NCBI GenBank assembly: GCA_024685175.1
Contig: JAIKWD010000003.1
Span: forward strand, 1-64,000
Direction of reading: 5' to 3'
Origin: Bacteroidales bacterium
GTDB lineage: Bacteria > Bacteroidota > Bacteroidia > Bacteroidales > WCHB1-69
DNA: 64,000 nucleotides
Below the pieces are notes generated by a model. The model saw only the letters and a list, made by a program, of their open reading frames with translations, had not been told where the DNA came from and did not search any database. Within the stretch, counting starts at the first letter, position 1, and the number at the start of each line of letters is the position of its first letter. The translations under genes and the position numbers were made by a program. Positions 1-64,000 of the stretch are shown in pieces.

Positions 1-34
1 AAAATCGGATATCTGTTAATTTGTTGTCAGGCAT
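1..34 (-). CDS. Start of a minus-strand gene running off the left edge (unidentified)
   Basis: Read on the minus strand from 34, an ATG opens a frame that stays open to the edge and begins MPDNKLTDIRF. Only eleven residues are visible, so no family can be named. It lies 34 bases downstream of the end of the decayed glycosyltransferase frame and has the same direction, so it could be the next gene of a polysaccharide or cell-envelope cluster. The start is plausible but unproven because so little is visible. Confidence 0.3.
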   Translation of the reverse strand, partial: MPDNKLTDIRF

Positions 35-68
35 ACTAGGTGTTTTTGATTATTGACGGGTTTGAGCA

Positions 69-314
69 TTATTTTTGGTTTACTTCTTCAAAAAGTTTTT
101 TCCATTTTTCAATAAATTTGTCGATGGTGAAATTTCGGCTGAACTCTTTCGCGTTGAATTGCATCGTTCGGAGCCGTTTTTCATCCAGCATCAAATCGGC
201 GAGGCAATGGTAGAATGCATCTATGTCATTGTTGTGGATGAGAATTCCATTGTAGTGGTCTTGGATGATGTCTTTCAATGTTTTTATGTTGCAAAAATAC
301 GAATTATTTAAAAC
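69..314 (-). pseudogene. C-terminal remnant of a family-4 type glycosyltransferase
   Basis: The open frame ends at a TAA at 69-71 and is closed upstream by a TGA at 315-317. Its product contains IIQDHYNGILI followed by a helix-rich tail (DIDAFYHCLADLMLDEKRL), which matches the last part of GT4/GT-B glycosyltransferases, where the EIIxDGxNGLLV loop binds the sugar nucleotide. A full GT4 enzyme is about 350-400 residues; here at most about 80 are present. No ATG lies in the open frame; the only candidate start is a TTG at 278. I read it as a 5'-truncated remnant. A functional short peptide cannot be excluded but is unlikely because the whole acceptor domain is missing. Confidence 0.6.
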
Positions 315-390
315 TCAAGCAGCAGAGGCTCATCCGGCACGTGGGCTCCAACAAGACCGGCGGCTACGAGGCGGTGGAAGGGGGATTATA

Positions 391-505
391 GACGTGAGAT
401 GTGGGATGTGGGATGTGAGATGTATGACGTAAGACGTGAGACTTATGACTATAGGACAATACCTACATCCTACATCCTACATCCAACGTCTAACAGCCAA
501 CAGCA
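391..505. repeat. Heptamer-period intergenic tract A (two opposed arms)
   Basis: From 391 to 453 the sequence divides cleanly into 7-nt units of the form GAYGTRN (gacgtga, gatgtgg, gatgtgg, gatgtga, gatgtat, gacgtaa, gacgtga, gacttat). After a short gap, 464-505 continues as 7-nt units of the complementary type (tacatcc three times, then aacgtct, aacagcc, aacagca). The two arms are roughly inverted copies and could pair over about 20 bases. It lies between the glycosyltransferase remnant and the first DUF4230 gene. The bases before it (about 315-390) are GC-rich and hold no gene I can identify. Confidence 0.75.
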
Positions 506-520
506 TGTTGTTTTTTTCCT

Positions 521-528
521 TACCTTTG
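521..528 (+). promoter_or_regulatory. Bacteroidota -7 box for the DUF4230 pair
   Basis: TACCTTTG fits the TAnnTTTG -7 element of Bacteroidota primary-sigma promoters and lies 19 bases before the ATG at 548. No clear -33 TTG at the usual distance is seen. Confidence 0.5.
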
Positions 529-547
529 CCGTGCAAATTTCACTAAA

Positions 548-1120
548 ATGAAAAAACATTTTTGGATTCCCATTGCGCTGCTTTTGTTGTGCATCTCCTG
601 TAAGCAGGATGTCATAACAAACCTGACACTCCGTGAGAAAATGAACGCCAAGGTCAGCGAACTGACCGAAATGAACGAGCTGGGGACCGTGGAATACAAG
701 GTCACCAAAGTGATCAAGGCCTCCGATGACGCCAAGTGGTACCAGTTTGGCGACCGCAAGATCCTGTTCCAGTGCACCGCCATCCTGAAAGCGGGCGTGG
801 ACCTCAACAAGTTTGATCCCTCGAAAATAAAAGTCAACGAGGAGGAGAAATCCATCGTGCTCACGCTTCCCAAAGCCGAGTTGCTTTCGTTCAACTTGCC
901 GCCCGAGTCGGCCAAGATGGTTTATGAGAAAGTGGCCATCACCCGTTTCGACTTCTCCGCCCGCGAACGGAACCTGCTGTTGCAACAGGGCGAGAAGGAG
1001 ATTCTGGACAATGTGCCCACTCTGGGCATCTTACAGGACGCCGAAAAAAATGCGGCCGCGTTTTTCAAATCCCTGCTTTCGCAAATGGGTTTTGAGAGTA
1101 TCACCATTAAATTCGCCTGA
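548..1120 (+). CDS. DUF4230 family lipoprotein
   Basis: A 190-residue protein of the DUF4230 family, function unknown. The N-terminus is a lipoprotein signal: a short basic start, a hydrophobic run, then a lipobox ending in Cys at about residue 18 (CISCKQ). The mature part is a mixed alpha/beta domain with the family-typical stretch VLTLPKAELLSF near the middle and a helical C-terminus. The next gene starts two bases after its stop and encodes a second DUF4230 protein, so the two are almost certainly co-transcribed and may form a heteromer. Being a lipoprotein, it would sit at the periplasmic face of an envelope membrane. The start at 548 follows a TACCTTTG promoter box. Confidence 0.8.
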   Translation: MKKHFWIPIALLLLCISCKQDVITNLTLREKMNAKVSELTEMNELGTVEYKVTKVIKASDDAKWYQFGDRKILFQCTAILKAGVDLNKFDPSKIKVNEEEKSIVLTLPKAELLSFNLPPESAKMVYEKVAITRFDFSARERNLLLQQGEKEILDNVPTLGILQDAEKNAAAFFKSLLSQMGFESITIKFA

Positions 1121-1122
1121 AG

Positions 1123-1743
1123 ATGAAACAGAACAACATCATACGCTATATTCCTGTTTTGGCCATCATTGTTTTGGTACTGGTGGCCGCCGCCCTCCTC
1201 TGGCTCAAACTGAAACCCAAAGACGAAGGGCTGAAAATCGATGAGACCGCCAATGTTGTGACGGAGATTCGGAAGATTGCCCAGTTCACCAGCGCCTGTT
1301 ATTACGAAGATGTGATTTTAAAAGACAAGAAGGCCAACGAAACTCTCGGCGGCAAAGTGGTGAACAGTTTCAGCAAAAAAGACAAACCCATTTTGGAAGA
1401 CGAAATCGTGATTGTGGCCAGCGGCAATGTGCGCGCAGGCTTCGACTTGTCAAAACTTTCTGAGAAAGACATTGTTATACGCGACTCCGTGCTGGAAGTC
1501 ACCCTTCCGAAAGCCGAAATTTTCGAGGTTATTGTAAATCCTTCCGGCTTTGATGTCTATATTGAAGACGGCACTTGGAGTCACGAGCAGGTGACGAAAG
1601 TGGAGAACAAGGCGATGAACAAAATCCGGAAAGACGCCATCAACGACGGGCTGTTGGACAAGGCCTCTGAATTGGGCATCCAAAAGTTGTCGGAATTGTT
1701 CAAGTCTTTCGGATTCAGCCAAGTCTTGATTACAACAGAATAG
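1123..1743 (+). CDS. DUF4230 family membrane-anchored protein
   Basis: A 206-residue paralogue of the preceding gene. Instead of a lipobox it has an N-terminal transmembrane helix (about residues 9-29, ending in AALLWLKLK) and then a DUF4230 domain with the same core, VLEVTLPKAEIFEV, and a helical end (KLSELFKSFGFSQV) resembling the SLLSQMGFESI end of its neighbour. It is therefore an inner-membrane anchored, outward-facing version of the lipoprotein. The two-base spacing indicates translational coupling. The role of DUF4230 proteins is not established. Confidence 0.8.
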   Translation: MKQNNIIRYIPVLAIIVLVLVAAALLWLKLKPKDEGLKIDETANVVTEIRKIAQFTSACYYEDVILKDKKANETLGGKVVNSFSKKDKPILEDEIVIVASGNVRAGFDLSKLSEKDIVIRDSVLEVTLPKAEIFEVIVNPSGFDVYIEDGTWSHEQVTKVENKAMNKIRKDAINDGLLDKASELGIQKLSELFKSFGFSQVLITTE

Positions 1744-1790
1744 ATTTTTTGTTTTTATCTTAACCCTGCACACCCACCCGAAGATTTTTT

Positions 1791-1798
1791 TATCTTTG
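1791..1798 (+). promoter_or_regulatory. -7 box for the 76-aa protein
   Basis: TATCTTTG matches TAnnTTTG exactly and lies about 40 bases before the ATG at 1839, after a T-rich stretch that follows the preceding stop codon. Confidence 0.55.
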
Positions 1799-1838
1799 CC
1801 AACAAATAAACACAGTTCAACAAAAAAATACAATAATT

Positions 1839-2069
1839 ATGGATCTATCTAAAATCAAAGAAACCGTAAAGAAAAGCGGTAAGGAAATCAAGGAAAACAT
1901 CAACAAGATCACCAAAGACGAGGATGTCAAGGAAGCTTTGCAACAAGTGAAAAAAGAAAAAAGCTTCAAGGCCGTCAAGGAGGCCGTCCAAAAGATCGCC
2001 AAGGACAAAGATGTAAAAGAGGCCGTCAAAGACATTGGTGAGTCCTTGAAAGGAAAGAAGAAAGAATAA
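1839..2069 (+). CDS. Small Lys/Glu-rich helical protein with an internal repeat
   Basis: A 76-residue protein I do not recognise. It is about one third lysine, has no Cys, Trp, Tyr, His or Pro, and looks wholly alpha-helical. Two segments repeat each other: ITKDEDVKEALQQVKK and IAKDKDVKEAVKDIGE, each beginning with a K-D-x-DVKEA core. It has its own -7 box and a strong terminator directly after its stop, so it is probably a real single-gene unit. The composition resembles small antitoxin-like, stress or nucleic-acid-coating proteins, but nothing in the sequence decides between these. Confidence 0.65.
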   Translation: MDLSKIKETVKKSGKEIKENINKITKDEDVKEALQQVKKEKSFKAVKEAVQKIAKDKDVKEAVKDIGESLKGKKKE

Positions 2070-2094
2070 AAAAAGCCCGTTACGGGCTTTTTTT
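2068..2094. terminator. Bidirectional intrinsic terminator
   Basis: AAAGCCCGT and ACGGGCTTT form a perfect stem flanked by A and T runs. It separates the 76-aa gene (+) from purE (-), and would work for both. Confidence 0.85.
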
Positions 2095-2102
2095 ATGGGC
2101 TG

Positions 2103-2609
2103 TTAGTTCGTTTTGAACTTGTAGCTGATGTCGGCAAGGTCGGCGTTGGCCTTCACGATTTTCTGTTTGAGGTTCTGTTTGTGGACGATGACCTTCTCGC
2201 GCAGGGCAGGGTCGCCGGTGGCGAGGATCTGCATGGCGAGGATAGCGGCGTTCTGTGCTCCGTTGATGGCCACGGTGGCCACTGGGATGCCCGGGGGCAT
2301 CTGGATCATCGCCAAGGCCGCATCCATACCTTCCAGCGACGACTTGATAGGCACGCCGATGACAGGCAGCGGGGTCATAGCGGCAATCACGCCCGGCAGG
2401 TGTGCGGCCATTCCCGCACCTGCGATGATAACCTCTACGCCGCGCTTGTGCGCGTTCTTGGCATACTCAGCCACCTCGTCAGGCGTCCGATGCGCCGACA
2501 AAGCCAACACTTCGAACGGAATCTCGTTGGCGTCCAGAAACTTGCAAGCTGCCTCCATCACTGGAAGATCGGAGGTGCTGCCCATTATAATACTTACTCG
2601 TGCATTCAT
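2103..2609 (-). CDS. purE: N5-carboxyaminoimidazole ribonucleotide mutase, class I PurE
   Basis: A 168-residue PurE of de novo purine synthesis; it moves the carboxyl group of N5-CAIR to give CAIR. The class I signatures are visible: MGSTSDLPVM at the N-terminus, the catalytic-loop motif SAHRTPDE, and the glycine/alanine-rich GAGMAAHLPG segment. I chose the ATG at 2609 because MNARVSIIMGS begins the family fold; a frame open further upstream would place the start on top of the divergent promoters. It is convergent with the 76-aa gene and divergent from mutA. No purK lies next to it; the other purine gene here, purL, is 46 kb away. Confidence 0.95.
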   Translation of the reverse strand: MNARVSIIMGSTSDLPVMEAACKFLDANEIPFEVLALSAHRTPDEVAEYAKNAHKRGVEVIIAGAGMAAHLPGVIAAMTPLPVIGVPIKSSLEGMDAALAMIQMPPGIPVATVAINGAQNAAILAMQILATGDPALREKVIVHKQNLKQKIVKANADLADISYKFKTN

Positions 2610-2629
2610 ATCTTCGGGTTTTGAAAGTG

Positions 2630-2664
2630 CAAAGATACGAAATTCCGCTTTTTTTGTATCTTTG
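2630..2664. promoter_or_regulatory. Back-to-back divergent promoters of purE and mutA
   Basis: CAAAGATA at 2630-2637 is TATCTTTG on the minus strand, pointing to purE; TATCTTTG at 2657-2664 points to mutA. The two -7 boxes face away from each other within 35 bases and form an inverted repeat (gcaaagatac ... gtatctttgc). Confidence 0.65.
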
Positions 2665-2686
2665 CAGCCATTAAAAAAACACACGT

Positions 2687-4534
2687 ATGGCTGAAGAAAA
2701 ATTATTCACCGAATTTCCTCCCATTTCCACAGAACAATGGGAAAGCACCATCCAAAAGGACCTCAAAGGCGCTGACTACGAGAAGAAACTCGTTTGGCGT
2801 ACGGATGAAGGTTTCAATGTGCGTCCATACTACCGCGCCGAGAACTTGAAGGATATCGACTACCTCAACACGCTGCCCGGAGAGTTTCCTTATACCCGTG
2901 GTACCAAGGCCGACAACAACCTTTGGGACATCGTACAGGAAATCGAAGAGGCCGATCCAGCCAAGGCCAACGCCATCGCATTGGACGCCCTCAAGCGGGG
3001 CGCCACCTGCATTGCCGCCAACGCCTCCAAACTGGGCGACGCCAATGCTCTCGCCACACTGCTCCAAGGCATCGACCTAGCCAAGACCGGCATCCAATTC
3101 AACCACGTGAAGAACTATATCGAACTCGTCAAGTTGTTCCTGAACTATGTGGACGAGAAAAAATACGACCGCCACGCCATCAGCGGCAGCATCAACTTCG
3201 ACCCGTTGACATACCGTCTGCGCCACAACAAGTTCTATTTCTCCCAAAAAGAGGATATGATGCAAGCCGTGGAATTGCTCAACATGGTGGACAAGATGCC
3301 CAATTTCAAGCTTATCAACGTGAACGGCATCGTATTGCACAACGCCGGTTCCACCATCGTGCAAGAGTTAGGCTACACACTGGCTTTGGCTAATGAGTAT
3401 CTCTCCTTCTGCACCGACAACGGCATCAAGGTAAACAAAGCCGCTTCGCGCATCCAACTCACCCTGTCCGTGGGTTCCAACTACTTTATGGAGATCGCCA
3501 AGTTGCGCGCCATCCGTCTGTTGTGGTCCACTATGGTCGACCAGTACAAGCCCGATTGTCCATGTGCTTACAGAATCTACATCAACACGGTGGCTTCCAC
3601 TTGGAACAAGACGTTGTACGACCCCTACGTGAATATGCTCCGCAGCACTACGGAGGGCATGTCCGCCGTAATCGGCGGCTCCGATGCCATCTCCTTGCAG
3701 CCGTTTGACGTCGCTTTCAAGGAGTCGGACGAGTTCTCCCGTCGTATTGCGCGCAACGTGCAGGTCATCTTGAAGGAAGAGGCCTTCATGGACCGTGTGG
3801 TGGATCCCGCCGCCGGCTCCTATTATATTGAGAACCTCACCAACTCGCTCGCCGAGCAGGCCTGGAAGCTGTTCCAAGAGGTCGAGGCCGGCGGCGGCGC
3901 CCTCAAGGCCATCGAGGATGGCTCCTTGCAGGCCGCCATCGAGAAGAGTTGCCAGAAACGAGATATGGACATCGCCACCCGCCGCTACATCCTTCTCGGC
4001 ACCAACCAATATCCGAACATCAAAGAGAATATGGCCGACAAGATTGAGCGTACGGTCAAGGACGAGAACGAAGGTCTCAAGACCTATCGTGGCGCCGTGG
4101 CCTTCGAGGAAATCCGCTTGGCCACCGAGAAATATGCCGAGAAAAACGGCCGTCCGAGAGTCTATCTGCTCAAACTCGGCAACTTGGCTATGCGTCAGGC
4201 GCGTGCCGGCTTCATCACCAACTTCTTCGGCTGTGCCGGTTATGAAATCGTGGAGCCCGCCGGGTTCGTCACTGTGGAAGAGGGCGTCAAAGCCATCGCC
4301 GCTGAAAAGGTGGACCTCATCGTGGTCTGCAGCTCCGACGAGGAATACGCCACCCTCGGCGTAGAAGCGGCCAAACAGTGCAAAGCCCAATTTCCAAATA
4401 TACCGTTCCTCGTGGCCGGCAACCCCACCGAAGCCATTGAAGACTTGAAAGCCGCCGGAGCCGAGGATTTCATCCACGTGAGAACCAATATTCTGGAGAG
4501 CCTCAAGTCCTACAACCAAAAGTTATTGAAATAA
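2687..4534 (+). CDS. mutA: Methylmalonyl-CoA mutase small (beta) subunit
   Basis: A 615-residue MutA-type subunit of the adenosylcobalamin-dependent enzyme that interconverts succinyl-CoA and methylmalonyl-CoA (propionate pathway). Residues 1 to about 450 form the TIM-barrel half and about 480-615 the B12-binding fold. The cobalamin-ligating DxHxxG motif is absent: the matching place reads KLGNLAMRQARAG, which marks the non-catalytic small subunit. The catalytic large subunit (mutB), usually directly downstream in Bacteroidota, is not in this window; instead a BtuF-like lipoprotein starts five bases after the stop. A short form of a one-chain mutase is excluded by the missing His. Confidence 0.9.
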   Translation: MAEEKLFTEFPPISTEQWESTIQKDLKGADYEKKLVWRTDEGFNVRPYYRAENLKDIDYLNTLPGEFPYTRGTKADNNLWDIVQEIEEADPAKANAIALDALKRGATCIAANASKLGDANALATLLQGIDLAKTGIQFNHVKNYIELVKLFLNYVDEKKYDRHAISGSINFDPLTYRLRHNKFYFSQKEDMMQAVELLNMVDKMPNFKLINVNGIVLHNAGSTIVQELGYTLALANEYLSFCTDNGIKVNKAASRIQLTLSVGSNYFMEIAKLRAIRLLWSTMVDQYKPDCPCAYRIYINTVASTWNKTLYDPYVNMLRSTTEGMSAVIGGSDAISLQPFDVAFKESDEFSRRIARNVQVILKEEAFMDRVVDPAAGSYYIENLTNSLAEQAWKLFQEVEAGGGALKAIEDGSLQAAIEKSCQKRDMDIATRRYILLGTNQYPNIKENMADKIERTVKDENEGLKTYRGAVAFEEIRLATEKYAEKNGRPRVYLLKLGNLAMRQARAGFITNFFGCAGYEIVEPAGFVTVEEGVKAIAAEKVDLIVVCSSDEEYATLGVEAAKQCKAQFPNIPFLVAGNPTEAIEDLKAAGAEDFIHVRTNILESLKSYNQKLLK

Positions 4535-4539
4535 CGACA

Positions 4540-5427
4540 ATGCGAAAACTCTTTTTCATCGTCCTGTTGGCGGCGTTTGCCTCGCTGCTCAGCGGGTGCC
4601 ATAAGCCTACACCCAAACAGGAGGAGACGTTCTTCGAATGGGTAGACTCCTACAACCGCCACATCGAATTGGCAAAAGCCCCCCAGCGAATCGTCTCCAT
4701 CTCCCCTGCTATCACGGAAGTAATGTACCTTGTGGGAGCACAGAGCAAACTAGTCGGCATTTCGGATTTTTGCACCTACCCCGCCCAAACTAAAGAAATC
4801 ACCAAAATCGGCGGAATGCACAATATCAACTTCGAGGCGCTACTCGCCCTGCATCCCGATGTGGTCCTGATAGGATCCATGATTTCGCAAAAAGATGTGG
4901 ATGCCATTGAAAAAATGGGCATCCCGGTAGTTTGCATTGTAGAGGAAAAATCCCTGGAAGGCATGGCAGAGATGATGCAGGTAATCGGAAATATCACGCA
5001 ATGCGAAGAAAAAGCTGCTTCTGAAGCCGACAAATGGATGAGAGAGATTGAAGATATCCGGGACGAGAATGCGAAAGACACCACGACTAAAAAGAAAGTG
5101 TATTATGTAGTCGGCTTTGGCGAGGCAGGTGATTTTACTGCACCTAAAGACTCCCACATCAACGAAATCATAGAATTGGCTGGCTGTACAAATGTTGGCA
5201 AGTCGCTTTCATCTTGGAATATCAGTCGCGAGTTCCTTTTTCAAGCAGAACCCGACATTATTTTGATTCGTAAAGAAGACAAAGACGCCTTCTGTTCCCA
5301 ATATCCCTATACCTTGCTCACCGCCGTAAAGGAAGGCCGTGTTTATCCCATCGAAAGTGGATGGATAGATATCATCTCTCCTCGCAACATGAAGGCTGTG
5401 GAGATGATCCGAAAAATAAAACAATAA
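4540..5427 (+). CDS. Periplasmic binding lipoprotein of a B12/metal-chelate ABC transporter (BtuF-like)
   Basis: A 295-residue class III solute-binding protein (helical-backbone metal receptor family). It has a lipobox LLSGC (Cys20), then the typical opening PQRIVSISPAITEVMYLVGA and the GISDFCTYP segment seen in cobalamin and iron-chelate binding proteins, followed by the second lobe. It is five bases downstream of mutA on the same strand, so the two are translationally coupled. Because MutA works in an adenosylcobalamin enzyme, cobalamin is the likeliest ligand; this rests on context, since substrate cannot be read from the fold. Permease and ATPase genes are not nearby. The gene ends eight bases from the convergent 5436 gene. 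Confidence 0.8.
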   Translation: MRKLFFIVLLAAFASLLSGCHKPTPKQEETFFEWVDSYNRHIELAKAPQRIVSISPAITEVMYLVGAQSKLVGISDFCTYPAQTKEITKIGGMHNINFEALLALHPDVVLIGSMISQKDVDAIEKMGIPVVCIVEEKSLEGMAEMMQVIGNITQCEEKAASEADKWMREIEDIRDENAKDTTTKKKVYYVVGFGEAGDFTAPKDSHINEIIELAGCTNVGKSLSSWNISREFLFQAEPDIILIRKEDKDAFCSQYPYTLLTAVKEGRVYPIESGWIDIISPRNMKAVEMIRKIKQ

Positions 5428-5435
5428 AGGATGCT

Positions 5436-6332
5436 TTAGCGGCGTATGATGTGTACCGTGCCGCTCATTGTCTGTTCGATACCGTTGAATCCGGCATAGC
5501 GGAAGCGGTAGCTATAGACCCCATCAGGGCAATCACCACCATTCCATGAGTTCTCATAACTATTGGTTTGGAACACCTTTTGACCCGAGCGATTGAAAAC
5601 CACCAATTCGCGTACCGTGCAGTTTTCCAACCCCACAATCACAAAGTAATCATTGTAACCGTCCCCATTGGGGGTAAACACGTTAGGGATCTCTATCTTG
5701 ACGGGAGGAGCCCAGTCCACAGCATCCTCTGGCAAAGCTTGTACCACAGGGTCCTGCTGCACGGTTCGTGCCACAGACACGGGCTTCTGCTGAGGCACGT
5801 TCTGACTGGCAGCAGGCTTCTGCTCTGTAGGCAGAGACACCATGGCGGGGGTTGGGTTAGGCGCTGGGGCTGAAGACTGCGCACGCACAGGGGCAGGCAT
5901 CACCACTTGCGGCGTTGAAATCTCTTTGGCAGGCTCAGACATGAGAGCCTCGTTTTCCGCTTCAGAGACGATAACTGACTCAACAACTGTGGCATGCGAA
6001 ACTGGGGCGACTTGTTCCTGAGCCACAGTCAACGTGTCAACGGCTGGGGCGGTCTGCTCAACAGGAGCGGGTTCCTGCGTCTGCTGCCGGTCTTTGCGCG
6101 CATTGAGGACCACGGTGGTGACCACGGCCGCCACGGTGGCGGCGCCCACCACGACCGCAGCGATCTTGGCGCCGAGCGTGCCCAGAAGGTGACTTGTGCC
6201 CGTCGGAGCAGGAGTCTGCGCCGGAGCACACGCCTGAGGCATCACCAAGTCAAGCTTATTGCTAAGCTTGTCCCAGCTCTGCGCCGAAGGCTTAACCTCG
6301 CTGTTGGTCAATATGTCTTTTATGCTTTGCAT
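5436..6332 (-). CDS. Anti-sigma-like membrane protein with a gliding/T9SS type-B C-terminal domain
   Basis: A 298-residue protein in three parts. Residues 1-30 (with SAQSWDKLSNKL) resemble the short cytoplasmic tail typical of anti-sigma-like proteins beside Bacteroidota ECF sigma factors. Residues about 55-77 form one transmembrane helix. Residues about 81-205 are a Pro/Ala/Gln/Val-rich periplasmic linker. Residues 213-298 (IPNVFTPNGDGYNDYFVI ... VVFNRSGQKVF ... WNGG) are a gliding-motility-associated C-terminal (CHU_C, type B sorting) domain. It lies 15 bases downstream of the sigma factor, so I infer it is the partner of that factor. A membrane-anchored protein cannot itself be exported across the outer membrane, so the domain may sense rather than target. 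Confidence 0.75.
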   Translation of the reverse strand: MQSIKDILTNSEVKPSAQSWDKLSNKLDLVMPQACAPAQTPAPTGTSHLLGTLGAKIAAVVVGAATVAAVVTTVVLNARKDRQQTQEPAPVEQTAPAVDTLTVAQEQVAPVSHATVVESVIVSEAENEALMSEPAKEISTPQVVMPAPVRAQSSAPAPNPTPAMVSLPTEQKPAASQNVPQQKPVSVARTVQQDPVVQALPEDAVDWAPPVKIEIPNVFTPNGDGYNDYFVIVGLENCTVRELVVFNRSGQKVFQTNSYENSWNGGDCPDGVYSYRFRYAGFNGIEQTMSGTVHIIRR

Positions 6333-6339
6333 GATAGGA

Positions 6340-6367
6340 GTTAGTCGTTAGTAGTCAGTTGTCGTTA
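6340..6367. repeat. Heptamer-period tract B, overlapping the end of the sigma factor gene
   Basis: Four 7-nt units (gttagtc, gttagta, gtcagtt, gtcgtta) span the gap before the anti-sigma-like gene and the stop codon and final codons of the sigma factor gene, so the repeat encodes the LTTTDY tail of that protein. Confidence 0.6.
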
Positions 6368-6923
6368 GATTATTTTGGTTTTTGATTTTTGTTCTTTCAA
6401 TCAGCCAGTTTCGTGCTCGTTGGAAGTACACCCGCACGGTGTTCTCGTTTCGGCCCAGTTGCTCGGCAATTTCCTTGAAACTGTATTCTTCCACTAACCG
6501 AAGGTTGAAGATCACTCGCCAATCTTCAGGCATCTGGGCCACGGTCTCCAGGATCTGCTTGGCCTCCATCTTCGTCAGGATGTCCTCGCCCGACGACGAC
6601 GGCGCTTGTATCTGCACGGTGTCGTCGTCCAGACTCTCGTTGAGCAGATGCTTCTTCTGCGACCGATAGTCGCTGATGGCCTTATGTACCATGATGGAGT
6701 GAATCCAACTTTGCAAAGAACATTCGTTGCGGAAGCTGGACAGATTCTTGAAAACATCCACAAAACCCTCAATCATCACATCTTCCGCTTTCTCCCTGCT
6801 GTTGCAATAACGCATACAGACGCCTAACATGGCGGGCGCATATTGCTCATACAGCGCACGTTGAGACTGGCGGTCATTTTTTAGGCAACCGTCAATCAGT
6901 ATCTGTATTTCCTGCGTTGTCAT
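6348..6923 (-). CDS. ECF-type RNA polymerase sigma factor
   Basis: A 191-residue sigma-70 family factor with region 2 (residues about 20-90, including YCNSREKAEDVMIEGFVDVF and a DYRSQKKH end) and region 4 (about 120-175, with a helix-turn-helix YSFKEIAEQLGRNENTVRVY). Regions 1 and 3 are missing, as expected for the extracytoplasmic-function group. I start it at the ATG at 6923 (MTTQEIQILIDGC); an alternative TTG lies seven codons upstream. The gene just downstream encodes a membrane protein that is likely its anti-sigma partner. The last six residues lie in a heptamer repeat tract. Its target genes are unknown; the T9SS-type domain in the partner suggests envelope or secretion genes. Confidence 0.9.
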   Translation of the reverse strand: MTTQEIQILIDGCLKNDRQSQRALYEQYAPAMLGVCMRYCNSREKAEDVMIEGFVDVFKNLSSFRNECSLQSWIHSIMVHKAISDYRSQKKHLLNESLDDDTVQIQAPSSSGEDILTKMEAKQILETVAQMPEDWRVIFNLRLVEEYSFKEIAEQLGRNENTVRVYFQRARNWLIERTKIKNQNNLTTTDY

Positions 6924-6977
6924 TGCCACAATGTTATGTCGCAAAAGGGCGGGAAAATGTTACATGACAATGATTTT

Positions 6978-7958
6978 TTATCGGAGGGATTTCACGATGG
7001 CCTCCACTTCGCGCAGGTAATCGCGCTTATGCTCTTGAGGAGCATAGACAAAACCATCTATGGTGATGCATTGGTTCGTCGAGGAATTGAGGAAGGTGTA
7101 ACTGTAGAAGGGACCTCCCATCTTGTCACGGACGGAAGCCCATAAACCTCTAAGTTCCACACCTTTATGATAATTCAACTGAAGATCTTGGACCAATGGG
7201 AAACCTTCCATGTCGGCTACAATCGGGTAAGCCCCTTGCACGGCACCCGCAATATAAGCTTTGGTTATACTATCGCGAACGGCCACAATCTTTTTAGCAT
7301 TGATATTGTAAGCTGGTGTTTGGTAAATCATGACGAAACGGTCGTTTTTCGGGGTACGATAGCAGAGCCACAGGAAGTCTTTCTCCTCACGACCAACGAA
7401 ATAATCAGCGGGGATGGTCATGGAGATGCCAAATTTATCTTTTATCTGCTTCTCCACTTTAGGATTGTTGAGTTTTCTTTGGGCATTCTGAAGTCGTACA
7501 ATGTCATTGTTGTAGAGCGCTTTGACTATTTCATCCTTATGTTGTAGGAACAATGCGAGGCAGGAATCCTGGTTGTTGCCTTTGATTTTCACCATAATTT
7601 GCGGGTTGGTGAACGGGTTTCGTTGCAACTCGAAGAAATTACCTGAATAATGTTGTTTACAGTCAAACTGTACAATATTCCTATGCCGCTGAAATGAGGC
7701 CATAAAGTCCTTATTGCTGCATTGGATCACATCAAACATCGGTTCTATCTGGTTGATGGCAGGCTGGGGTTGCTGCAAAACACCATAGATAGCCTTCATG
7801 GCCGCCGGTGTCCAATAGACTGAATCAATGGCTAGAATCATCTCCCCTGCCTTACCCGTAGAGAAGTTGTCAGACTTGAATGTTGGGGTTGTTTTATGCT
7901 TACAGGCGCCGAAAACCAACAGCGTCATAGCAATGAATAGATAGGTCAATTTTTTCAT
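6978..7958 (-). CDS. DUF4837 family lipoprotein
   Basis: A 326-residue lipoprotein of the DUF4837 family, function unknown. The start at 7958 gives a typical signal (MKKLTYLFIAM...) with a lipobox ending VFGAC; an upstream extension in the frame would cover the promoter region and lacks signal character. The mature part begins with a long Lys/Thr/Ser linker, then conserved-looking stretches such as MILAIDSVYW and VGREEKDFLWLCYRTPKNDRF. It lies just upstream of the sigma factor gene on the same strand (about 54 bases), so it may be part of the same transcript. It would be anchored in an envelope membrane facing the periplasm. Confidence 0.75.
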   Translation of the reverse strand: MKKLTYLFIAMTLLVFGACKHKTTPTFKSDNFSTGKAGEMILAIDSVYWTPAAMKAIYGVLQQPQPAINQIEPMFDVIQCSNKDFMASFQRHRNIVQFDCKQHYSGNFFELQRNPFTNPQIMVKIKGNNQDSCLALFLQHKDEIVKALYNNDIVRLQNAQRKLNNPKVEKQIKDKFGISMTIPADYFVGREEKDFLWLCYRTPKNDRFVMIYQTPAYNINAKKIVAVRDSITKAYIAGAVQGAYPIVADMEGFPLVQDLQLNYHKGVELRGLWASVRDKMGGPFYSYTFLNSSTNQCITIDGFVYAPQEHKRDYLREVEAIVKSLR

Positions 7959-7981
7959 AATGGCACATTTTTTGAAGAGTA

Positions 7982-8007
7982 CAAAAATACAAAAAATAGT
8001 ATCTTTG
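7982..8007. promoter_or_regulatory. Divergent promoters of the DUF4837 gene and dprA
   Basis: CAAAAATA at 7982-7989 reads TATTTTTG on the minus strand towards the DUF4837 gene; TATCTTTG at 8000-8007 points to dprA. Both fit the TAnnTTTG -7 box and they are ten bases apart. Confidence 0.6.
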
Positions 8008-8036
8008 CAACTTGAAAACAAAAAAGAAATCAGACC

Positions 8037-9140
8037 ATGGAATATTCCGAGGATTTTTATAGGCTTGCCCTAATACGGCAGGAGGGATTCGGTCCGGCCA
8101 CGCTCAAGAAGATATTGCAACTGGCAGGCTCCGCTACGCTGGCATTCACCAATCCCACCTCCTGGATGTCGCATATTCGCAAACGTAAAAGGGCGGTCTC
8201 CGCACTCCACATCAACGATACAATTCGTCGTGAAGTGGATCAAGAGTTGCGTTTAATGTCCACGAGAGACATACATCTTTGTTTTTTCCAAGACAAAGAG
8301 TACCCTTATCGGCTCAAATCATGTCCGGACAGCCCCCTTGCTTTCTACTACAAGGGAGATGGGGACTTTAACAAGCCACGAACCATAGCTCTCGTAGGCA
8401 CTCGCGATGCCACAGAGTACGGTCGCCGATGCGTAAACAAGATATTACTTGAGCTACGTGATGCCGACGTAGTCACCGTCAGTGGCCTCGCCTATGGCAT
8501 CGATACTGAGGTTCATGCCCAATCCATCAATAACGGCTTACGCACCATTGCAGTTTTAGGCAGTGGTCTGGGAAATGTCTACCCTAAGCAGAATGAGAAA
8601 CTGGCACATGACATTGTGTCACACGGTGGAAGCCTCATCAGCGAATTCCGTTATGACGCGCAACCCGACCGTCTCAACTTTCCGAAGCGCAACCGCATCA
8701 TCGCCGGGTTGGCAGATGCGACCATCGTCGTAGAAAGCGGCGAGAAAGGGGGTAGTATCATAACGGCCCACATTGCCCAATCCTACAATCGCGACGTGTT
8801 CGCCGTGCCAGGCCGCATCACCGATCAGAGCCACGACGGCTGTCACAACCTCATCCGTCAAAATATCGCCGCCATCGTTACCTCTGGCAACGACATTCTT
8901 GACCTCATGAATTGGAACAAGACACAAACTGCCATACAGACTCAATTGTTCGTAGATCTCTCCGATGAGGAGACCCTGCTCGTGGAAACCATTCGCAACG
9001 CCGGTGCGGTTTCTCTGGACAAAATCTCCGAACAATTCCCAAACTACACACCCTCAAAATTGGCCGGTTTATTGCTAGGATTAGAGCTGAAAAGTGTAAT
9101 TACCTGTAAACCAGGTAAATATTATTCCATTCGCATCTAA
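8037..9140 (+). CDS. dprA: DNA processing protein DprA
   Basis: A 367-residue DprA/Smf protein, which binds single-stranded DNA during natural transformation and loads RecA. An N-terminal helix-hairpin-helix-like part (about 1-75, RQEGFGPATLKKIL) precedes the Rossmann fold with the family motifs GTRDATEYGRR, SGLAYGIDTEVHAQS, VLGSGLGNVYPKQN, FPKRNRIIAGL and ESGEKGGSIITA. The C-terminal 60 residues (ETIRNAGAVSLDKIS...) form a winged-helix-like DML1 domain. Length is normal. It stands alone with its own promoter, divergent from the DUF4837 gene. DprA is widely conserved and does not by itself prove competence. Confidence 0.95.
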   Translation: MEYSEDFYRLALIRQEGFGPATLKKILQLAGSATLAFTNPTSWMSHIRKRKRAVSALHINDTIRREVDQELRLMSTRDIHLCFFQDKEYPYRLKSCPDSPLAFYYKGDGDFNKPRTIALVGTRDATEYGRRCVNKILLELRDADVVTVSGLAYGIDTEVHAQSINNGLRTIAVLGSGLGNVYPKQNEKLAHDIVSHGGSLISEFRYDAQPDRLNFPKRNRIIAGLADATIVVESGEKGGSIITAHIAQSYNRDVFAVPGRITDQSHDGCHNLIRQNIAAIVTSGNDILDLMNWNKTQTAIQTQLFVDLSDEETLLVETIRNAGAVSLDKISEQFPNYTPSKLAGLLLGLELKSVITCKPGKYYSIRI

Positions 9141-9141
9141 T

Positions 9142-9169
9142 TTTTTTTCATATCAACGTATGAAAAAAA
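9142..9169. terminator. AT-rich perfect hairpin after dprA
   Basis: An 11-bp perfect inverted repeat (TTTTTTTCATA and its complement around a 6-base loop) begins directly after the dprA stop. It has almost no G or C, so it would be a weak terminator; it also abuts the ferredoxin promoter. Confidence 0.35.
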
Positions 9170-9174
9170 TAATG

Positions 9175-9182
9175 TATTTTTG
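9175..9182 (+). promoter_or_regulatory. -7 box of the ferredoxin gene
   Basis: TATTTTTG fits TAnnTTTG and lies 33 bases before the ATG at 9216. Confidence 0.55.
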
Positions 9183-9215
9183 CCCCATTAATAAAACAAC
9201 AAAAACTAAACAAAA

Positions 9216-9386
9216 ATGGCTTACAAAATTAATCCCGATCTTTGCGCCGCTTGTGGCACATGCCAAGGTGAATGCCCTCAAGAAGCTATTTCTGAAGGTG
9301 CTGCGTATTCCATCAACCCTGATCTCTGCATCGAATGTGGCGCTTGCGCCGACGTTTGTCCGTGCGAGGCTATCAGTCTGGAGTAA
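9216..9386 (+). CDS. 2[4Fe-4S] bacterial-type ferredoxin (56 aa)
   Basis: A 56-residue ferredoxin, too short for most gene-calling cut-offs. It carries two cluster-binding motifs of the CxxCxxCxxxCP type: CAACGTCQGECP and CIECGACADVCP, separated by the usual linker with a repeated INPDLC segment, so the two halves are internal duplicates. Such proteins carry electrons at low potential between oxidoreductases such as pyruvate:ferredoxin oxidoreductase and hydrogenase or Rnf, which fits an anaerobic or fermentative Bacteroidales. It has its own promoter box and terminator and so is a single-gene transcript. Confidence 0.95.
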   Translation: MAYKINPDLCAACGTCQGECPQEAISEGAAYSINPDLCIECGACADVCPCEAISLE

Positions 9387-9413
9387 TAATCCGCTTAGAT
9401 TGTGTGAAAAAGA

Positions 9414-9447
9414 AAAAGGATGACCATTAACGGTCATCCTTTTTTTA
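9414..9447. terminator. Intrinsic terminator between the ferredoxin and ompH genes
   Basis: AAAAAGGATGACC, a 6-base loop and the complementary GGTCATCCTTTTTTT form a strong stem with a T tract. It can end the ferredoxin transcript and, in the other direction, the long envelope operon. Confidence 0.85.
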
Positions 9448-9465
9448 TGGTTTAAAGTTATCGAT

Positions 9466-9975
9466 TTACTCTTTATCCTTAATGCCTAGTTGGGCTCTCA
9501 CGGCTTTGGTAAGGTCGTCGCTGTCGGCATAGAAGGCCAATGTAGAAATATCAAAGATATAGGTATATTTCCCGTTTTTGGCCACCACTTTAATAGCTTC
9601 GAGTAATTTTTCCTGGAAAGGCTTGAGCAACTCAAGTTGCTTGGTCTGCAGTTCTTGTTCGCTGTTACTGGCAAACTCCTGAAGACGGGCATAGAGCTTG
9701 GTCAATTCGTCTTCCTTGACTTTCAGCATGGCGCTGGAAGCACCTGAGTTGGCTAAACGGAGATAGTCAGCCTCTTTGCTCTTGATTTCATTTGCCATTT
9801 GTTGTCCGGCATCCTCCAACTCTTGTTGCAGGCTCAGCAGGTTGGTCTGCGCCGTGTCAATGCCAGGTATATCCTTCATGATGGAGGCATAGTCCACGTG
9901 GCCAAACTTGGCTTTTTGCGCAAATCCCGTGACTGAGAAAGCGAGGACGATCAGTATGATGAAGTATTTTTTCAT
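9466..9975 (-). CDS. OmpH/Skp-like periplasmic chaperone, copy 1
   Basis: A 169-residue protein of the OmpH/Skp family, trimeric 'jellyfish' chaperones that hold unfolded outer-membrane proteins in the periplasm. A signal peptide (cleavage after VTGFAQ, about residue 20) is followed by the short beta start KFGHVDYASIMKDIPGID, a long helical hairpin (about 45-115) and a C-terminal beta part KYTYIFDISTLAFYAD. It is the last of three tandem paralogues downstream of bamA; the spacing to the next copy is ten bases. The acidic C-terminus and the absence of Cys are normal. Confidence 0.85.
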   Translation of the reverse strand: MKKYFIILIVLAFSVTGFAQKAKFGHVDYASIMKDIPGIDTAQTNLLSLQQELEDAGQQMANEIKSKEADYLRLANSGASSAMLKVKEDELTKLYARLQEFASNSEQELQTKQLELLKPFQEKLLEAIKVVAKNGKYTYIFDISTLAFYADSDDLTKAVRAQLGIKDKE

Positions 9976-9985
9976 AGCCGTATCC

Positions 9986-10483
9986 TTATTTTATTCCAAG
10001 TTCTTTCTTTACAAGCGGAGTGATATCTTCACCTTCATCGTAATAGAGCAAGAGTTTCGTGTCGAAAATATAGGCGAAGCCTTGGGCTTTAGCTACCTTG
10101 TTGATTGCATTTTGGATGGCATCCTGAAAAGGTTTGGCCAGCTCATATTGTTTTTCTTCAAGATCGCTTTGCACATCGGATTGAAACTTTTGAATACGGG
10201 TGGCAAGATCTTGCAGCTCCTGCTCGCGAACTTGGCGAACAGCGGAAGACATAGTGCCCACTTCGCGATCGAATTTGTCTTTCTTTTGTTGATATTCTGT
10301 CATCATGCTTTCGTACATGCTCTGCAGTTCTGTTTGATAAGCCTGAAGTTTGATTTGGAGAGAATCCACGCCAGGCATAACTTCCAGAATCGAGCTGGAA
10401 TTGACGTGACCATACTTTTGTGCATCAGCAGTGCCAATGGTGAATAATAAAGCAGCTGCTACGAGAAATAAGATCTTTTTCAT
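9986..10483 (-). CDS. OmpH/Skp-like periplasmic chaperone, copy 2
   Basis: A 165-residue OmpH/Skp paralogue. The start at 10483 gives a clean signal peptide (MKKILFLVAAALLFTIGTADA); an in-frame extension upstream lacks signal character. After it come KYGHVNSSSILEVMPGVDS, a Gln/Glu-rich helical hairpin, and the C-terminal AKAQGFAYIFDTKLLLYYD, the same pattern as its two neighbours. The three copies share the motif Y-IFDT/S near the end but differ strongly elsewhere, which suggests an old duplication with split clients rather than a recent one. Confidence 0.85.
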   Translation of the reverse strand: MKKILFLVAAALLFTIGTADAQKYGHVNSSSILEVMPGVDSLQIKLQAYQTELQSMYESMMTEYQQKKDKFDREVGTMSSAVRQVREQELQDLATRIQKFQSDVQSDLEEKQYELAKPFQDAIQNAINKVAKAQGFAYIFDTKLLLYYDEGEDITPLVKKELGIK

Positions 10484-10523
10484 TGATAGTATTTTTATTT
10501 TGTAAAATTCCACTTTTTAAATA

Positions 10524-11054
10524 TTAATCATCCAATTCCGAATTAACGGAAACGCCTAGTTTTTGCAATATAATCGTATTGATATCCCATTTGGGATCTG
10601 CGTAGATAATTGTCATCTCTCCGGCGGTGTCGAAGACGAAGGCAAAACCTTTTTCTTTGGCATAATCATTAACTGTGGAGATAACTCTGTCTTGAATTGG
10701 CTTCACAAGCTCTTCTCTCTTCTTAAAGAGGTCGCCGTTCTGGCCAAAACGTTTCTTTTGCAATTCCTTAGCGGCACGTTCCTGTGCGATAATAGCCTCT
10801 TCCCTATTCTTCTTGATTTGATCGGGCATCGTGATTGCCTCCACTTGGTACTTCTTGTACATGGAATCGATGGCGGCAAACTTAGCTTCTATCTCGCGTT
10901 GCCATTGTACGGCGACACGATCCAATTCAGCTTGTGCTTCTTTGTATTCCGACATATTGGAAAGGATGTACTCGGAATTGATATAAGCGTATTTCTGACC
11001 AAAACTTGTGAAGGCCAAAAGAACGATTGCTGCGGATAATAATAATTTTTTCAT
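10524..11054 (-). CDS. OmpH/Skp-like periplasmic chaperone, copy 3
   Basis: A 176-residue OmpH/Skp paralogue, the first of the three after bamA (53-base gap). The ATG at 11054 opens a signal peptide ending in FTSFGQ; the mature protein begins KYAYINSEYILSNMSEYKEA, followed by a Lys/Glu/Gln-rich coiled segment and AKEKGFAFVFDTAGEMTIIYAD. It keeps the family fold but its tail (VSVNSELDD) is longer and more acidic than in the other two. Position next to bamA, as in many Bacteroidota and in Porphyromonas, supports a role in delivering barrels to the BAM complex. Confidence 0.85.
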   Translation of the reverse strand: MKKLLLSAAIVLLAFTSFGQKYAYINSEYILSNMSEYKEAQAELDRVAVQWQREIEAKFAAIDSMYKKYQVEAITMPDQIKKNREEAIIAQERAAKELQKKRFGQNGDLFKKREELVKPIQDRVISTVNDYAKEKGFAFVFDTAGEMTIIYADPKWDINTIILQKLGVSVNSELDD

Positions 11055-11107
11055 AGTGCTATAAATGATGATTTGGTCTAACGAAGACAATTCTTTTTTA
11101 TTATAGT

Positions 11108-13732
11108 TTAATCAATGGATTGGTTGATGGAAATATGGAACTTGCTACCGCTAGGTCCATTGGTTCTGCCCGGCACCTCATCGAAGCCGTAGCCCCAGTC
11201 AAAACCCAGAAGGCCGAACATCGGCAAATACACGCGCACACCCAAACCGGCAGACTTGTACATGTCAAAAGGATTATATTGCCGCTTGTCAATCCAGCCT
11301 TTACCCGCCTCCACAAAGGCAAGCACATAGACTGTGGCGGATGGATTAAGCGTGATGGGATAACGAAGTTCGGCAGTGAACTTGTTATAAATACTAGCAC
11401 CGATATCCGTTCCATCTTGATACGGTGACAGATAAGCATCGTCGTAACCACGCATGCCTATAATCTCACGACCATCATAGGAATAGTTTGACAGACCGTC
11501 GCCACCCAAATAGAAACGGCCGAAGGGACTGATGCCGATATCTTTGTTGTAACATCCCATGAAGCCCATCTTGAAGCGCACATTCAACACAAGGTTGTCC
11601 ACAATACGGGTAAACCAAGAGGCGTTGAACTTCCACTTGTGGAACTCGAGCCATTTGTACTTCTCCTGCTGGCTGGCGTTCGCATAGTCCTTATGGCTCA
11701 TCAATGAGAACGGCGGGGTGAGTTGCATACTGAAGGTAATGCTGGAACCCTCGCGCGGATAGATTGGGGCATTCACGGAGTTGCGCGACAGCGAGAATAT
11801 ATAACTGATGCTGTTGGCGTAACCATTGCTAAAGACATAGTAGCCAGACCAATTGGTCACTGTGTAATATTCGTAAGAGAGGGTGTGCGACATCTGGAAA
11901 TAGTCGTCAGGCCATTTAAGTTTAGAGGCCAGTGACAAGGAGGCGCCTGCAATACTCGAAGAGCTGTAGGTCTCATCGCGTTTGGTCTTTCCATTGGTCT
12001 GCTTCTGGTAGTAGATGCCAGCCGTTAGCGCATTGGGCTTCTTGCCCCCAAGCCACGGCTCTGTAAACGACATATTGTAGTATTGATACCATGTACCATT
12101 GGTAGACACATTCAAGGCCAATCTTTGTCCATCGCCACCAGGAATGGGCGTCCAGGCGTCTTTCTTAAACAACTTGTAGGTGGAGAAGTTGTTGAAGGCG
12201 ATACCCGCCGTGATGACAAAGCCCGTAGCACCATAACCGGCACTCAACGACAGTTGGTCGGAGGAGGTCTCCTCCACAACATAGTTGATGTCCACCGTAC
12301 CGTCCGCCTCGTTAGGCTTGGGTAGCACATTCATCTTCTCTTGGTTGAAATAGCCCAATGACATGAGCACTTGTTGGGTACGGATAATATCTGCACGATT
12401 GAACAACTGTCCAGGGATTGTGGTGATCTCGCGCATGATGACGTTGTCATTAGTCTTTGTATTGCCTGAGATGGTAATCTTGTTGTAGCGGGCCTGTTTA
12501 CCCTCGCGGATACGAATCTCGATATCGATGGAGTCGTTCTCGATAGCCACTTCCACTGGGTTGGCGGAGAAGAACAAGTAACCATTGTTCATATACAGAG
12601 AGGCGATGTCGTCGCCTTCCTCCTTCATCGTGAGACTCTTGTTGAGCAGGGTCTGGTTGTACACATCACCCTTTTCTATGCCGAGCAGCTGCTTGAGCAG
12701 TGTGGTGGGATAGACAGTATTGCCGACAAAGTTGATATTGCGGAAATAGTATTTAGGTCCCTCGTTCACATCAATGTCAATGTGCACGTCATGACCATCC
12801 ATGTAGAACGAGTCCTTCACGATGACGGCGTCACGGTAGCCCAGTTCGTTGTATCGATCGATGAGCTTGACCTTGTCGTCCTCATAGGACTCTTTGATGA
12901 ATTTCGATTTCTTGAAGATACGCAACTTTACGCGGTCGGCGAAGTAATCGTCCAAGTGGTCCTTGATGTCTTTCGACTCGTAGTAGCCGGGATGCTTGGC
13001 GCAATAGGCGATAGCGGTATCCATCTTGTACATCGGCATAAAGCGGAATTTCTCCTTTGTCTCCTTCATGGAACGCAGCAACACAGCATCCGTGACACCT
13101 TCGTTTCCCGTGATGTTGATCTTGCTGATTTTGACCTTCTTGGATTTCTTGATGTCGAACAAGAGGCTCTTGGCATTCTTGATTTTCTCATCCTCGATTT
13201 CCTGCACGTCAACCTGGCAGTTATAGAAGCCTTTGTCTATGTAATACTTGCGGATGGTATTGGCGCAGACGGTCTTCATATTGTCGTTGATGATATTGCC
13301 TTGGGAGATGTGGAGTTTCTCGCGCAGGTCGTTTTCTTCGCTCTTGGTCGTGCCCTTGAAGCCGAAAGAGAGGAGTCGGGCACGATCTTCGAGACGGACG
13401 TCAAGGAAAGCGATATCACCGCTGATACGGGTGATGGAGATCTCGACATCGTCATAAAGACCTGTCTTCCAGAGGTTTTTTATACTTTGGGAAATTTTCT
13501 CGCCCGGTATGTCGATGCGGTCGCCCACATGGAAGGCAAGCAACCGTTGTTCAAGTGGGGCCGTGCCGGAGGAAGTTATACCGCCAATCTCATACGTTTT
13601 GGGTGCGGAATAGTCAACCTTGATGGGTTCCGACGGCCCATCATTGCCCACCACAACTTGTCCGTAACCTATTGAGGTACAGACCAGAAGGAGGATTGAC
13701 AATCCTATTGCGGCACGTTTGAAAAAATTCAT
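11108..13732 (-). CDS. bamA: Outer-membrane protein assembly factor BamA (Omp85)
   Basis: An 874-residue Omp85 protein, the core of the BAM complex that inserts beta-barrel proteins into the outer membrane. A signal peptide (about 1-24) is followed by POTRA repeats over about residues 45-480 and a 16-strand barrel over about 490-874. Barrel hallmarks such as the SLSAGYGATGFVITAGIAF start and the late RYPITLNPSATVYVLAFVEAG strand are present. The chain ends KFHISINQSID, two or three residues past the usual aromatic end. It sits in the operon porG-uppS-bamA-ompH, a clear assembly-line of envelope genes. Confidence 0.95.
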   Translation of the reverse strand: MNFFKRAAIGLSILLLVCTSIGYGQVVVGNDGPSEPIKVDYSAPKTYEIGGITSSGTAPLEQRLLAFHVGDRIDIPGEKISQSIKNLWKTGLYDDVEISITRISGDIAFLDVRLEDRARLLSFGFKGTTKSEENDLREKLHISQGNIINDNMKTVCANTIRKYYIDKGFYNCQVDVQEIEDEKIKNAKSLLFDIKKSKKVKISKINITGNEGVTDAVLLRSMKETKEKFRFMPMYKMDTAIAYCAKHPGYYESKDIKDHLDDYFADRVKLRIFKKSKFIKESYEDDKVKLIDRYNELGYRDAVIVKDSFYMDGHDVHIDIDVNEGPKYYFRNINFVGNTVYPTTLLKQLLGIEKGDVYNQTLLNKSLTMKEEGDDIASLYMNNGYLFFSANPVEVAIENDSIDIEIRIREGKQARYNKITISGNTKTNDNVIMREITTIPGQLFNRADIIRTQQVLMSLGYFNQEKMNVLPKPNEADGTVDINYVVEETSSDQLSLSAGYGATGFVITAGIAFNNFSTYKLFKKDAWTPIPGGDGQRLALNVSTNGTWYQYYNMSFTEPWLGGKKPNALTAGIYYQKQTNGKTKRDETYSSSSIAGASLSLASKLKWPDDYFQMSHTLSYEYYTVTNWSGYYVFSNGYANSISYIFSLSRNSVNAPIYPREGSSITFSMQLTPPFSLMSHKDYANASQQEKYKWLEFHKWKFNASWFTRIVDNLVLNVRFKMGFMGCYNKDIGISPFGRFYLGGDGLSNYSYDGREIIGMRGYDDAYLSPYQDGTDIGASIYNKFTAELRYPITLNPSATVYVLAFVEAGKGWIDKRQYNPFDMYKSAGLGVRVYLPMFGLLGFDWGYGFDEVPGRTNGPSGSKFHISINQSID

Positions 13733-13772
13733 TCTTTTTTAGAGAAAATTGGCAGCAAAAATAATGAAAAAA

Positions 13773-14516
13773 TCAATGTTCTCGGACCTGTTCGCCCGTT
13801 TTTCCGAAGCGGCGTTCGCGGGATTGGAACTGGGTTACGATTTCGCGCAGATGTTCCTTACGAAAATCGGGCCACATAGTAGGGATGAAGAAGAGTTCGG
13901 TGTAGGCGAGCTGCCAGAGCAGGAAGTTGCTGATGCGGGTCTCTCCGCCGGTGCGGATGAGGATGTCGGGGTCGGGCACGTTGGGAAGGTAGAGATGTCG
14001 GGTCACGGTGTCGGGTTGGACATCTTCGGGGGACAGCTGTCCGGCTTGCACTTTGCGGGCGATGGACTGGGCGGCGCGGGCGAGTTCCACCCGTCCGCTG
14101 TAGCTGAGGGCCAGGATGACGGTGAGCCCGTCGTTGCCCGCCGTCGAGTCGATGGCGGCCTGCATCGCTTCGCGGCAAGTCTCAGGAAGATCTTCAACAC
14201 GGCCTTCCACCAGCAGTCGCACGTGATTCTTCATCAGGGATTCGAGTTCGTTGTGCACTGACTGTACGAGCAATCCCATCAACAGTTCCACTTCTTCTTT
14301 GGGACGATTCCAGTTCTCCGTGGAGAAAGTATAGAGGGTAAGATAGCGTATGCCCAACTCGGCGGCGCCTTCGATGACGCTTTTGACGGCTTCGATGCCG
14401 GCCTTGTGGCCAAACGAGCGTTCATGACCATGTTGTTGGGCCCATCTTCCGTTGCCATCCATGATGACAGCCACGTGTTTTGGGATTCCAACCACTTGGG
14501 AATTTGCTTTTTCCAT
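13773..14516 (-). CDS. uppS: Isoprenyl (undecaprenyl diphosphate) synthase
   Basis: A 247-residue cis-prenyltransferase that extends farnesyl diphosphate with isopentenyl units to the C55 carrier used for peptidoglycan, O-antigen and other glycans. The motifs are complete: VAVIMDGNGRWA with the catalytic Asp, the HKAGIEAVK helix, LYTFSTENWNRPKEE and the C-terminal RTGGETRISNFLLWQLAYTE. It starts three bases after the porG stop and ends 40 bases before bamA, so it belongs to the envelope operon. The substrate chain length is taken from the family. Confidence 0.95.
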   Translation of the reverse strand: MEKANSQVVGIPKHVAVIMDGNGRWAQQHGHERSFGHKAGIEAVKSVIEGAAELGIRYLTLYTFSTENWNRPKEEVELLMGLLVQSVHNELESLMKNHVRLLVEGRVEDLPETCREAMQAAIDSTAGNDGLTVILALSYSGRVELARAAQSIARKVQAGQLSPEDVQPDTVTRHLYLPNVPDPDILIRTGGETRISNFLLWQLAYTELFFIPTMWPDFRKEHLREIVTQFQSRERRFGKTGEQVREH

Positions 14517-14519
14517 ATT

Positions 14520-15425
14520 CTAATGTCTTTTTCTAGGTAGTTTGAGGCGGCAGGCGCGGTCTTCGTTACCGAACTTCACCGTCATGGTGATGCCGGCGAA
14601 GGAGTAGGCGTCATGCGTCGTCTCGTTGCCGCGGGCATGGCCGGACACATGGGTAGCAAGAGGGGTGCCTTCACTGTCAACCAGCTCAGGGGAGCGGTCG
14701 GCAAGGCGCGCCACCAGATCGCCATAGTTCTCGCGCAACAAGTCGTTGTCATAGTAGCGTCCTCCCACATCGTCTATGTAGTCGGTGAAGGTCCAGCGAA
14801 GTCCCCACTCGGCGCCGATGGAGAAATAGCGTCCCATCGTAAATTTGATGCCTATGCCGAAAGGCAGGGCTACAGAAGTGAGTGAATAGGGTTTGGGGCC
14901 TCCTTCGAGGCCTTGTCCTTCGGTGCCCATACTATGCAATTCAAAAGTCTGCGGCTGCTCGTCGACTATCAGCGATGCCTGCGGGTTGAAGGAGAAGACT
15001 GTCAATCCGGCAAAGATATAGGGCGAGAACCGATTTTTGCCTGTGGTGTTGTATAATTCAAAGAAATTGAGCTCAATTTCGGCTGAAAACTCGGTGATCG
15101 GGGAAGAGAAGCTGAGGTTGCGTTCCGCCATATCGGTGCCCACGTCGGTGGAGGAGACCTTGCCGAAGAGGAAGTCGGCCTTCACAGCGAGGCGGGGCGA
15201 GATGTTATAGCGGTACATAAAGCCGCCCGCGAAATGCAACTGGTTGAGAGCAGGATCTTTAAGATTTAATTTAAAAAGTTTCTTTTGGTTCAGGTCTCCC
15301 AAATAGAACATACCGCCCACACAAGCGCCGAACTCAGAGTTCTGGGCTTGGAGTATGCGGCTGGGCATAACCAGCAACGGCATTAGTAACAGGAAGATAT
15401 ATGTTAATCGAAACTTTCTTCGCAT
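14520..15425 (-). CDS. porG: PorG-like T9SS outer-membrane protein (DUF6089)
   Basis: A 301-residue outer-membrane beta-barrel of the DUF6089 family. A signal peptide (to about residue 27) is followed by the typical opening ACVGGMFYLGDLNQKK and the segment MYRYNISPRLAVKADFLFGKVSS. In Porphyromonas gingivalis the DUF6089 protein beside uppS and bamA is PorG, a T9SS component linked to the PorK/PorN ring; family and gene order both match here. It is the first gene of the operon, so T9SS and BAM parts are co-expressed. A basic tail (RACRLKLPRKRH) ends the chain. The call rests on family plus synteny, not on catalytic residues. Confidence 0.75.
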   Translation of the reverse strand: MRRKFRLTYIFLLLMPLLVMPSRILQAQNSEFGACVGGMFYLGDLNQKKLFKLNLKDPALNQLHFAGGFMYRYNISPRLAVKADFLFGKVSSTDVGTDMAERNLSFSSPITEFSAEIELNFFELYNTTGKNRFSPYIFAGLTVFSFNPQASLIVDEQPQTFELHSMGTEGQGLEGGPKPYSLTSVALPFGIGIKFTMGRYFSIGAEWGLRWTFTDYIDDVGGRYYDNDLLRENYGDLVARLADRSPELVDSEGTPLATHVSGHARGNETTHDAYSFAGITMTVKFGNEDRACRLKLPRKRH

Positions 15426-15456
15426 TCTGTCGGTTCTGTGATCCTATTAAACGCCG

Positions 15457-15512
15457 CAAAAATAAAAAAATTACATGATACGTGATGAAATATGAAAAAA
15501 AGTGTATTTTTG
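15457..15512. promoter_or_regulatory. Divergent promoters of the porG-bamA operon and infC
   Basis: CAAAAATA at 15457-15464 reads TATTTTTG towards porG; TATTTTTG at 15505-15512 points to infC. The infC leader is about 60 bases long. Confidence 0.6.
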
Positions 15513-15576
15513 CCGCCCTTAAAAATACTATAAATAAAGTTATTACAAAGAAATAAAAACAAAAAAGAAAGGAGCC

Positions 15577-16146
15577 TTGAACACAACGCCTTACGACCAC
15601 AGACCTAAACAATTCGGTCCCCGTAACAAAAAGGAAGCCCAGCACAGAATCAACAACTATATCACGGCACAAACCGTGCGAGTGGTGGGTGAGAATTTCG
15701 AACCCAAAATCGTTTCCCTGCGTGAAGCCCTAGCCATTGCTGATCAATATGAGCTGGACTTAGTGGAAATTTCCCCCAATGCCAATCCGCCCGTATGCAA
15801 GGTGATGGATTACCAAAAATACCTATACGAGCAGAAGAAGAAAGCCAAGGAAATCAAGGCCAACAGTGCCAAGACCGTAGTTAAGGAGATCCACATGGGG
15901 CCGCAGACCGACGACCACGACTTCAACTTCAAGTGCGTTCATGCCGAGAAGTTCTTGAAGGATGGTTACAAAGTCAAGGTGATGGTCACTTTCCGTGGCC
16001 GCTCCATCATCTACAAGGACCAAGGCGAGCTTTTGTTGCTCCGCTTTGCGCAGAGTCTGGAGGAGTTTGGCAAGTTGGATCAGATGCCGACCCTGCTTGG
16101 CAAGAACATGACCATCATGATCAGTCCCAAGTCAACCAAGAAATAA
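15577..16146 (+). CDS. infC: Translation initiation factor IF-3, TTG start
   Basis: A 189-residue IF-3, which binds the 30S subunit and checks start-codon pairing. The N-domain (VVGENFEPKIVSLREALAIADQYELDLVEISP), the basic linker (KYLYEQKKKAKEIK) and the C-domain (KEIHMGPQTDDHDFNFK) are all present. The only sensible start is a TTG at 15577, placed seven bases after a good AGGAG Shine-Dalgarno, unusual in this phylum. IF-3 genes in other bacteria use rare start codons so that the factor represses its own translation; the TTG here fits that. It is followed by rpmI and rplT in the universal order. Confidence 0.93.
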   Translation: MNTTPYDHRPKQFGPRNKKEAQHRINNYITAQTVRVVGENFEPKIVSLREALAIADQYELDLVEISPNANPPVCKVMDYQKYLYEQKKKAKEIKANSAKTVVKEIHMGPQTDDHDFNFKCVHAEKFLKDGYKVKVMVTFRGRSIIYKDQGELLLLRFAQSLEEFGKLDQMPTLLGKNMTIMISPKSTKK

Positions 16147-16192
16147 AGAGATGCAGTAAACTCATCATATAAACTTTAAAAACTTAGAAGAA

Positions 16193-16390
16193 ATGCCAAA
16201 AATCAAAACGAAAGCCGCTGCCAAGAAGAGATTCACTCTCACCGGCACCGGAAAAATCAAGAGACATCACGCTTACCACAGCCACATTCTCACGAAGAAA
16301 TCTACGAAGAGAAAACGTAATCTGGCTTACAGCGCTATTGTCGAACCGAATTTGGAACGCACCGTCAAGCAAATGCTTGGTAAGTGCTAA
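16193..16390 (+). CDS. rpmI: 50S ribosomal protein L35
   Basis: A 65-residue L35 of the large ribosomal subunit. It begins [14 protein letters not shown] and has the basic [24 protein letters not shown] core, all diagnostic. It lies 46 bases after infC and before rplT. The Cys at the last position is a small oddity with no known consequence. Confidence 0.97.
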
Positions 16391-16488
16391 TTAATTTCAT
16401 TATTAACAATTAAAAATAAAATTTTACCATCAGCCCAATAAGAGTTTAAACAGTTAAACCGCTGACGTAAAAAGAAAGGAACCAATTT
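16391..16488 (+). promoter_or_regulatory. rpmI-rplT spacer with possible hairpins
   Basis: A 98-base AT-rich gap containing a possible stem (tcagc/gctga at about 16431-16466) around an inner inverted repeat gtttaaacagttaaac. L20 represses its own operon through leader RNA in other bacteria; a similar role is possible here but is not shown by the sequence. Confidence 0.25.
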
Positions 16489-16833
16489 ATGCCAAGATCA
16501 GTAAATCACGTTGCTTCAAGAGCAAGAAGAAAAAAGATTTTGAAACGTACCCGTGGGTACTTCGGCAAACGTAGAAACGTTTGGACCGTTGCAGTCAATT
16601 CGTGGGAGAAGGGCCAACAATACGCCTACCGCGACAGAAAGGACAAAAAAGGAACATTCCGCAGCTTGTGGATCACCCGTATTAATGCCGGCGTCCGCCA
16701 GTATGGTATGTCCTATTCCGTCTTCATGGGCAATTTGGCCAAGAAGGGCGTTGAACTCAACCGCAAAGCCCTCGCCGACCTCGCGATGAACAATCCTGAG
16801 GCATTCAAGGCTATCGTCGACTTAGTGAAATAG
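16489..16833 (+). CDS. rplT: 50S ribosomal protein L20
   Basis: A 114-residue L20, an early 23S rRNA-binding assembly protein. The start [18 protein letters not shown] and the following [17 protein letters not shown] region are diagnostic; length is normal. An AAAGGAA sequence upstream may act as a ribosome-binding site. It ends the infC-rpmI-rplT operon, which is closed by the terminator at 16875. Confidence 0.97.
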
Positions 16834-16874
16834 TAGCCCGAGAATTTAAATTGTAATTTGAGTTTACTTTGCAT

Positions 16875-16904
16875 AAAAAAAGCCCGCGTTTCGCGGGCTT
16901 TTTT
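16875..16904. terminator. Intrinsic terminator between rplT and ilvE
   Basis: AAAAAAAGCCCGCG, a short loop and CGCGGGCTTTTTT form a strong symmetric stem with A and T tracts, useful for both the rplT operon (+) and the apt-ilvE unit (-). Confidence 0.85.
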
Positions 16905-16919
16905 GTTGGTTCGTAGCTG

Positions 16920-17942
16920 TTAGCACTCCACGATGGTGCACCAGTGGTGCTTGTCTTCGATCTCGCCGTATTGGATGCCCATCAAGATTTCGCGCATCTT
17001 GACGCTCCACGGACCGGGCTTGCCGTCCTTGGCGATGACATACTCCGTGCCCGTCTCACGATCCTGGATCATGTGGATGGGGGAGATGACGGCGGCGGTG
17101 CCGCAAGCGCCGGCTTCCTCAAAGGTGCCGATCTCATCCAATCTCACGTGGCGTCTCTCGACCACCAGACCGAGGTCCTCGGCGATCTGACGCAAACTCA
17201 TATTGGTGATGGAAGGCAGAATGGAACCGGAGTCTGGAGTGACGTACTTTCCGTCCTTGATGCCGAAGAAGTTGGCGGGACCGGCCTCGTCGATGTAGGT
17301 CTTGGTCTTGGCGTCGGCGAAGATGGAGGCGCTGAAGCCCTCGTGGTGAGCTCTTTCACCGGCACGCAGGGAAGCGGCGTAGTTGCCGCCCACCTTCACG
17401 TGACCCGTACCCAGTGGAGCGGCACGGTCGTAATCCTTGGCGATCTGCATATTCGTCGGCTTGAAACCCTCCTTGAAGTAAGGGCCGACCGGCATTACGA
17501 ACACGATGAAGAGGTACTCGTCGGCGGGCTTCACACCGATGGTGGCGCCCGTGCCGATCAAAAGCGGACGGATGTACAAGGAACCTTCTGTTCCGTAAGG
17601 AGGAATATACTCGGCGTTCAATTTGATGACCTTCTCGAGGGCCTCAAAGAACAACTCTTGCGGAATAGGAGCCAACATAATGGTGTCTGCCGAACTGTTG
17701 AGACGTTTCCAGTTTTCTTCCCAACGGAACAATCTCACTTTTCCGTCTTTGCCGCGGAAGGCCTTCATACCTTCAAAGGCCTCTTGACCGTAATGCAGGC
17801 AGGAAGCGGCCATGTGCATCGGGATGTATTCGTCGGAAGAGACTTCCAATTCGCCCCATTGACCGTTTCTGAAATAGCAACGAACATTGTAATCGGTCTT
17901 CACATAACCGAATGACAAACTTTTCCAATCAATGTTTTTCAT
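16920..17942 (-). CDS. ilvE: Branched-chain amino acid aminotransferase
   Basis: A 340-residue class IV PLP aminotransferase of the BCAT type, which makes Leu, Ile and Val from their keto acids with glutamate. The PLP lysine lies in GTGHVKVGGNYAASL; other signatures are CLHYGQEAFEGMKAFRG, the GSLYIRPLLIGTG segment, and EEAGACGTAAVISPI near the C-terminus. Length matches the larger eukaryote-like BCAT branch common in Bacteroidota. It starts 29 bases after apt on the same strand, so the two probably share a transcript, although their roles are unrelated. Confidence 0.93.
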   Translation of the reverse strand: MKNIDWKSLSFGYVKTDYNVRCYFRNGQWGELEVSSDEYIPMHMAASCLHYGQEAFEGMKAFRGKDGKVRLFRWEENWKRLNSSADTIMLAPIPQELFFEALEKVIKLNAEYIPPYGTEGSLYIRPLLIGTGATIGVKPADEYLFIVFVMPVGPYFKEGFKPTNMQIAKDYDRAAPLGTGHVKVGGNYAASLRAGERAHHEGFSASIFADAKTKTYIDEAGPANFFGIKDGKYVTPDSGSILPSITNMSLRQIAEDLGLVVERRHVRLDEIGTFEEAGACGTAAVISPIHMIQDRETGTEYVIAKDGKPGPWSVKMREILMGIQYGEIEDKHHWCTIVEC

Positions 17943-17971
17943 ATCTTTCGAGTATTTTTATGAATGAATAT

Positions 17972-18484
17972 TTATAGTTTTACCAAACAGTGAACGTTTA
18001 CATCCTGCAACTTGTCGCGGCCCTTGAGGGCGGAGAGTTCGAGCAGGAAGAGCGTGTCTATGGCAGCGGGCTTGAAGTTGTTCACCAGCTGGACAGCAGC
18101 ACGCATCGTGCCCCCCGTGGCCAACACGTCGTCGAAAAGGAGAATACGTTGGTTCTCTCCAATCGCATCCTGATGGATTTCAATCTTGTCGGTGCCGTAT
18201 TCCAGGGCATATTCGGCGGAATAGGTGGCGGCGGGCAGCTTGCCTTTCTTGCGGATGGGCACGAAGGGCACGCCCAACTGCAACGCCAACGTGGGCCCGA
18301 AGAAGAAACCACGCGTCTCCAAGGCGACCACCACATCGGGACGCACCTCCTTGGCCACGGCCATTAAGTCGTCCATTGCACGCTGGAATTCCGCGGCATC
18401 TTTCAACAAAGTGGTGATGTCGTAGAACTTAATGCCTGAAGTAGGAAAATCGTCAATTGTGCGAATTTTGGAAAAATCGAACAT
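17972..18484 (-). CDS. apt: Adenine phosphoribosyltransferase
   Basis: A 170-residue APT that salvages adenine to AMP with PRPP. The PRPP motif ILLFDDVLATGGTM is intact, and the N-terminal SGIKFYDITTLLKD and VVALETRGFFFGPTLA segments are typical. The start at 18484 (MFDFSKIRTIDDFPTSG) is chosen because it matches family N-termini; the frame upstream covers the promoter. It is divergent from ptb and probably the first gene of an apt-ilvE unit. Confidence 0.95.
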   Translation of the reverse strand: MFDFSKIRTIDDFPTSGIKFYDITTLLKDAAEFQRAMDDLMAVAKEVRPDVVVALETRGFFFGPTLALQLGVPFVPIRKKGKLPAATYSAEYALEYGTDKIEIHQDAIGENQRILLFDDVLATGGTMRAAVQLVNNFKPAAIDTLFLLELSALKGRDKLQDVNVHCLVKL

Positions 18485-18511
18485 ATTTATAGCCTCCTTT
18501 TTGAACGTGTG

Positions 18512-18539
18512 CAAAAGTACACTTTTTTTTGTACTTTTG
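18512..18539. promoter_or_regulatory. Palindromic divergent promoters of apt and ptb
   Basis: CAAAAGTA at 18512-18519 is TACTTTTG towards apt; TACTTTTG at 18532-18539 points to ptb. With flanking bases they make a perfect 10-bp inverted repeat (gcaaaagtac / gtacttttgc) around a T-rich centre. Confidence 0.6.
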
Positions 18540-18578
18540 CGGCCTACCCGATTAAATCAATTTTTAAAATACAACGAT

Positions 18579-19481
18579 ATGATTATCACAAAATTAGATC
18601 AATTGGTTGACTTGGTCAAGTCCAAACCTAAAAAGAGACTTGTGGCTGCAAATGCCAACGATGCACACACTATTGAAGCCGTCAACGCCGCTGTAGAACT
18701 CGGCGTGGTGGATGCCACTCTGGTAGGCGACACCGCCGCCATTGAGAAGGTATGCAAAGAGCTGAACATTGACATCAACAAGTTCAAGATCATCCACGAG
18801 ACCGTGGACGTGAAGGCAGCCGCCATCAGTTGCGACCTCATCAACAACGGCGAGGGCGACATCCTGATGAAGGGCCTGCTCCCCACCGACAAATATATGC
18901 GCGCCATCCTCAACAAGGACAAGGGTCTCTGCCCGCCCAAGGCCACCCTTACGCACGTGACCGTCATCGAGAATCCAGCCTACCACAAGCTGCTCACCGT
19001 CGGCGACGTGGCCGTGATCCCCGCCCCTGACTACAAGCAGAAGTCCGTTATCCTGAAATATTTGATCCAAACGGCACAAACCCTCCAAATCGAGAAACCG
19101 AAGGTAGCCTTGATTTGCTGCTCCGAGCAGATGTTGGTCGGCATCCCCGCAAACGTGGATGCAGCCCTGCTCGCCAAGGATGCCGAACGCACCGGTGCCA
19201 AGGCTTTCGTGGAAGGCCCTATCTCCCTTGACCTTGCCATTGACAAGGAGTGCGCTGAAATCAAGAAGTTCCGCAGCGAAGTGGCCGGCGACGCCGACTG
19301 CCTCCTGTTCCCGAACATCGAGACCGGCAATGTGTTCTACAAGTGCTGCACGAAGTTCAACGGTGCTGAACTGGGTGCCTGTCTGATGGGCGCCAAGGTT
19401 CCTTGCGTGCTCTCCTCCCGTGGCGACAGCGCCAAAACCAAAATGTATTCTATCTCCTTGGCAGCCCTGCTCGCCAAGTAG
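18579..19481 (+). CDS. ptb: Phosphate butyryl/acetyltransferase family enzyme
   Basis: A 300-residue member of the phosphate acetyl/butyryltransferase family, which swaps CoA for phosphate on an acyl group. Length and opening (LVDLVKSKPKKRLVAANANDAHTIEAV) fit the short Ptb-like branch rather than the longer Pta. The segment DILMKGLLPTDKYMRAILNKD and the end GACLMGAKVPCVLSSRGDSAKTK are typical. The start at 18579 follows the promoter by 40 bases. No kinase (buk/ackA) is adjacent; the next gene is cdaA, 16 bases on. Acetyl versus butyryl preference cannot be read reliably. Confidence 0.8.
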   Translation: MIITKLDQLVDLVKSKPKKRLVAANANDAHTIEAVNAAVELGVVDATLVGDTAAIEKVCKELNIDINKFKIIHETVDVKAAAISCDLINNGEGDILMKGLLPTDKYMRAILNKDKGLCPPKATLTHVTVIENPAYHKLLTVGDVAVIPAPDYKQKSVILKYLIQTAQTLQIEKPKVALICCSEQMLVGIPANVDAALLAKDAERTGAKAFVEGPISLDLAIDKECAEIKKFRSEVAGDADCLLFPNIETGNVFYKCCTKFNGAELGACLMGAKVPCVLSSRGDSAKTKMYSISLAALLAK

Positions 19482-19497
19482 CAAACGATAACAAACT

Positions 19498-20286
19498 ATG
19501 CCGGAGGCCCTGAGTTTCATCAATTTCCGCATTGTCGACATTCTCGACATCCTGATCGTGGCGGTCCTGCTCTACGAGCTGTACAAGCTCACCAAGGGCA
19601 CCGCCGCCGTCAAGTTGTTTTGGCTTGTCGCCATATTTTATATAGTGTGGAAAGTGATCGCCTACTTCCAGTTCACGATCTTGTCGGAACTGATGGGCGA
19701 ACTCATCAACGTGGGCATTCTGGCCATCATCATCCTGTTCGCCCCCGAGATACGGAAGTTCCTTCTCTATATCGGGGACGGGCGGTTGTTGCGCTTCTTC
19801 AGCGACAAGTTCGGCAAGCAGGAGAAATCCAGTGCCTATAGCGAAGAAGTCGAAGCCGTGTGCGACGCTTGTCGCCACATGTCCAAAAGTATGACCGGCG
19901 CATTGATTGTCTTTGCACGCAAGACCCCTCTTGACGAGTTCCTAAACAGTGGCAAGACCATTGACGCGCTGCCTACTGCCGAGTTGTTGGAGAACATCTT
20001 CTTCAAGAACAGTCCGCTCCACGACGGGGCGGTCATCATCAAGGATCATCGTGTGGCTGCGGCGCGTTGCATCCTGCCGGTGTCCAAGAGCACCAACCTG
20101 CCCCAAGGCACAGGCCTGCGCCATCGTTCCGCGCTGGGTTCCACGGAATTGACCGACGCCCTGGCGGTCGTGGTGTCCGAACAGACGGGCACCATCTCCC
20201 TTTGCAAGAACGGCCAGATCGTGCGTGAATTGACCGCATCCGGGTTGCGCCAGCTGCTGCTCGAGAACCTTACCAAGGAGAATTAG
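19498..20286 (+). CDS. cdaA: Diadenylate cyclase CdaA (c-di-AMP synthase)
   Basis: A 262-residue membrane-bound diadenylate cyclase making c-di-AMP from two ATP. Three N-terminal transmembrane helices (about 12-30, 38-56, 62-82) precede the DAC domain with the catalytic motif LHDGAVII and the ATP-binding GTGLRHRSALG. No YbbR-type regulator lies beside it. It is 16 bases downstream of ptb and seven bases upstream of lplA, so the three form an operon. c-di-AMP in other bacteria controls potassium and cell-wall homeostasis; targets here are not visible. Confidence 0.93.
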   Translation: MPEALSFINFRIVDILDILIVAVLLYELYKLTKGTAAVKLFWLVAIFYIVWKVIAYFQFTILSELMGELINVGILAIIILFAPEIRKFLLYIGDGRLLRFFSDKFGKQEKSSAYSEEVEAVCDACRHMSKSMTGALIVFARKTPLDEFLNSGKTIDALPTAELLENIFFKNSPLHDGAVIIKDHRVAAARCILPVSKSTNLPQGTGLRHRSALGSTELTDALAVVVSEQTGTISLCKNGQIVRELTASGLRQLLLENLTKEN

Positions 20287-20292
20287 CCCGCT

Positions 20293-21276
20293 ATGCGCTA
20301 CCTATGGCTTCCCACCCAATCCCCTTATGTCAACCTCGCCACCGAGGAATATCTGCTCACGCACACCGAAGAGGAGGTGTTTATGCTTTGGCAAAACTGC
20401 GACTCCGTCATCATCGGACGGCATCAGAACACTTTGGCGGAAATCAACAATGATTTTGTAGAAGCCAACAACATCCTTATAGCCAGGCGGTTGACGGGCG
20501 GCGGCGCTGTATTTCACGATTTGGGGAACCTTAATTTTTCATTCATACGCAACGTGGAGCCACACGAGAAGGAAATCGACTTCGCCAAATTCCTGCGCCC
20601 CATCGTCGGCGCACTGCAAGAACTTGGCGTGCCCGCCGCCTTTTCGGGACGGAACGATCTGGTGGTGCACGACAAGAAGATCTCCGGCAATGCGATGGTG
20701 TTCTATGAAAACCGCGTGTTGGAACACGGCACGCTGCTCTTTTCCACCGTGAGCAACAATCTGGTCCAGGCCTTGCGCGTGGACCCGGAGAAGTTCCGCG
20801 ACAAGGCGGTCAAGTCCGTCCGCAGCCGCGTGACCAACATTTCCGAACACTTGCCGCGGCCCATGACCGTTATGGAGTTCAAGGACTATCTGATGAACTA
20901 CATCTTACGTCAGGAAGGCGGGCGGCAGTTGTCGCAGCTTGACGAGCACGAAGTTCAGGCCATTCAACAGCTTGCGAAAGAGAAGTTTTCCACCTGGGCT
21001 TGGAACTATGGCCAGTCGCCCAAATACGCCCTCGACCGTAAGATGCGCACACAGGGGGGAACCGTGCAGGTGGTGATGGACGTGCGCAACGGGATTGTCG
21101 CCGACGTCCATTTCTACGGGGATTTCTTTTTCCGCAAGGACCCCGACCTCTTGGCCCAGGCCTTGATTGGAACGGCCCACACCGAATCCGCGCTGCGCAA
21201 GGCGTTGCAAGGCATTGCCGTCGAGCAGTATTTCAACGGCGTAACACAAGAAGACTTATTGCAAATCCTCGTGTGA
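20293..21276 (+). CDS. lplA: Lipoate-protein ligase
   Basis: A 327-residue lipoate-protein ligase that activates lipoate with ATP and attaches it to E2 or GcvH domains. The catalytic domain shows RRLTGGGAVFHDLGNLNFSFI-type sequence, the lysine segment VVHDKKISGNA and LEHGTLLFS; the C-terminal 100 residues form the accessory domain, so the enzyme is the two-domain bacterial type. It begins seven bases after cdaA and ends the operon, with a terminator 17 bases later. The lipoylated partners are not in this window. Confidence 0.92.
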   Translation: MRYLWLPTQSPYVNLATEEYLLTHTEEEVFMLWQNCDSVIIGRHQNTLAEINNDFVEANNILIARRLTGGGAVFHDLGNLNFSFIRNVEPHEKEIDFAKFLRPIVGALQELGVPAAFSGRNDLVVHDKKISGNAMVFYENRVLEHGTLLFSTVSNNLVQALRVDPEKFRDKAVKSVRSRVTNISEHLPRPMTVMEFKDYLMNYILRQEGGRQLSQLDEHEVQAIQQLAKEKFSTWAWNYGQSPKYALDRKMRTQGGTVQVVMDVRNGIVADVHFYGDFFFRKDPDLLAQALIGTAHTESALRKALQGIAVEQYFNGVTQEDLLQILV

Positions 21277-21292
21277 TTTTTTCGTCAGACAC

Positions 21293-21327
21293 AAAAAAAG
21301 CGACCTCTTTGGGAGGTCGCTTTTTGT
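21293..21327. terminator. Intrinsic terminator between lplA and the porin-like gene
   Basis: AAAAAAAGCGACCTC and GAGGTCGCTTTTTG pair around TTTGG. It closes the ptb-cdaA-lplA operon and can serve the convergent gene at 21347. Confidence 0.85.
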
Positions 21328-21346
21328 ATTTGCGGGATTGTGATTC

Positions 21347-22015
21347 CTAGAAATGGAAACCCAATTTGAAAGCCCAGACGCCAATCTTCATCTGGTTGTT
21401 GGGATAAAGAATGTTGTCTGTCTTTGTGCGCACGTCTTGAGTGCCAAGCCAGTAGTAGTGGGCACCAAGGCTAACGGTTCTGGCAAGGAGGATACCGGCA
21501 CCGACTTGAGAGGCGAATTCTGCACCCATTTTGTATTCAGTGAGTCTGTTCTCCCATCCTTCAGGGGTTTTGAAGAAAAGGTCTGCGCCAATACCGCCTT
21601 CAACCCAGATGCCGAAGACATTGCCGAAGTTGAGGGTGTAGTTGACACCGAGGATGATGGGAACGTTGATGTACATCGGTTTGGTGCAGCTCACTTTGTC
21701 GTACATTTCGCGGATGCTCTTGTCGAGGGAGTTCCACATAGCATCGCCAGCCAAAAAGATGCCCAGACCGCTATCTTCCAAGGCGGTGTTACGGAAGGCG
21801 TAGGTGAACTTCAAGCCGAAGGAAGCGCCAAACATCGCGCCGCCATTTTCACCGAAAGAGTTGAATCCAGGAGCGTAGAGGCTTGGAACGGACTTAAACT
21901 GATGGGTGGGAAGAATGCCACCTAGTTGAAAGGAGACGCCTGCCTTTTGACCTTGTCCAAAAACAGTGGTTAAGCCCAGCAAGAGGGCGACTAAAATAGT
22001 AAATGTCTTTTTCAT
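21347..22015 (-). CDS. Small outer-membrane beta-barrel protein
   Basis: A 222-residue protein with a signal peptide (MKKTFTILVALLLGLTTVFGQ) and alternating polar/hydrophobic strands ending in the aromatic WAFKLGFHF, the terminal signature of an outer-membrane barrel. It resembles the porin/OmpW/OprF-like 'outer membrane beta-barrel' group of Bacteroidota and has about 8-10 strands. No specific function can be read. The start at 22015 is the only one that gives a signal peptide. It has its own -7 box and is divergent from the glycosyltransferase gene. Confidence 0.75.
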   Translation of the reverse strand: MKKTFTILVALLLGLTTVFGQGQKAGVSFQLGGILPTHQFKSVPSLYAPGFNSFGENGGAMFGASFGLKFTYAFRNTALEDSGLGIFLAGDAMWNSLDKSIREMYDKVSCTKPMYINVPIILGVNYTLNFGNVFGIWVEGGIGADLFFKTPEGWENRLTEYKMGAEFASQVGAGILLARTVSLGAHYYWLGTQDVRTKTDNILYPNNQMKIGVWAFKLGFHF

Positions 22016-22041
22016 ATCAATGAAATTTAAAGTTTGAAGTG

Positions 22042-22116
22042 CAAAAATAATAATTTTTTCATGTTTTGCACATCCATCATTAAAAAAACGACAACTGATA
22101 TTTTTTTGTATTTTTG
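22042..22116. promoter_or_regulatory. Divergent promoters of the barrel gene and the glycosyltransferase
   Basis: CAAAAATA at 22042-22049 reads TATTTTTG towards the barrel gene; TATTTTTG at 22109-22116 points to the glycosyltransferase gene, 24 bases before its ATG. Confidence 0.55.
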
Positions 22117-22139
22117 CGCTCTTGATAAAAAACTCCACT

Positions 22140-23150
22140 ATGGCAAAGCTTGCAGTAGTCATCTTAAACTGGAACGGGAAACGTTTTTTAGAGCGTTTTC
22201 TACCTGCTTTAGTCAAGAGCATGCCCGACTACGCCGAGCTCATAGTGGCCGACAACGCCTCTTCCGATGGATCCGTAGATTTTATGCGGCAGCATTATCC
22301 GGACGTGCGCATCATTCTCAATAAACGTAATGAAGGTTTTGCCTTAGGATACAACTTGGCCTTGGAGCAAGTCGAGGCGCAATACTTTTGTCTGCTCAAC
22401 TCTGACATCGAGGTGACGGAGCATTGGATCGAGCCCATCATCGAGATGATGGATGAGAACGAGAAAATTGCGGCTGTCCAGCCCAAGCTGCTTTCTTTTG
22501 ACCGGCGGGACGAGTTTGAGTATGCCGGAGCGGCGGGCGGTTATATTGACAAATACGGATATCCTTTCTGTCGCGGGCGTGTGTTTAGCAAACTAGAGAA
22601 GGACCATGGTCAATACGACACCGAGGCGGACGTATTCTGGGCCTCCGGCGCCGCCATGTTCGTACGTAGCGATGTGTACCGCACCATGGGCGGCCTTGAC
22701 CCCGACTTCTTCGCCCACATGGAGGAGATTGATTTCTGCTGGCGCATTAAAAACACCGGCTATAAAATCAAGGTTAACCCCAAATCCGTCATCTACCATA
22801 TCGGTGGCGGCACCTTGCCCAAAAACAACTCCTACAAGACCTACCTCAACTTCCGCAACAATCTCTATCTACTCCTCAAAAATCTACCCGAGGAGCGCAT
22901 TTTCCGCACTCTTGTCACCAAGTTCTTCCTAGATCAAATAGCGGCCTTTTTCTTCCTTCTGCAAGGCCATTTCAAAGACTTTATTGCAGTCTATAAAGCC
23001 ATGCGTGATTTTTACAAGAATTACGACAAGTGCAAGGCCAAGCGCAACACCTTGCCCAAGCTGGCCTACACCGACACCTACCCGAAATCCGTCGTATTCC
23101 TGCATTATTTCAAAAGAAAAAAGATTTTCAACGGAGAGAGTTTCTCATAA
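22140..23150 (+). CDS. Family 2 glycosyltransferase (rhamnosyltransferase-like)
   Basis: A 336-residue GT2 (GT-A fold) enzyme. It starts AKLAVVILNWNGKRFL, then has the UDP/dTDP-binding DNASSDGSVDF, the metal-binding LLNSDIEV and the acceptor-side sequence ASGAAMFVRSDVYRTMGGLD with the catalytic region EEIDFCWR. This arrangement is close to dTDP-rhamnosyl and related transferases of cell-wall and O-antigen synthesis. A C-terminal part (about 250-336) is amphipathic and may bind the membrane. The 12-base gap to the next ATG links it with a membrane reductase and a lipoprotein. Donor and acceptor are unknown. Confidence 0.88.
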   Translation: MAKLAVVILNWNGKRFLERFLPALVKSMPDYAELIVADNASSDGSVDFMRQHYPDVRIILNKRNEGFALGYNLALEQVEAQYFCLLNSDIEVTEHWIEPIIEMMDENEKIAAVQPKLLSFDRRDEFEYAGAAGGYIDKYGYPFCRGRVFSKLEKDHGQYDTEADVFWASGAAMFVRSDVYRTMGGLDPDFFAHMEEIDFCWRIKNTGYKIKVNPKSVIYHIGGGTLPKNNSYKTYLNFRNNLYLLLKNLPEERIFRTLVTKFFLDQIAAFFFLLQGHFKDFIAVYKAMRDFYKNYDKCKAKRNTLPKLAYTDTYPKSVVFLHYFKRKKIFNGESFS

Positions 23151-23162
23151 AACGTGTTTATC

Positions 23163-23951
23163 ATGGAACTTTTTGCCCAAATATACGATTATATCTTGCT
23201 CACCATGACCGTGTTGGGCGTAGTGGTTTTCATCATCCTACAGTTTGTCACTCCCGCATACGGCATGACTTTCAACAATCGTTGGGGCGTGTCCGTGCGC
23301 AGCAATCTCGGCTGGTTCATCATGGAAGCCCCCGTATTCTTCTCCATGTTCCTCTTGTATTTTATCTCGCTCTACTACAACATTCGTCCCTTCAACATCG
23401 TGACCTTTGTGATGTTTTTTTTCTTTGAGTTTCACTATTTCCAAAGGTCGTTTATCTTTCCTCTATTGATGAAAGGGCAAAGCAAAATGCCGATTTCCAT
23501 CATCATCACAGGATTTATCTTTAACACATTTAACGCCTTCATGCAGGGTGGATGGCTTTTCTATTTCTGTCCGCAGGATGCCTACCCCATTTCTTGGTTC
23601 TGGTCATGGCAGTTCATTCTTGGCACATCTATTTTCCTTTTCGGCATGGTGATCAACATATACGCCGACCGTGTCATCCGCAACTTGCGCAAGGACATCA
23701 CCGACAATAACTACTACTTGCCCATGGGGTGGCCGTTCAACAAGATCAGCTCTGCCAACTATACCGGTGAAATTCTTGAATGGGCTGGATTTGCCCTGCT
23801 CACCTGGTCGATTTCCGGCGCCGTATTCTTGTTGTGGACTTGTGCCAATATCATTCCACGCTCCAAAGCCGTTTACGAGCGCTATACCCAATTCTTCGGC
23901 AAAGAATTTACCGATTTGAAACGTTACAAGCTTTTCCCGGGCATCTATTAA
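23163..23951 (+). CDS. Steroid 5-alpha-reductase family membrane protein
   Basis: A 262-residue polytopic membrane protein with about six to seven helices and the family C-terminal signature: YYLPMGWPFNKISSANYTGEI, then LEWAGFAL and FFGKEFTDLKRYKLFPGIY. In the family this region binds NADPH and reduces a conjugated double bond, in 3-oxo-steroids or polyprenols. The start ATG at 23163 is preferred; a GTG three codons upstream is possible. It lies 12 bases after a glycosyltransferase and 9 bases before a Rieske-like lipoprotein, so a lipid modification role is plausible. The substrate (steroid, isoprenoid, other) is not decided by the sequence. Confidence 0.8.
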   Translation: MELFAQIYDYILLTMTVLGVVVFIILQFVTPAYGMTFNNRWGVSVRSNLGWFIMEAPVFFSMFLLYFISLYYNIRPFNIVTFVMFFFFEFHYFQRSFIFPLLMKGQSKMPISIIITGFIFNTFNAFMQGGWLFYFCPQDAYPISWFWSWQFILGTSIFLFGMVINIYADRVIRNLRKDITDNNYYLPMGWPFNKISSANYTGEILEWAGFALLTWSISGAVFLLWTCANIIPRSKAVYERYTQFFGKEFTDLKRYKLFPGIY

Positions 23952-23960
23952 TCCAACACC

Positions 23961-24380
23961 ATGAAAAAAATCCTCTTTGTGCTGATTGGTCTGTTGCCAC
24001 TATTAGTGTGCTGCGACTTCTACAACCATCCTACCATTCCCAATGCGAAGGTTGATTTCTACATATACCCTAACGACGTAATGTATTACCAACTAAACAC
24101 ATACGGAGGATATATTTATCTAACGGGCGGTGTTAACGGCATTATTGTCTATCGTTTGGACGAGTGGAATTTCAACGCCTTCGATCGTGCTTGTTCTTAC
24201 GACTGGAAAGAGCAGGAGTCGTGGCTTTTCGTCGCTCCCGATGGTTTGCGACTGATAGATTCCTTGTGTGGGTCAACTTTTAACATACTGGATGGCAATG
24301 TTTTAGGCGGTCCTGCCAAATATCCGGCACGGCGTTACAACACGCATTTCGATGGCATGCGGTTGCGCGTGTACAGCTAG
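23961..24380 (+). CDS. Rieske-like lipoprotein lacking cluster histidines
   Basis: A 139-residue lipoprotein with a lipobox near LLVCC and a domain that follows the Rieske-type fold: NFNAFDRACSYDW corresponds to the first cluster loop and DSLCGSTFNILDGNVLGGPAKYPARRY to the second, ending in the usual GMRLRV. The cysteines of the two loops are kept but the histidines that would complete CxH and CxxH are absent (CSY and CGST). It therefore probably cannot hold a normal Rieske [2Fe-2S] cluster. It overlaps the stop codon of the convergent gene at 24377. It is the third gene in a run with a glycosyltransferase and a 5-alpha-reductase-like protein. Confidence 0.6.
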   Translation: MKKILFVLIGLLPLLVCCDFYNHPTIPNAKVDFYIYPNDVMYYQLNTYGGYIYLTGGVNGIIVYRLDEWNFNAFDRACSYDWKEQESWLFVAPDGLRLIDSLCGSTFNILDGNVLGGPAKYPARRYNTHFDGMRLRVYS

Positions 24381-25261
24381 TCTTTCTTTGATAGAACCAA
24401 AATGGCATTCGACACTGCTCGTTCGCCTTTGCGGTCAAAATTTCCGTTGTCCGATGGATGATTCACTACCCCATTATGCGGCAAGCCTTGTACGTATAGC
24501 GTGGTGGATCCACCGCCATCCAAGTTGAGCGCGTCGCAACACCCAAGCCATTTCATCGTCTTGATAAGCTCGTCCAGCGACATGCCTTCCGACTCTTTGG
24601 TACGGCCGTCCACCACAAACAGCAACACCGTGCCGTCGGGGCGTATGCCCACCGCTGAGCGGTTATGGCGTTTGTAGACGAAGGAGAGGTCGTCGCGCAT
24701 AGCTTGAACAGAGTCGTGGTATATGAGTAGTGGCCCGGCGGTCATGATATCAGGGTATGAGAGGCACCGCTCCCAGTTGCGCAAGCTGTCCGTGTGCACA
24801 ATGCATGGCCGAGGCGTTAGCGCCAGCGTGCCATATTGGTAATACTTGCGATGCAGCGTATCCTTGCCCGCCACGTTCTCAGAGACCTCCTTGCCGTCGA
24901 TGCGGAGGAAGCAGATGGGGTTGTGTTTGTCCATGTCGAAGAAGGAGCCGTTGATGGCGGCGACGGCATGGTGTCGTTGGGCTATGGTCGTCGTGGGCGT
25001 GCGCTGCGGCTCGTATGCAAAGGACAGCCCATAATCTGCGCCGGCAGGAATCTCCAGCACAGCCATATACTGGTTGCTCTGGAAATATTCCTGGTGGCTG
25101 AAGTGCACTGTCTTCAAAACCATGCCGTCAAGAGTGTCCACTTGCCACGGAGCACTGACGAGCGTCAGCGAGTCGCTCGGCGCCACTGCATAGCCGCCCC
25201 CCACAAACTGAACGACCGTAAATAGCGTTTGTATTATATTTCGGAGAAAGAACATCATCAT
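24377..25261 (-). CDS. Phosphodiester glycosidase domain protein (NAGPA/DUF2233 type)
   Basis: A 294-residue secreted protein of the phosphodiester glycosidase family (PF09992), related to the human lysosomal 'uncovering enzyme'. After a signal/hydrophobic start (about 1-25) come the typical segments VAAINGSFFDMD, RSAVGIRPDGTVLLFVVDGR and the catalytic-type ALNLDGGGSTTLYV. These form the conserved core of the family, which cleaves sugar-phosphodiesters. It is convergent with the Rieske-like gene, sharing stop-codon bases 24377-24380, and lies 14 bases after the TraB/GumN gene. Its natural substrate is unknown. Confidence 0.85.
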   Translation of the reverse strand: MMMFFLRNIIQTLFTVVQFVGGGYAVAPSDSLTLVSAPWQVDTLDGMVLKTVHFSHQEYFQSNQYMAVLEIPAGADYGLSFAYEPQRTPTTTIAQRHHAVAAINGSFFDMDKHNPICFLRIDGKEVSENVAGKDTLHRKYYQYGTLALTPRPCIVHTDSLRNWERCLSYPDIMTAGPLLIYHDSVQAMRDDLSFVYKRHNRSAVGIRPDGTVLLFVVDGRTKESEGMSLDELIKTMKWLGCCDALNLDGGGSTTLYVQGLPHNGVVNHPSDNGNFDRKGERAVSNAILVLSKKD

Positions 25262-25275
25262 TGATGTTATTTATT

Positions 25276-26133
25276 CTATTTCGTCCACGAGAACATTACC
25301 GGCTCCACAGTATAGCCTTTTTTCCGTAGCATCTCTATCAGACCTTGGTCACCTGCCAGATGACCACAACCGACCGCACAGAACACGCGATGTTTTTTCG
25401 TCAGCTTGCAAAAGCCCTTGTACATGGTCACATTGCGCTTCTCCAACAACCTCTTGTTGAAATTTTCAGGCAAGGACGGATCCTTCAACATCTCCTCCCA
25501 CTTGTCCATATCAGCTGACAAATAAGCATCAAGAAGAGTGTCAAATTGGACCGCCATTGAATTGGTGTCGTATATGACGTCTTGGAGCATCTTAACCTGC
25601 TCTTTTAAAGAAATGGCATCAATAGCCTTAATCTGCTCCATATAGTCTTCCAGGCCATAGCACTGCATACCCTTGGCACGAGCCTGCTGCAACAAGAACA
25701 TGTCCAACGCAACGGGCATCTCCTTCGGAATGTCAACCTGCTGCAAGGCACTGAGAAGGAAAAAAGGCTTCATTCTATTGAAGAAAATCAAACCAGCACC
25801 GAGTTTGGCCTTGCAAAGACTGTCCAGCGCACGATAATCCTCCTTTGGGAACAACTCGTTCAGCGTTTGCCCTTTGGGCAACATCATTTCTTCACGAACG
25901 GCACTCACGTTTAGCTCGTCAAGCAAAAGCTCCACGGCCAAAGCGTCACATTGGTCGAAACAATGCCACACGGTACTGTCAAACGAAAACACACGGCCGT
26001 CCTGAATATGGATGGTACCATAAAGATACGATGGCGCTTGCAAATTGCGCCCGCTAACTTGCCACAACACCGACTGGGCTGACAGAGAAGCGATCAGACC
26101 AACCAGACCCCAAAGGAGAAATATTTTTTTCAT
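25276..26133 (-). CDS. TraB/GumN family protein
   Basis: A 285-residue member of the TraB/GumN/Tiki family, thought to be metal-dependent proteases. A signal peptide (about 1-19) precedes the two signature loops: YLYGTIHI (GxxH) near the start and VGCGHLAGDQGLIEML (GxxHxxG) near the end, plus an acidic LAVELLLDEL between them. It is periplasmic or membrane-associated and runs on the same strand as the next gene, 14 bases away. Function in bacteria is not well defined. The start at 26133 is chosen for the signal peptide. Confidence 0.85.
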   Translation of the reverse strand: MKKIFLLWGLVGLIASLSAQSVLWQVSGRNLQAPSYLYGTIHIQDGRVFSFDSTVWHCFDQCDALAVELLLDELNVSAVREEMMLPKGQTLNELFPKEDYRALDSLCKAKLGAGLIFFNRMKPFFLLSALQQVDIPKEMPVALDMFLLQQARAKGMQCYGLEDYMEQIKAIDAISLKEQVKMLQDVIYDTNSMAVQFDTLLDAYLSADMDKWEEMLKDPSLPENFNKRLLEKRNVTMYKGFCKLTKKHRVFCAVGCGHLAGDQGLIEMLRKKGYTVEPVMFSWTK

Positions 26134-26154
26134 TGCAGTTACAATTTTAGGCGA

Positions 26155-26162
26155 CAAAGATA
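26155..26162 (-). promoter_or_regulatory. -7 box of the TraB/GumN gene
   Basis: CAAAGATA on the plus strand is TATCTTTG on the minus strand, 22 bases before the ATG at 26133. Confidence 0.55.
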
Positions 26163-26172
26163 GGAAAAAAAG

Positions 26173-26254
26173 AATGAGGAATTAGGAATGAAGAATGGGG
26201 GGAGTAAAACTTAAATACTATCAACTAACAACTAATCACTAACATCTGGCTACT
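26173..26254. repeat. Heptamer-period intergenic tract C
   Basis: From 26173 to 26200: aatgagg, aattagg, aatgaag, aatgggg. After about 19 bases, from 26220 to 26254: atcaact, aacaact, aatcact, aacatct, ggctact. Each unit is 7 nt. The two halves use different unit types and read in opposite senses. It fills the gap between the TraB/GumN promoter and the ahcY terminator. Confidence 0.7.
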
Positions 26255-26280
26255 AAAAAGCCCGCCGAGGCGGGCTTGTG
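26255..26280 (-). terminator. Intrinsic terminator of ahcY
   Basis: AAGCCCGCC/GGCGGGCTT stem with, on the minus strand, a T tract; placed directly after the ahcY stop. Confidence 0.75.
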
Positions 26281-26282
26281 TG

Positions 26283-27692
<1,410 letters not shown>

Positions 27693-27735
27693 TTCTGTAT
27701 GAATATTCGTTTAACTAAAATTGTTTAAAAGTCTA

Positions 27736-30552
27736 TTATTGATTTTCAGGATAAAGGTCAACTCGGATGTATTGATCAAGTTTATAATACTTCTTCATAA
27801 AGTTGACTATATCCTTCTTCGTCACGGAGTTAACGAGGTCGTTGTAGCGGTTCACGGCAGTGAGGTCGTCGCCATTATACAACTTGCCATTGATATAGTT
27901 CAGCCAGAAATTGTTGGTCTGAATGTTCTTCTCGCGTGTGCTGATCAGCTGTTTCTTTACCTTTTCGAGCGTCTTGGCATCGGGGCCTTTCTTTTGGAAA
28001 TCGGTGAGAATCTTGTTGCAGGCATCACCCAACTTGTCGATTTTGTCGGGATCGCAACTCAACATGATCATCAGGGTCATATTGGGATCCGGATATTTTT
28101 CATAGCCCATTTGCAACATCGGGGAATAGACATCGCCCATTTTCTCACGAACGATCTTGATGAGGTAGATTTCCAAGGCATCGCCGATTTCGTTAATAAT
28201 CATATTGTTCTTCTCGTTGTAGTCGTAAGGTTGTTCGGATATATAACCCATCCAACCCTGTTTTTCGGAACCGGCCACCACTCTCTCCTTGCTGATGCCC
28301 GGGGCGGGTTTCTTAAAAACGGACATATTGGCGCCTTCTTTCTTGCCGGAAGTCTTGAGGGAGCCCAGATAGGTACAGAGATAATCGTTCATCGTCTTCT
28401 CGTCGTAGTTGCCCACGAAAAGGAAGGTGAAGTCGGCGGGGTTGGCGAAACGCTCCTTGTAAATCTGCACGGCGCGGTCGAAATCGACCTGCTCGAGATA
28501 ATTCTCGTCGAAAGTAAGCATATTCTTCTTATAGGGATCGTGATTGGTGGAAGCATCCAACAAAGCGCCGATGAACTTGTACATCGGGTTGGCCTGCAGC
28601 ATCTTGATCTGCTCCTTCGTCTCGTTCATCACCAACTCATAGGAGTTCTGGTCGACGCGCGGGGAAGCAAAGAAGGCATGCAGATATTGGAAGAAGAACT
28701 CGAGGTCTTTCGGCGTGGAAGAACCAGAGAACGTTTCGGACATATCATTAATAGACGGGGTGACGCCGGCTTGCTTGCTCTTCATCTTCTTCATCAAGGT
28801 GTTGTAATCCAACTCGGAAATACCGCTACGATCGATGAATTCAGTGGCGAAGTTGGCGGAAGGAAGGTCTTTTTCAGAATATAAGGATAAACCGCCTTTG
28901 CTGAAAGCAGAGAAGAGTATCTCGTCGTTTTTGAAATCGGTTTTCTTCAGATAGACTTCTATGCCGTTGGACAAGGTCACTTTCTTGGCGTTGATGGCAG
29001 GAATCTCTTCCGTGCTCTTGATGGTTCCCGGGGTGAGCGTGGACTTCTCCACAATCTCTTGGTCTTTGTAGTTGTCCACGTACGGGATGACATTCTCATT
29101 GTTCTTGTCGGTAATGGCGGCCAGCACTTGTTCTTTGGTCGGCACGTTTACGCCTTCCTTATCGGGCGCAATCACGATGGCCACGAAATCGTCCATTTTG
29201 ATCCATTCCTTGGCTAAAGCGTTGACCTCATCGAGGGTGATGCTCTCCATGAACTTCTTGGCATAGTTGTATTCACGCTTGGCGCCGGGGATGGGTTCGT
29301 GACGAAGGAAGTTCTCCACATATTCGCCCACGAATTGGGACGATTCCGTCTTGTCCACCTCGTTGGCGGCACGCTCGTATTGTTCCATGATGGCCTCTTT
29401 GGCACGGTCGAGTTCGGTTTGCAGGAAACCAAACTTGAGCACTCTGTTCTCCTCTTTCATCAAAGCATTGATGGATTCGATAATCTTGTTCTCCTTGCAG
29501 GAAGCACTGGAACCGTAGATATCCAAAGGTCCGATGAAATGAGAATAGCCGGCGCTACCCACGAGGAAGGGCGTTTTCACGTCTTGGGACATTTCAGAGA
29601 GACGGGAGTCGTACATTTCGTTGTAGAGGTCGATAACCAACTGTTTGCGGAAGTCGCCGAGATTCTTCATCAGGAAATGCGGGTGCTTGCGAATCAGCAT
29701 CACCTGGTTGCCGGGGGCCTCTTTGTCGGTACAGATAGCCACAAGGGGTTCCTTGTTGCCGGGAATCGTATAGTTCTCCTTCTTGCGCGGGTTGGCAGGC
29801 ATCTGGATGTTGCTGAAGAGAGCCTTGATCTTGGCTTCAACCTGGGCTACATCAATGTCACCGACCACGATAACGGCCTGAAGGTCCGGACGATACCAAT
29901 CGTGGTAGAAGTCCTTTATAACCTGATACTCGAAATTTTGGATGATGTTGATGTCACCGATGGTCAAACGATCGGCATAGCGGGAGTCCTTCATCAACAC
30001 GGGCCAGTACTGTTTTTGCAGACGGTCGCTGGCGCCAAGGCCCATACGATACTCTTCGGTGATGACACCGCGCTCGGCGTCAATCTCCTTGTTGTCGAAG
30101 AGCAAGCCGTTAGCCCAGCCGCGCAGGATGCGCAAGCCGACATCAAGGTTGTTGGGGTTGTCCAACGGAACGGGAATCATATACACCGTCTCGTCAAAAA
30201 TCGTGTAGGCGTTAAGGTCGGCACCGAACACCACGCCCATTCTCTGCAACTCGTCCACCATAGCGTTGCCAGGGAAGCCTTCCATACCGTTGAAGGCCAT
30301 GTGCTCGCAGAAGTGGGCCAAACCACGTTGGTTGTCGTTCTCTTGGTTGGAACCGGCGTTCACGGCCAAACGGAGTTCAACACGGTTCTTCGGGGTCTCG
30401 TTGTGACGAATGTAATAGGTCAAGCCATTATCCAACTTGCCAATCTTGACGTGCGGATCCGGATTGATGGGGGCGTCCATTTTGACGTCCTGTGCAAAAG
30501 AGATGCCCAACACACCCATTATGCACATCAGGGTAACAAATAATTTTTTCAT
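27736..30552 (-). CDS. M16 family zinc metallopeptidase (two-repeat, secreted)
   Basis: A 938-residue M16 (pitrilysin) peptidase with a signal peptide (about 1-20). The first half carries the inverted zinc motif HFCEH (His80, Glu83, His84) and downstream VITEEYRMG with the third ligand. The second half is the structurally similar but inactive repeat, as in other single-chain M16 enzymes. Such peptidases degrade peptides in the periplasm or outer-membrane space of Bacteroidota. It lies 54 bases after gldG and 43 bases before ahcY, same strand, so a shared transcript is possible. Substrates are unknown. Confidence 0.93.
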   Translation of the reverse strand: MKKLFVTLMCIMGVLGISFAQDVKMDAPINPDPHVKIGKLDNGLTYYIRHNETPKNRVELRLAVNAGSNQENDNQRGLAHFCEHMAFNGMEGFPGNAMVDELQRMGVVFGADLNAYTIFDETVYMIPVPLDNPNNLDVGLRILRGWANGLLFDNKEIDAERGVITEEYRMGLGASDRLQKQYWPVLMKDSRYADRLTIGDINIIQNFEYQVIKDFYHDWYRPDLQAVIVVGDIDVAQVEAKIKALFSNIQMPANPRKKENYTIPGNKEPLVAICTDKEAPGNQVMLIRKHPHFLMKNLGDFRKQLVIDLYNEMYDSRLSEMSQDVKTPFLVGSAGYSHFIGPLDIYGSSASCKENKIIESINALMKEENRVLKFGFLQTELDRAKEAIMEQYERAANEVDKTESSQFVGEYVENFLRHEPIPGAKREYNYAKKFMESITLDEVNALAKEWIKMDDFVAIVIAPDKEGVNVPTKEQVLAAITDKNNENVIPYVDNYKDQEIVEKSTLTPGTIKSTEEIPAINAKKVTLSNGIEVYLKKTDFKNDEILFSAFSKGGLSLYSEKDLPSANFATEFIDRSGISELDYNTLMKKMKSKQAGVTPSINDMSETFSGSSTPKDLEFFFQYLHAFFASPRVDQNSYELVMNETKEQIKMLQANPMYKFIGALLDASTNHDPYKKNMLTFDENYLEQVDFDRAVQIYKERFANPADFTFLFVGNYDEKTMNDYLCTYLGSLKTSGKKEGANMSVFKKPAPGISKERVVAGSEKQGWMGYISEQPYDYNEKNNMIINEIGDALEIYLIKIVREKMGDVYSPMLQMGYEKYPDPNMTLMIMLSCDPDKIDKLGDACNKILTDFQKKGPDAKTLEKVKKQLISTREKNIQTNNFWLNYINGKLYNGDDLTAVNRYNDLVNSVTKKDIVNFMKKYYKLDQYIRVDLYPENQ

Positions 30553-30606
30553 TTTTGATTTTTTTATTAATAATTGATTGATTATCTGATATATTTCAAA
30601 AGAAAA

Positions 30607-32394
30607 CTATTTCTTGGCCGCTTTTTTGGAGAACTTTATCTTCCGCATCAAGATAAGGATGACGCCCAAAATGGCGATAAGGCCCAACGGGATGACGATG
30701 TTCAACACGGCGATGAGGGTCTTGTGTCCCCTGACCTTGTCATTGTTGAGAGAGCCGATGCGGAAATTCTTGGTGCGTAGTTGCAGCAAATCGTCATCGG
30801 CGCAGAGATAGTTGACGCAGTTGACGATGAACTCCGTATTGTCGTACATCTTGCGGGTATAGATGTCATAGCCAGCGGGATAGGGCTGGTTGCGTTTCTT
30901 GTCGAAGGGATTGCGGATGATGTCGCCGTCGGAGACGAAGATCTGTCGGGTATATTCGCTCTTATCCCTGAAATCGAGCTCCTTGATGGTGTCGAACTCG
31001 ACGGGGAGGATGCCTTTGAAGGCGGACTCGAACTGGCCTTCGACCAGCACGGCGATAGGCAGGTTGCGGAAGGCGAACTCTTGCATATTGGGCTGCATCA
31101 TGGCCACTTTGAGGGAGACGATAGATGGGGCAGGCACCAATTTGGATCTTTCGGAGCTGGTCATCAAGACTGTTTTGGTCAGGTCGGCATTTTTGCCAAC
31201 GAGGTCTATACTACCCGCAAATTCGGATCTCACCTCCTTGAGATTGCGCACGATGGGATGATCGCCAAAATTCACAATATCAAGGTTATAGGGGAATGCC
31301 ATGAATTTATATTGCGGCTGGTCGCCGATGATGCCCACTTGTTGCGGGATAGGCAGGCAGCTGAGATCTTGAATCAAGTTGGGGTTGATGCGCACGCCGT
31401 AGGTAAAAAACAAGTCATTGATATAGAGGGACCTGGGGGTGGCAAAGAATTCGGGTGAGCTCTGGAGACTATCGAGGGAAGCCGTAGTATTATCGATCAG
31501 CCACAGCACTTTGCCGCCGCGCATGATAAATTGGTCAATGATATATTTGTCATACTCTTTGAACGGCTCGGTCGGCTGGGCGACGATGAGCACGTCGTAC
31601 TTATTCTTGCCGAGTTTCAAGGTCTGGGAGGTTGAATCCTCCACGCTGATATTGCGCAAGCTATTGATCTTGCCATCCAGAGTAATGCGGCTTACGTTAT
31701 AGAAACGTTGCAACTGCATGCCAGTCCAGCAGGTATTCCAAAAATCGAGCTCTCCGTGACCATCCAGATAGGCCACAGACGGTTTTTCGGTTTTCAGTAG
31801 TCGACGAATGGGGGCCACGAGATTGTATTCAAGTTCCTCAATGGAATACTGCATCCAATTGGCACCGGCAGGATCTGACACCACCAGTTTGGCAGGATAC
31901 TCACGATCTCGGTAGGAGACGATAGCGCCAGGCACCACCATGTGCGTGGAATAGCCGCTGCCGTCCTCCCTACTCACTGGAATCGGGTCGAGACCCTTCT
32001 TTACAAATTCTCCTAAAATAGACTGCACCTCATCGTTGGTCTTGCCCTCCAAAGGGTCGATAAACTCGAAATAGACATTCTTGGAATAACTGCGAAAATC
32101 CTGCAACACCTGCTCAACCTGCTTGGCGAAAAGTTGGTAGTCAGCCGGCTGGTCCTTGCCTTTCAGATAGACACGGATATATACTTTGTCCTCCAAGTTG
32201 TTAAGCATCTCAATAGTGCCTTTCGACAGGGAGTGACGTTTGTCTTTGGTCAGGTCGATTCTAAAAAAGAGGAAGGAAGATATGATGTTGACGACGATGA
32301 TGGCCACCAATGCGATCAAAAGGCCGAGGAGGGTATTTCTCTTAAACTGTTTGCTACCCGTTTTCTGTTGTTTGTTCTTGTTTTGGCTTTTCAT
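30607..32394 (-). CDS. gldG: Gliding-motility ABC transporter auxiliary protein GldG
   Basis: A 595-residue GldG family protein. One transmembrane helix near the N-terminus (about 21-44) is followed by a large periplasmic part with the characteristic RHSLSKGTIEMLNNLEDKVYIRVYLKG, the PADYQLFAKQ segment and VAYLDGHGELDFW, and a second helix close to the C-terminus (about 566-588). In Flavobacterium johnsoniae GldA, GldF and GldG form an ABC transporter tied to gliding; many non-gliding Bacteroidota keep it. GldF is 18 bases upstream on the same strand; the ATPase GldA is not in the window. Confidence 0.9.
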   Translation of the reverse strand: MKSQNKNKQQKTGSKQFKRNTLLGLLIALVAIIVVNIISSFLFFRIDLTKDKRHSLSKGTIEMLNNLEDKVYIRVYLKGKDQPADYQLFAKQVEQVLQDFRSYSKNVYFEFIDPLEGKTNDEVQSILGEFVKKGLDPIPVSREDGSGYSTHMVVPGAIVSYRDREYPAKLVVSDPAGANWMQYSIEELEYNLVAPIRRLLKTEKPSVAYLDGHGELDFWNTCWTGMQLQRFYNVSRITLDGKINSLRNISVEDSTSQTLKLGKNKYDVLIVAQPTEPFKEYDKYIIDQFIMRGGKVLWLIDNTTASLDSLQSSPEFFATPRSLYINDLFFTYGVRINPNLIQDLSCLPIPQQVGIIGDQPQYKFMAFPYNLDIVNFGDHPIVRNLKEVRSEFAGSIDLVGKNADLTKTVLMTSSERSKLVPAPSIVSLKVAMMQPNMQEFAFRNLPIAVLVEGQFESAFKGILPVEFDTIKELDFRDKSEYTRQIFVSDGDIIRNPFDKKRNQPYPAGYDIYTRKMYDNTEFIVNCVNYLCADDDLLQLRTKNFRIGSLNNDKVRGHKTLIAVLNIVIPLGLIAILGVILILMRKIKFSKKAAKK

Positions 32395-32412
32395 TTTGCA
32401 ATCATTTTAAGG

Positions 32413-33144
32413 TTACCATTTACGGCTTGACAAGACGATACGAGTGCCAAACAGAAAAATAAAGACCACACTACAGAAGTAAATGACGTCACGTGTATCG
32501 ATGACGCCCTTGCTAATAGAAGCATAATGATGTTCGATGCCGAGCGTCTTCAGGTAATAGCCAAACGCGCCAAGCGACTCGAAGGAGTAGATGAAGGCAA
32601 ATCCGAAGAAGAGGATGAAACAGAGCGCCGCCCCAATGATGAAGGCGATGATCTGGTTGTTCGTTATGCTCGAGGAGAAGAGTCCAATGGCGATAAATGT
32701 CGCACCGAGGAACAAGAGTCCGAGATAGGAACCCCACGTGCTGCCCATATCGATATTGCCAACAGGGTTGCCTATAAAATAGACCGTGATGACATAGATG
32801 AGGGTAGGCAACAAGGCGATGGCAAGCAATGTTAGACAAGACAAGAACTTGGCCCAGATGATCTGCCAGTCGGTAAGGGGTTTTGTAAGCAACAGGTCCA
32901 TCGTACCGGTACGTTTTTCCTCGGCGAAGGAACGCATCGTGATGGCCGGAACGAGGAAGATGAAGAGAAACTGCGAGAGGTTGAACAAGCCCTGCAAATC
33001 GGACAACCCAGATTCCATCACATTATCCACATTAGGGAACACCCACAGGAACAATCCGGAGATAATCAGGAACACGCCTACAAAGATGTAGCCGATGATG
33101 GAGCTGAGAAATGCCTTTAATTCCTTGATATATAAACTAAACAT
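32413..33144 (-). CDS. gldF: Gliding-motility ABC transporter permease GldF
   Basis: A 243-residue ABC-2 type permease with six predicted transmembrane helices, opening MFSLYIKELKAFLSSIIGYI and containing RSFAEEKRTGTMDLLLTKPLTDWQ, the coupling segment typical of GldF/NosY-like permeases. I start it at the ATG at 33144; a TTG one codon upstream is less likely. GldF works with GldG (next gene) and the ATPase GldA. The pair sits directly downstream of the porU-porV-ispF::M3 operon, with a repeat tract between. Confidence 0.9.
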   Translation of the reverse strand: MFSLYIKELKAFLSSIIGYIFVGVFLIISGLFLWVFPNVDNVMESGLSDLQGLFNLSQFLFIFLVPAITMRSFAEEKRTGTMDLLLTKPLTDWQIIWAKFLSCLTLLAIALLPTLIYVITVYFIGNPVGNIDMGSTWGSYLGLLFLGATFIAIGLFSSSITNNQIIAFIIGAALCFILFFGFAFIYSFESLGAFGYYLKTLGIEHHYASISKGVIDTRDVIYFCSVVFIFLFGTRIVLSSRKW

Positions 33145-33185
33145 CAATAAAAAAATTTGGGCGGCGAAGATACAAAAAAGTAAGC

Positions 33186-33326
33186 AGATGATAGACGTTA
33201 GATTTGAGATTTGTTACGTAAGATGTAAGATGTGTGACGTTATTACTTGGTGGGAAAACACACCACACCTCTATCATCTATTATCAATCATCTATTATCT
33301 ATTATCAATTATCTATAATCATTCAC
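33186..33326. repeat. Heptamer-period intergenic tract D (two opposed arms)
   Basis: 33186-33241: agatgat, agacgtt, agatttg, agatttg, ttacgta, agatgta, agatgtg, tgacgtt. After about 29 bases, 33271-33326: ctatcat, ctattat, caatcat, ctattat, ctattat, caattat, ctataat, cattcac. Sixteen 7-nt units in two opposed arms. It lies between the 3' end of the ispF::M3 gene and the start of gldF. Confidence 0.8.
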
Positions 33327-33328
33327 CC

Positions 33329-35827
33329 TCAAATCAGTCCATCCCTTTTCAGCAGGGGTTCGATTTTGGGTTCTCGGCCGCGGAAGTTGCGGAACATTTC
33401 ATCGGCAGGCACGGATCCGCCCTTGGAGAGGATGTATTCCAGGTAGCGGCGGGCGGTCTCTTTGTTCATCACGCCTTCTTCCTGGAACACGGCGAAGGCG
33501 TCAGCCTCAAGCATCTCGGCCCACTTGTAACCATAATAGCCAGCCGCGTAGCCGCCTGCGAAAATGTGCGTGAACGAAGGGCTCATACACGCCTGGGGCA
33601 CGACAGGCAGCACCTCGAGCAGGTCGAACGCCTCACGCTCCTTGGCGTGCACGTCGGCCACCTCCTTGGCGGGCGTGGTGTGATACATCATATCCAGGTA
33701 GCCGAACGAGAGTTGTCGGACGCAACTGTACCCAGCCAAATACTGACGCATTTTCTTGAGTTGCTCCACATAGCGGACGGGCATCGGTTCGCCAGTGAGA
33801 TGGTGAAACGCAAACGTGTTGAGGAACTCGGGCTCCGTGGCCCAGTTCTCGTTCAGTTGCGAAGGCAGCTCCACGAAATCACGGGGCGAGTTGGTGCCGG
33901 AAATCGACTGGTAGGGCACCTCCGACAGCATTCCGTTCAGCGCGTGGCCGAACTCGTGCAGGAAGGTGGTCAGTTCGCCGAAGGTCAGCAACGACGGGTT
34001 CTCGACCGTCGAAGGGGTGAAGTTCATCACGAGACTCACTAGCGGGCGCACATCGTGTCCGGCGACGTCTACATATTGCTCGCGGAAAGAGGTCATCCAG
34101 GCCCCGCTGCGCTTCGTGGCACGCGGGTGGAAATCCAAATACAGGACCGACATAAATCGCTCGTCGCGATACACCTCGTAGACTTTCACATCGGGATGAT
34201 AGGCCTCTATTTTGTCGGTAGGCACGAACCTTAGCCCGTACAGGTTGGCAGCCAGGGAAAACACGCCTTTGATGACATTCTCCAACTTGAGGTATGGTTT
34301 CAGATCCTCGGAGTTGAAGTTGAAAAGATCCTTCTGCTGCTTTTCGGAATAATAGGAAAGATCCCAGCGTTGCAGGTCGTCTTCGAGGCCTTGCGCACGG
34401 GCGTAGGCGTTGAGCGACTCCATCTCGCGCTTGGCGAAAGGCAGAGAGACCTCCCGCAGTTGGTCGAGCAGGTCGTACACGTGCGCACAATCCTTGGCCA
34501 TACGGTCGTGGAGTGCATATTGGGCGTAGTTGTCGTAGCCGAGCAACTGGGCCAGCTCTTCGCGACAGCGCAGGATGCCCTTGATGTTCTCGCAGTTGTC
34601 GAACTTGCCGCCGAAGGCCTTGTCGCAGGAGTGCATAAACATCTCCTTACGCAACTCGCGGTCGTCGGCATACTTGAGGATGGCGGCGGTACCAGGGGCG
34701 GACAAGTCGAAGACATAGCCTTCAAGGCCCTTAGCCTTAGCTCTCTGCTCGGCCACTGCCAGCTCGCCTTCGGGAAGCCCATTGAGACGAGCCACATCCG
34801 TGATGTGCATATACCAACTGTTCGTGGCGGCCAGGGCGTTCTGTCCAAAGGCCAGTGTCAGGTTGGCGAGTTCCACCGACAGCTCGTTGAAACGTTTCTT
34901 CTGCTCCGGAGCCAGGTTCGCCCCATTATCGAGAAAGGCGTTGTACGTACGCTCCATCAGCATCTTGTCCGCACCCACAAGCGCGTCGAACTCGTGCTCA
35001 TGCACGTATTTGACACGGGCGAACAAGTCCTCATCCAAATAGACGCTGTTGGAATACTCAGTAAGCATAGGCTGCACCTCATTAGCGATCTTCTCCATTT
35101 CAGGGGTGGCGTCGCACTCCAGGATGTTGAAGAAGATGCCGGCCACGCGGTTGAGCAACTCGCCGGCGCGGTCAAGCGCCACGATGGTGTTCAGGAACGC
35201 GGGCGGTTCGGGATTGTTTTTAATCTGCTCAATATCCTCCTTGGCTCGGGCAATGCCGTACTCGAAGGCAGGGAAATAGTGCTTGAGTCGTATCTTGGTG
35301 AACGGGGGCGTCTGGTACGGTGTGTCCCACTCGAGGGCGAAAGGGTTGTCATTCTGCGCAAGGGTGACAACGGCCATCGCGGCCACGCCCTCGCCATTGC
35401 CCGTAAAGCCCATCCCTTCGTTGGTCTTTGCCTTGACGGAGACCTTGTCGGCATCCACTTTCAATATGGGGGCCAATGTCTCCACCATCTGATCGATGTA
35501 GGGGCGCATTTTTGGTTGCTCCAATACAAGCGTGCAGTCCACGTTGTTGACGTGCCAGCCTTTGAGATACAGCATCTTCACCACTTTGCCAAGCAGGATT
35601 TTGCTGTCGGCATTCTCGTAGGCCTTGTCGGTGTCGGGGAAATGGGTGCCTATATCCTTGAGGGCGGCGGCGCCGAGCAGGGCGTCGCATAGGGCATGGA
35701 TGAGCACGTCGCCGTCGGAATGAGCGGCCAAACCCTGCCCAAAAGGAATAGCAATGCCCCCAATGACCAAGGGTCTGTTGGGGGCAAATCTATGGGAATC
35801 GTATCCGAATCCTATTCTATAATCCAT
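33329..35827 (-). CDS. IspF fused to a complete M3 family oligopeptidase (Dcp-like)
   Basis: An 832-residue single reading frame with two enzymes. Residues 1 to about 157 are 2-C-methyl-D-erythritol 2,4-cyclodiphosphate synthase (IspF): YDSHRF, GGIAI, HSDGDVLIHALCDALLGAA, DIGTHFPDTD and TNEGMGFTGNGEGVAA, so the zinc and substrate residues look intact. From about 158 an M3 peptidase follows (NPFALEWDTPYQTPPFTK opening; zinc motif HEFGH at 624-628 with the third ligand Glu near 653; FAGGYAAGYYGYKW near the end), about 675 residues and complete. No stop or frameshift separates them; an internal ATG at 35377 could allow separate translation. The start lies five bases after porV. Confidence 0.93.
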   Translation of the reverse strand: MDYRIGFGYDSHRFAPNRPLVIGGIAIPFGQGLAAHSDGDVLIHALCDALLGAAALKDIGTHFPDTDKAYENADSKILLGKVVKMLYLKGWHVNNVDCTLVLEQPKMRPYIDQMVETLAPILKVDADKVSVKAKTNEGMGFTGNGEGVAAMAVVTLAQNDNPFALEWDTPYQTPPFTKIRLKHYFPAFEYGIARAKEDIEQIKNNPEPPAFLNTIVALDRAGELLNRVAGIFFNILECDATPEMEKIANEVQPMLTEYSNSVYLDEDLFARVKYVHEHEFDALVGADKMLMERTYNAFLDNGANLAPEQKKRFNELSVELANLTLAFGQNALAATNSWYMHITDVARLNGLPEGELAVAEQRAKAKGLEGYVFDLSAPGTAAILKYADDRELRKEMFMHSCDKAFGGKFDNCENIKGILRCREELAQLLGYDNYAQYALHDRMAKDCAHVYDLLDQLREVSLPFAKREMESLNAYARAQGLEDDLQRWDLSYYSEKQQKDLFNFNSEDLKPYLKLENVIKGVFSLAANLYGLRFVPTDKIEAYHPDVKVYEVYRDERFMSVLYLDFHPRATKRSGAWMTSFREQYVDVAGHDVRPLVSLVMNFTPSTVENPSLLTFGELTTFLHEFGHALNGMLSEVPYQSISGTNSPRDFVELPSQLNENWATEPEFLNTFAFHHLTGEPMPVRYVEQLKKMRQYLAGYSCVRQLSFGYLDMMYHTTPAKEVADVHAKEREAFDLLEVLPVVPQACMSPSFTHIFAGGYAAGYYGYKWAEMLEADAFAVFQEEGVMNKETARRYLEYILSKGGSVPADEMFRNFRGREPKIEPLLKRDGLI

Positions 35828-35832
35828 AAAAT

Positions 35833-37086
35833 TTAGTTCAATTTGGTCTGGTTTTTGTTGCCACCTTTGTTGAAGGAAGCGAAATCGAGGGAAAGCGTGA
35901 AGCGTAACGTGTTGGCCAATGGGTTCTTCTGTCCATTTGTGGCAAACAGGTAAGAGACATCAATGTTGAAGATGTTATACTTCAAGCCAACGCCCATAGA
36001 CAAGAACTGGCGGTTGCCTTTATACTGGCTCTCGTGGAAATAACCGGCTCGCACAAAGAAGAGGTTACGGTAGCTATACTCAGCACCAAGAGCCCAGATG
36101 CACTCCTGCATTTCCTCACGGAAGCCACGCGGAGCATCGTAGAAAGACTGTATAAGACCTTGCGGCACGGAAACATCGGGGTTGTATCCATACGCAATGA
36201 CGGGGTTGTTATATTCGTCATATATCGTATGTCCCTCCTCGTCCTCTGCATAGACAGGATTCGTGGGGACCAGCAACTTGTTGATCTCACCGGTAAAAGC
36301 CAATTTGTTGTATTCGTCGAAGGCCATTTCGTAACCCAAGCCCAAGCGCAGATTGGCGGGAAGGAAGTCACGACGGTTGGTTCCGCTGGAATAACGCATC
36401 TTGTTACCAAGGTTGGAGATATTCAAACCAGCACGCAACGTAGTGTTTTCCATACTCTTAACACGGAAATCCTGTTCGTAGAACAAGGAGATGTCGGCGG
36501 CACCAGCCAAACCAGGCTTGGTCTCCTGACCGTCCACAAATTGTCCCAAAGTCAAATTGGAGTATACAAAACGCGGTGTCATTGCAATAGACAACTGGTC
36601 AATCAGCTTACGGTTGTAAGTGAAGTCAATGGCAAATTCATTGGGGTTGTAGTCGGCACCATTACTACCATCTTCCGTAAAGAAAATGGAGCCTAAGTTG
36701 AAATAGCGGAGGGAGAATGCGATGGCGTCCATCTCCGTAGGTTTGTAATAAGCACTGAGATAGGCAAGGTTGATACCATCGTCCAAGTGAAGGTTGTGAA
36801 GCCAAGGGCTATACGAAACACTGACACCAAAGATGTTGTCGCTGAACACATACTTGGCCGGGTTGTAGGCCTGGGAGTTCACATCGGCGGAAGTAGCTGC
36901 ACCCATGTCGCCCATAGCACCGCCACGGGAATCAGGGGCGATCTGCAAGAAAGGAACGGCAGTCGTAATAGTGTTCAAATCATCACCAGTTAATTGTCCC
37001 GTCGGGGAAACATTCTGATTCTGAGCCTGTGCTGTAATCAACAACGCCATCATAAACAACGGCAGGAAGAATAGTGCTTTTTTCAT
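35833..37086 (-). CDS. porV: T9SS outer-membrane protein PorV (LptO)
   Basis: A 417-residue outer-membrane barrel of the PorV/LptO family, which in the T9SS picks up cargo after passage through the outer membrane and brings it to PorU. A signal peptide (to about residue 21) is followed by the typical plug-like start TAVPFLQIAPDSRGGAMGDMG and AYNPAKYVFSD, and by 14 or so strands ending in RFTLSLDFASF. It is downstream of porU, upstream of ispF::M3 (five-base gap), all on one strand. The gene order porU-porV matches other T9SS-bearing Bacteroidota. Confidence 0.93.
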   Translation of the reverse strand: MKKALFFLPLFMMALLITAQAQNQNVSPTGQLTGDDLNTITTAVPFLQIAPDSRGGAMGDMGAATSADVNSQAYNPAKYVFSDNIFGVSVSYSPWLHNLHLDDGINLAYLSAYYKPTEMDAIAFSLRYFNLGSIFFTEDGSNGADYNPNEFAIDFTYNRKLIDQLSIAMTPRFVYSNLTLGQFVDGQETKPGLAGAADISLFYEQDFRVKSMENTTLRAGLNISNLGNKMRYSSGTNRRDFLPANLRLGLGYEMAFDEYNKLAFTGEINKLLVPTNPVYAEDEEGHTIYDEYNNPVIAYGYNPDVSVPQGLIQSFYDAPRGFREEMQECIWALGAEYSYRNLFFVRAGYFHESQYKGNRQFLSMGVGLKYNIFNIDVSYLFATNGQKNPLANTLRFTLSLDFASFNKGGNKNQTKLN

Positions 37087-37171
37087 ATAGATTATGATTC
37101 TTTTTGTTAATGATTATTCTATTACAAGTTTAATAACTGAAAAATGCTAACGATGATTTTTGCAGAATATT

Positions 37172-40100
37172 TTATAGAATTACTAATTTTTCGATTTTTT
37201 CTGCAATTTCGTTATTCTGGTCGCGAACGCGCACCCGATACATATAGACACCCTTGCCTATCTTGTCGCCGTAATCGTCCAGCCCATCCCACGGAATGCC
37301 CAAACTGCGGTTGCCCTCCATATACAGGGAAGTATTGATGGTCTTGAGAAGCTTTCCGGAAATAGTATAAATCTGAACTTGGATGTCAAACATTCCGCCG
37401 TTTCGGTTTTGTTCAAAGAAAAATTCGGTATGCGTGGTGAACGGGTTGGGATAATTCAGCACGTGACTCAAGGTCAGTTTCTCGTCGGAAAAAACGTCAA
37501 ACGACAACTCGCTCTCAGAGTGATTGTTGTTGATGTCCCACGCCCGCACTTTAATAGTATGATGCCCAACCGACAGATCCGTAAGTCCGTAACGCACGGT
37601 TCCCATATTGAAACTGTCTTTTTCGGTCTCATAATAGTCATTAAGGACAATCTGCGACTCGGTGGAGTTGTCAAGAACGGCAACTAAGTCGTGACCAATG
37701 CCGTTACCTGTTGTATTAATACCATAATTATCCTTAATTTTAGCTATCAAAACCGGATTAGGATCCACGATGCCGCCGTCCACAAAATTTTCATCGTTAA
37801 GGTATAGATCCACTATCGGGCCCTCCTTGTCGTTGATGCCATTAGTATCCGTTCCGCCAATGACAAAGCCGGAAAAAGCGCCTGCCGCATCTTGGACAGT
37901 GCTTCGACCATAGTAACTTATTTTTCCATTGCCAAAGCTATAGTCAATATCCTTGGGCACATAAAAAGTGAACGTAAAACGTCCGTCCTTGACTGAACTA
38001 TTACCCTTGAACAGGACACTTTTTTGCACGTCGAACTCAAACGGTTGGCTACCTGGGTCGTTGGACAAGGTGGATGTCTTCAATTTTTTATCATAGACAG
38101 AAGGAAACACCGTGCCGTTGAAGCCTGATAATGTCTGGCCTTGAGCATCCACCACCCTGCCGCTTACTGTCACTTTGGAAAGGGCACGGATCGTGTCAAC
38201 CTGTTGTCCCACTGCATGATGGTTCACAGAATCCGTAACCACTTGATAGGTTGGAATGGCCAGGGGCATGGATGGGTCACCGAACAACACGAACATGGCC
38301 AACGTGGTGACTGAGCCATCGCGCTGGTTTTTAGCTAACATATTCAACTCTCCCACAGTAGGATAGTGACCGTTCTCGCGATCAAACATTAATCTAAACA
38401 GCTCATAGCCATACATATAATTTGGATAGGACCAGGATTCTCGTGAAGCAGAGATAATAGAGCTGACGCCTCCCTTGTTATTAAACAATGCCAAATCGGC
38501 GGGCGAGAGCGCCGGACGGTCATAGTAGCCGAAAGTACATGAGAGGGAAATCATCAACGGCAGGTTGTATTGATTGGTCCATTTGTTGATGTCGGAGTTC
38601 TCCAACACCCGTTCTGCCGTCCAACCGTCCTTGCCACTATGCCCCACATAGGTTATGGCCAGACAGCCCCGGTTCATTCGGTTGTTGATGGCGTTAGTCA
38701 CATCGGGATAGCGTTGGCCACCGGCATTGGACACCTGCGTAAAAGCATCCAAGTAAATCTTGTCGAAGTTGATGTTCGGATTGGCATTAGACACGATACC
38801 GTAAAAGGTTTCGGTATTATCCACGAATTCCATCTGTTCGTCATCGGCCACAAGAGCCATCATATTACGCCAATCGCCGAGATTCGAGATCTGGGCTGAG
38901 CCCTCTTCCACCAGATTACGATGTTCCGTATAGTTGATGCTCTTGTCCACGGCCGTAGTAGCTTGAGCCACCGTAGAACAAGGGAAACGTCCAACGGGAA
39001 GGTCGTAGAGGCCCACTTGGCTTGCACCTTCGTCGTCGTCCAGCAAGCCGAAGTTGTCATCGTTTGCATAGAAGTTGAGTTCGGAGATGGTGTTTCCGGC
39101 ATAATATTGATAATTGGGCACAAAAATTTCAGTACCCTCTACCCTACCTCTGTAGTCGTAGCAGGGTCGGCCCACCAAAAGCAAATATTTAGGATACAAT
39201 TTATTAGAACGATCATAGATCATTTTCACATAGTCGCGGATAGCCATCGGGTCTTGCGAGCCACCGGAAAACTCGTTGTAAACTTGGTCGATGGTCACCA
39301 CTCTGACTTTCATCCCGTCATTGCTTCGGCGGAAAGAAGCCAATCTGTTGGCTTGAGAGAGAAAACCAGGATGCGTGACAATTACCATATCCACAGCTTC
39401 CGTGGCGTGGAGATTCTGGTTTATGACCATAGCACCTGGATTAATGGACATGTAGGAGGTGCCATCAAAGGCATAGAAACGACGGATCTCGTCGTTGGCG
39501 ACCTTAAAGGAGTACGCTCCGTTGCTAGCGGAAAGAGCATATTGCACCGTAGCGCCGGGTTCGGTCACGTCCCACACGCGGGTAGTGCTAGAAGCGCCAG
39601 CAATATTGTATTGTGCAATATTGCCTACCCCTGCCGCAGCAGGGTTGCAAAACCCGAACTGGGCCGAATGCATCCGCAAGTTGCAGGGGACCTCAATCTC
39701 TATCCAATCCAAATAAGCCGAAGAAGATGTGGTTGGTTTACTGAACGTTAAAGACACCGACAAATTATCGCTATTGGGGACAAAAGTGAATTCAGCCTCG
39801 TTCAATGAAGCCATCGTCGAGCCGTTCACGGCTGTGATGTAGGCATCACCCACATTCTGATGATTCACGCTCACATTCATCCGAGCAAAAGAGTTTGTCG
39901 ATCCTGCGACTGCCAGAGAGATACGCGATGTCGCTTGGTTTTGCCCAGGAACCTTGAAGGAGTATGCGCGCTGATTGGTCACATCGAAAAGATCGCCGAA
40001 CCAATCTTTGCCACTACCACCAAGGTTATACTTGTCATCTTCGTAGAAATCGAAATGTGTATAGGTGCTCACTGTTTCATTGGGCAGCATGGACGAGTTG

Positions 40101-41002
40101 TCCACAATGGCGACTCTTTTCTTCTCACCGATGCCCGGAGTGGAAGTAATGAAATAGCGGGACGAATCCGAGTAGATGTTGATCGCGTGAGTGAACTTAT
40201 GTTCTGACGTATCATAAGTAACGGTGTGGGGTGATTCTCCATAGAAGAGAAAGTAGTCTCCATCGTTAAAGGAGCCGTCGCCGCCATCATGGATAGAGAT
40301 AGGAAGTTCACGAAGGTCGTCATAGCGAGGATCGGCATTGTTCTCGGCCACCATCTTGCCGCCGTTGCCAAACAGGGCAATCTGGGCGGAAGCAATAGGG
40401 GTGGACATGCCCATAGCCACCAAGTCCTGATAGGTCACCTTGTATATGCCTGTGGCCGCCACTTTGAAATCGTACCACTGGCCTGCGGCGAGCACGGAGT
40501 TGGACGTATAGGAGCGTTTGGCGCCGGCGGGTTTTGCCGCCCTGCCCTCAAAAGTAACCGTCAGAGAGGTCACCCGACTAAATTGGTTCTGACCTGTGCG
40601 CACGATAGGCACAAACGACAACAAGGCATAAGGATGGTTACATTCATAGGCCGACACCACCTTGACATCCAGTTCAGAATGGGTATATGTGGCAGGTATC
40701 AAAGTGGCATCGTGAGCACTGAGAGGCTCATATTGAACATCGGTCACCGACACCACATAATCGGTAAAAAAATTATCAACACTTATTTTTTCATAAAAAG
40801 AGGGGAGTGTGGGTGTTTCTTGGAAATAGACGGCATCTGTAAAGTGCAGTATTTCAACAGTTAAATCCTCGGAGTAGAATTCCGAAATATTATCTCTCCA
40901 AGAAATCGTGATATTTTTTTGAATTTTTTGTGCCTGAGTATCAACAATTTGTGCAATAAACACAAAAAATATGGAAAAGGTAACCCAAGATTTGAACTTC
41001 AT
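37172..41002 (-). CDS. porU: T9SS sortase PorU (gingipain-like C25 peptidase)
   Basis: A 1276-residue PorU, the cell-surface cysteine protease that removes the C-terminal signal of T9SS cargo and links the cargo to anionic LPS. A signal peptide (to about residue 24) precedes a long beta-rich region, then the C25 domain with the catalytic His in YVGHSGKDGW (about 787) and Cys in SLSCTFGYYD (about 822). The C-terminus (NYPNPFTTHTEFFFEQ ... GKGVYMYRVRV) resembles a type A sorting domain, as in PorU of other species. It heads the operon porU-porV-ispF::M3 and is divergent from porP. Confidence 0.93.
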   Translation of the reverse strand: MKFKSWVTFSIFFVFIAQIVDTQAQKIQKNITISWRDNISEFYSEDLTVEILHFTDAVYFQETPTLPSFYEKISVDNFFTDYVVSVTDVQYEPLSAHDATLIPATYTHSELDVKVVSAYECNHPYALLSFVPIVRTGQNQFSRVTSLTVTFEGRAAKPAGAKRSYTSNSVLAAGQWYDFKVAATGIYKVTYQDLVAMGMSTPIASAQIALFGNGGKMVAENNADPRYDDLRELPISIHDGGDGSFNDGDYFLFYGESPHTVTYDTSEHKFTHAINIYSDSSRYFITSTPGIGEKKRVAIVDNSSMLPNETVSTYTHFDFYEDDKYNLGGSGKDWFGDLFDVTNQRAYSFKVPGQNQATSRISLAVAGSTNSFARMNVSVNHQNVGDAYITAVNGSTMASLNEAEFTFVPNSDNLSVSLTFSKPTTSSSAYLDWIEIEVPCNLRMHSAQFGFCNPAAAGVGNIAQYNIAGASSTTRVWDVTEPGATVQYALSASNGAYSFKVANDEIRRFYAFDGTSYMSINPGAMVINQNLHATEAVDMVIVTHPGFLSQANRLASFRRSNDGMKVRVVTIDQVYNEFSGGSQDPMAIRDYVKMIYDRSNKLYPKYLLLVGRPCYDYRGRVEGTEIFVPNYQYYAGNTISELNFYANDDNFGLLDDDEGASQVGLYDLPVGRFPCSTVAQATTAVDKSINYTEHRNLVEEGSAQISNLGDWRNMMALVADDEQMEFVDNTETFYGIVSNANPNINFDKIYLDAFTQVSNAGGQRYPDVTNAINNRMNRGCLAITYVGHSGKDGWTAERVLENSDINKWTNQYNLPLMISLSCTFGYYDRPALSPADLALFNNKGGVSSIISASRESWSYPNYMYGYELFRLMFDRENGHYPTVGELNMLAKNQRDGSVTTLAMFVLFGDPSMPLAIPTYQVVTDSVNHHAVGQQVDTIRALSKVTVSGRVVDAQGQTLSGFNGTVFPSVYDKKLKTSTLSNDPGSQPFEFDVQKSVLFKGNSSVKDGRFTFTFYVPKDIDYSFGNGKISYYGRSTVQDAAGAFSGFVIGGTDTNGINDKEGPIVDLYLNDENFVDGGIVDPNPVLIAKIKDNYGINTTGNGIGHDLVAVLDNSTESQIVLNDYYETEKDSFNMGTVRYGLTDLSVGHHTIKVRAWDINNNHSESELSFDVFSDEKLTLSHVLNYPNPFTTHTEFFFEQNRNGGMFDIQVQIYTISGKLLKTINTSLYMEGNRSLGIPWDGLDDYGDKIGKGVYMYRVRVRDQNNEIAEKIEKLVIL

Positions 41003-41077
41003 TTATCGTTTTTTTAGAAAATGTGCATTGAATACAATTTTGTTAACGAAACATCGTTGTGATTATTGCAATTTTTG

Positions 41078-41085
41078 TATCTTTG
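41078..41085 (+). promoter_or_regulatory. Promoter of porP-gldJ with -7 and possible -33 elements
   Basis: TATCTTTG at 41078-41085 with a TTG at 41058-41060, a spacing of 17 bases, gives the best two-part Bacteroidota promoter in this window. The ATG of porP is at 41108. Confidence 0.65.
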
Positions 41086-41107
41086 CCCGCTATTAAAAAC
41101 AGTGACT

Positions 41108-42178
41108 ATGCACAAACGTATTATCATAATGCTGACGGCGGTGATGGCATTGACCTGCCTGAAAGTTAACGCACAAGATGCGTTGTTTTCCCAATTCTAC
41201 GCCAACCCGCTGTACTTGAATCCTGCTTTTGCAGGAACGAATGTGTGTCCGCGCATTTCTTTGAACTGGCGCGACCAATGGCCAAACATGGCGGGCAACT
41301 ACATGACCACAACAGCTTCTTTCGATGAGCATTTCGACAAGATCTACGGTGGCGTGGGTATTTTGCTGATGCATGACCGCGCCGGCGCCGGTAGTGGCTA
41401 TCTCAACACCTCTACCATCAGTCCGATGTACTCCCTGAAGATCAAGATTGCCAAGAAGTTCAACATCCGTGTGGCCGTGCAGGTCGACTTGCAGGACAAA
41501 TACCTGAACTGGACCGATCTCACTTTCCCCGACATGATTGACCCGAGATACGGTTTTGTGTATCAAACCAATGAGACGCAACCAGGCAACTTGCACCGCT
41601 GGACCGCTGGTTTCTCCGCCGGTTTCCTCGGTTACACGCCGCATTTCTATTTCGGCTTCGCCGCCCACCACTTCGTCTCATTCGCCATGGACGGCCAAAC
41701 GCCCAGCTTCCTCAATAACAGCCACGCCGACCCTTACGACGTGCTGCCTGTCAAGTACACCGCACACGTTGGTGCACACTTTGACCTGAAACGTAAGAGC
41801 AAGATTGAGACCAACTTCGGCGACATCTCCATCAGCCCTAACTTCATCTATCAACATCAAAGATATTTCAACTATTTCAACTTGGGTCTTTATATGAACT
41901 TCTACCCATTCACCATCGGTGCATGGTATCGTTTCTCTCCCGCTTACACCATCAAGAACGAAGAAAATGAGGTTCTGGGTAAGATCAATAACTCCGACGC
42001 TTTCATCCTGACCGCCGGCCTGGAATACAAGTGGATCAAGTTCGGATACTCCTACGACATCACGCTTGGACCGCTCAGAAGCGAGACTGGTGGTGCTCAC
42101 GAGCTCTCTCTGCAGTTCCTGCTGCCTTGTCCCGAAAAGCACAAAACCATCAAGGACCTCAAGTGCCCCTCTTTCTAA
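41108..42178 (+). CDS. porP: PorP/SprF family T9SS outer-membrane protein
   Basis: A 356-residue PorP/SprF family protein. A signal peptide (to about residue 22, KVNAQ) is followed by the family opening DALFSQFYANPLYLNPAFAGT and the characteristic NWRDQWPNM; the rest is a barrel, including an RYFNYFNLGLYMNF strand region. PorP in Porphyromonas and SprF in gliders act with other T9SS parts or with specific adhesins. I start it at the ATG at 41108, which gives the signal peptide. It is divergent from porU and 38 bases upstream of gldJ. Bacteroidota often have several paralogues, so the symbol marks the family. Confidence 0.85.
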   Translation: MHKRIIIMLTAVMALTCLKVNAQDALFSQFYANPLYLNPAFAGTNVCPRISLNWRDQWPNMAGNYMTTTASFDEHFDKIYGGVGILLMHDRAGAGSGYLNTSTISPMYSLKIKIAKKFNIRVAVQVDLQDKYLNWTDLTFPDMIDPRYGFVYQTNETQPGNLHRWTAGFSAGFLGYTPHFYFGFAAHHFVSFAMDGQTPSFLNNSHADPYDVLPVKYTAHVGAHFDLKRKSKIETNFGDISISPNFIYQHQRYFNYFNLGLYMNFYPFTIGAWYRFSPAYTIKNEENEVLGKINNSDAFILTAGLEYKWIKFGYSYDITLGPLRSETGGAHELSLQFLLPCPEKHKTIKDLKCPSF

Positions 42179-42216
42179 TCTGAAATCATTTAAAAACGAT
42201 TATAAATATCACAAAA

Positions 42217-43704
42217 ATGAATAAAATCACAAGATTCACAGGTTTGTTTATTGTCATGGCCGTCTTGACCACCATGTCATCTTGTAAGAAAGACGCCTCT
42301 CCGACCACTGGTTGGAATTACAATGACGCCAAGAACGGCGGCTTCGAGGTGGCTCCCTTCGAGGAGCAAGCCACCGGCCCTGGCCTGGTGTTCATTGAAG
42401 GTGGTACCTTCGTTATGGGTGCCATGGAAGAAGATGTCATGAAAGACTGGAACAACACGCCTCGCCGTGTTTCCGTCGCTTCTTTCTATATGGATGAATG
42501 CGAAATTTCAAACCTCGACTATCGCGAGTACCTCTATTGGTTGGAACGCGTCTTCATCCCGCAAGACCTCAAGGTCGTTTACGACAACGCCATGCCCGAT
42601 GAGAACGTATGGCGCGAGCGCTTGGGCTACAACGAGCCTGACGTAGAGTACTACTTCCGTCACCCTGCCTTCAACACGTATCCCGTCGTGGGCGTGTCTT
42701 GGCTGCAAGCTGTCAACTACGCTGCCTGGCGTACCGACCGCGTGAACGAAAAGATCCTGGCCGATCGCGGCTACGTGGAGTACTCCGAGACCCCGACCGC
42801 CGAAGGCTACTTCAACACCGATGCTTATCTCACCTATGAGACTTATGAAGCAGAAGGCGAAAAACGTCTCCGCTACATCTCCTCCGGCGAATATCGCAAC
42901 GTGAAGATGGAAGACGGCATCCTGCTGCCGAAATACAGACTGCCTACCGAAGCCGAATGGGAATACGCTGCATACGGCCTCGTTGGCAATACCCTCAACG
43001 AACGTATCCTCGAACGTAAGGTCTATCCTTGGAATGGACAACAACTCCGTACCGAAGACAAGAAATACTACGGCGATTTGATGACCAACGTCCGTAGAGG
43101 CCGTGGCGACCTCATGGGTGTGGCTACCGCTCTGAACGACGCCGGCTTCAAGACCAAAGACGTGCGCTCTGATTGGCCGAATGACTATGGCTTGTACCAA
43201 ATGGGCGGTAACGTAGCCGAATGGGTTATGGATGTCTACAGACAAGTTTCTCATGACGATGTGTCCGAATTCAACCCGTTCCGTGGTAACTACTTCGAGA
43301 CAAAGAAACTGCTTGAAGACGGTACCGTGGCCGAACGCGACAGCGTGGGTAGAATCCCCATGGTTCCGGTGTCTGACTTTAAGAACGACAGAAGACGCAA
43401 CTATCGTTCCGCCGACAACAAGAACTACTTGGACGGCGACTGGCAATCCCTGCAAGACATGGATAGCTGGACCACTGCCACTACCAATGAAGAAGCTACC
43501 GACAAAATGTATCGTAAGTTGGATGAAAACTACGCATACTCTCTCGTTAGCGACCACGCTCGTGTATACAAAGGCGGTTCTTGGAGAGACATTCCTTACT
43601 GGTCAGCCCCGGGTTCCAGACGCTTCCTCGATGAGGACGAGTCCGCCGACTATATCGGATTCCGCTGCGCCATGGCTCGCGTTGGAACTCAGACCAAACG
43701 GTAA
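42217..43704 (+). CDS. gldJ: Gliding/T9SS lipoprotein GldJ (FGE-like fold)
   Basis: A 495-residue lipoprotein with a formylglycine-generating-enzyme (sulfatase-modifying) fold, here used structurally. The lipobox ends at Cys23 (MSSC). GldJ-type features from memory of the flavobacterial protein: TGWNYNDAKNGGFE, GPGLVFIEGGTFVMG, DWNNTPRRV, WRERLGYNE, DNKNYLDGDWQS and the end VYKGGSWRDIPYWSAPGSRRF. These favour GldJ over its paralogue GldK/PorK. GldJ forms part of the outer-membrane T9SS/gliding apparatus; PorL/M/N are not here. It follows porP by 38 bases, and a strong terminator closes the unit. Confidence 0.85.
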   Translation: MNKITRFTGLFIVMAVLTTMSSCKKDASPTTGWNYNDAKNGGFEVAPFEEQATGPGLVFIEGGTFVMGAMEEDVMKDWNNTPRRVSVASFYMDECEISNLDYREYLYWLERVFIPQDLKVVYDNAMPDENVWRERLGYNEPDVEYYFRHPAFNTYPVVGVSWLQAVNYAAWRTDRVNEKILADRGYVEYSETPTAEGYFNTDAYLTYETYEAEGEKRLRYISSGEYRNVKMEDGILLPKYRLPTEAEWEYAAYGLVGNTLNERILERKVYPWNGQQLRTEDKKYYGDLMTNVRRGRGDLMGVATALNDAGFKTKDVRSDWPNDYGLYQMGGNVAEWVMDVYRQVSHDDVSEFNPFRGNYFETKKLLEDGTVAERDSVGRIPMVPVSDFKNDRRRNYRSADNKNYLDGDWQSLQDMDSWTTATTNEEATDKMYRKLDENYAYSLVSDHARVYKGGSWRDIPYWSAPGSRRFLDEDESADYIGFRCAMARVGTQTKR

Positions 43705-43722
43705 AGAACAAAAATCAAAGAC

Positions 43723-43759
43723 AAAAAAAAGTGCGACTGAAATAGTCGCACTTTTTTTT
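43723..43759. terminator. Intrinsic terminator between gldJ and the META-domain gene
   Basis: AAAAAAAAGTGCGACT, a short loop and AGTCGCACTTTTTTTT form a long symmetric stem. It can end both the porP-gldJ transcript and the convergent engB unit. Confidence 0.88.
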
Positions 43760-43776
43760 ATACTATAATGTAAAAA

Positions 43777-44214
43777 CTATTCTTGCTGAATTGCACCGGC
43801 AGAAACAAATCGAATAACTTCATCTTTTCCGGCATAGAGAATCAAGACATCGTCAATAATTTCAAAGCGGTCGATTTCAGCCTTGATGGCTTTTAACATC
43901 GCGCGCTCCACAGCCATCTGATTGCAGAGCATCTTTGTGGATCCTAGATAATCGATATCCAATTTTTGCTTTTTCTGATAGTAGTCCCCATAAAAACTAT
44001 TGCAGCCAAAGTTACCGTTGAACTTGCCATCGTCGCCAAAGACGATGCAGGGTTGCTTGGAATAGGCGGTAGTATCCAATATCTCGCCTCCAATGGAGAG
44101 AAGGTTCCATTGTATGTTACGCAAAGGCGTTGTGTTTTCAGTCACCTTCTTGGATGTCTTGCAACCAGTCATTGCAATGACTAAAATCATTACAACCATA
44201 AGTTTATTTTTCAT
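43777..44214 (-). CDS. META-domain (HslJ-like) lipoprotein
   Basis: A 145-residue lipoprotein with a lipobox ending MTGC and a META domain: [35 protein letters not shown] and a Cys-containing [20 protein letters not shown] segment, all typical of the HslJ/META group. In other bacteria such proteins are linked to novobiocin resistance or heat response, but the function is unclear. I start at the ATG at 44214, which lies inside the last codons of engB (11-base overlap), so translation of the two is coupled. Confidence 0.8.
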
Positions 44215-44836
44215 TTTTTTCAATTTTATGAGAGGATGAATAATATTGTTCGTTGATTTGTTCTATGAAAGACAATATCTCTTCCCTACCCTTGCCGTTT
44301 TCGGCGGAAGAGAGCATCATATAGGGCATTTCTTCCCAGTTCTCGGCCAACTTGTTCTTGAAGCGTTGAACGTTGCCCTGCACCTTGCCAGCAGAGAGCT
44401 TGTCGGTCTTCGTAAAGATGATGGCGAACGGCACTCCACTCTCCCCGAGGTTGTTGATGAATTCAACGTCTATCTTTTGGGGTTCAAGGCGGGAATCCAC
44501 AAGCACAAACACGATCTGCAGGTTCTCTCTCAACAAGAGATAATCGCTGATCATCTTCTGCCACTTTTCGCGCATGGTCTTGGAGATGGAAGCATAACCA
44601 TACCCGGGCAAATCCACCAGATACCAATTGTCATTAATAATAAAGTGATTGATAGTCTGCGTTTTGCCTGGCTTTGACGAAGTCTTAGCCAGTTTGCCGT
44701 TACGCACCAACATGTTGATGAGGGAAGACTTCCCTACATTAGAACGGCCTATGAAAGCATATTCAGGCATATTGCCAGCAGGACATTTCCTCCAGTCGGT
44801 AACGCTTTGGACAAACAGGGCTTTCTTAATGGTCAT
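44204..44836 (-). CDS. engB: Ribosome-assembly GTPase EngB (YsxC/YihA)
   Basis: A 210-residue TRAFAC-class GTPase needed for late 50S subunit assembly. The G motifs are clear: [14 protein letters not shown] (G1), DLPGYG (G3), TKTD (G4) and a G5 near SSAENGKG. A short acidic/basic tail ([11 protein letters not shown]) follows. It starts six bases after the stop of the upstream EnvC-like gene and overlaps the META-domain gene, so the three form an operon. Confidence 0.95.
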
Positions 44837-44842
44837 AGTGCT

Positions 44843-46141
44843 TTATCTACGGGCGAGCCATTCATTGGGGTTAAGGTTGCTGGTATTGCGCCAAACCTCG
44901 AAATGGAGTTCATAGGTATTGGAAGTCGCGCTTTTGGCTATAGTGCCTATGCTCTGTTTAGTAGAGACCTTTGCGCCTTTCTTTACGCTCACAGATGAAA
45001 GATTTTGGTAAACCGTTATATATTCGCCATGGCGGATCATCACGACCTTGGTGCCCATAATATCGAGCACGCCTGTGACCTCTCCTTCAAATACAGCTCG
45101 CGCAGTGGAGCCGGCGTCAACCATAATGTCAATGCCATGGTTTTCTATCATAACCGAGGGTACGTCAGGGTGTGGATAATGGCCGAAGTCGCTCACTTTG
45201 GCACCTTTGACCACAGGCCATGGGAGCTTGCCTTTGTTGTTGATGAACGAGGTGTTGAGGGTCTTCTCTTCGGGCGTGAGGGAGACTGTTGCCGTTGAGC
45301 GGGGATTTGCTGAGCCACCTGACGCAGGTTTGGTCGTGCTGCCGCTGGTCTTGCCCTTGTTGCTCGCCGCGGTGCGCTTAGCGTTGGCGGCGGCCACCTC
45401 TGCAGCAACTGCGCGCTGAATGGCTGCCTCAATCTCTTTACGCTTCTTCTGCTTGGCTTTCAACTCGGCACTGAGCTGCTGCGACTGCTTTTTGAGTTGC
45501 TCCGCATTTTTGGTCTTGGCCCGACGGTCAATTTCCAACTTCTTGATTTCCGTTTCCTTACCCGACAACAATTGCAGCTTGGTTTCCTTGAGTGCTATAA
45601 TCTCATCATTCTTTTTAGCCAACTCTTCCTGGGTCTTTTTTATTTTTTCCGACTGGCTACGTACATTTTGAGAGAAAACTGTGTAGAAACGCATCCGGCG
45701 GAACATCTGCGAGAAATCGTCGGCAGCCAGAATGAATGTCACCTTGTCCATCAGTCGACGATTGCGGTAAGCCATATAGACCACCTGCGCATAGTCGGCC
45801 TTCATGTAATCGAGCTTTTTCTGGAGATTTTGGATCAATTCTTGATTCAACACTTGTTGCTCTTCCATTTGTAGAATCTCATCATTGAGCGCGGTGATGA
45901 GTTTTTCGCGGTTGTTGATTTGCTGACGCAACACGGCAATCTGTTGCAAAGAAGCCTTCTGATTCTTCTCTGTCTTTTTCAATAGACTTTGGGTATTGGC
46001 GATTTCGCGCTCCAAGTTTTGCTTGTCCTTCTTCAATTGGCCACTGCTTTTGGTTTGCGCATCCGCCTGACCAATGGCCATTACTGCCATCAGCGATATG
46101 AGTAGAAAATGGAAAATAAAGGTCTTGATATGTTGCCGCAT
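44843..46141 (-). CDS. EnvC-like murein hydrolase activator with degenerate LytM domain
   Basis: A 432-residue periplasmic protein with a signal peptide (to about residue 30), a long coiled coil (about 35-265, Gln/Lys/Glu-rich), a Ser/Thr/Ala linker and a C-terminal M23/LytM domain (about 305-430). In the LytM domain HGIDI is kept, but the second metal motif reads YELHFE where active enzymes have HxH, and the YGHL motif reads VYQNL. That loss is the pattern of EnvC, which does not cut peptidoglycan but activates amidases. I infer a role in daughter-cell separation. It is the first gene of an operon with engB. Confidence 0.82.
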   Translation of the reverse strand: MRQHIKTFIFHFLLISLMAVMAIGQADAQTKSSGQLKKDKQNLEREIANTQSLLKKTEKNQKASLQQIAVLRQQINNREKLITALNDEILQMEEQQVLNQELIQNLQKKLDYMKADYAQVVYMAYRNRRLMDKVTFILAADDFSQMFRRMRFYTVFSQNVRSQSEKIKKTQEELAKKNDEIIALKETKLQLLSGKETEIKKLEIDRRAKTKNAEQLKKQSQQLSAELKAKQKKRKEIEAAIQRAVAAEVAAANAKRTAASNKGKTSGSTTKPASGGSANPRSTATVSLTPEEKTLNTSFINNKGKLPWPVVKGAKVSDFGHYPHPDVPSVMIENHGIDIMVDAGSTARAVFEGEVTGVLDIMGTKVVMIRHGEYITVYQNLSSVSVKKGAKVSTKQSIGTIAKSATSNTYELHFEVWRNTSNLNPNEWLARR

Positions 46142-46165
46142 AATCAGATACAATTATAGAACATG

Positions 46166-46173
46166 CAAAGATA
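46166..46173 (-). promoter_or_regulatory. -7 box of the EnvC-like gene
   Basis: CAAAGATA is TATCTTTG on the minus strand, 25 bases before the ATG at 46141. Confidence 0.55.
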
Positions 46174-46250
46174 CAACGTAAAACCCCGCAAAAACTGTCT
46201 TTGCGGACAAATTATAAACATGCGTTCGTTAAAAGTAGAGGGGGGATAGA

Positions 46251-46354
46251 AATTAGGAATGAGGAATGATACTGATTGATAATTAGGCATAGAAAATAGG
46301 ATATAGAGAACAACGATTGTATCCTCTATATCCTATATCCCACACCCTAAATCT
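46251..46354. repeat. Heptamer-period intergenic tract E
   Basis: Units aattagg, aatgagg, aatgata, ctgattg, ataatta, ggcatag, aaaatag, gatatag, agaacaa, then the complementary type tatcctc, tatatcc, tatatcc, cacaccc, taaatct. All are 7 nt. It fills the gap between the EnvC-like promoter and the stop codon of the zinc peptidase gene, reaching to within two bases of that stop. Confidence 0.7.
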
Positions 46355-46355
46355 C

Positions 46356-47213
46356 CTACAGCTGACTGTCGGAGAGCGAGAAGGTGTCGCCTTGGCTCAT
46401 ATCGCCGGTGGAAAGACCCTTCTTGAGCCATTTCATACGCTGGTCGCTGCTACCATGAGTGAAGGACTCAGGATTGAAACGACCGTATGCTTTCTCTTGG
46501 AGATAGTCATCGCCGATGACAGCGGCGCATTCGATGGCTTCGCGCAAGTCGCCATCCTCCAACGACTGATACAACTTGTTCTCATAATGGCCCCAGACAC
46601 CCGCGTAGTAGTCCGCCTGAAGCTCGATACGGACGCTAACGCGGTTGGCGTCTTTCTCGTTCATTCGAGCCATTTGGGCGTGCGCCTGATCCAAGGTGCC
46701 CAACAAGTGCTGCACATGATGGCCCACTTCGTGCGCGATCACGTACGCGTATGCAAAGTCGCCGTCAGCACCTAGTTTCTTTTTCATTTGACTGAAGAAG
46801 CTCAGGTCAATATACAGACATTGGTCCGCGGAGCAATAGAACGGGCCGACCGCGGCCGTGGCGTTGCCACAACCGGATTGAACGGCATCCGTATATAGCA
46901 CCATCTTGGGCGGCTGGTACGTACGTCCCATTTTCTTGAACACTTCGGTCCAGACATCCTCCGTGCTGGCGAGGATGGTGCTGGCAAATTCGGCCAGTTC
47001 CTGCTCCTCTTTGGTGAATTCACGCTGGGAAGTCTGTGTGGTCGCGTTTTGCGACTGTATCTGTTGGAGCGCTTCTTGCGGATTTCTTCCGAAGAGTACG
47101 GCCAACAAGACAACGATAACAGTACCTCCAAGACCCATACCAGCTATAGCACCGCCCGACACGCGGCGCCTATCTTCTACATTTGAACTTTGACGTCTTC
47201 CTTCTAGATTCAT
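46356..47213 (-). CDS. Neutral zinc metallopeptidase (YpfJ family)
   Basis: A 285-residue membrane-anchored putative zinc metallopeptidase. A short cytoplasmic start, one transmembrane helix (about 20-42, IAGMGLGGTVIVVLLAVLF) and a periplasmic domain with the zinc motif HEVGHH, the early PPKMVLYTDAVQSGCGNA and AVGPFYCSADQCLYIDLSFF segments and IELQADYYAGVWGHY supplying the next ligand. All are typical of the YpfJ/KPN_02809 family, whose substrates are unknown. It has its own -7 box and is divergent from the YitT gene. Confidence 0.88.
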   Translation of the reverse strand: MNLEGRRQSSNVEDRRRVSGGAIAGMGLGGTVIVVLLAVLFGRNPQEALQQIQSQNATTQTSQREFTKEEQELAEFASTILASTEDVWTEVFKKMGRTYQPPKMVLYTDAVQSGCGNATAAVGPFYCSADQCLYIDLSFFSQMKKKLGADGDFAYAYVIAHEVGHHVQHLLGTLDQAHAQMARMNEKDANRVSVRIELQADYYAGVWGHYENKLYQSLEDGDLREAIECAAVIGDDYLQEKAYGRFNPESFTHGSSDQRMKWLKKGLSTGDMSQGDTFSLSDSQL

Positions 47214-47236
47214 AATTTTAAGATTTAAGTACGCAG

Positions 47237-47244
47237 CAAAAATA
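47237..47244 (-). promoter_or_regulatory. -7 box of the zinc metallopeptidase gene
   Basis: CAAAAATA reads TATTTTTG on the minus strand, 24 bases before the ATG at 47213. Confidence 0.5.
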
Positions 47245-47256
47245 CAAAAAAGTTTT

Positions 47257-47298
47257 TAGTGATTAACCATTAGTTGTTAGTTGTTAATTAGATGAGAC
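47257..47298. repeat. Heptamer-period intergenic tract F
   Basis: Units tagtgat, taaccat, tagttgt, tagttgt, taattag, atgagac in strict 7-nt register, between the divergent zinc peptidase and YitT promoters. Confidence 0.6.
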
Positions 47299-47361
47299 GT
47301 TGTGTACAACGTCTGTGCTGAATCATTGGTTCATCGTCCATTTTTCTGCTAAAAAAAATGC

Positions 47362-47369
47362 TACTTTTG
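47362..47369 (+). promoter_or_regulatory. -7 box of the YitT-family gene
   Basis: TACTTTTG fits TAnnTTTG, 26 bases before the ATG at 47395. Confidence 0.5.
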
Positions 47370-47394
47370 CACTCGGATCCTAAAAAACACCAAT

Positions 47395-48339
47395 ATGCTG
47401 AAAAACAATAAGTTGAAAGATGAAATCATAGCCTATCTGCTGCTTATCGCCGGCAGTTTGCTCTTTGCCGTTGGCGATGTTATGTTCGTGAACCCCTATT
47501 TGCTCGCTCCGGGAGGCACTTACGGTCTCTCCAACGTACTCAATACCGTGTGGCCGTGGAAGATCAGTTACTACGCCATCTGTATGGACATCCCCTTGTT
47601 GTTGATCGGCACGTGGATTCTTGGTCCGAAATTCGGAGTGAAGACCGTCGTGTCCACCATCTTGATATTCGCTTTCACTTGGATCATCGAGACGTTGTGG
47701 GGCTACAATCCCGTCATCCACGAGGGTATCGTCTCAGAAGCCGTCAAGGCGCACAACTACGTGCAGATTCCGCACAGCGACCTCTACTTCATCCCCGACT
47801 ATTTCTTGAACACGGTTGCAGGCGGTGTCATATACGGCATCGCCATCGGCCTAATCTTCAAGTCGGGTGCCACCTCGGGTGGTAGCGACATCATCTCGAT
47901 GATCTTGCACAAGTACACCAAGATCTCCCTCGGCACGCTCGTGCTCATCGTGGACTCCTGCATCACGCTCACCACACTCATCGCCTTCAAGCAGATCCGC
48001 CTGCCCATCTACTCCATCATCCTCATCGCCATCGAGAGCAAGGTCATCGACCTTATCGTGGACGGCATCAAGTCGTACAAGACAGTCTTCATCGTCACCG
48101 ACAAGATCGAGGAGGTGCGCGAGTTCATCTTGCACGACATGAAGCGCGGTGGCACCACCTTCGCCGGCACCGGCTTGTACCAAGGCGCCGAGCGCAAGAT
48201 GATCTACGTGACCCTCGACCGGTCCGACCTCATCAAACTCAAATCCAACCTGCGCCTCCTCGACCCGCAGGCCTTCGTCAACGTCATCGAGAGTTCCGAA
48301 ATCATGGGCCTCGGCTTCAAGGCATTGCCGGAAGAATAA
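47395..48339 (+). CDS. YitT family membrane protein (DUF161 + DUF2179)
   Basis: A 314-residue membrane protein with five to six N-terminal helices (about 15-240), including GDVMFVNPYLLAPGGTYGLSN and GLIFKSGATSGGSDIISMIL, and a C-terminal cytoplasmic DUF2179 domain (about 225-300, KTVFIVTDKIEEVREFILHDM ... GGTTFAGTGLYQGAERKMIYV). This two-part plan is typical of the YitT family, a suspected transporter group of unknown substrate. It is a single gene with its own promoter. A hairpin follows the stop. Confidence 0.88.
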   Translation: MLKNNKLKDEIIAYLLLIAGSLLFAVGDVMFVNPYLLAPGGTYGLSNVLNTVWPWKISYYAICMDIPLLLIGTWILGPKFGVKTVVSTILIFAFTWIIETLWGYNPVIHEGIVSEAVKAHNYVQIPHSDLYFIPDYFLNTVAGGVIYGIAIGLIFKSGATSGGSDIISMILHKYTKISLGTLVLIVDSCITLTTLIAFKQIRLPIYSIILIAIESKVIDLIVDGIKSYKTVFIVTDKIEEVREFILHDMKRGGTTFAGTGLYQGAERKMIYVTLDRSDLIKLKSNLRLLDPQAFVNVIESSEIMGLGFKALPEE

Positions 48340-48357
48340 GAACAAGCGGGAGAAGAA

Positions 48358-48395
48358 CCACTGCTGCAAAAAATCGCAAGCTGCATAAACAGTGG
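48358..48395 (+). terminator. Possible hairpin after the YitT gene
   Basis: CCACTG at 48358-48363 pairs with CAGTGG at 48390-48395, with further partial pairing (ctgc/gcaag) inside. There is no T tract, so its role as a terminator is uncertain. Confidence 0.25.
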
Positions 48396-48453
48396 AACAA
48401 CGTGAAAAATAGTTATCGTGCAAATGGACATTAAAGCATATACCAAAAATTAG

Positions 48454-48461
48454 TACTTTTG
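48454..48461 (+). promoter_or_regulatory. -7 box of purL
   Basis: TACTTTTG, 39 bases before the ATG at 48501. No purine-riboswitch-like structure is evident in the short leader. Confidence 0.5.
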
Positions 48462-48500
48462 CACCTTTAATCAAGGTCTGTTCATCAAAAAACAATAACT

Positions 48501-51500
48501 ATGCGCAACGCTCGTATCTTCGTCGAGAAAAAACACGGCTTCGACGTGGAAGCCACCAGTCTGAAGGAAACTCTCAACCACAATTTCAACCTCAACATCC
48601 GCAACATGCGGCAGTTGGTCGTCTATGACCTTTTCAACGTGGACGACATCCTGTTGGAACGCGCCAAGGTAGGCGTTCTTTCCGAGCCGGTGGTGGACGA
48701 TCTTTTGGAAGAGATCTCCCTGGATGGTCTGACCTATCTTGCGGTGGAGTTCCTGCCCGGCCAGTTCGACCAGCGTGCCGATAGCGCAATGCAATGTCTC
48801 TCGCTGCTCGATCCCAAGACCGAGGCCGTCATCAAGAGTGCCAAACTCTATATCTTCGATGCCGATCTGACGTCCGAGCAGTTCGCCCAAATCAAGAAAT
48901 ACTGTATCAACGAGGTGGAAGCCCGCGAAAAGGATATGTCCAAGTTGGAACTCACCGAGAACCCTGAAGTGCAAGACGTAGCCACCTATGCCGACTTCAC
49001 CCATTGGAGCAACGATCAATTGGAAGACTTCCGCGTCAAGCAGGGTTTGGCGATGTCGCTCGAAGACCTCGCCTTCATCCAGGACTATTTCAAGAACGAA
49101 GAGCGTCGCGAGCCCACAGATACCGAGATCAAGTTGCTCGACACCTACTGGAGCGACCACTGTCGTCATACCACTTTCGAGACGGAATTGACCAAGATCA
49201 CCTTCACACCCTGCAATCTACAAGACCAATTGCAAGATGCCTACAATCAATATCTTGCGATGCGCAAGGAGGTCTACGGCAACCGCAACAAGCCGCAGAC
49301 CTTGATGGATATGGCCAGCATCAACGGCAAGTACGAGCGCAAGGCGGGCAATCTGGACGATATGGAAGTGTCGGAGGAGAACAACGCCTGCAGTGTATAC
49401 ATCGACGTGGATGTAGACGGCACGTTGGAGCGGTGGTTGTTGATGTTCAAAAATGAGACGCACAACCATCCTACGGAGATTGAGCCGTTTGGTGGTGCGG
49501 CCACATGTGTGGGCGGTGCCATCCGCGACCCGCTGAGCGGCCGCAGTTACGTCTATCAGGCCCTGCGCGTCACAGGTGCAGGCAACATCAACGCACCCAT
49601 CAGCGAGACTCTGGAGGGCAAGTTGCCGCAGTCGGTCATCTCCAAGAGCGCCGCGGCGGGCTACTCGTCCTACGGCAACCAGATCGGCTTGGCCACCACG
49701 CACGTGCGCGAGATCTACCACGACGACTACAAGGCCAAGCGCCTCGAGATCGGCGCAGTGGTAGGCGCAGCCCCTGTGGATCACGTGCGTCGTGAACGTC
49801 CGCAGCCTGGCGACATCGTCATTATGTTCGGCGGCCGCACCGGCCGTGACGGCATCGGCGGCGCCACCGGCGCCTCCAAAGAGCACAACGAGAAGTCGCT
49901 CGACACCTGCGCCGCGGAGGTACAGAAGGGCAACGCCCCCGAAGAGCGCAAGATACAACACCTGTTCCGTCGCCCTGAGGTGACACGCCTCGTCAAAAAG
50001 TCCAACGACTTCGGCGCCGGCGGCGTCAGCGTCGCCATCGGCGAACTGGCCGACGGCCTCGATATCGACCTCGACTCCGTGCGCACCAAATACAAGGGCC
50101 TCAACGGCACAGAGGTCGCCATCAGCGAGTCGCAGGAGCGTATGAGTGTGGTGGTTGACCCCAAGGATGTGGACACCTTCTTTGAATATTGCCGACAAGA
50201 GAACATCGAGGCCAACGTCATCGCCCGCGTCACCGACACTAACCGCCTGACGATGACCTGGCGCGGCAAGACCATCGTCGACCTCAGTCGCGACTTCATC
50301 AACACCAACGGCGTGCGTCAAAAGACCGAAGCCGTGATCAACGCCATCCCAGACAACGTCTTAGCGCCGCAGACCGTATCCGGCAGCACGATGCAGGAGA
50401 AGATGCTCAGTTGCCTCGCCAACCCCAACGTGGCCTCCCAGAAGGGTCTCATCGAGATGTTCGACGCCACCATCGGTGCCAGCACAGTGCTGATGCCCTT
50501 CGGCGGCAAAAACCAGCTCACAGAGACACAAGCCTCCGTACAGAAGCTGCCCGTCCTGCACGGTCACACCAACACGGCCAGCGTGATGGCCTTCGGCTAC
50601 AACCCCTACATCGCGTTGCGGTCGCCGTTCCACGCCGCTGTGTTCGCCATCCTGGAGTCTATGTCCAAGATCGTGGCGGTCGGTGCCGATTACAAGCACC
50701 TCCGCTTCACCTTCCAGGAGTACTTCGAGAAGATGGGGCACGAGCCCGCACGCTGGGGCAAGCCCTGCGCCGCAATGCTCGGCTGCGTGTGGATGCTCAA
50801 GCAGTTCGACTTGGCCGCACTCGGCGGCAAGGACTCTATGAGCGGCACCTTCAAGAACCTCAACGTGCCACCCACCTTTGTCTCCTTCGCCATCACAACC
50901 GAAAACGCCAAAAACATCATCTCTCCCGAATTCAAGCGAAAAGGCAACCATATCTATTTCATCCAGAACAAGATAGAAAACTGTCTTCCCAATATCCAAC
51001 GCACCCGCGAAATCTTCGACTACGTCCACGAGAACACGCTGAACGGCCGTATCGTGTCGGCATTCACCTTGCAATACGGCGGCATCGCCGAGGCGTTGGC
51101 CAAGATGAGTTTCGGCAACGACCTAGGCTTCGACATCCGCACCGACCTCAACCTCTTCGACTACGGCTACGGCAGTTTCGTGGTGGAGACCACCGAGAAG
51201 TTGGACGCCGATTTCACCATCGAATTGGGCACCGTCTCCGACCAGTTTATCATCAATGGGGAGACCTTGGACAAGAAAGCCTGCTTGGAGACATGGCGCA
51301 GCTATTACTTCAACCTCTATCCCGACCAGGCGGCCAACGAGACTACGGCAAAGGGCGAAGAGTTCGCCGTCAACAGCCAATGCACACCGGTGGCCAAATA
51401 TCCTGGACACATCGAGCGCCCGAAGGTCATCCTGCCGGTATTCCCGGGCACCAACTGCGACTACGACACGGCCAAGGCCTTCCGCGACGCTGGCGCCGAG

Positions 51501-52214
51501 CCGCGCATCTTCGTCTTCAACAACCTCAACGAGACGGAGATCAACCGTTCCATTGACGAGTTGTCGACAGCCATCGAAGAATCGCAGATATTGGCCTTAA
51601 GTGGCGGTTTCAGCTCCGGCGACGAGCCGGACGGCAGCGGCAAGTTCATCGCCACGGTGCTCAACAACGCCAAAATCAAGGCCGCCGTCAATGGCCTCAT
51701 CGCCCGCAAGGGACTAGTGTTGGGCATCTGCAACGGCTTCCAAGCTCTCGTCAAGTCGGGCTTGTTACCATACGGCCGATTGGGCGACATCACGCCGGAC
51801 TCCCCCACCCTGTACCGCAACAACATCAACCGCCACATCTCGCGCCTCGTGCGCACCCGCGTAGGCACGGTGGCCTCGCCGTGGCTCTCCTCCTTCAACG
51901 TGGGCGACGTGCACAACATCGCCGTCAGCCACGGGGAAGGCAAGTTCGTGGTCAGCAAGGAATTGGCCAAAGAGCTGTTCGAACACGGACAGGTGGCCTT
52001 TCAGTATTGCGACGAGAACGGGAAGGTGAGTATGGACCCGAACGACAACCCCAACGGCTCGTTCTACGCCATCGAAGGCATCGTCTCCCGTGACGGCCTC
52101 ATCCTCGGCAAGATGGGTCACAGCGAGCGCAAGGGCGAGAATCTGTACAAGAACATCGACGGTGACAAGGTGCAAGACATCTTCAAGAATGCCGTTAATT
52201 ACTTTACTCGCTAA
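48501..52214 (+). CDS. purL: Phosphoribosylformylglycinamidine synthase, single-chain large PurL
   Basis: A 1237-residue single-chain FGAM synthase that turns FGAR, glutamine and ATP into FGAM in purine synthesis. The order is an N-terminal PurS-like part (1 to about 140), a linker, two ATP-binding halves with SDHCRHTTFET, NETHNHPTEIEPFGGAATCVGG and GRDGIGGATGAS, and a C-terminal glutamine amidotransferase with FPGTNCDYDTAKAF, LSGGFSSGDEPDGSGKF and the nucleophile Cys in GICNGFQAL. Everything needed is present. It is a separate unit with its own promoter, far from purE. Confidence 0.96.
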   Translation: MRNARIFVEKKHGFDVEATSLKETLNHNFNLNIRNMRQLVVYDLFNVDDILLERAKVGVLSEPVVDDLLEEISLDGLTYLAVEFLPGQFDQRADSAMQCLSLLDPKTEAVIKSAKLYIFDADLTSEQFAQIKKYCINEVEAREKDMSKLELTENPEVQDVATYADFTHWSNDQLEDFRVKQGLAMSLEDLAFIQDYFKNEERREPTDTEIKLLDTYWSDHCRHTTFETELTKITFTPCNLQDQLQDAYNQYLAMRKEVYGNRNKPQTLMDMASINGKYERKAGNLDDMEVSEENNACSVYIDVDVDGTLERWLLMFKNETHNHPTEIEPFGGAATCVGGAIRDPLSGRSYVYQALRVTGAGNINAPISETLEGKLPQSVISKSAAAGYSSYGNQIGLATTHVREIYHDDYKAKRLEIGAVVGAAPVDHVRRERPQPGDIVIMFGGRTGRDGIGGATGASKEHNEKSLDTCAAEVQKGNAPEERKIQHLFRRPEVTRLVKKSNDFGAGGVSVAIGELADGLDIDLDSVRTKYKGLNGTEVAISESQERMSVVVDPKDVDTFFEYCRQENIEANVIARVTDTNRLTMTWRGKTIVDLSRDFINTNGVRQKTEAVINAIPDNVLAPQTVSGSTMQEKMLSCLANPNVASQKGLIEMFDATIGASTVLMPFGGKNQLTETQASVQKLPVLHGHTNTASVMAFGYNPYIALRSPFHAAVFAILESMSKIVAVGADYKHLRFTFQEYFEKMGHEPARWGKPCAAMLGCVWMLKQFDLAALGGKDSMSGTFKNLNVPPTFVSFAITTENAKNIISPEFKRKGNHIYFIQNKIENCLPNIQRTREIFDYVHENTLNGRIVSAFTLQYGGIAEALAKMSFGNDLGFDIRTDLNLFDYGYGSFVVETTEKLDADFTIELGTVSDQFIINGETLDKKACLETWRSYYFNLYPDQAANETTAKGEEFAVNSQCTPVAKYPGHIERPKVILPVFPGTNCDYDTAKAFRDAGAEPRIFVFNNLNETEINRSIDELSTAIEESQILALSGGFSSGDEPDGSGKFIATVLNNAKIKAAVNGLIARKGLVLGICNGFQALVKSGLLPYGRLGDITPDSPTLYRNNINRHISRLVRTRVGTVASPWLSSFNVGDVHNIAVSHGEGKFVVSKELAKELFEHGQVAFQYCDENGKVSMDPNDNPNGSFYAIEGIVSRDGLILGKMGHSERKGENLYKNIDGDKVQDIFKNAVNYFTR

Positions 52215-52266
52215 CGCCAAATTCAACATTTGGAATTCAAAATGGATTAACCAAAATCAACGCAAT

Positions 52267-52887
52267 ATGGACAAGATAGAATTAATGGTTGCCGACATCC
52301 ACGCGGCCACGCAACCCTCCGAGGCCTTCTCGCTGATCTTGAAAGAGAAGGAGGGCGATCGGTACGTGCCGGTCATCATCGGGATGAGCGAGGCGCGCGC
52401 CATTTTGGTGGAACTGAACCAGTCGCCCACCCATCGTCCGCTAACGCACGAACTCTTTGCTTCCATCTGCGACCACTTCAGATGCCAATTGCTGGAAGTC
52501 AACATCGTGCACTACGAAAACGGAGTCTATTTTGCCGATATGGTGATGAAAAACGCCGACGGAACCACGTTTACCATTGACAGTCGTCCCTCCGATGCCA
52601 TCGCGTTGGCGTTGAAGGCCAAAGTCTCCTTCTATATGAATGCCGATATCTTCAATACAAATAGTCTGCAAGACCAACCTGAAGAGTTTGAAGAAGAAGA
52701 TGATGATGAATATCTGTCCAATGATCTATTGGAGACAGCGCCAGAAGAGCAAAACGATGCCTTTATTGAACAGAAACTACTGGAAATGAGCAATATGGAG
52801 CTAGAAACCTTATTGGAGGGCGCCGTTGCCAGTGAAGATTTCGAACTGGCTGAAAAGATCCAGCAGGAATTGGATCGGAGAAAATAG
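52267..52887 (+). CDS. Bifunctional-nuclease-like DUF151 protein with a UVR motif
   Basis: A 206-residue protein. Residues 1 to about 140 form a BFN/DUF151 domain (IELMVADIHAATQPSEAFSLI ... YVPVIIGMSEARAILVEL ... SRPSDAIALALKA). An acidic linker (EEFEEEDDDEYL) follows, then a C-terminal UVR motif (LLEGAVASEDFELAEKIQQEL), which in UvrB/UvrC and ClpA-type partners mediates protein contacts. The start at 52267 is chosen because MDKIELMVAD begins the family; upstream frame overlaps the end of purL. It ends where the convergent PHP gene ends (adjacent stop codons at 52887/52888). Nuclease activity is inferred from plant relatives. Confidence 0.85.
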   Translation: MDKIELMVADIHAATQPSEAFSLILKEKEGDRYVPVIIGMSEARAILVELNQSPTHRPLTHELFASICDHFRCQLLEVNIVHYENGVYFADMVMKNADGTTFTIDSRPSDAIALALKAKVSFYMNADIFNTNSLQDQPEEFEEEDDDEYLSNDLLETAPEEQNDAFIEQKLLEMSNMELETLLEGAVASEDFELAEKIQQELDRRK

Positions 52888-53715
52888 TTAACAGAATTTC
52901 CCTTTTTCTACATCAAAATGCACCAAGTTGAGGAACCCGCAACGATGGAGTTCTTCAATGGCTTCGGTGCGATACAAGTCCAACTCGTCCGCCTTATGGG
53001 CATCGGTGCTAATGATCACAGGAATATCCAATTTGTGCGCCAATTTCAGCAACTCCGTTGAGGGGTAGAACGCATCGCAACGTTTCTTGTAGAGGCCGCG
53101 CGTGTTGATTTCCATCACCACGTCGTGCTCATGCACCAGGTGCACGGCTTTCTCGGCCAAAGCCACATACCAAGGTTCATCTTCCTGAAAGAAACGATGT
53201 TGATTGTGCATCTTGATTTTATCGAGATGTGCAACAACATCCATCCGTTGTGTTTCTATCATTTCAAAGGTTTGTTCCCAAAAAGTTGTGACTGCTTTTT
53301 TGATATCACCCCCAAAAAGGTTGGCGAGCCCATCGTCGTATATCTCTCGTTTGGAGCCGTCGATAAACCATAGGCGATCATCATTCTCTGGACGCACCAA
53401 ATGAACCCCGCCGATGATGTAATCCAAATGATACTTTGTCTTGAATTCCTCAAAAGGAGTTGACATTCTTGGAATATAGTCGCATTCAAGACTCTTAAGT
53501 AACTGGACGTTAGTAGATTTTTGCAACTGGTCGATTTCGGCACAATACTGTGGTATTTTTTCTTGTGCGATACCGAAATCGTTCTCGAAGGGCACGGGGG
53601 CATGCGAGGAGAAGCCGAGTTGCTCCATGTGTAGAGTTTCAGCCGCTGTCACAAAAGCTCGCAATGGATCCTTTCCATCGCAATAGGTAGAATGAGTATG
53701 ATAGTTTGAAGACAT
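52888..53715 (-). CDS. PHP-domain histidinol-phosphatase-like protein
   Basis: A 275-residue PHP phosphoesterase of the HisK/HisJ type, which would remove phosphate from L-histidinol phosphate. The metal-binding motifs are NYHTHSTYCDG, LECDYIP, GGVHLVR, DVVAHLDKI and STDAHKADEL, all in order. The ATG at 53715 (MSSNYHTHS) is the sensible start. It lies four bases after the stop of a serine hydrolase gene and is convergent with the DUF151 gene. No other his genes are nearby, so the phosphatase substrate is not certain. Confidence 0.88.
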   Translation of the reverse strand: MSSNYHTHSTYCDGKDPLRAFVTAAETLHMEQLGFSSHAPVPFENDFGIAQEKIPQYCAEIDQLQKSTNVQLLKSLECDYIPRMSTPFEEFKTKYHLDYIIGGVHLVRPENDDRLWFIDGSKREIYDDGLANLFGGDIKKAVTTFWEQTFEMIETQRMDVVAHLDKIKMHNQHRFFQEDEPWYVALAEKAVHLVHEHDVVMEINTRGLYKKRCDAFYPSTELLKLAHKLDIPVIISTDAHKADELDLYRTEAIEELHRCGFLNLVHFDVEKGKFC

Positions 53716-53719
53716 GGTA

Positions 53720-55039
53720 TTAATAACGGCGACGGTAAAAGCTATCCACAAATTTGAGAATCTCATCGCTTTTGCCACGATGAGCACGATTGTAGAAATT
53801 GCTGAGGAATACTATTTGCAAGCCATCTGAAGGTCTGTAGAGCCAAACATTTTGGAATCCATCCCAGAGACCTCCGTGAAAGACGACGAATCCCGTAGTA
53901 TCTTTTTCTTCCATTCTCACGCCATAGCCATACCATTCGTCAGGTTGTTGGCCATTGGCTAATTGATTCTGAACTTTGGTAGCCTTGTCAATCCATTCTT
54001 TAGGCAGAATTTTGTATTGAAAAAAATAGGCATTGGTCCATTGAATCAAATCACGAGCGGTGGCGTAAACACCTTTATCGCCCAAGATTCCATTTAAGCG
54101 ATCATATTGTGCCAAAGCGCCACTCTTCCAGTGTCCACGAGCCACTGGTCTAGTCACGAATGCATTCATCGGATAGGCGACTACATACTCTTCTCCATTA
54201 TCCACAGGATCGTGTTGCAAAATATCAATGGGTGAGACACCCAAGACCTCCGTAAAGAAACGGGTTTCCTTCAGACCTGCCGGTTCCAAAATATTCTTAT
54301 GCACATAATACTCAAATGGCAAACCGGTTACTTTTTCGACGATGGAAGCCAAAACAGCGTAATTCGTATTTACATATTTGTAATCAGACCCACGTGGAAA
54401 CATGCGGGGAAATTTCTGTTGTGCCATCACTTCGATAAGTTGCTCATTGTCAATCATAAATGAATTATCATACAACTTTATATCAAAGTTAAAATACTCT
54501 GGGAGACCTGATGTATGCGTGAGCAACTGTTTTATCGTGACATATTTATATGGAATGGTAGGGAAATATTTGCATAACGAGTCTGTTAATTTCAGTTTGC
54601 CTTCGGAGCAAAGTTTAAGAATAGAAGCAGCTGTAAATTGTTTGGAGATGGATGCCAAGTCGAAAAGGGTCTCCATCGTCATCTTGTTGTCGTCACTTTT
54701 GCGAAGTCCACCCAACTGTTCGTATGTAATCGTGTCATAGCCGGTGGTTTCACGGAACAATTGGAGATATCCGCAGGCACGTTCCACCAAGATAGTATCA
54801 TGACGGGCTATGATCACCGTACCGTTAAGTTTCTGGCAGGCACTGTCGATCCAATGTCCCAACGCCTGTGCCAATGCACAGGTGGTGTCAATTTTCAAAT
54901 CCGCATATAGTTCTACCGATTGTTTCTTTGTAGTGTCGCGCACATGTTTTTCTTTATCACTGGCCTTTGCATGGGAGCATTGGGTGACTGAAAAAAACAC
55001 GGCTGCGGCCAGACAGCAAAAAACAATAATTTTTTTCAT
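53720..55039 (-). CDS. Serine hydrolase, class C beta-lactamase/DD-peptidase fold
   Basis: A 439-residue secreted beta-lactamase-family serine hydrolase, with a signal and a possible lipobox near Cys21. The active-site motifs are the SxxK in LASISKQFTA, the YxN-like motif in KYVNTNYAV, and HGGLWDG in place of KTG. An N-terminal extension (about 35-80) is charged. Such proteins in Bacteroidota act on cell-wall peptides, D-amino esters or other amides; true beta-lactamase activity cannot be assumed. It lies 39 bases after rho and four bases before the PHP gene. Confidence 0.88.
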   Translation of the reverse strand: MKKIIVFCCLAAAVFFSVTQCSHAKASDKEKHVRDTTKKQSVELYADLKIDTTCALAQALGHWIDSACQKLNGTVIIARHDTILVERACGYLQLFRETTGYDTITYEQLGGLRKSDDNKMTMETLFDLASISKQFTAASILKLCSEGKLKLTDSLCKYFPTIPYKYVTIKQLLTHTSGLPEYFNFDIKLYDNSFMIDNEQLIEVMAQQKFPRMFPRGSDYKYVNTNYAVLASIVEKVTGLPFEYYVHKNILEPAGLKETRFFTEVLGVSPIDILQHDPVDNGEEYVVAYPMNAFVTRPVARGHWKSGALAQYDRLNGILGDKGVYATARDLIQWTNAYFFQYKILPKEWIDKATKVQNQLANGQQPDEWYGYGVRMEEKDTTGFVVFHGGLWDGFQNVWLYRPSDGLQIVFLSNFYNRAHRGKSDEILKFVDSFYRRRY

Positions 55040-55078
55040 AGGTATGGTTTATAGGTTCAACGATGCAATCGGAAAGCT

Positions 55079-56878
55079 TTAGCTATTCATTGCACGTAAA
55101 AATTCCTCGTTGGACTTCGTGTCTTCCATATTCTCCTTGATGAAGGTCATGGCCTCGATTGTAGTCATATCGGCGATATGATTACGAAGGATCCAGACTT
55201 TCTGGAGGGTCTCGGGAGATTGCAACAAGTCGTCACGACGGGTGCTGGAGGCCACCAAATCGACGGCCGGATAGATACGTTTGTTGGAGAGTTTGCGGTC
55301 GAGTTGTAGCTCCATGTTACCAGTACCCTTGAACTCCTCGAAGATGACCTCATCCATGCGGGAGCCAGTGTCAATAAGGGCGGTGGAAATGATGGTGAGG
55401 GAACCGCCGTTTTCCACGTTACGAGCCGCGCCGAAGAAACGTTTCGGTTTCTGCAGAGCGTTGGCTTCGACACCACCGGAAAGCACCTTGCCGGATGCGG
55501 GGGCGATGGTATTGAACGCACGTGCCAATCGAGTGATGGAGTCCAACAAGATACAGACATCATGACCACACTCTACCATACGTTTGGCTTTTTCCAACAC
55601 CATATTGGCGATCTTCACATGACGCTCTGCGGGCTCGTCAAACGTAGAGGAGATAACCTCAGCGTTTACACTTCGCTGCATGTCCGTCACCTCTTCAGGA
55701 CGTTCGTCTATCAGCAATACAATCAAATATATCTCGGGGTGGTTATAAGCGATGGCGTTAGCCACATCCTTCAACAGGACGGTCTTACCTGTCTTGGGCT
55801 GAGCAACGATCAAGCCACGCTGACCCTTGCCGATGGGTGCGAACAAGTCGATGACACGAGTGGAGATATTGCAGTCAGGATGCCCTGTAATGTTGATTTT
55901 CTCATCCGGGAACATCGGCGTAAGGTAATCGAACGGGATTCTATCGCGGATATCTTCCGGGTTACAGCCGTTGATTTTATCCACTTTTGTGAGCGGGAAA
56001 TACTTCTCTCCACTTTTAGGCGGACGAATCTGGCCATAAATTGTATCACCATTTTTCAGGCCAAATAGTTTGATCTGAGACATGGAGACGTAAATGTCAT
56101 CCGGGGAGGAAAGATAATTGTAATCGGAAGAGCGCAAGAAGCCACAGTTGTCGCTCGTGATTTCAAGTACACCCTCGGCATACACGGCACCGTCATATTG
56201 TGAGTTTGCCAGCAAGGCCATTTGCTCTTCCAAGAACTTCTCTTCGGCGGTTTTCTCAGGAGCCTGTGCATTATGCTGTTGCTGACGATTATGATTGTCC
56301 TGTGAATTTTTGTTATTCTTGTTCGACTTGTTCCCGGCAAAATTTTTCTTCTGCTCTTCGTCCTTCTTATTCTCCTTGTTGGCCTTCTTTTGCTGCTTTG
56401 CAGGAGAAGGGGTCTCTGCCTCTTCGTCGGCAGGTTTCACCTCCTTGGGTTGCGATTCTTCTTCTGTAGTGTCAACGCCTTCATCGAGGCTGACATTCTT
56501 TTTAGGACGGCCTCTTCTTTTTTTGGAGGGCTGTTCTTCGTCAGAGGATGATTTACTATCGTTCGTCACCTCATTCTCCTCAAACAATGTAGGTTGTTCT
56601 TCCGACAAAGCAGCTTCTTTTTCCACTTTAGCTGTGCGTTTGCGCTTAGTCTTAGGTTTCTCTTCGGAGGGGAGTGGATTAGCCATAACGACAGGTTCCT
56701 CCACACGAGGGGTCTCTTCTATCGGCTCTGCAATTTTCTCTTTATTGAAAACCACCGGTTTCTTTTCCGGCAGTACTACTCTTTCGGTAGGTTTGTTTTG
56801 GTTGGAAGAACCAGCAGGCAATGGGGTTGCAGTACTAATTCTCTTCCTTTTAGGTCTATTTTCAACGGACTCAGTCAT
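55079..56878 (-). CDS. rho: Transcription termination factor Rho with a long disordered N-terminus
   Basis: A 599-residue Rho, a hexameric RNA helicase for factor-dependent termination. The RNA-binding and ATPase core lies from about 232 on: [21 protein letters not shown] and the Walker [13 protein letters not shown] (about 357-369; usual consensus APPKAGKT), then [10 protein letters not shown] and the C-terminal end. Residues 1 to about 220 are Lys/Glu/Asn/Gln-rich and without hydrophobic core, with an AT-hook-like RRGRPKK at 121-127. In Bacteroides thetaiotaomicron a similar Rho region drives phase separation. Start at 56878; its leader is about 95 bases. Confidence 0.95.
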
Positions 56879-56973
56879 GTAATATAAGAATTTGTAGATG
56901 ATTTCCCTAAGATCATGAAAGATCGTCTGGCCGCGGAAAAGAATGGCTGACGTCGCTTTCCAGTAAGGGCGCA

Positions 56974-56981
56974 CAAAAATA
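56974..56981 (-). promoter_or_regulatory. -7 box of rho
   Basis: CAAAAATA reads TATTTTTG on the minus strand, about 96 bases before the rho ATG; the leader is long enough for autoregulation by Rho. Confidence 0.5.
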
Positions 56982-57029
56982 CATTTTTTTTCTTTTGTTC
57001 AACTAAAAAACAAGCACTCTTTAAGAATG

Positions 57030-59144
57030 TCAGCTAATCACACTCCAGTTAATTTCGCGCTGCAAGAGCTTGGCTACGGTAAGGGCAAGACGTCTATGTT
57101 CCGGACGTTTGAGGTCGGGGTCGTTGTCCAGCACTTGCATGGCGAGTGTTCGGGTGTAGGAGACCAACTTTTCATCTTTCACGATATCCGCGATTTTAAA
57201 GTCCAGCATACCGCTCTGTTGGGTACCTTGGATATCGCCGGGACCTCGCAGCTGAAGATCGTAGTTGGCAATCTCGAAGCCGTCGTTGGTGCTAACCATG
57301 GCGTTAATTCGTTTTTTGCCGTCGGAGGAGAGTTCGTACTTGGACATAAGGATGCAGTATGACTGGCTACCGCCCCTGCCCACGCGCCCGCGAAGCTGGT
57401 GCAACTGCGACAGTCCGAAACGCTCGGCGTTTTCAATCACCATCACGGTGGCGTTGGGCACATCGATGCCCACCTCTATGACCGTAGTGGAGAGTAAGAT
57501 CTGCGACTGTTTTTTGAGAAAACGCTGCATCTCGAAGTCTTTGTCTTCGTTTTTCATCTTGCCGTGCACTACGCCAATACCATACTCTGGAGGAGGAAAC
57601 GCCCGCGAGATGGCCTCGTATCCCGCCATAAGGTCCAACAGGTCCATCTTCTCAGACTCCTGGATAAGCGGGTACACCATGAAGACTTGTCGTCCTTCCG
57701 CAATCTGTTTTTTCATGAAGCCAAACAGCTTGAGGCGGTCTTTTTCATACAAATGTCTCGTGATGATGGGTTTTCTTCCTGCCGGCAGCTCGTCAATGAC
57801 GGAAATGTCGAGGTCTCCATAAAGGGTCATGGCCAACGTGCGGGGAATTGGTGTGGCGGTCATCACAAGCACATGCGGGGGAATGGCATTCTTACGCCAC
57901 AGCTTGGCTCGTTGCTCCACCCCAAAGCGGTGCTGTTCGTCTATGACAACCAAGCCAATGTTCTTAAACTGCACATTATCCTCGATAAGGGCATGTGTAC
58001 CGATGAGAACATCCACATCGCCATTCTGCAAGCCCTCAAAGATCTGCTTACGCTTAGCCGGCTTCGTGGAACCCGAGAGAAACTCCACGCGCAAGCCTAA
58101 CGGAGCCACCTGCTTGCTAATCTTAGCAAAATGCTGTGTGGCCAAGATCTCCGTCGGGGCCATCAAGCAAGATTGATAGCCATTGTCTTTGGCTATCAAC
58201 ATAATGAATAAGGCAATGATGGTCTTGCCGCTCCCCACGTCACCTTGCAGCAGTCGGTTCATCTGATGGCCACTGCCGAGGTCGGCACGGATCTCCTTGA
58301 TGACCCGTTTTTGGGCATTTGTCAACTCAAAGGGAAGATACTTTTTATAAAAAGTGTTAAAATAGTCGCCCACCTTACTGAACTTATGTCCACGCACACG
58401 TTTTGTGTTGATTTGTTTGAGCATCAACATTTTCAACTGAGTGAAAAAAAGCTCGTCAAACTTGAGTCTGAGCGAGGCATGCGCCAAGTGTTGGTTGCTT
58501 TCAGGATAGTGAATCTGGCATAGCGCATCCTTCAATGACATCAATTTAAGATTATTTAACATGTCATCAGGAAGGGTCTCAGGGATAATATCGTGGACGA
58601 CAGGCAATAGATTGGCCACCAACTTGGATATGGCTTTGGAGTCAAGGGTTCTCTTCTTGGCAAAATCCGAAGTATTGTAAAGTGGCTGGAAGCGCATGGG
58701 CACGGGAGAGTCGTTTTGGGCGGCAGGATCTATCATCTCGGGATGTGTCATATTCCATCGGCCATTGAACACCGTAGGCTTCCCGAAAATGATGTACTCC
58801 TGCTTGTTCTGCAACATGTCCTGCACCCACTTGATGCCGTTGAACCATACCAGTTCCAGACTACCCGTATCATCAGAAAACTGCGCAACCAGCCGTTTGG
58901 CCCGCTGCTGGCCCACCACTTCCGCCCCTGTAATACGTCCGCGAAGCTGAATGTAGCTGCCATCCTCCACGATGTCCGATACGTGGTATATGTGCGACTT
59001 GTCAATATGCCGATAGGGATAGTAGTGCAATAAATCGTTGAAGGTGCTGATATTGAATTCTTTTCGCAGCACCTCCGCCCGCTTTGGCCCGACACCCTTC
59101 AGAAATTCAATCGGAGTGGATAATATGTCATTTTGTTCTATCAT
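57030..59144 (-). CDS. recG: ATP-dependent DNA helicase RecG
   Basis: A 704-residue RecG that unwinds branched DNA and reverses stalled forks. An N-terminal wedge/OB domain (about 60-165, LRGRITGAEVVGQQRAKR) precedes the two helicase lobes with Walker A GDVGSGKTI, VVIDEQHRFG (DEQH box), VMTATPIPRTLA and GRVGRGGSQSYC, and the C-terminal tail. The start at 59144 (MIEQNDILSTP) fits the family; eight codons of open frame upstream are not needed. It has its own -7 box and is followed after 55 bases by the rho promoter. Confidence 0.96.
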   Translation of the reverse strand: MIEQNDILSTPIEFLKGVGPKRAEVLRKEFNISTFNDLLHYYPYRHIDKSHIYHVSDIVEDGSYIQLRGRITGAEVVGQQRAKRLVAQFSDDTGSLELVWFNGIKWVQDMLQNKQEYIIFGKPTVFNGRWNMTHPEMIDPAAQNDSPVPMRFQPLYNTSDFAKKRTLDSKAISKLVANLLPVVHDIIPETLPDDMLNNLKLMSLKDALCQIHYPESNQHLAHASLRLKFDELFFTQLKMLMLKQINTKRVRGHKFSKVGDYFNTFYKKYLPFELTNAQKRVIKEIRADLGSGHQMNRLLQGDVGSGKTIIALFIMLIAKDNGYQSCLMAPTEILATQHFAKISKQVAPLGLRVEFLSGSTKPAKRKQIFEGLQNGDVDVLIGTHALIEDNVQFKNIGLVVIDEQHRFGVEQRAKLWRKNAIPPHVLVMTATPIPRTLAMTLYGDLDISVIDELPAGRKPIITRHLYEKDRLKLFGFMKKQIAEGRQVFMVYPLIQESEKMDLLDLMAGYEAISRAFPPPEYGIGVVHGKMKNEDKDFEMQRFLKKQSQILLSTTVIEVGIDVPNATVMVIENAERFGLSQLHQLRGRVGRGGSQSYCILMSKYELSSDGKKRINAMVSTNDGFEIANYDLQLRGPGDIQGTQQSGMLDFKIADIVKDEKLVSYTRTLAMQVLDNDPDLKRPEHRRLALTVAKLLQREINWSVIS

Positions 59145-59165
59145 GGTTTTGTTTTTATATTGGTG

Positions 59166-59173
59166 CAAAAATA
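59166..59173 (-). promoter_or_regulatory. -7 box of recG
   Basis: CAAAAATA reads TATTTTTG on the minus strand, 22 bases before the ATG at 59144. Confidence 0.55.
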
Positions 59174-59189
59174 GTAAAAAAGCGGTTAG

Positions 59190-59252
59190 GATTGAGATGT
59201 ATGATGTGAGAAGTAAGATGATAGACGTATGACGTAAGATTTATGATGTCAG
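59190..59252. repeat. Heptamer-period intergenic tract G
   Basis: Units gattgag, atgtatg, atgtgag, aagtaag, atgatag, acgtatg, acgtaag, atttatg, atgtcag, all 7 nt, between the recG promoter and the 3' end of the universal stress gene. Confidence 0.75.
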
Positions 59253-59316
59253 CAATGAAAAATCCTCACCCCTCACTAAAAACACCTCTCCACGACTGCC
59301 ACCTGCCAACGGCCGA

Positions 59317-60168
59317 TCACGTGCAAAGAACATACAAATCGTCGCGTGGATTGATGCACAACACCGGAAAATCCAGGGCATTTCCAATGATTTTTTTCTC
59401 TTTGCGACCTGTAAAAAGTACTGCTGGAGAGAAGAACTGGGTCATCATCATGACAGAGATGGAGGCGTTCACTGTTGGAGCATACTCAAGGGCAAAGATA
59501 TCCATATCCTTCCCATGAGTCTCCACCTCTTCAATGCAATATTCGACTTCCAGATTATGGTACAGACGTTCCACGAATGTAATATTGTCGCTCACCTGTT
59601 TTTTGAGACCTGCATCTTTATATTGTGGGTGCAGAACATGGATTGTTGCACCATAAAAACGACTGAAGTAGCTGGCCCAAAGTGCTTTTTCCTTGGCTTG
59701 TCGCTCAATATCCACGGGTAACAGCACATGTTGAAACATCTCTTTGTCGGGCAACTTCCGCCCTACAGTCAACACAGGTACGCGCGACGGTTTGATGAAG
59801 TTGATGGCCTTCCTCTGATTGAACAATCCATTGCTCTTGGCATTATCCACCCCGATAACGAACATCATCGTATTGGTTTCCTCCGCATATCGATACAGAG
59901 TCTCCGGGAAGAAATAGTCGGTGAGCAGCAATGTCTCTATGTCGTGAGCGAGCAATTGTTGGATGTTCTGCATCACTTTGTCGGCGTTGGCCCCTCTTTT
60001 GCCTTCCTCCAAGGTAAAGCCAAATCTGGTAATAACCGTAAGGGAGGCATGGAACACTGCAGCCATCATACCACCATGGCACAAAGCCGAAATGCCGAAC
60101 TCGGAATCATCGGCTATGGCAATGACGTTCAGCTTCTTTTTTTGATCTATGGGCTCGTGGATTTCCAT
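59317..60168 (-). CDS. Tandem universal stress protein (UspA-like)
   Basis: A 283-residue protein made of two UspA-like Rossmann folds. The first (about 12-135) opens KLNVIAIADDSEFGISAL and ends FIKPSRVPVLTVGR; the second (about 145-275) opens MFQHVLLPVDIERQAKEKAL and ends FPVLCINPRDD. The glycine-rich ATP motif is incomplete in both, so nucleotide binding is uncertain. Tandem USPs are common in Bacteroidota. It is the third visible gene in a minus-strand run with GH3 and tsaB (26-base gap to tsaB). Confidence 0.8.
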   Translation of the reverse strand: MEIHEPIDQKKKLNVIAIADDSEFGISALCHGGMMAAVFHASLTVITRFGFTLEEGKRGANADKVMQNIQQLLAHDIETLLLTDYFFPETLYRYAEETNTMMFVIGVDNAKSNGLFNQRKAINFIKPSRVPVLTVGRKLPDKEMFQHVLLPVDIERQAKEKALWASYFSRFYGATIHVLHPQYKDAGLKKQVSDNITFVERLYHNLEVEYCIEEVETHGKDMDIFALEYAPTVNASISVMMMTQFFSPAVLFTGRKEKKIIGNALDFPVLCINPRDDLYVLCT

Positions 60169-60194
60169 GGGCGTAACAATTGAGTTTATTTTGA

Positions 60195-60899
60195 TCAGTG
60201 AAGGCCTTTGACATTGGGTTTTCCAGCCACATACTCCTTGAGATAGAATGGCTCAAAATAAGCGGTATCGGCAAAGTCCTTGTCTTTCCATTTTTTCAAG
60301 GCAATGGACAACATGAAACGGGCTGATAGTGTAAAGTCAACAAAGTGAGCGTTAGCGTGTTTCGACAAGAGATCCTTGCATTTGGGCATTCCATTGCCAC
60401 AAAAGAGGAGCTTCTTGTCGTCCAGCAATGCCGTATAGGTGTCTTTCTCAACGACGACAGCGGCTGTTTCGTCCACCAATTGCAAATCCGTGTTGTAGCG
60501 GGCGGTGAAGACCTCCATTCGACGTGCATCGATCATCGGGACTATGTCTCCTTGAAACTCAGGGCAAAGGCTCTTTGCTCCGGCGGCCAAACTTGCCAAG
60601 GTGCTTACGGCCATCACGGGCACGCCCAAAGAGTACGCAATGCCCTTGGCTGTAGACACGCCTATGCGCAACCCCGTGTAAGAGCCCGGTCCGACACTTA
60701 CCACCACCCCGTCAACAGCCCTCAAATCCCGATTTGCCGCTTTACACACTTGGTCAATATAGGGCAAGAGATTCTTGGAATGCGAGTTCCCGTCGCCACT
60801 CTCTTGCACCGCTAACACTTCATCGCCGAAAGTCAAGGCGGCAGAACAGACCTCCGTAGCCGTTTCAATATGTAATAGTAATGGTTTGTCGTTTTCCAT
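60195..60899 (-). CDS. tsaB: tRNA threonylcarbamoyladenosine synthesis protein TsaB
   Basis: A 234-residue TsaB (YeaZ), the partner of TsaD in adding t6A to tRNAs that read ANN codons. It belongs to the ASKHA fold: LLLHIETATEVCSAAL at the N-terminus and SVGPGSYTGLRIGVSTAKGI with the following LGVPVMAVSTLASLA are the diagnostic segments. Length is normal. It lies 14 bases after the GH3 gene. tsaC, tsaD and tsaE are not in the window. Confidence 0.95.
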   Translation of the reverse strand: MENDKPLLLHIETATEVCSAALTFGDEVLAVQESGDGNSHSKNLLPYIDQVCKAANRDLRAVDGVVVSVGPGSYTGLRIGVSTAKGIAYSLGVPVMAVSTLASLAAGAKSLCPEFQGDIVPMIDARRMEVFTARYNTDLQLVDETAAVVVEKDTYTALLDDKKLLFCGNGMPKCKDLLSKHANAHFVDFTLSARFMLSIALKKWKDKDFADTAYFEPFYLKEYVAGKPNVKGLH

Positions 60900-60913
60900 T
60901 TTGGATCAGTTTC

Positions 60914-63814
60914 TTATTTGATGGCTTTATAAATGATTTCGTGGGCCAACAGACGTATCCTACTCTGCGATAGTTTATTGGGATAACATGTCGGATACAC
61001 TCTATTAGACAGGAACACATAAACAAGACGAGTGTCGGGGTCGCACCAAACCACCGTGCCCGTAAACCCCTGGTGACCAAAGGTACGGATCCCGGCATCT
61101 GCAGGGACGATGCTACTCGTGCCGGCATGTTTGGGAGTATGGAACCCAAGACCCCGGATCTTGCATCCGTGTAACTCATACGCCGAGGTGAACAACCTTA
61201 CCGTTTGCTCCGACAAATATCGTTTGCCCTTATAAGCACCGCTATCCAACAACATCTGATATATGGCTGCCAGCTCTTCTGCCGTTGTGAAAAGTCCCGC
61301 ATCTCCCGCATTGCCGTAAAACAACGCCGCGGTCTGGTCGTGCACATACCCCTGAACCACCTGATTGCGGAAGGTCTCATCTCTTTCTGTAGGAGCGATG
61401 TCAACCTTCGTAAAACCATGGTCCAACGGCGTAAAACAGGTGCGCTTCAATCCCATCGGGGCATAAAACTGCTCCGTCAGAAATGAATCCATGGCCATAC
61501 GCGTGACTTTCTCCACCATATCCTTGAGTAACAACATATTAAGATCGCTATACACGTACTGGTGCTGCCCCAAGGAGCAGTGGGCTATCTTATACCGCAT
61601 AGTATCGGGATAGTCATTGCGAAGATACAGATTATCAGCTACTTTAATACTGAAATGCGGCGTCTTATAATGTCGCAGATACCTTTCATCGTTTTGAATT
61701 TTGGTATAGAAAGGAATGAAGGCGGGCATGCCGGAAGTATGTGTCAGCAGTTCTGCGAGCGTAATATTTGCTTTATTGGTACCTTTTAAGTAAGGAAGAT
61801 ACTGGCCTATATGGTCTTCCAGCTGTATCTTGCCTTCGTCGTAAAGCCTCATGACAGCCAAAGTAGTGGCGGCGGTCTTGGTAATGGAGGCTATATCGTA
61901 GAGTGTATTCGTACTTACCGGATGTTGATGATCGTAAGTATAATAACCGAAGGCTTTATGATAAATAACTTGTCCGTCTTTTGCCACCAGCACCACGCAG
62001 CCTGGATAAACTTCGTCTTGGATTCCCTTCTGTAGCAGTTCGTCAAGGGTCTTGGTGTCTGAAGGAGACAAGAGCGAGATATTTGTAGTAGTGGTATCGG
62101 AGGTGATGCCAGTGCCACTGGGATATTCATCGATGCTAACGGGGAGGGAGCCTCTGCAGGGATAATCTCCGAAGCTGGCTTCCACAGCGGCATTTATGCT
62201 CGTAGCTGTGGGCTGGTAAGCCACCATTACGGCCTTATAGTTGTTCAATGAGCCAAACAGGTCAAGGGCATAGGGATTGCCTATGTGCAATAACACGACG
62301 TTTTGTCTAGCTGCCAATCGATTGAGTACGTCAACCATGGCCACATCCACATCATACTTTTTACTCGCCACTTGATTGGAGCCTCCATATACCACGACCA
62401 CGCTACCGTATGGAGCAATCGTGTCAAGCAATTGCTGCTTAGACTTGGCTTGCGTCTTGGTCGGGAAACTTTTATCCTGATAGAAAAGTCTCATACCGTA
62501 TTGGTCGGCCAGCTTTTGGAAGACTTTATTGTATTCACTGCGGCCAACACAAAGAAATGCAATGCTATCCTTTTTTGCGACACTGCCTTTGGTCGGGCGA
62601 AGGGGCAAAATAATATCATCGTTCTTAAGCAGGGTAAGTGCATTATACTCAAGCGAATCGCGGAGTCGGATGGCGTTGGGGGAGGCTATCGCTTGAGGAA
62701 CTTTTCTCAGATCGACGGGGTGATAGTCTAGCAACCCTTTTTGCTCCTTAAAACTCAGCACACGCAAGCATCGCTCATTGATAAGTTCTATGGGGAGTGT
62801 TCCCTTGTTGACGGCCGTTTTTATGGATTTTATCACAGCATCCGTCTCTCCGGGCAAAAGCAACAAGTCAACCCCGGCCAACAGGGCTTTAATCTCCACA
62901 TCGCCTTCAAACTTGTTTTGGTTTCGAACGCCGCTCATCTCCATGCCATCGGTAATAATAAGACCGTCATAGCCAAAATCACGCTGGAGGAGATACGAGA
63001 CAATGGGAAACGAAAGAGAGGAGACCGAACCACTATGCGAGTCCAAGGCCGGGATATTGAGATGCCCCACCATGATCATTTCCACATTGTCGTGGATAAA
63101 CTGTCTATAGGGATAAAGTTCCAGCTCATCCAGATCTATGCGGCTTTTCTTGATGACAGGCAGTCCGGTATGGGAGTCTGTTTCCGTATCGCCGTGGCCA
63201 GGAAAGTGTTTTATGCAGCCAATAATCCCGCCATCCTGCATACCTTTGAGATATAATGCTGCCTTACGGGTCACTTTTTCACGGTTTTCTCCGAAGGAGC
63301 GACTATTGATGACGGGGTTCTTGGGATTGTTATTGATATCTATGCAGGGAGCATAATTGAGATTAACGCCTATCGCCTTACATTGGGAAGCGATTTCAAG
63401 ACCCATAGCATAAATAAGCGAGTCGGAAGCTTGAGGCAGGGCGCCAAGGGTCATCTGACGCGGGAAAGAGGTGCAACTGTCCAAACGCATGGCAGGGCCC
63501 CATTCGCCATCGATAGAGACAAAGAGGGGCACCTTGCTGACGGCCTGCATCTGATTGGTAAGGTTGGCTTCGCGCACAGGGCCTCCCTTAAAGAAGCACA
63601 CCCCACCCGGTTGGTATCGCTTGATATCCGCAATCATGGACTTATTCTCCGAGGCGGAGCCTGTAGAACTGACACGCACGATCATAAGCTGCGCTATCTT
63701 TTCTTCCAGACTCATTTTATTCATCAGCTCAAGCGCACGCGATTGGCCGAACACGGTCTGCACAGAAAAGACCACCAAAAGAAGGAGGATCCAGCTTCGG
63801 ACACCTTTTGTCAT
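60914..63814 (-). CDS. GH3 beta-N-acetylhexosaminidase fused to a serine hydrolase
   Basis: A 966-residue secreted two-enzyme protein. After a signal peptide (to about residue 23), residues 30-370 form a NagZ-like GH3 barrel with the general acid/base loop KHFPGHGDTETDSHTGLP (about 202-219) and the nucleophile Asp289 in IITDGMEMSG; about 380-565 is a GH3 C-terminal alpha/beta domain. From about 585 to 966 follows a beta-lactamase-fold hydrolase with SITK (643-646), YSDLN and a C-terminal HQGFTG motif. The plan suggests attack on sugar and peptide of muropeptides in the periplasm. Start at 63814; fusions of this type are known in Bacteroidota. Confidence 0.92.
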   Translation of the reverse strand: MTKGVRSWILLLLVVFSVQTVFGQSRALELMNKMSLEEKIAQLMIVRVSSTGSASENKSMIADIKRYQPGGVCFFKGGPVREANLTNQMQAVSKVPLFVSIDGEWGPAMRLDSCTSFPRQMTLGALPQASDSLIYAMGLEIASQCKAIGVNLNYAPCIDINNNPKNPVINSRSFGENREKVTRKAALYLKGMQDGGIIGCIKHFPGHGDTETDSHTGLPVIKKSRIDLDELELYPYRQFIHDNVEMIMVGHLNIPALDSHSGSVSSLSFPIVSYLLQRDFGYDGLIITDGMEMSGVRNQNKFEGDVEIKALLAGVDLLLLPGETDAVIKSIKTAVNKGTLPIELINERCLRVLSFKEQKGLLDYHPVDLRKVPQAIASPNAIRLRDSLEYNALTLLKNDDIILPLRPTKGSVAKKDSIAFLCVGRSEYNKVFQKLADQYGMRLFYQDKSFPTKTQAKSKQQLLDTIAPYGSVVVVYGGSNQVASKKYDVDVAMVDVLNRLAARQNVVLLHIGNPYALDLFGSLNNYKAVMVAYQPTATSINAAVEASFGDYPCRGSLPVSIDEYPSGTGITSDTTTTNISLLSPSDTKTLDELLQKGIQDEVYPGCVVLVAKDGQVIYHKAFGYYTYDHQHPVSTNTLYDIASITKTAATTLAVMRLYDEGKIQLEDHIGQYLPYLKGTNKANITLAELLTHTSGMPAFIPFYTKIQNDERYLRHYKTPHFSIKVADNLYLRNDYPDTMRYKIAHCSLGQHQYVYSDLNMLLLKDMVEKVTRMAMDSFLTEQFYAPMGLKRTCFTPLDHGFTKVDIAPTERDETFRNQVVQGYVHDQTAALFYGNAGDAGLFTTAEELAAIYQMLLDSGAYKGKRYLSEQTVRLFTSAYELHGCKIRGLGFHTPKHAGTSSIVPADAGIRTFGHQGFTGTVVWCDPDTRLVYVFLSNRVYPTCYPNKLSQSRIRLLAHEIIYKAIK

Positions 63815-63827
63815 GGGTCGTTGGAAA

Positions 63828-64000
63828 TTAGTAGACCATAGGCTCATACAAGCCCTGCTCATTAATCTTGATAAAGTCAGCCATTGAATATTGACTATAC
63901 TCGGGAGGAATCTTGCCAGGGCTATCCATCTTAATCTCTTTGGTCTCCCAATTGATCGCCATGACCACATCGGTAGGATATTGCGTGTGGTGTGCAAGAT
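63828..64000 (-). CDS. C-terminal end of an unidentified minus-strand gene
   Basis: Read from the right edge, a frame ends at a TAA at 63828-63830 and encodes at least 56 residues, beginning LAHHTQYPTDVVMAIN and ending SMADFIKINEQGLYEPMVY. The sequence has normal amino-acid composition and stops 13 bases before the GH3 start, so it is very probably the last part of a real gene and the head of this operon, with GH3, tsaB and the stress protein behind it. I do not recognise the family from this tail. Confidence 0.7.
   Translation of the reverse strand, partial: LAHHTQYPTDVVMAINWETKEIKMDSPGKIPPEYSQYSMADFIKINEQGLYEPMVY

Follow-up and report, generated by a model that had tools for sequence, protein, structure and literature searches.

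A fused ispF-M3 peptidase gene downstream of porV in Bacteroidales and a probable change of compartment of the peptidase

We found that a single open reading frame in the 64,000-nucleotide stretch of DNA analysed here (Bacteroidales bacterium, contig JAIKWD010000003.1, positions 1 to 64,000; hereafter, the window) encodes a complete IspF, an essential enzyme of isoprenoid synthesis, joined to a complete M3 oligopeptidase; the fusion is confined, as far as our surveys reached, to a small set of gut Bacteroidales. Comparison with related loci suggests that this is a genuine bifunctional gene. It probably arose from a porV-ispF-M3 row with an exported peptidase, through loss of the stretch comprising the stop codon of ispF and the start codon and signal peptide of the peptidase, which would have made the peptidase cytosolic, carried on an IspF trimer. 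The features of the locus are listed in Table 1.

Table 1. Features of the ispF-M3 locus and of the second M3 gene (window coordinates unless a contig is named).
Feature	Position	Strand	Remarks
Fused gene ispF-M3	33329..35827	-	832 aa + stop; same frame in 4 further genomes
IspF domain, residues 1-157	35357..35827	-	PF02542, TIGR00151, fit to 5b8f_A
Junction, residues 157-163	35339..35359	-	IspF end to conserved NPF near peptidase start, hardly any linker
Met151, proposed internal start	35375..35377	-	Not conserved: Thr in 4/4 fused relatives
M3 peptidase domain (Dcp/OpdA type), residues 158-832	33332..35356	-	PF01432; best PDB matches 5l43, 1y79
HEFGH zinc motif, residues 624-628	33944..33958	-	Present in 5/5 fused proteins
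porV, directly upstream	35833..37086	-	NF033710, 457.4 bits, above equivalog cut-off 250
porU, T9SS sortase, upstream of porV	37172..41002	-	NF033707, 1188.9 bits, above cut-off 420
Second M3, lipobox-like signal (VCGSC)	G000:C20:24565-26592; also L141		

The original prediction, made from the sequence alone, described a complete IspF and a complete M3 peptidase within one 832-residue frame, and the Pfam and NCBIfam searches confirmed this, with the HEFGH motif at residue 624; the window translation contains no internal stop. PF02542 (YgbB/IspF) matched residues 3-156 with 220.2 bits against a cut-off of 26.7, and TIGR00151 (IspF) scored 211.4 bits, above its cut-off of 116.45. PF01432 (Peptidase_M3) matched residues 384-828 with 428.7 bits (cut-off, 27), and the NCBIfam models reached further into the N-terminal part of the peptidase, Dcp covering residues 159-831 and OpdA residues 169-830. 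The equivalog tests for Dcp (NF007624, 496.6 bits against 944) and OpdA (NF008159, 491.3 bits against 927) both failed at about half of the cut-offs, so that either specificity is possible. The IspDF model NF006899 failed as well, at 207.6 bits against 417, with the IspF part alone matched. Sequence searches of the PDB matched the first 154-159 residues to many IspFs, residues 158-832 to K-26 DCP and residues 161-831 to E. coli Dcp. With Dcp and OpdA/PrlC (5l43, 1y79; PF01432) the peptidase shares its fold (TMt 0.95 and 0.94), the HEXXH motif and its full length, but unlike them it carries an N-terminal IspF. Glu653, C-terminal of HEFGH, aligns with the corresponding Glu of E. coli Dcp, which we take to be a ligand residue there. 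The D-x-H, HSDxD and KAKTxE regions of IspF, presumably ligand positions, were intact in all five fused proteins described below, and 51 of the 52 positions conserved among free IspFs (identical in 35 or more of 39) were unchanged across all five. The fused IspF thus resembles stand-alone IspF (TIGR00151) in its full domain, its conserved positions and its being the sole copy found; it differs in that its last strand enters a 675-residue peptidase, whereas stand-alone IspF has a free C-terminus.

Among the matches listed, to about E 1e-169, in a search of 104 genomes of the window genome's family, the full frame was present without a stop in at least five (G000, G016, G010, G004 and G037). IspF was matched in 99 of the family genomes, all of them represented in the results, and only the same five had it in a frame of at least 800 residues. 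A scan of named genomes, in which 80 of 86 loci were kept, contained four fused loci, from goat reticulum (L061), UBA3868 (L062), red deer (L063) and water buffalo reticulum (L068); their identities were those of G010, G004, G037 and G016, respectively, and they were counted as the same species. That the four titled fused records are metagenome bins could point to an assembly or sequencing artefact, but the identical join occurs in five separate species assemblies, UBA3868 and the bins from goat, red deer and water buffalo included. Recurrence in independent assemblies refutes this explanation, which we regard as next to impossible. A stop codon between residues 150 and 165, which had been named beforehand as the mark of such an error, was absent from the four further fused genomes and occurred solely in loci that lie outside their clade. 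G014 and G022, which are less closely related, carry ispF-TAA-M3, which we read as the tandem state behind the fusion and no sign of an error in the window. The dN/dS ratios, obtained over ten pairs by a simple counting method, with the unsaturated pairs used, and rough because dS exceeded 1 in many pairs, were 0.07-0.16 for IspF, 0.025-0.11 for the M3 peptidase, taken in two parts, and 0.02-0.14 for 40 codons around the junction, indicating that IspF, junction and M3 of the fused gene are all under purifying selection. A decayed peptidase tail was ruled out by the low ratios together with the intact HEFGH.

The statement of the original prediction that no described protein with this pairing was known still stands, in that no paper on such a fusion was found in the parts of the open-access literature searched. 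Automatic annotations of the architecture may exist; what appears to be new is the union of two known enzymes, with a probable change of compartment. IspF was matched in 121 of 138 genomes drawn from the phylum, and the window's own frame was the only one longer than 450 aa. In the family, a 551-aa frame of G072 with an IspF-like match was disregarded, its 21.2 bits being under the cut-off. Nine other phylum frames were of at least 277 aa, and in all eight of those read (G613 was left out) IspF was C-terminal, preceded in three by an IspD-like part as judged by eye. Frames resembling IspD-IspF fusions by eye occur in L193, L195 and L196 of one other Bacteroidota family, f139. In the order survey, IspF was matched in 369 of 393 genomes, with no frame above 235 aa among the matches listed; the fused G000 and G016 were searched and were absent from those matches, so this survey carries little weight. 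A scan of viral contigs yielded no relative. IspDF (Campylobacter jejuni and others; PDB 1w55, 8xhu) likewise joins IspF to another enzyme, but there the partner, IspD, is N-terminal and belongs to the same pathway, whereas the partner in the window is C-terminal and belongs to an unrelated one. IspD-IspF is the known IspF fusion, and the C. jejuni protein keeps both activities (PMC5821942).

The junction between the two enzymes was gap-free in all five fused proteins, whose alignment contains a sole gap, of two residues, at the extreme C-terminus. It had been proposed, as one of two options beside carriage of the peptidase on a trimer, that an internal start at 35377 yields both forms, the full-length protein and a free peptidase. 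The ATG (Met151) does exist in the window, but the residue is Thr in all four fused relatives, and in L006 the first ATG, GTG or TTG after Met139 is a GTG near residue 164, already within the peptidase. The internal start was rejected as a conserved feature, and we consider two products very improbable.

The five-base spacing between the end of porV and the ATG of the fused gene (35828-35832) was borne out, and the neighbour is PorV by the NCBIfam equivalog cut-off, with porU next upstream. All 30 loci examined, fused or tandem, had a PorV match just upstream of ispF, and 22 of them had a PorU match upstream as well; those lacking the latter were six of the L066/L073 lineage, L144, where the contig end cuts it, and L152. 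In the six (L066, L073, L074, L076, L079 and L097), as opposed to most other loci, no PorU match was found within 2.7 kb upstream of porV. On the same strand of the window, gldF and gldG follow porU-porV-ispF-M3 at 30607-33147, and their products, like PorU and PorV, pass the NCBIfam cut-offs. An AT-rich repeat, three copies of a 21-nt unit, lies just downstream of the fused gene (window 33270-33325); in L016 and L079 the space between ispF and M3 is taken up by other short repeats, recognized by eye. Scans for promoters and terminators yielded nothing usable.

The view that the fusion derives from separate genes was supported by tandem porV-ispF-M3 in many relatives within the family. By coordinates, the 40 genomes of the genus comprised 5 with the fused gene, 16 with a tandem of the two genes (15 of them read as loci, G020 from coordinates alone) and 19 with the two apart, including G038, whose M3 matches were of paralogue level only. 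Of the 64 family genomes that belong to other genera, at least 13, from four genera, carried the tandem. Separate neighbouring porV, ispF and M3 genes are thus widespread, with five or more genera of the family represented. Tandem loci of the same family (L010-L013, L142-L152) have the same genes, order and strand as the window, but encode two separate proteins, the M3 with a signal peptide, where the window encodes one. The gap between ispF and M3 was 33 to 214 bases in the genus tandem loci and 0 in the fused five; in L010-L013 the ATG of M3 overlaps the ispF stop.

Signal peptides were called by a hydropathy rule plus the A-Q motif, after leaving out M3 matches shorter than about 450 residues or starting after residue 40 (including L132 and L133). 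All 11 tandem M3s examined outside the genus carried a Sec signal peptide, as compared with 7 of 15 within it (L009-L014 and L018); it was absent in the other 8, and all genus M3s apart from ispF among the tree rows lacked one. The A-Q motif was present in the cleavage region of 22 of the 24 rows taken as exported, the exceptions being L156 and L158, the latter labelled by the rule with an N-terminus unlike a signal peptide. This fits the Q-rule, which is followed by about 71% of the signal peptidase I substrates of the phylum (PMC10653852). In the fused species the stop of ispF is missing, as are the start and the signal peptide of M3, and the joint lies at the place of the export signal that most sampled peptidases from outside the genus carry. 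Because the tandem state is widespread and the M3 partner in it often has a signal peptide, the fusion has probably, above all, moved the peptidase to another cell compartment. Separately, in a reindeer bin (L132:4004-6024) M3 is spread over several frames beside genes that look BamA- and Skp-like by eye, probably owing to assembly errors.

The order of events was examined with a 58-row M3 tree, in which long branches were flagged among the outgroup rows, a second M3 tree of 36 rows and a 31-row tree of PorU, PorV, IspF and M3 combined, in which six genus loci and two others have no PorU match. The fused rows formed one clade in all three, with an SH-aLRT of 98 in the 58-row tree and support of 100/98 and 100/100 in the 36-row and four-gene trees, respectively, by which we judge that the fusion is of single origin, one change on the tree. 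The window protein branched first, and the other four grouped together (82/69 in the 36-row tree, 100/100 in the four-gene tree). The sister of the fused clade in the M3 trees was the signal-peptide-bearing group L010-L013, with support of 80 (58 rows) and 80/80 (36 rows); the four-gene tree left the base of the genus without resolution. Signal-peptide state changed four times on the 58-row tree, three times within the genus (the fused clade; L008/L022/L028; a 23-row clade), as against two changes in the genus under the alternative grouping of the fused with the signal-less lineage. With the family taken as outgroup, the genus more likely started from an exported M3, and export was lost repeatedly. 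The same peptidase is also signal-less yet unfused in L008, L022 and L028 and in the L007-L031 clade.

The signal peptide may, however, have gone before the fusion, given the sister support of just 80/80, a p-AU of 0.145 and the open base of the genus. It would then have been lost in an ancestor shared with the signal-less lineage, and the later fusion would be a neutral loss of a stop codon between two cytosolic proteins. Signal-less tandems with gaps of just 33-37 bases do exist (L007, L008, L015, L019, L022 and L028), and constraining the fused and signal-less groups together on the 36-row tree, with groups named after the tree had been seen, gave that p-AU of 0.145; on the other hand, the M3 trees seat the fused clade, weakly, beside four signal-peptide-bearing tandem species. 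We regard this order of events as unlikely, though it deserves the most weight among the alternatives.

No second ispF was found in the window genome, rated 98% complete, which ruled out a spare copy that would free the fused one. As the only copy found in a genome that has dxr and ispE as well, the fused IspF must presumably still function and trimerise. Since the fused protein has no signal peptide, the peptidase should be cytosolic, and the M3 of the fused gene most likely now works inside the cell. Such a location would not be unusual within the order, since both potential Dcp genes of P. gingivalis lack signal sequences (PMC8048996). OpdA/PrlC is described as a cytosolic peptidase (PMC8076867, PMC5124237). 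A second M3 with a lipobox-like signal, as judged by eye, was present in 14 of 14 rows, and exactly two M3s in 15 of 16 genomes checked, with G010 (59% complete) showing one. By these counts, L010-L013 probably export both peptidases, and the fused species keep one inside.

An AlphaFold monomer was predicted, with an 87-row alignment as input (the 5 fused proteins, 39 IspF alone and 43 M3 alone, one of the last being the window genome's paralogue). Both folds were modelled with confidence: mean pLDDT was 94.6 and pTM 0.87, every residue reached at least 50, and the block means across the junction were 93 for residues 151-160 and 90 for residues 161-170. The IspF part superposed on 5b8f_A with a TMt of 0.98 and an rmsd of 0.8, and the peptidase part on solved Dcp-type peptidases with a TMt of 0.94-0.95. 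The active sites of IspF lie between subunits, which argues that the fused IspF trimerises, and the IspF part of C. jejuni IspDF is still trimeric. The last IspF strand in the model spans residues 147-158; it starts after the FTGNGEG turn near the cavity opening and should therefore run opposite to the strands that end there. In M. smegmatis IspF, the mouth of the trimer cavity lies where strands 1, 4 and 5 have their C-terminal ends (PMC2151065), and C. jejuni IspD is joined to the IspF N-terminus end via an eight-residue linker (PMC5821942). If the last strand does run opposite, the peptidase would be placed at this same end, where C. jejuni IspD attaches. Carriage on an IspF trimer is plausible; three peptidases would then have to fit there with hardly any linker.

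The almost linker-free, indel-free junction in five diverged species and the confident model through it could also speak for a functional coupling, in which the IspF trimer would act as scaffold or regulator of the peptidase, for example by way of isoprenoid phosphates in its cavity, or an intermediate of the MEP pathway gates peptide turnover. However, the halves merely inherit their neighbourhood, and the best tree has two other genus lineages with a signal-less, unfused peptidase, so that we consider such coupling rather improbable. We know of no metabolic link between IspF and M3.

We favor a simpler course of events, in which no such link is required; its ancestral and derived states come from the comparison above, and the single loss event is what we infer from them. 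The ancestor would have had a porV-ispF-M3 row whose M3 was exported by a Sec signal peptide. One stretch, comprising the ispF stop codon and the M3 start codon and signal peptide, would have been lost, so that IspF came to run with nearly no linker into the conserved beginning of the mature enzyme. Without a signal peptide of its own, the peptidase would stay in the cytosol, where the sole IspF, on trimerising, would carry three of them. There it most likely serves in general turnover of oligopeptides and signal peptides, as its family membership with OpdA/PrlC suggests, and the second, lipoprotein-type M3 would stay outside.

This is a natural fusion of two enzymes outside any shared pathway, in at least five species, and it suggests a route by which an operon neighbour replaces a signal peptide and an enzyme changes compartment in one step. 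As a bolder reading, which we rate a long shot, the fusion would be a retargeting event, in which a housekeeping enzyme took the place of the signal peptide and pulled the peptidase into the cytosol, with the IspF trimer as a permanent scaffold of a three-peptidase particle whose activity is linked to the MEP pathway. One half of a gene such as ispF-M3 may escape automatic annotation. Should IspF form trimers as expected, it would also tolerate a bulky cargo at its C-terminus, which would be relevant to enzyme engineering. The genus offers a natural experiment, in which three forms of one peptidase coexist: one bearing a signal peptide, one lacking it and one joined to IspF.
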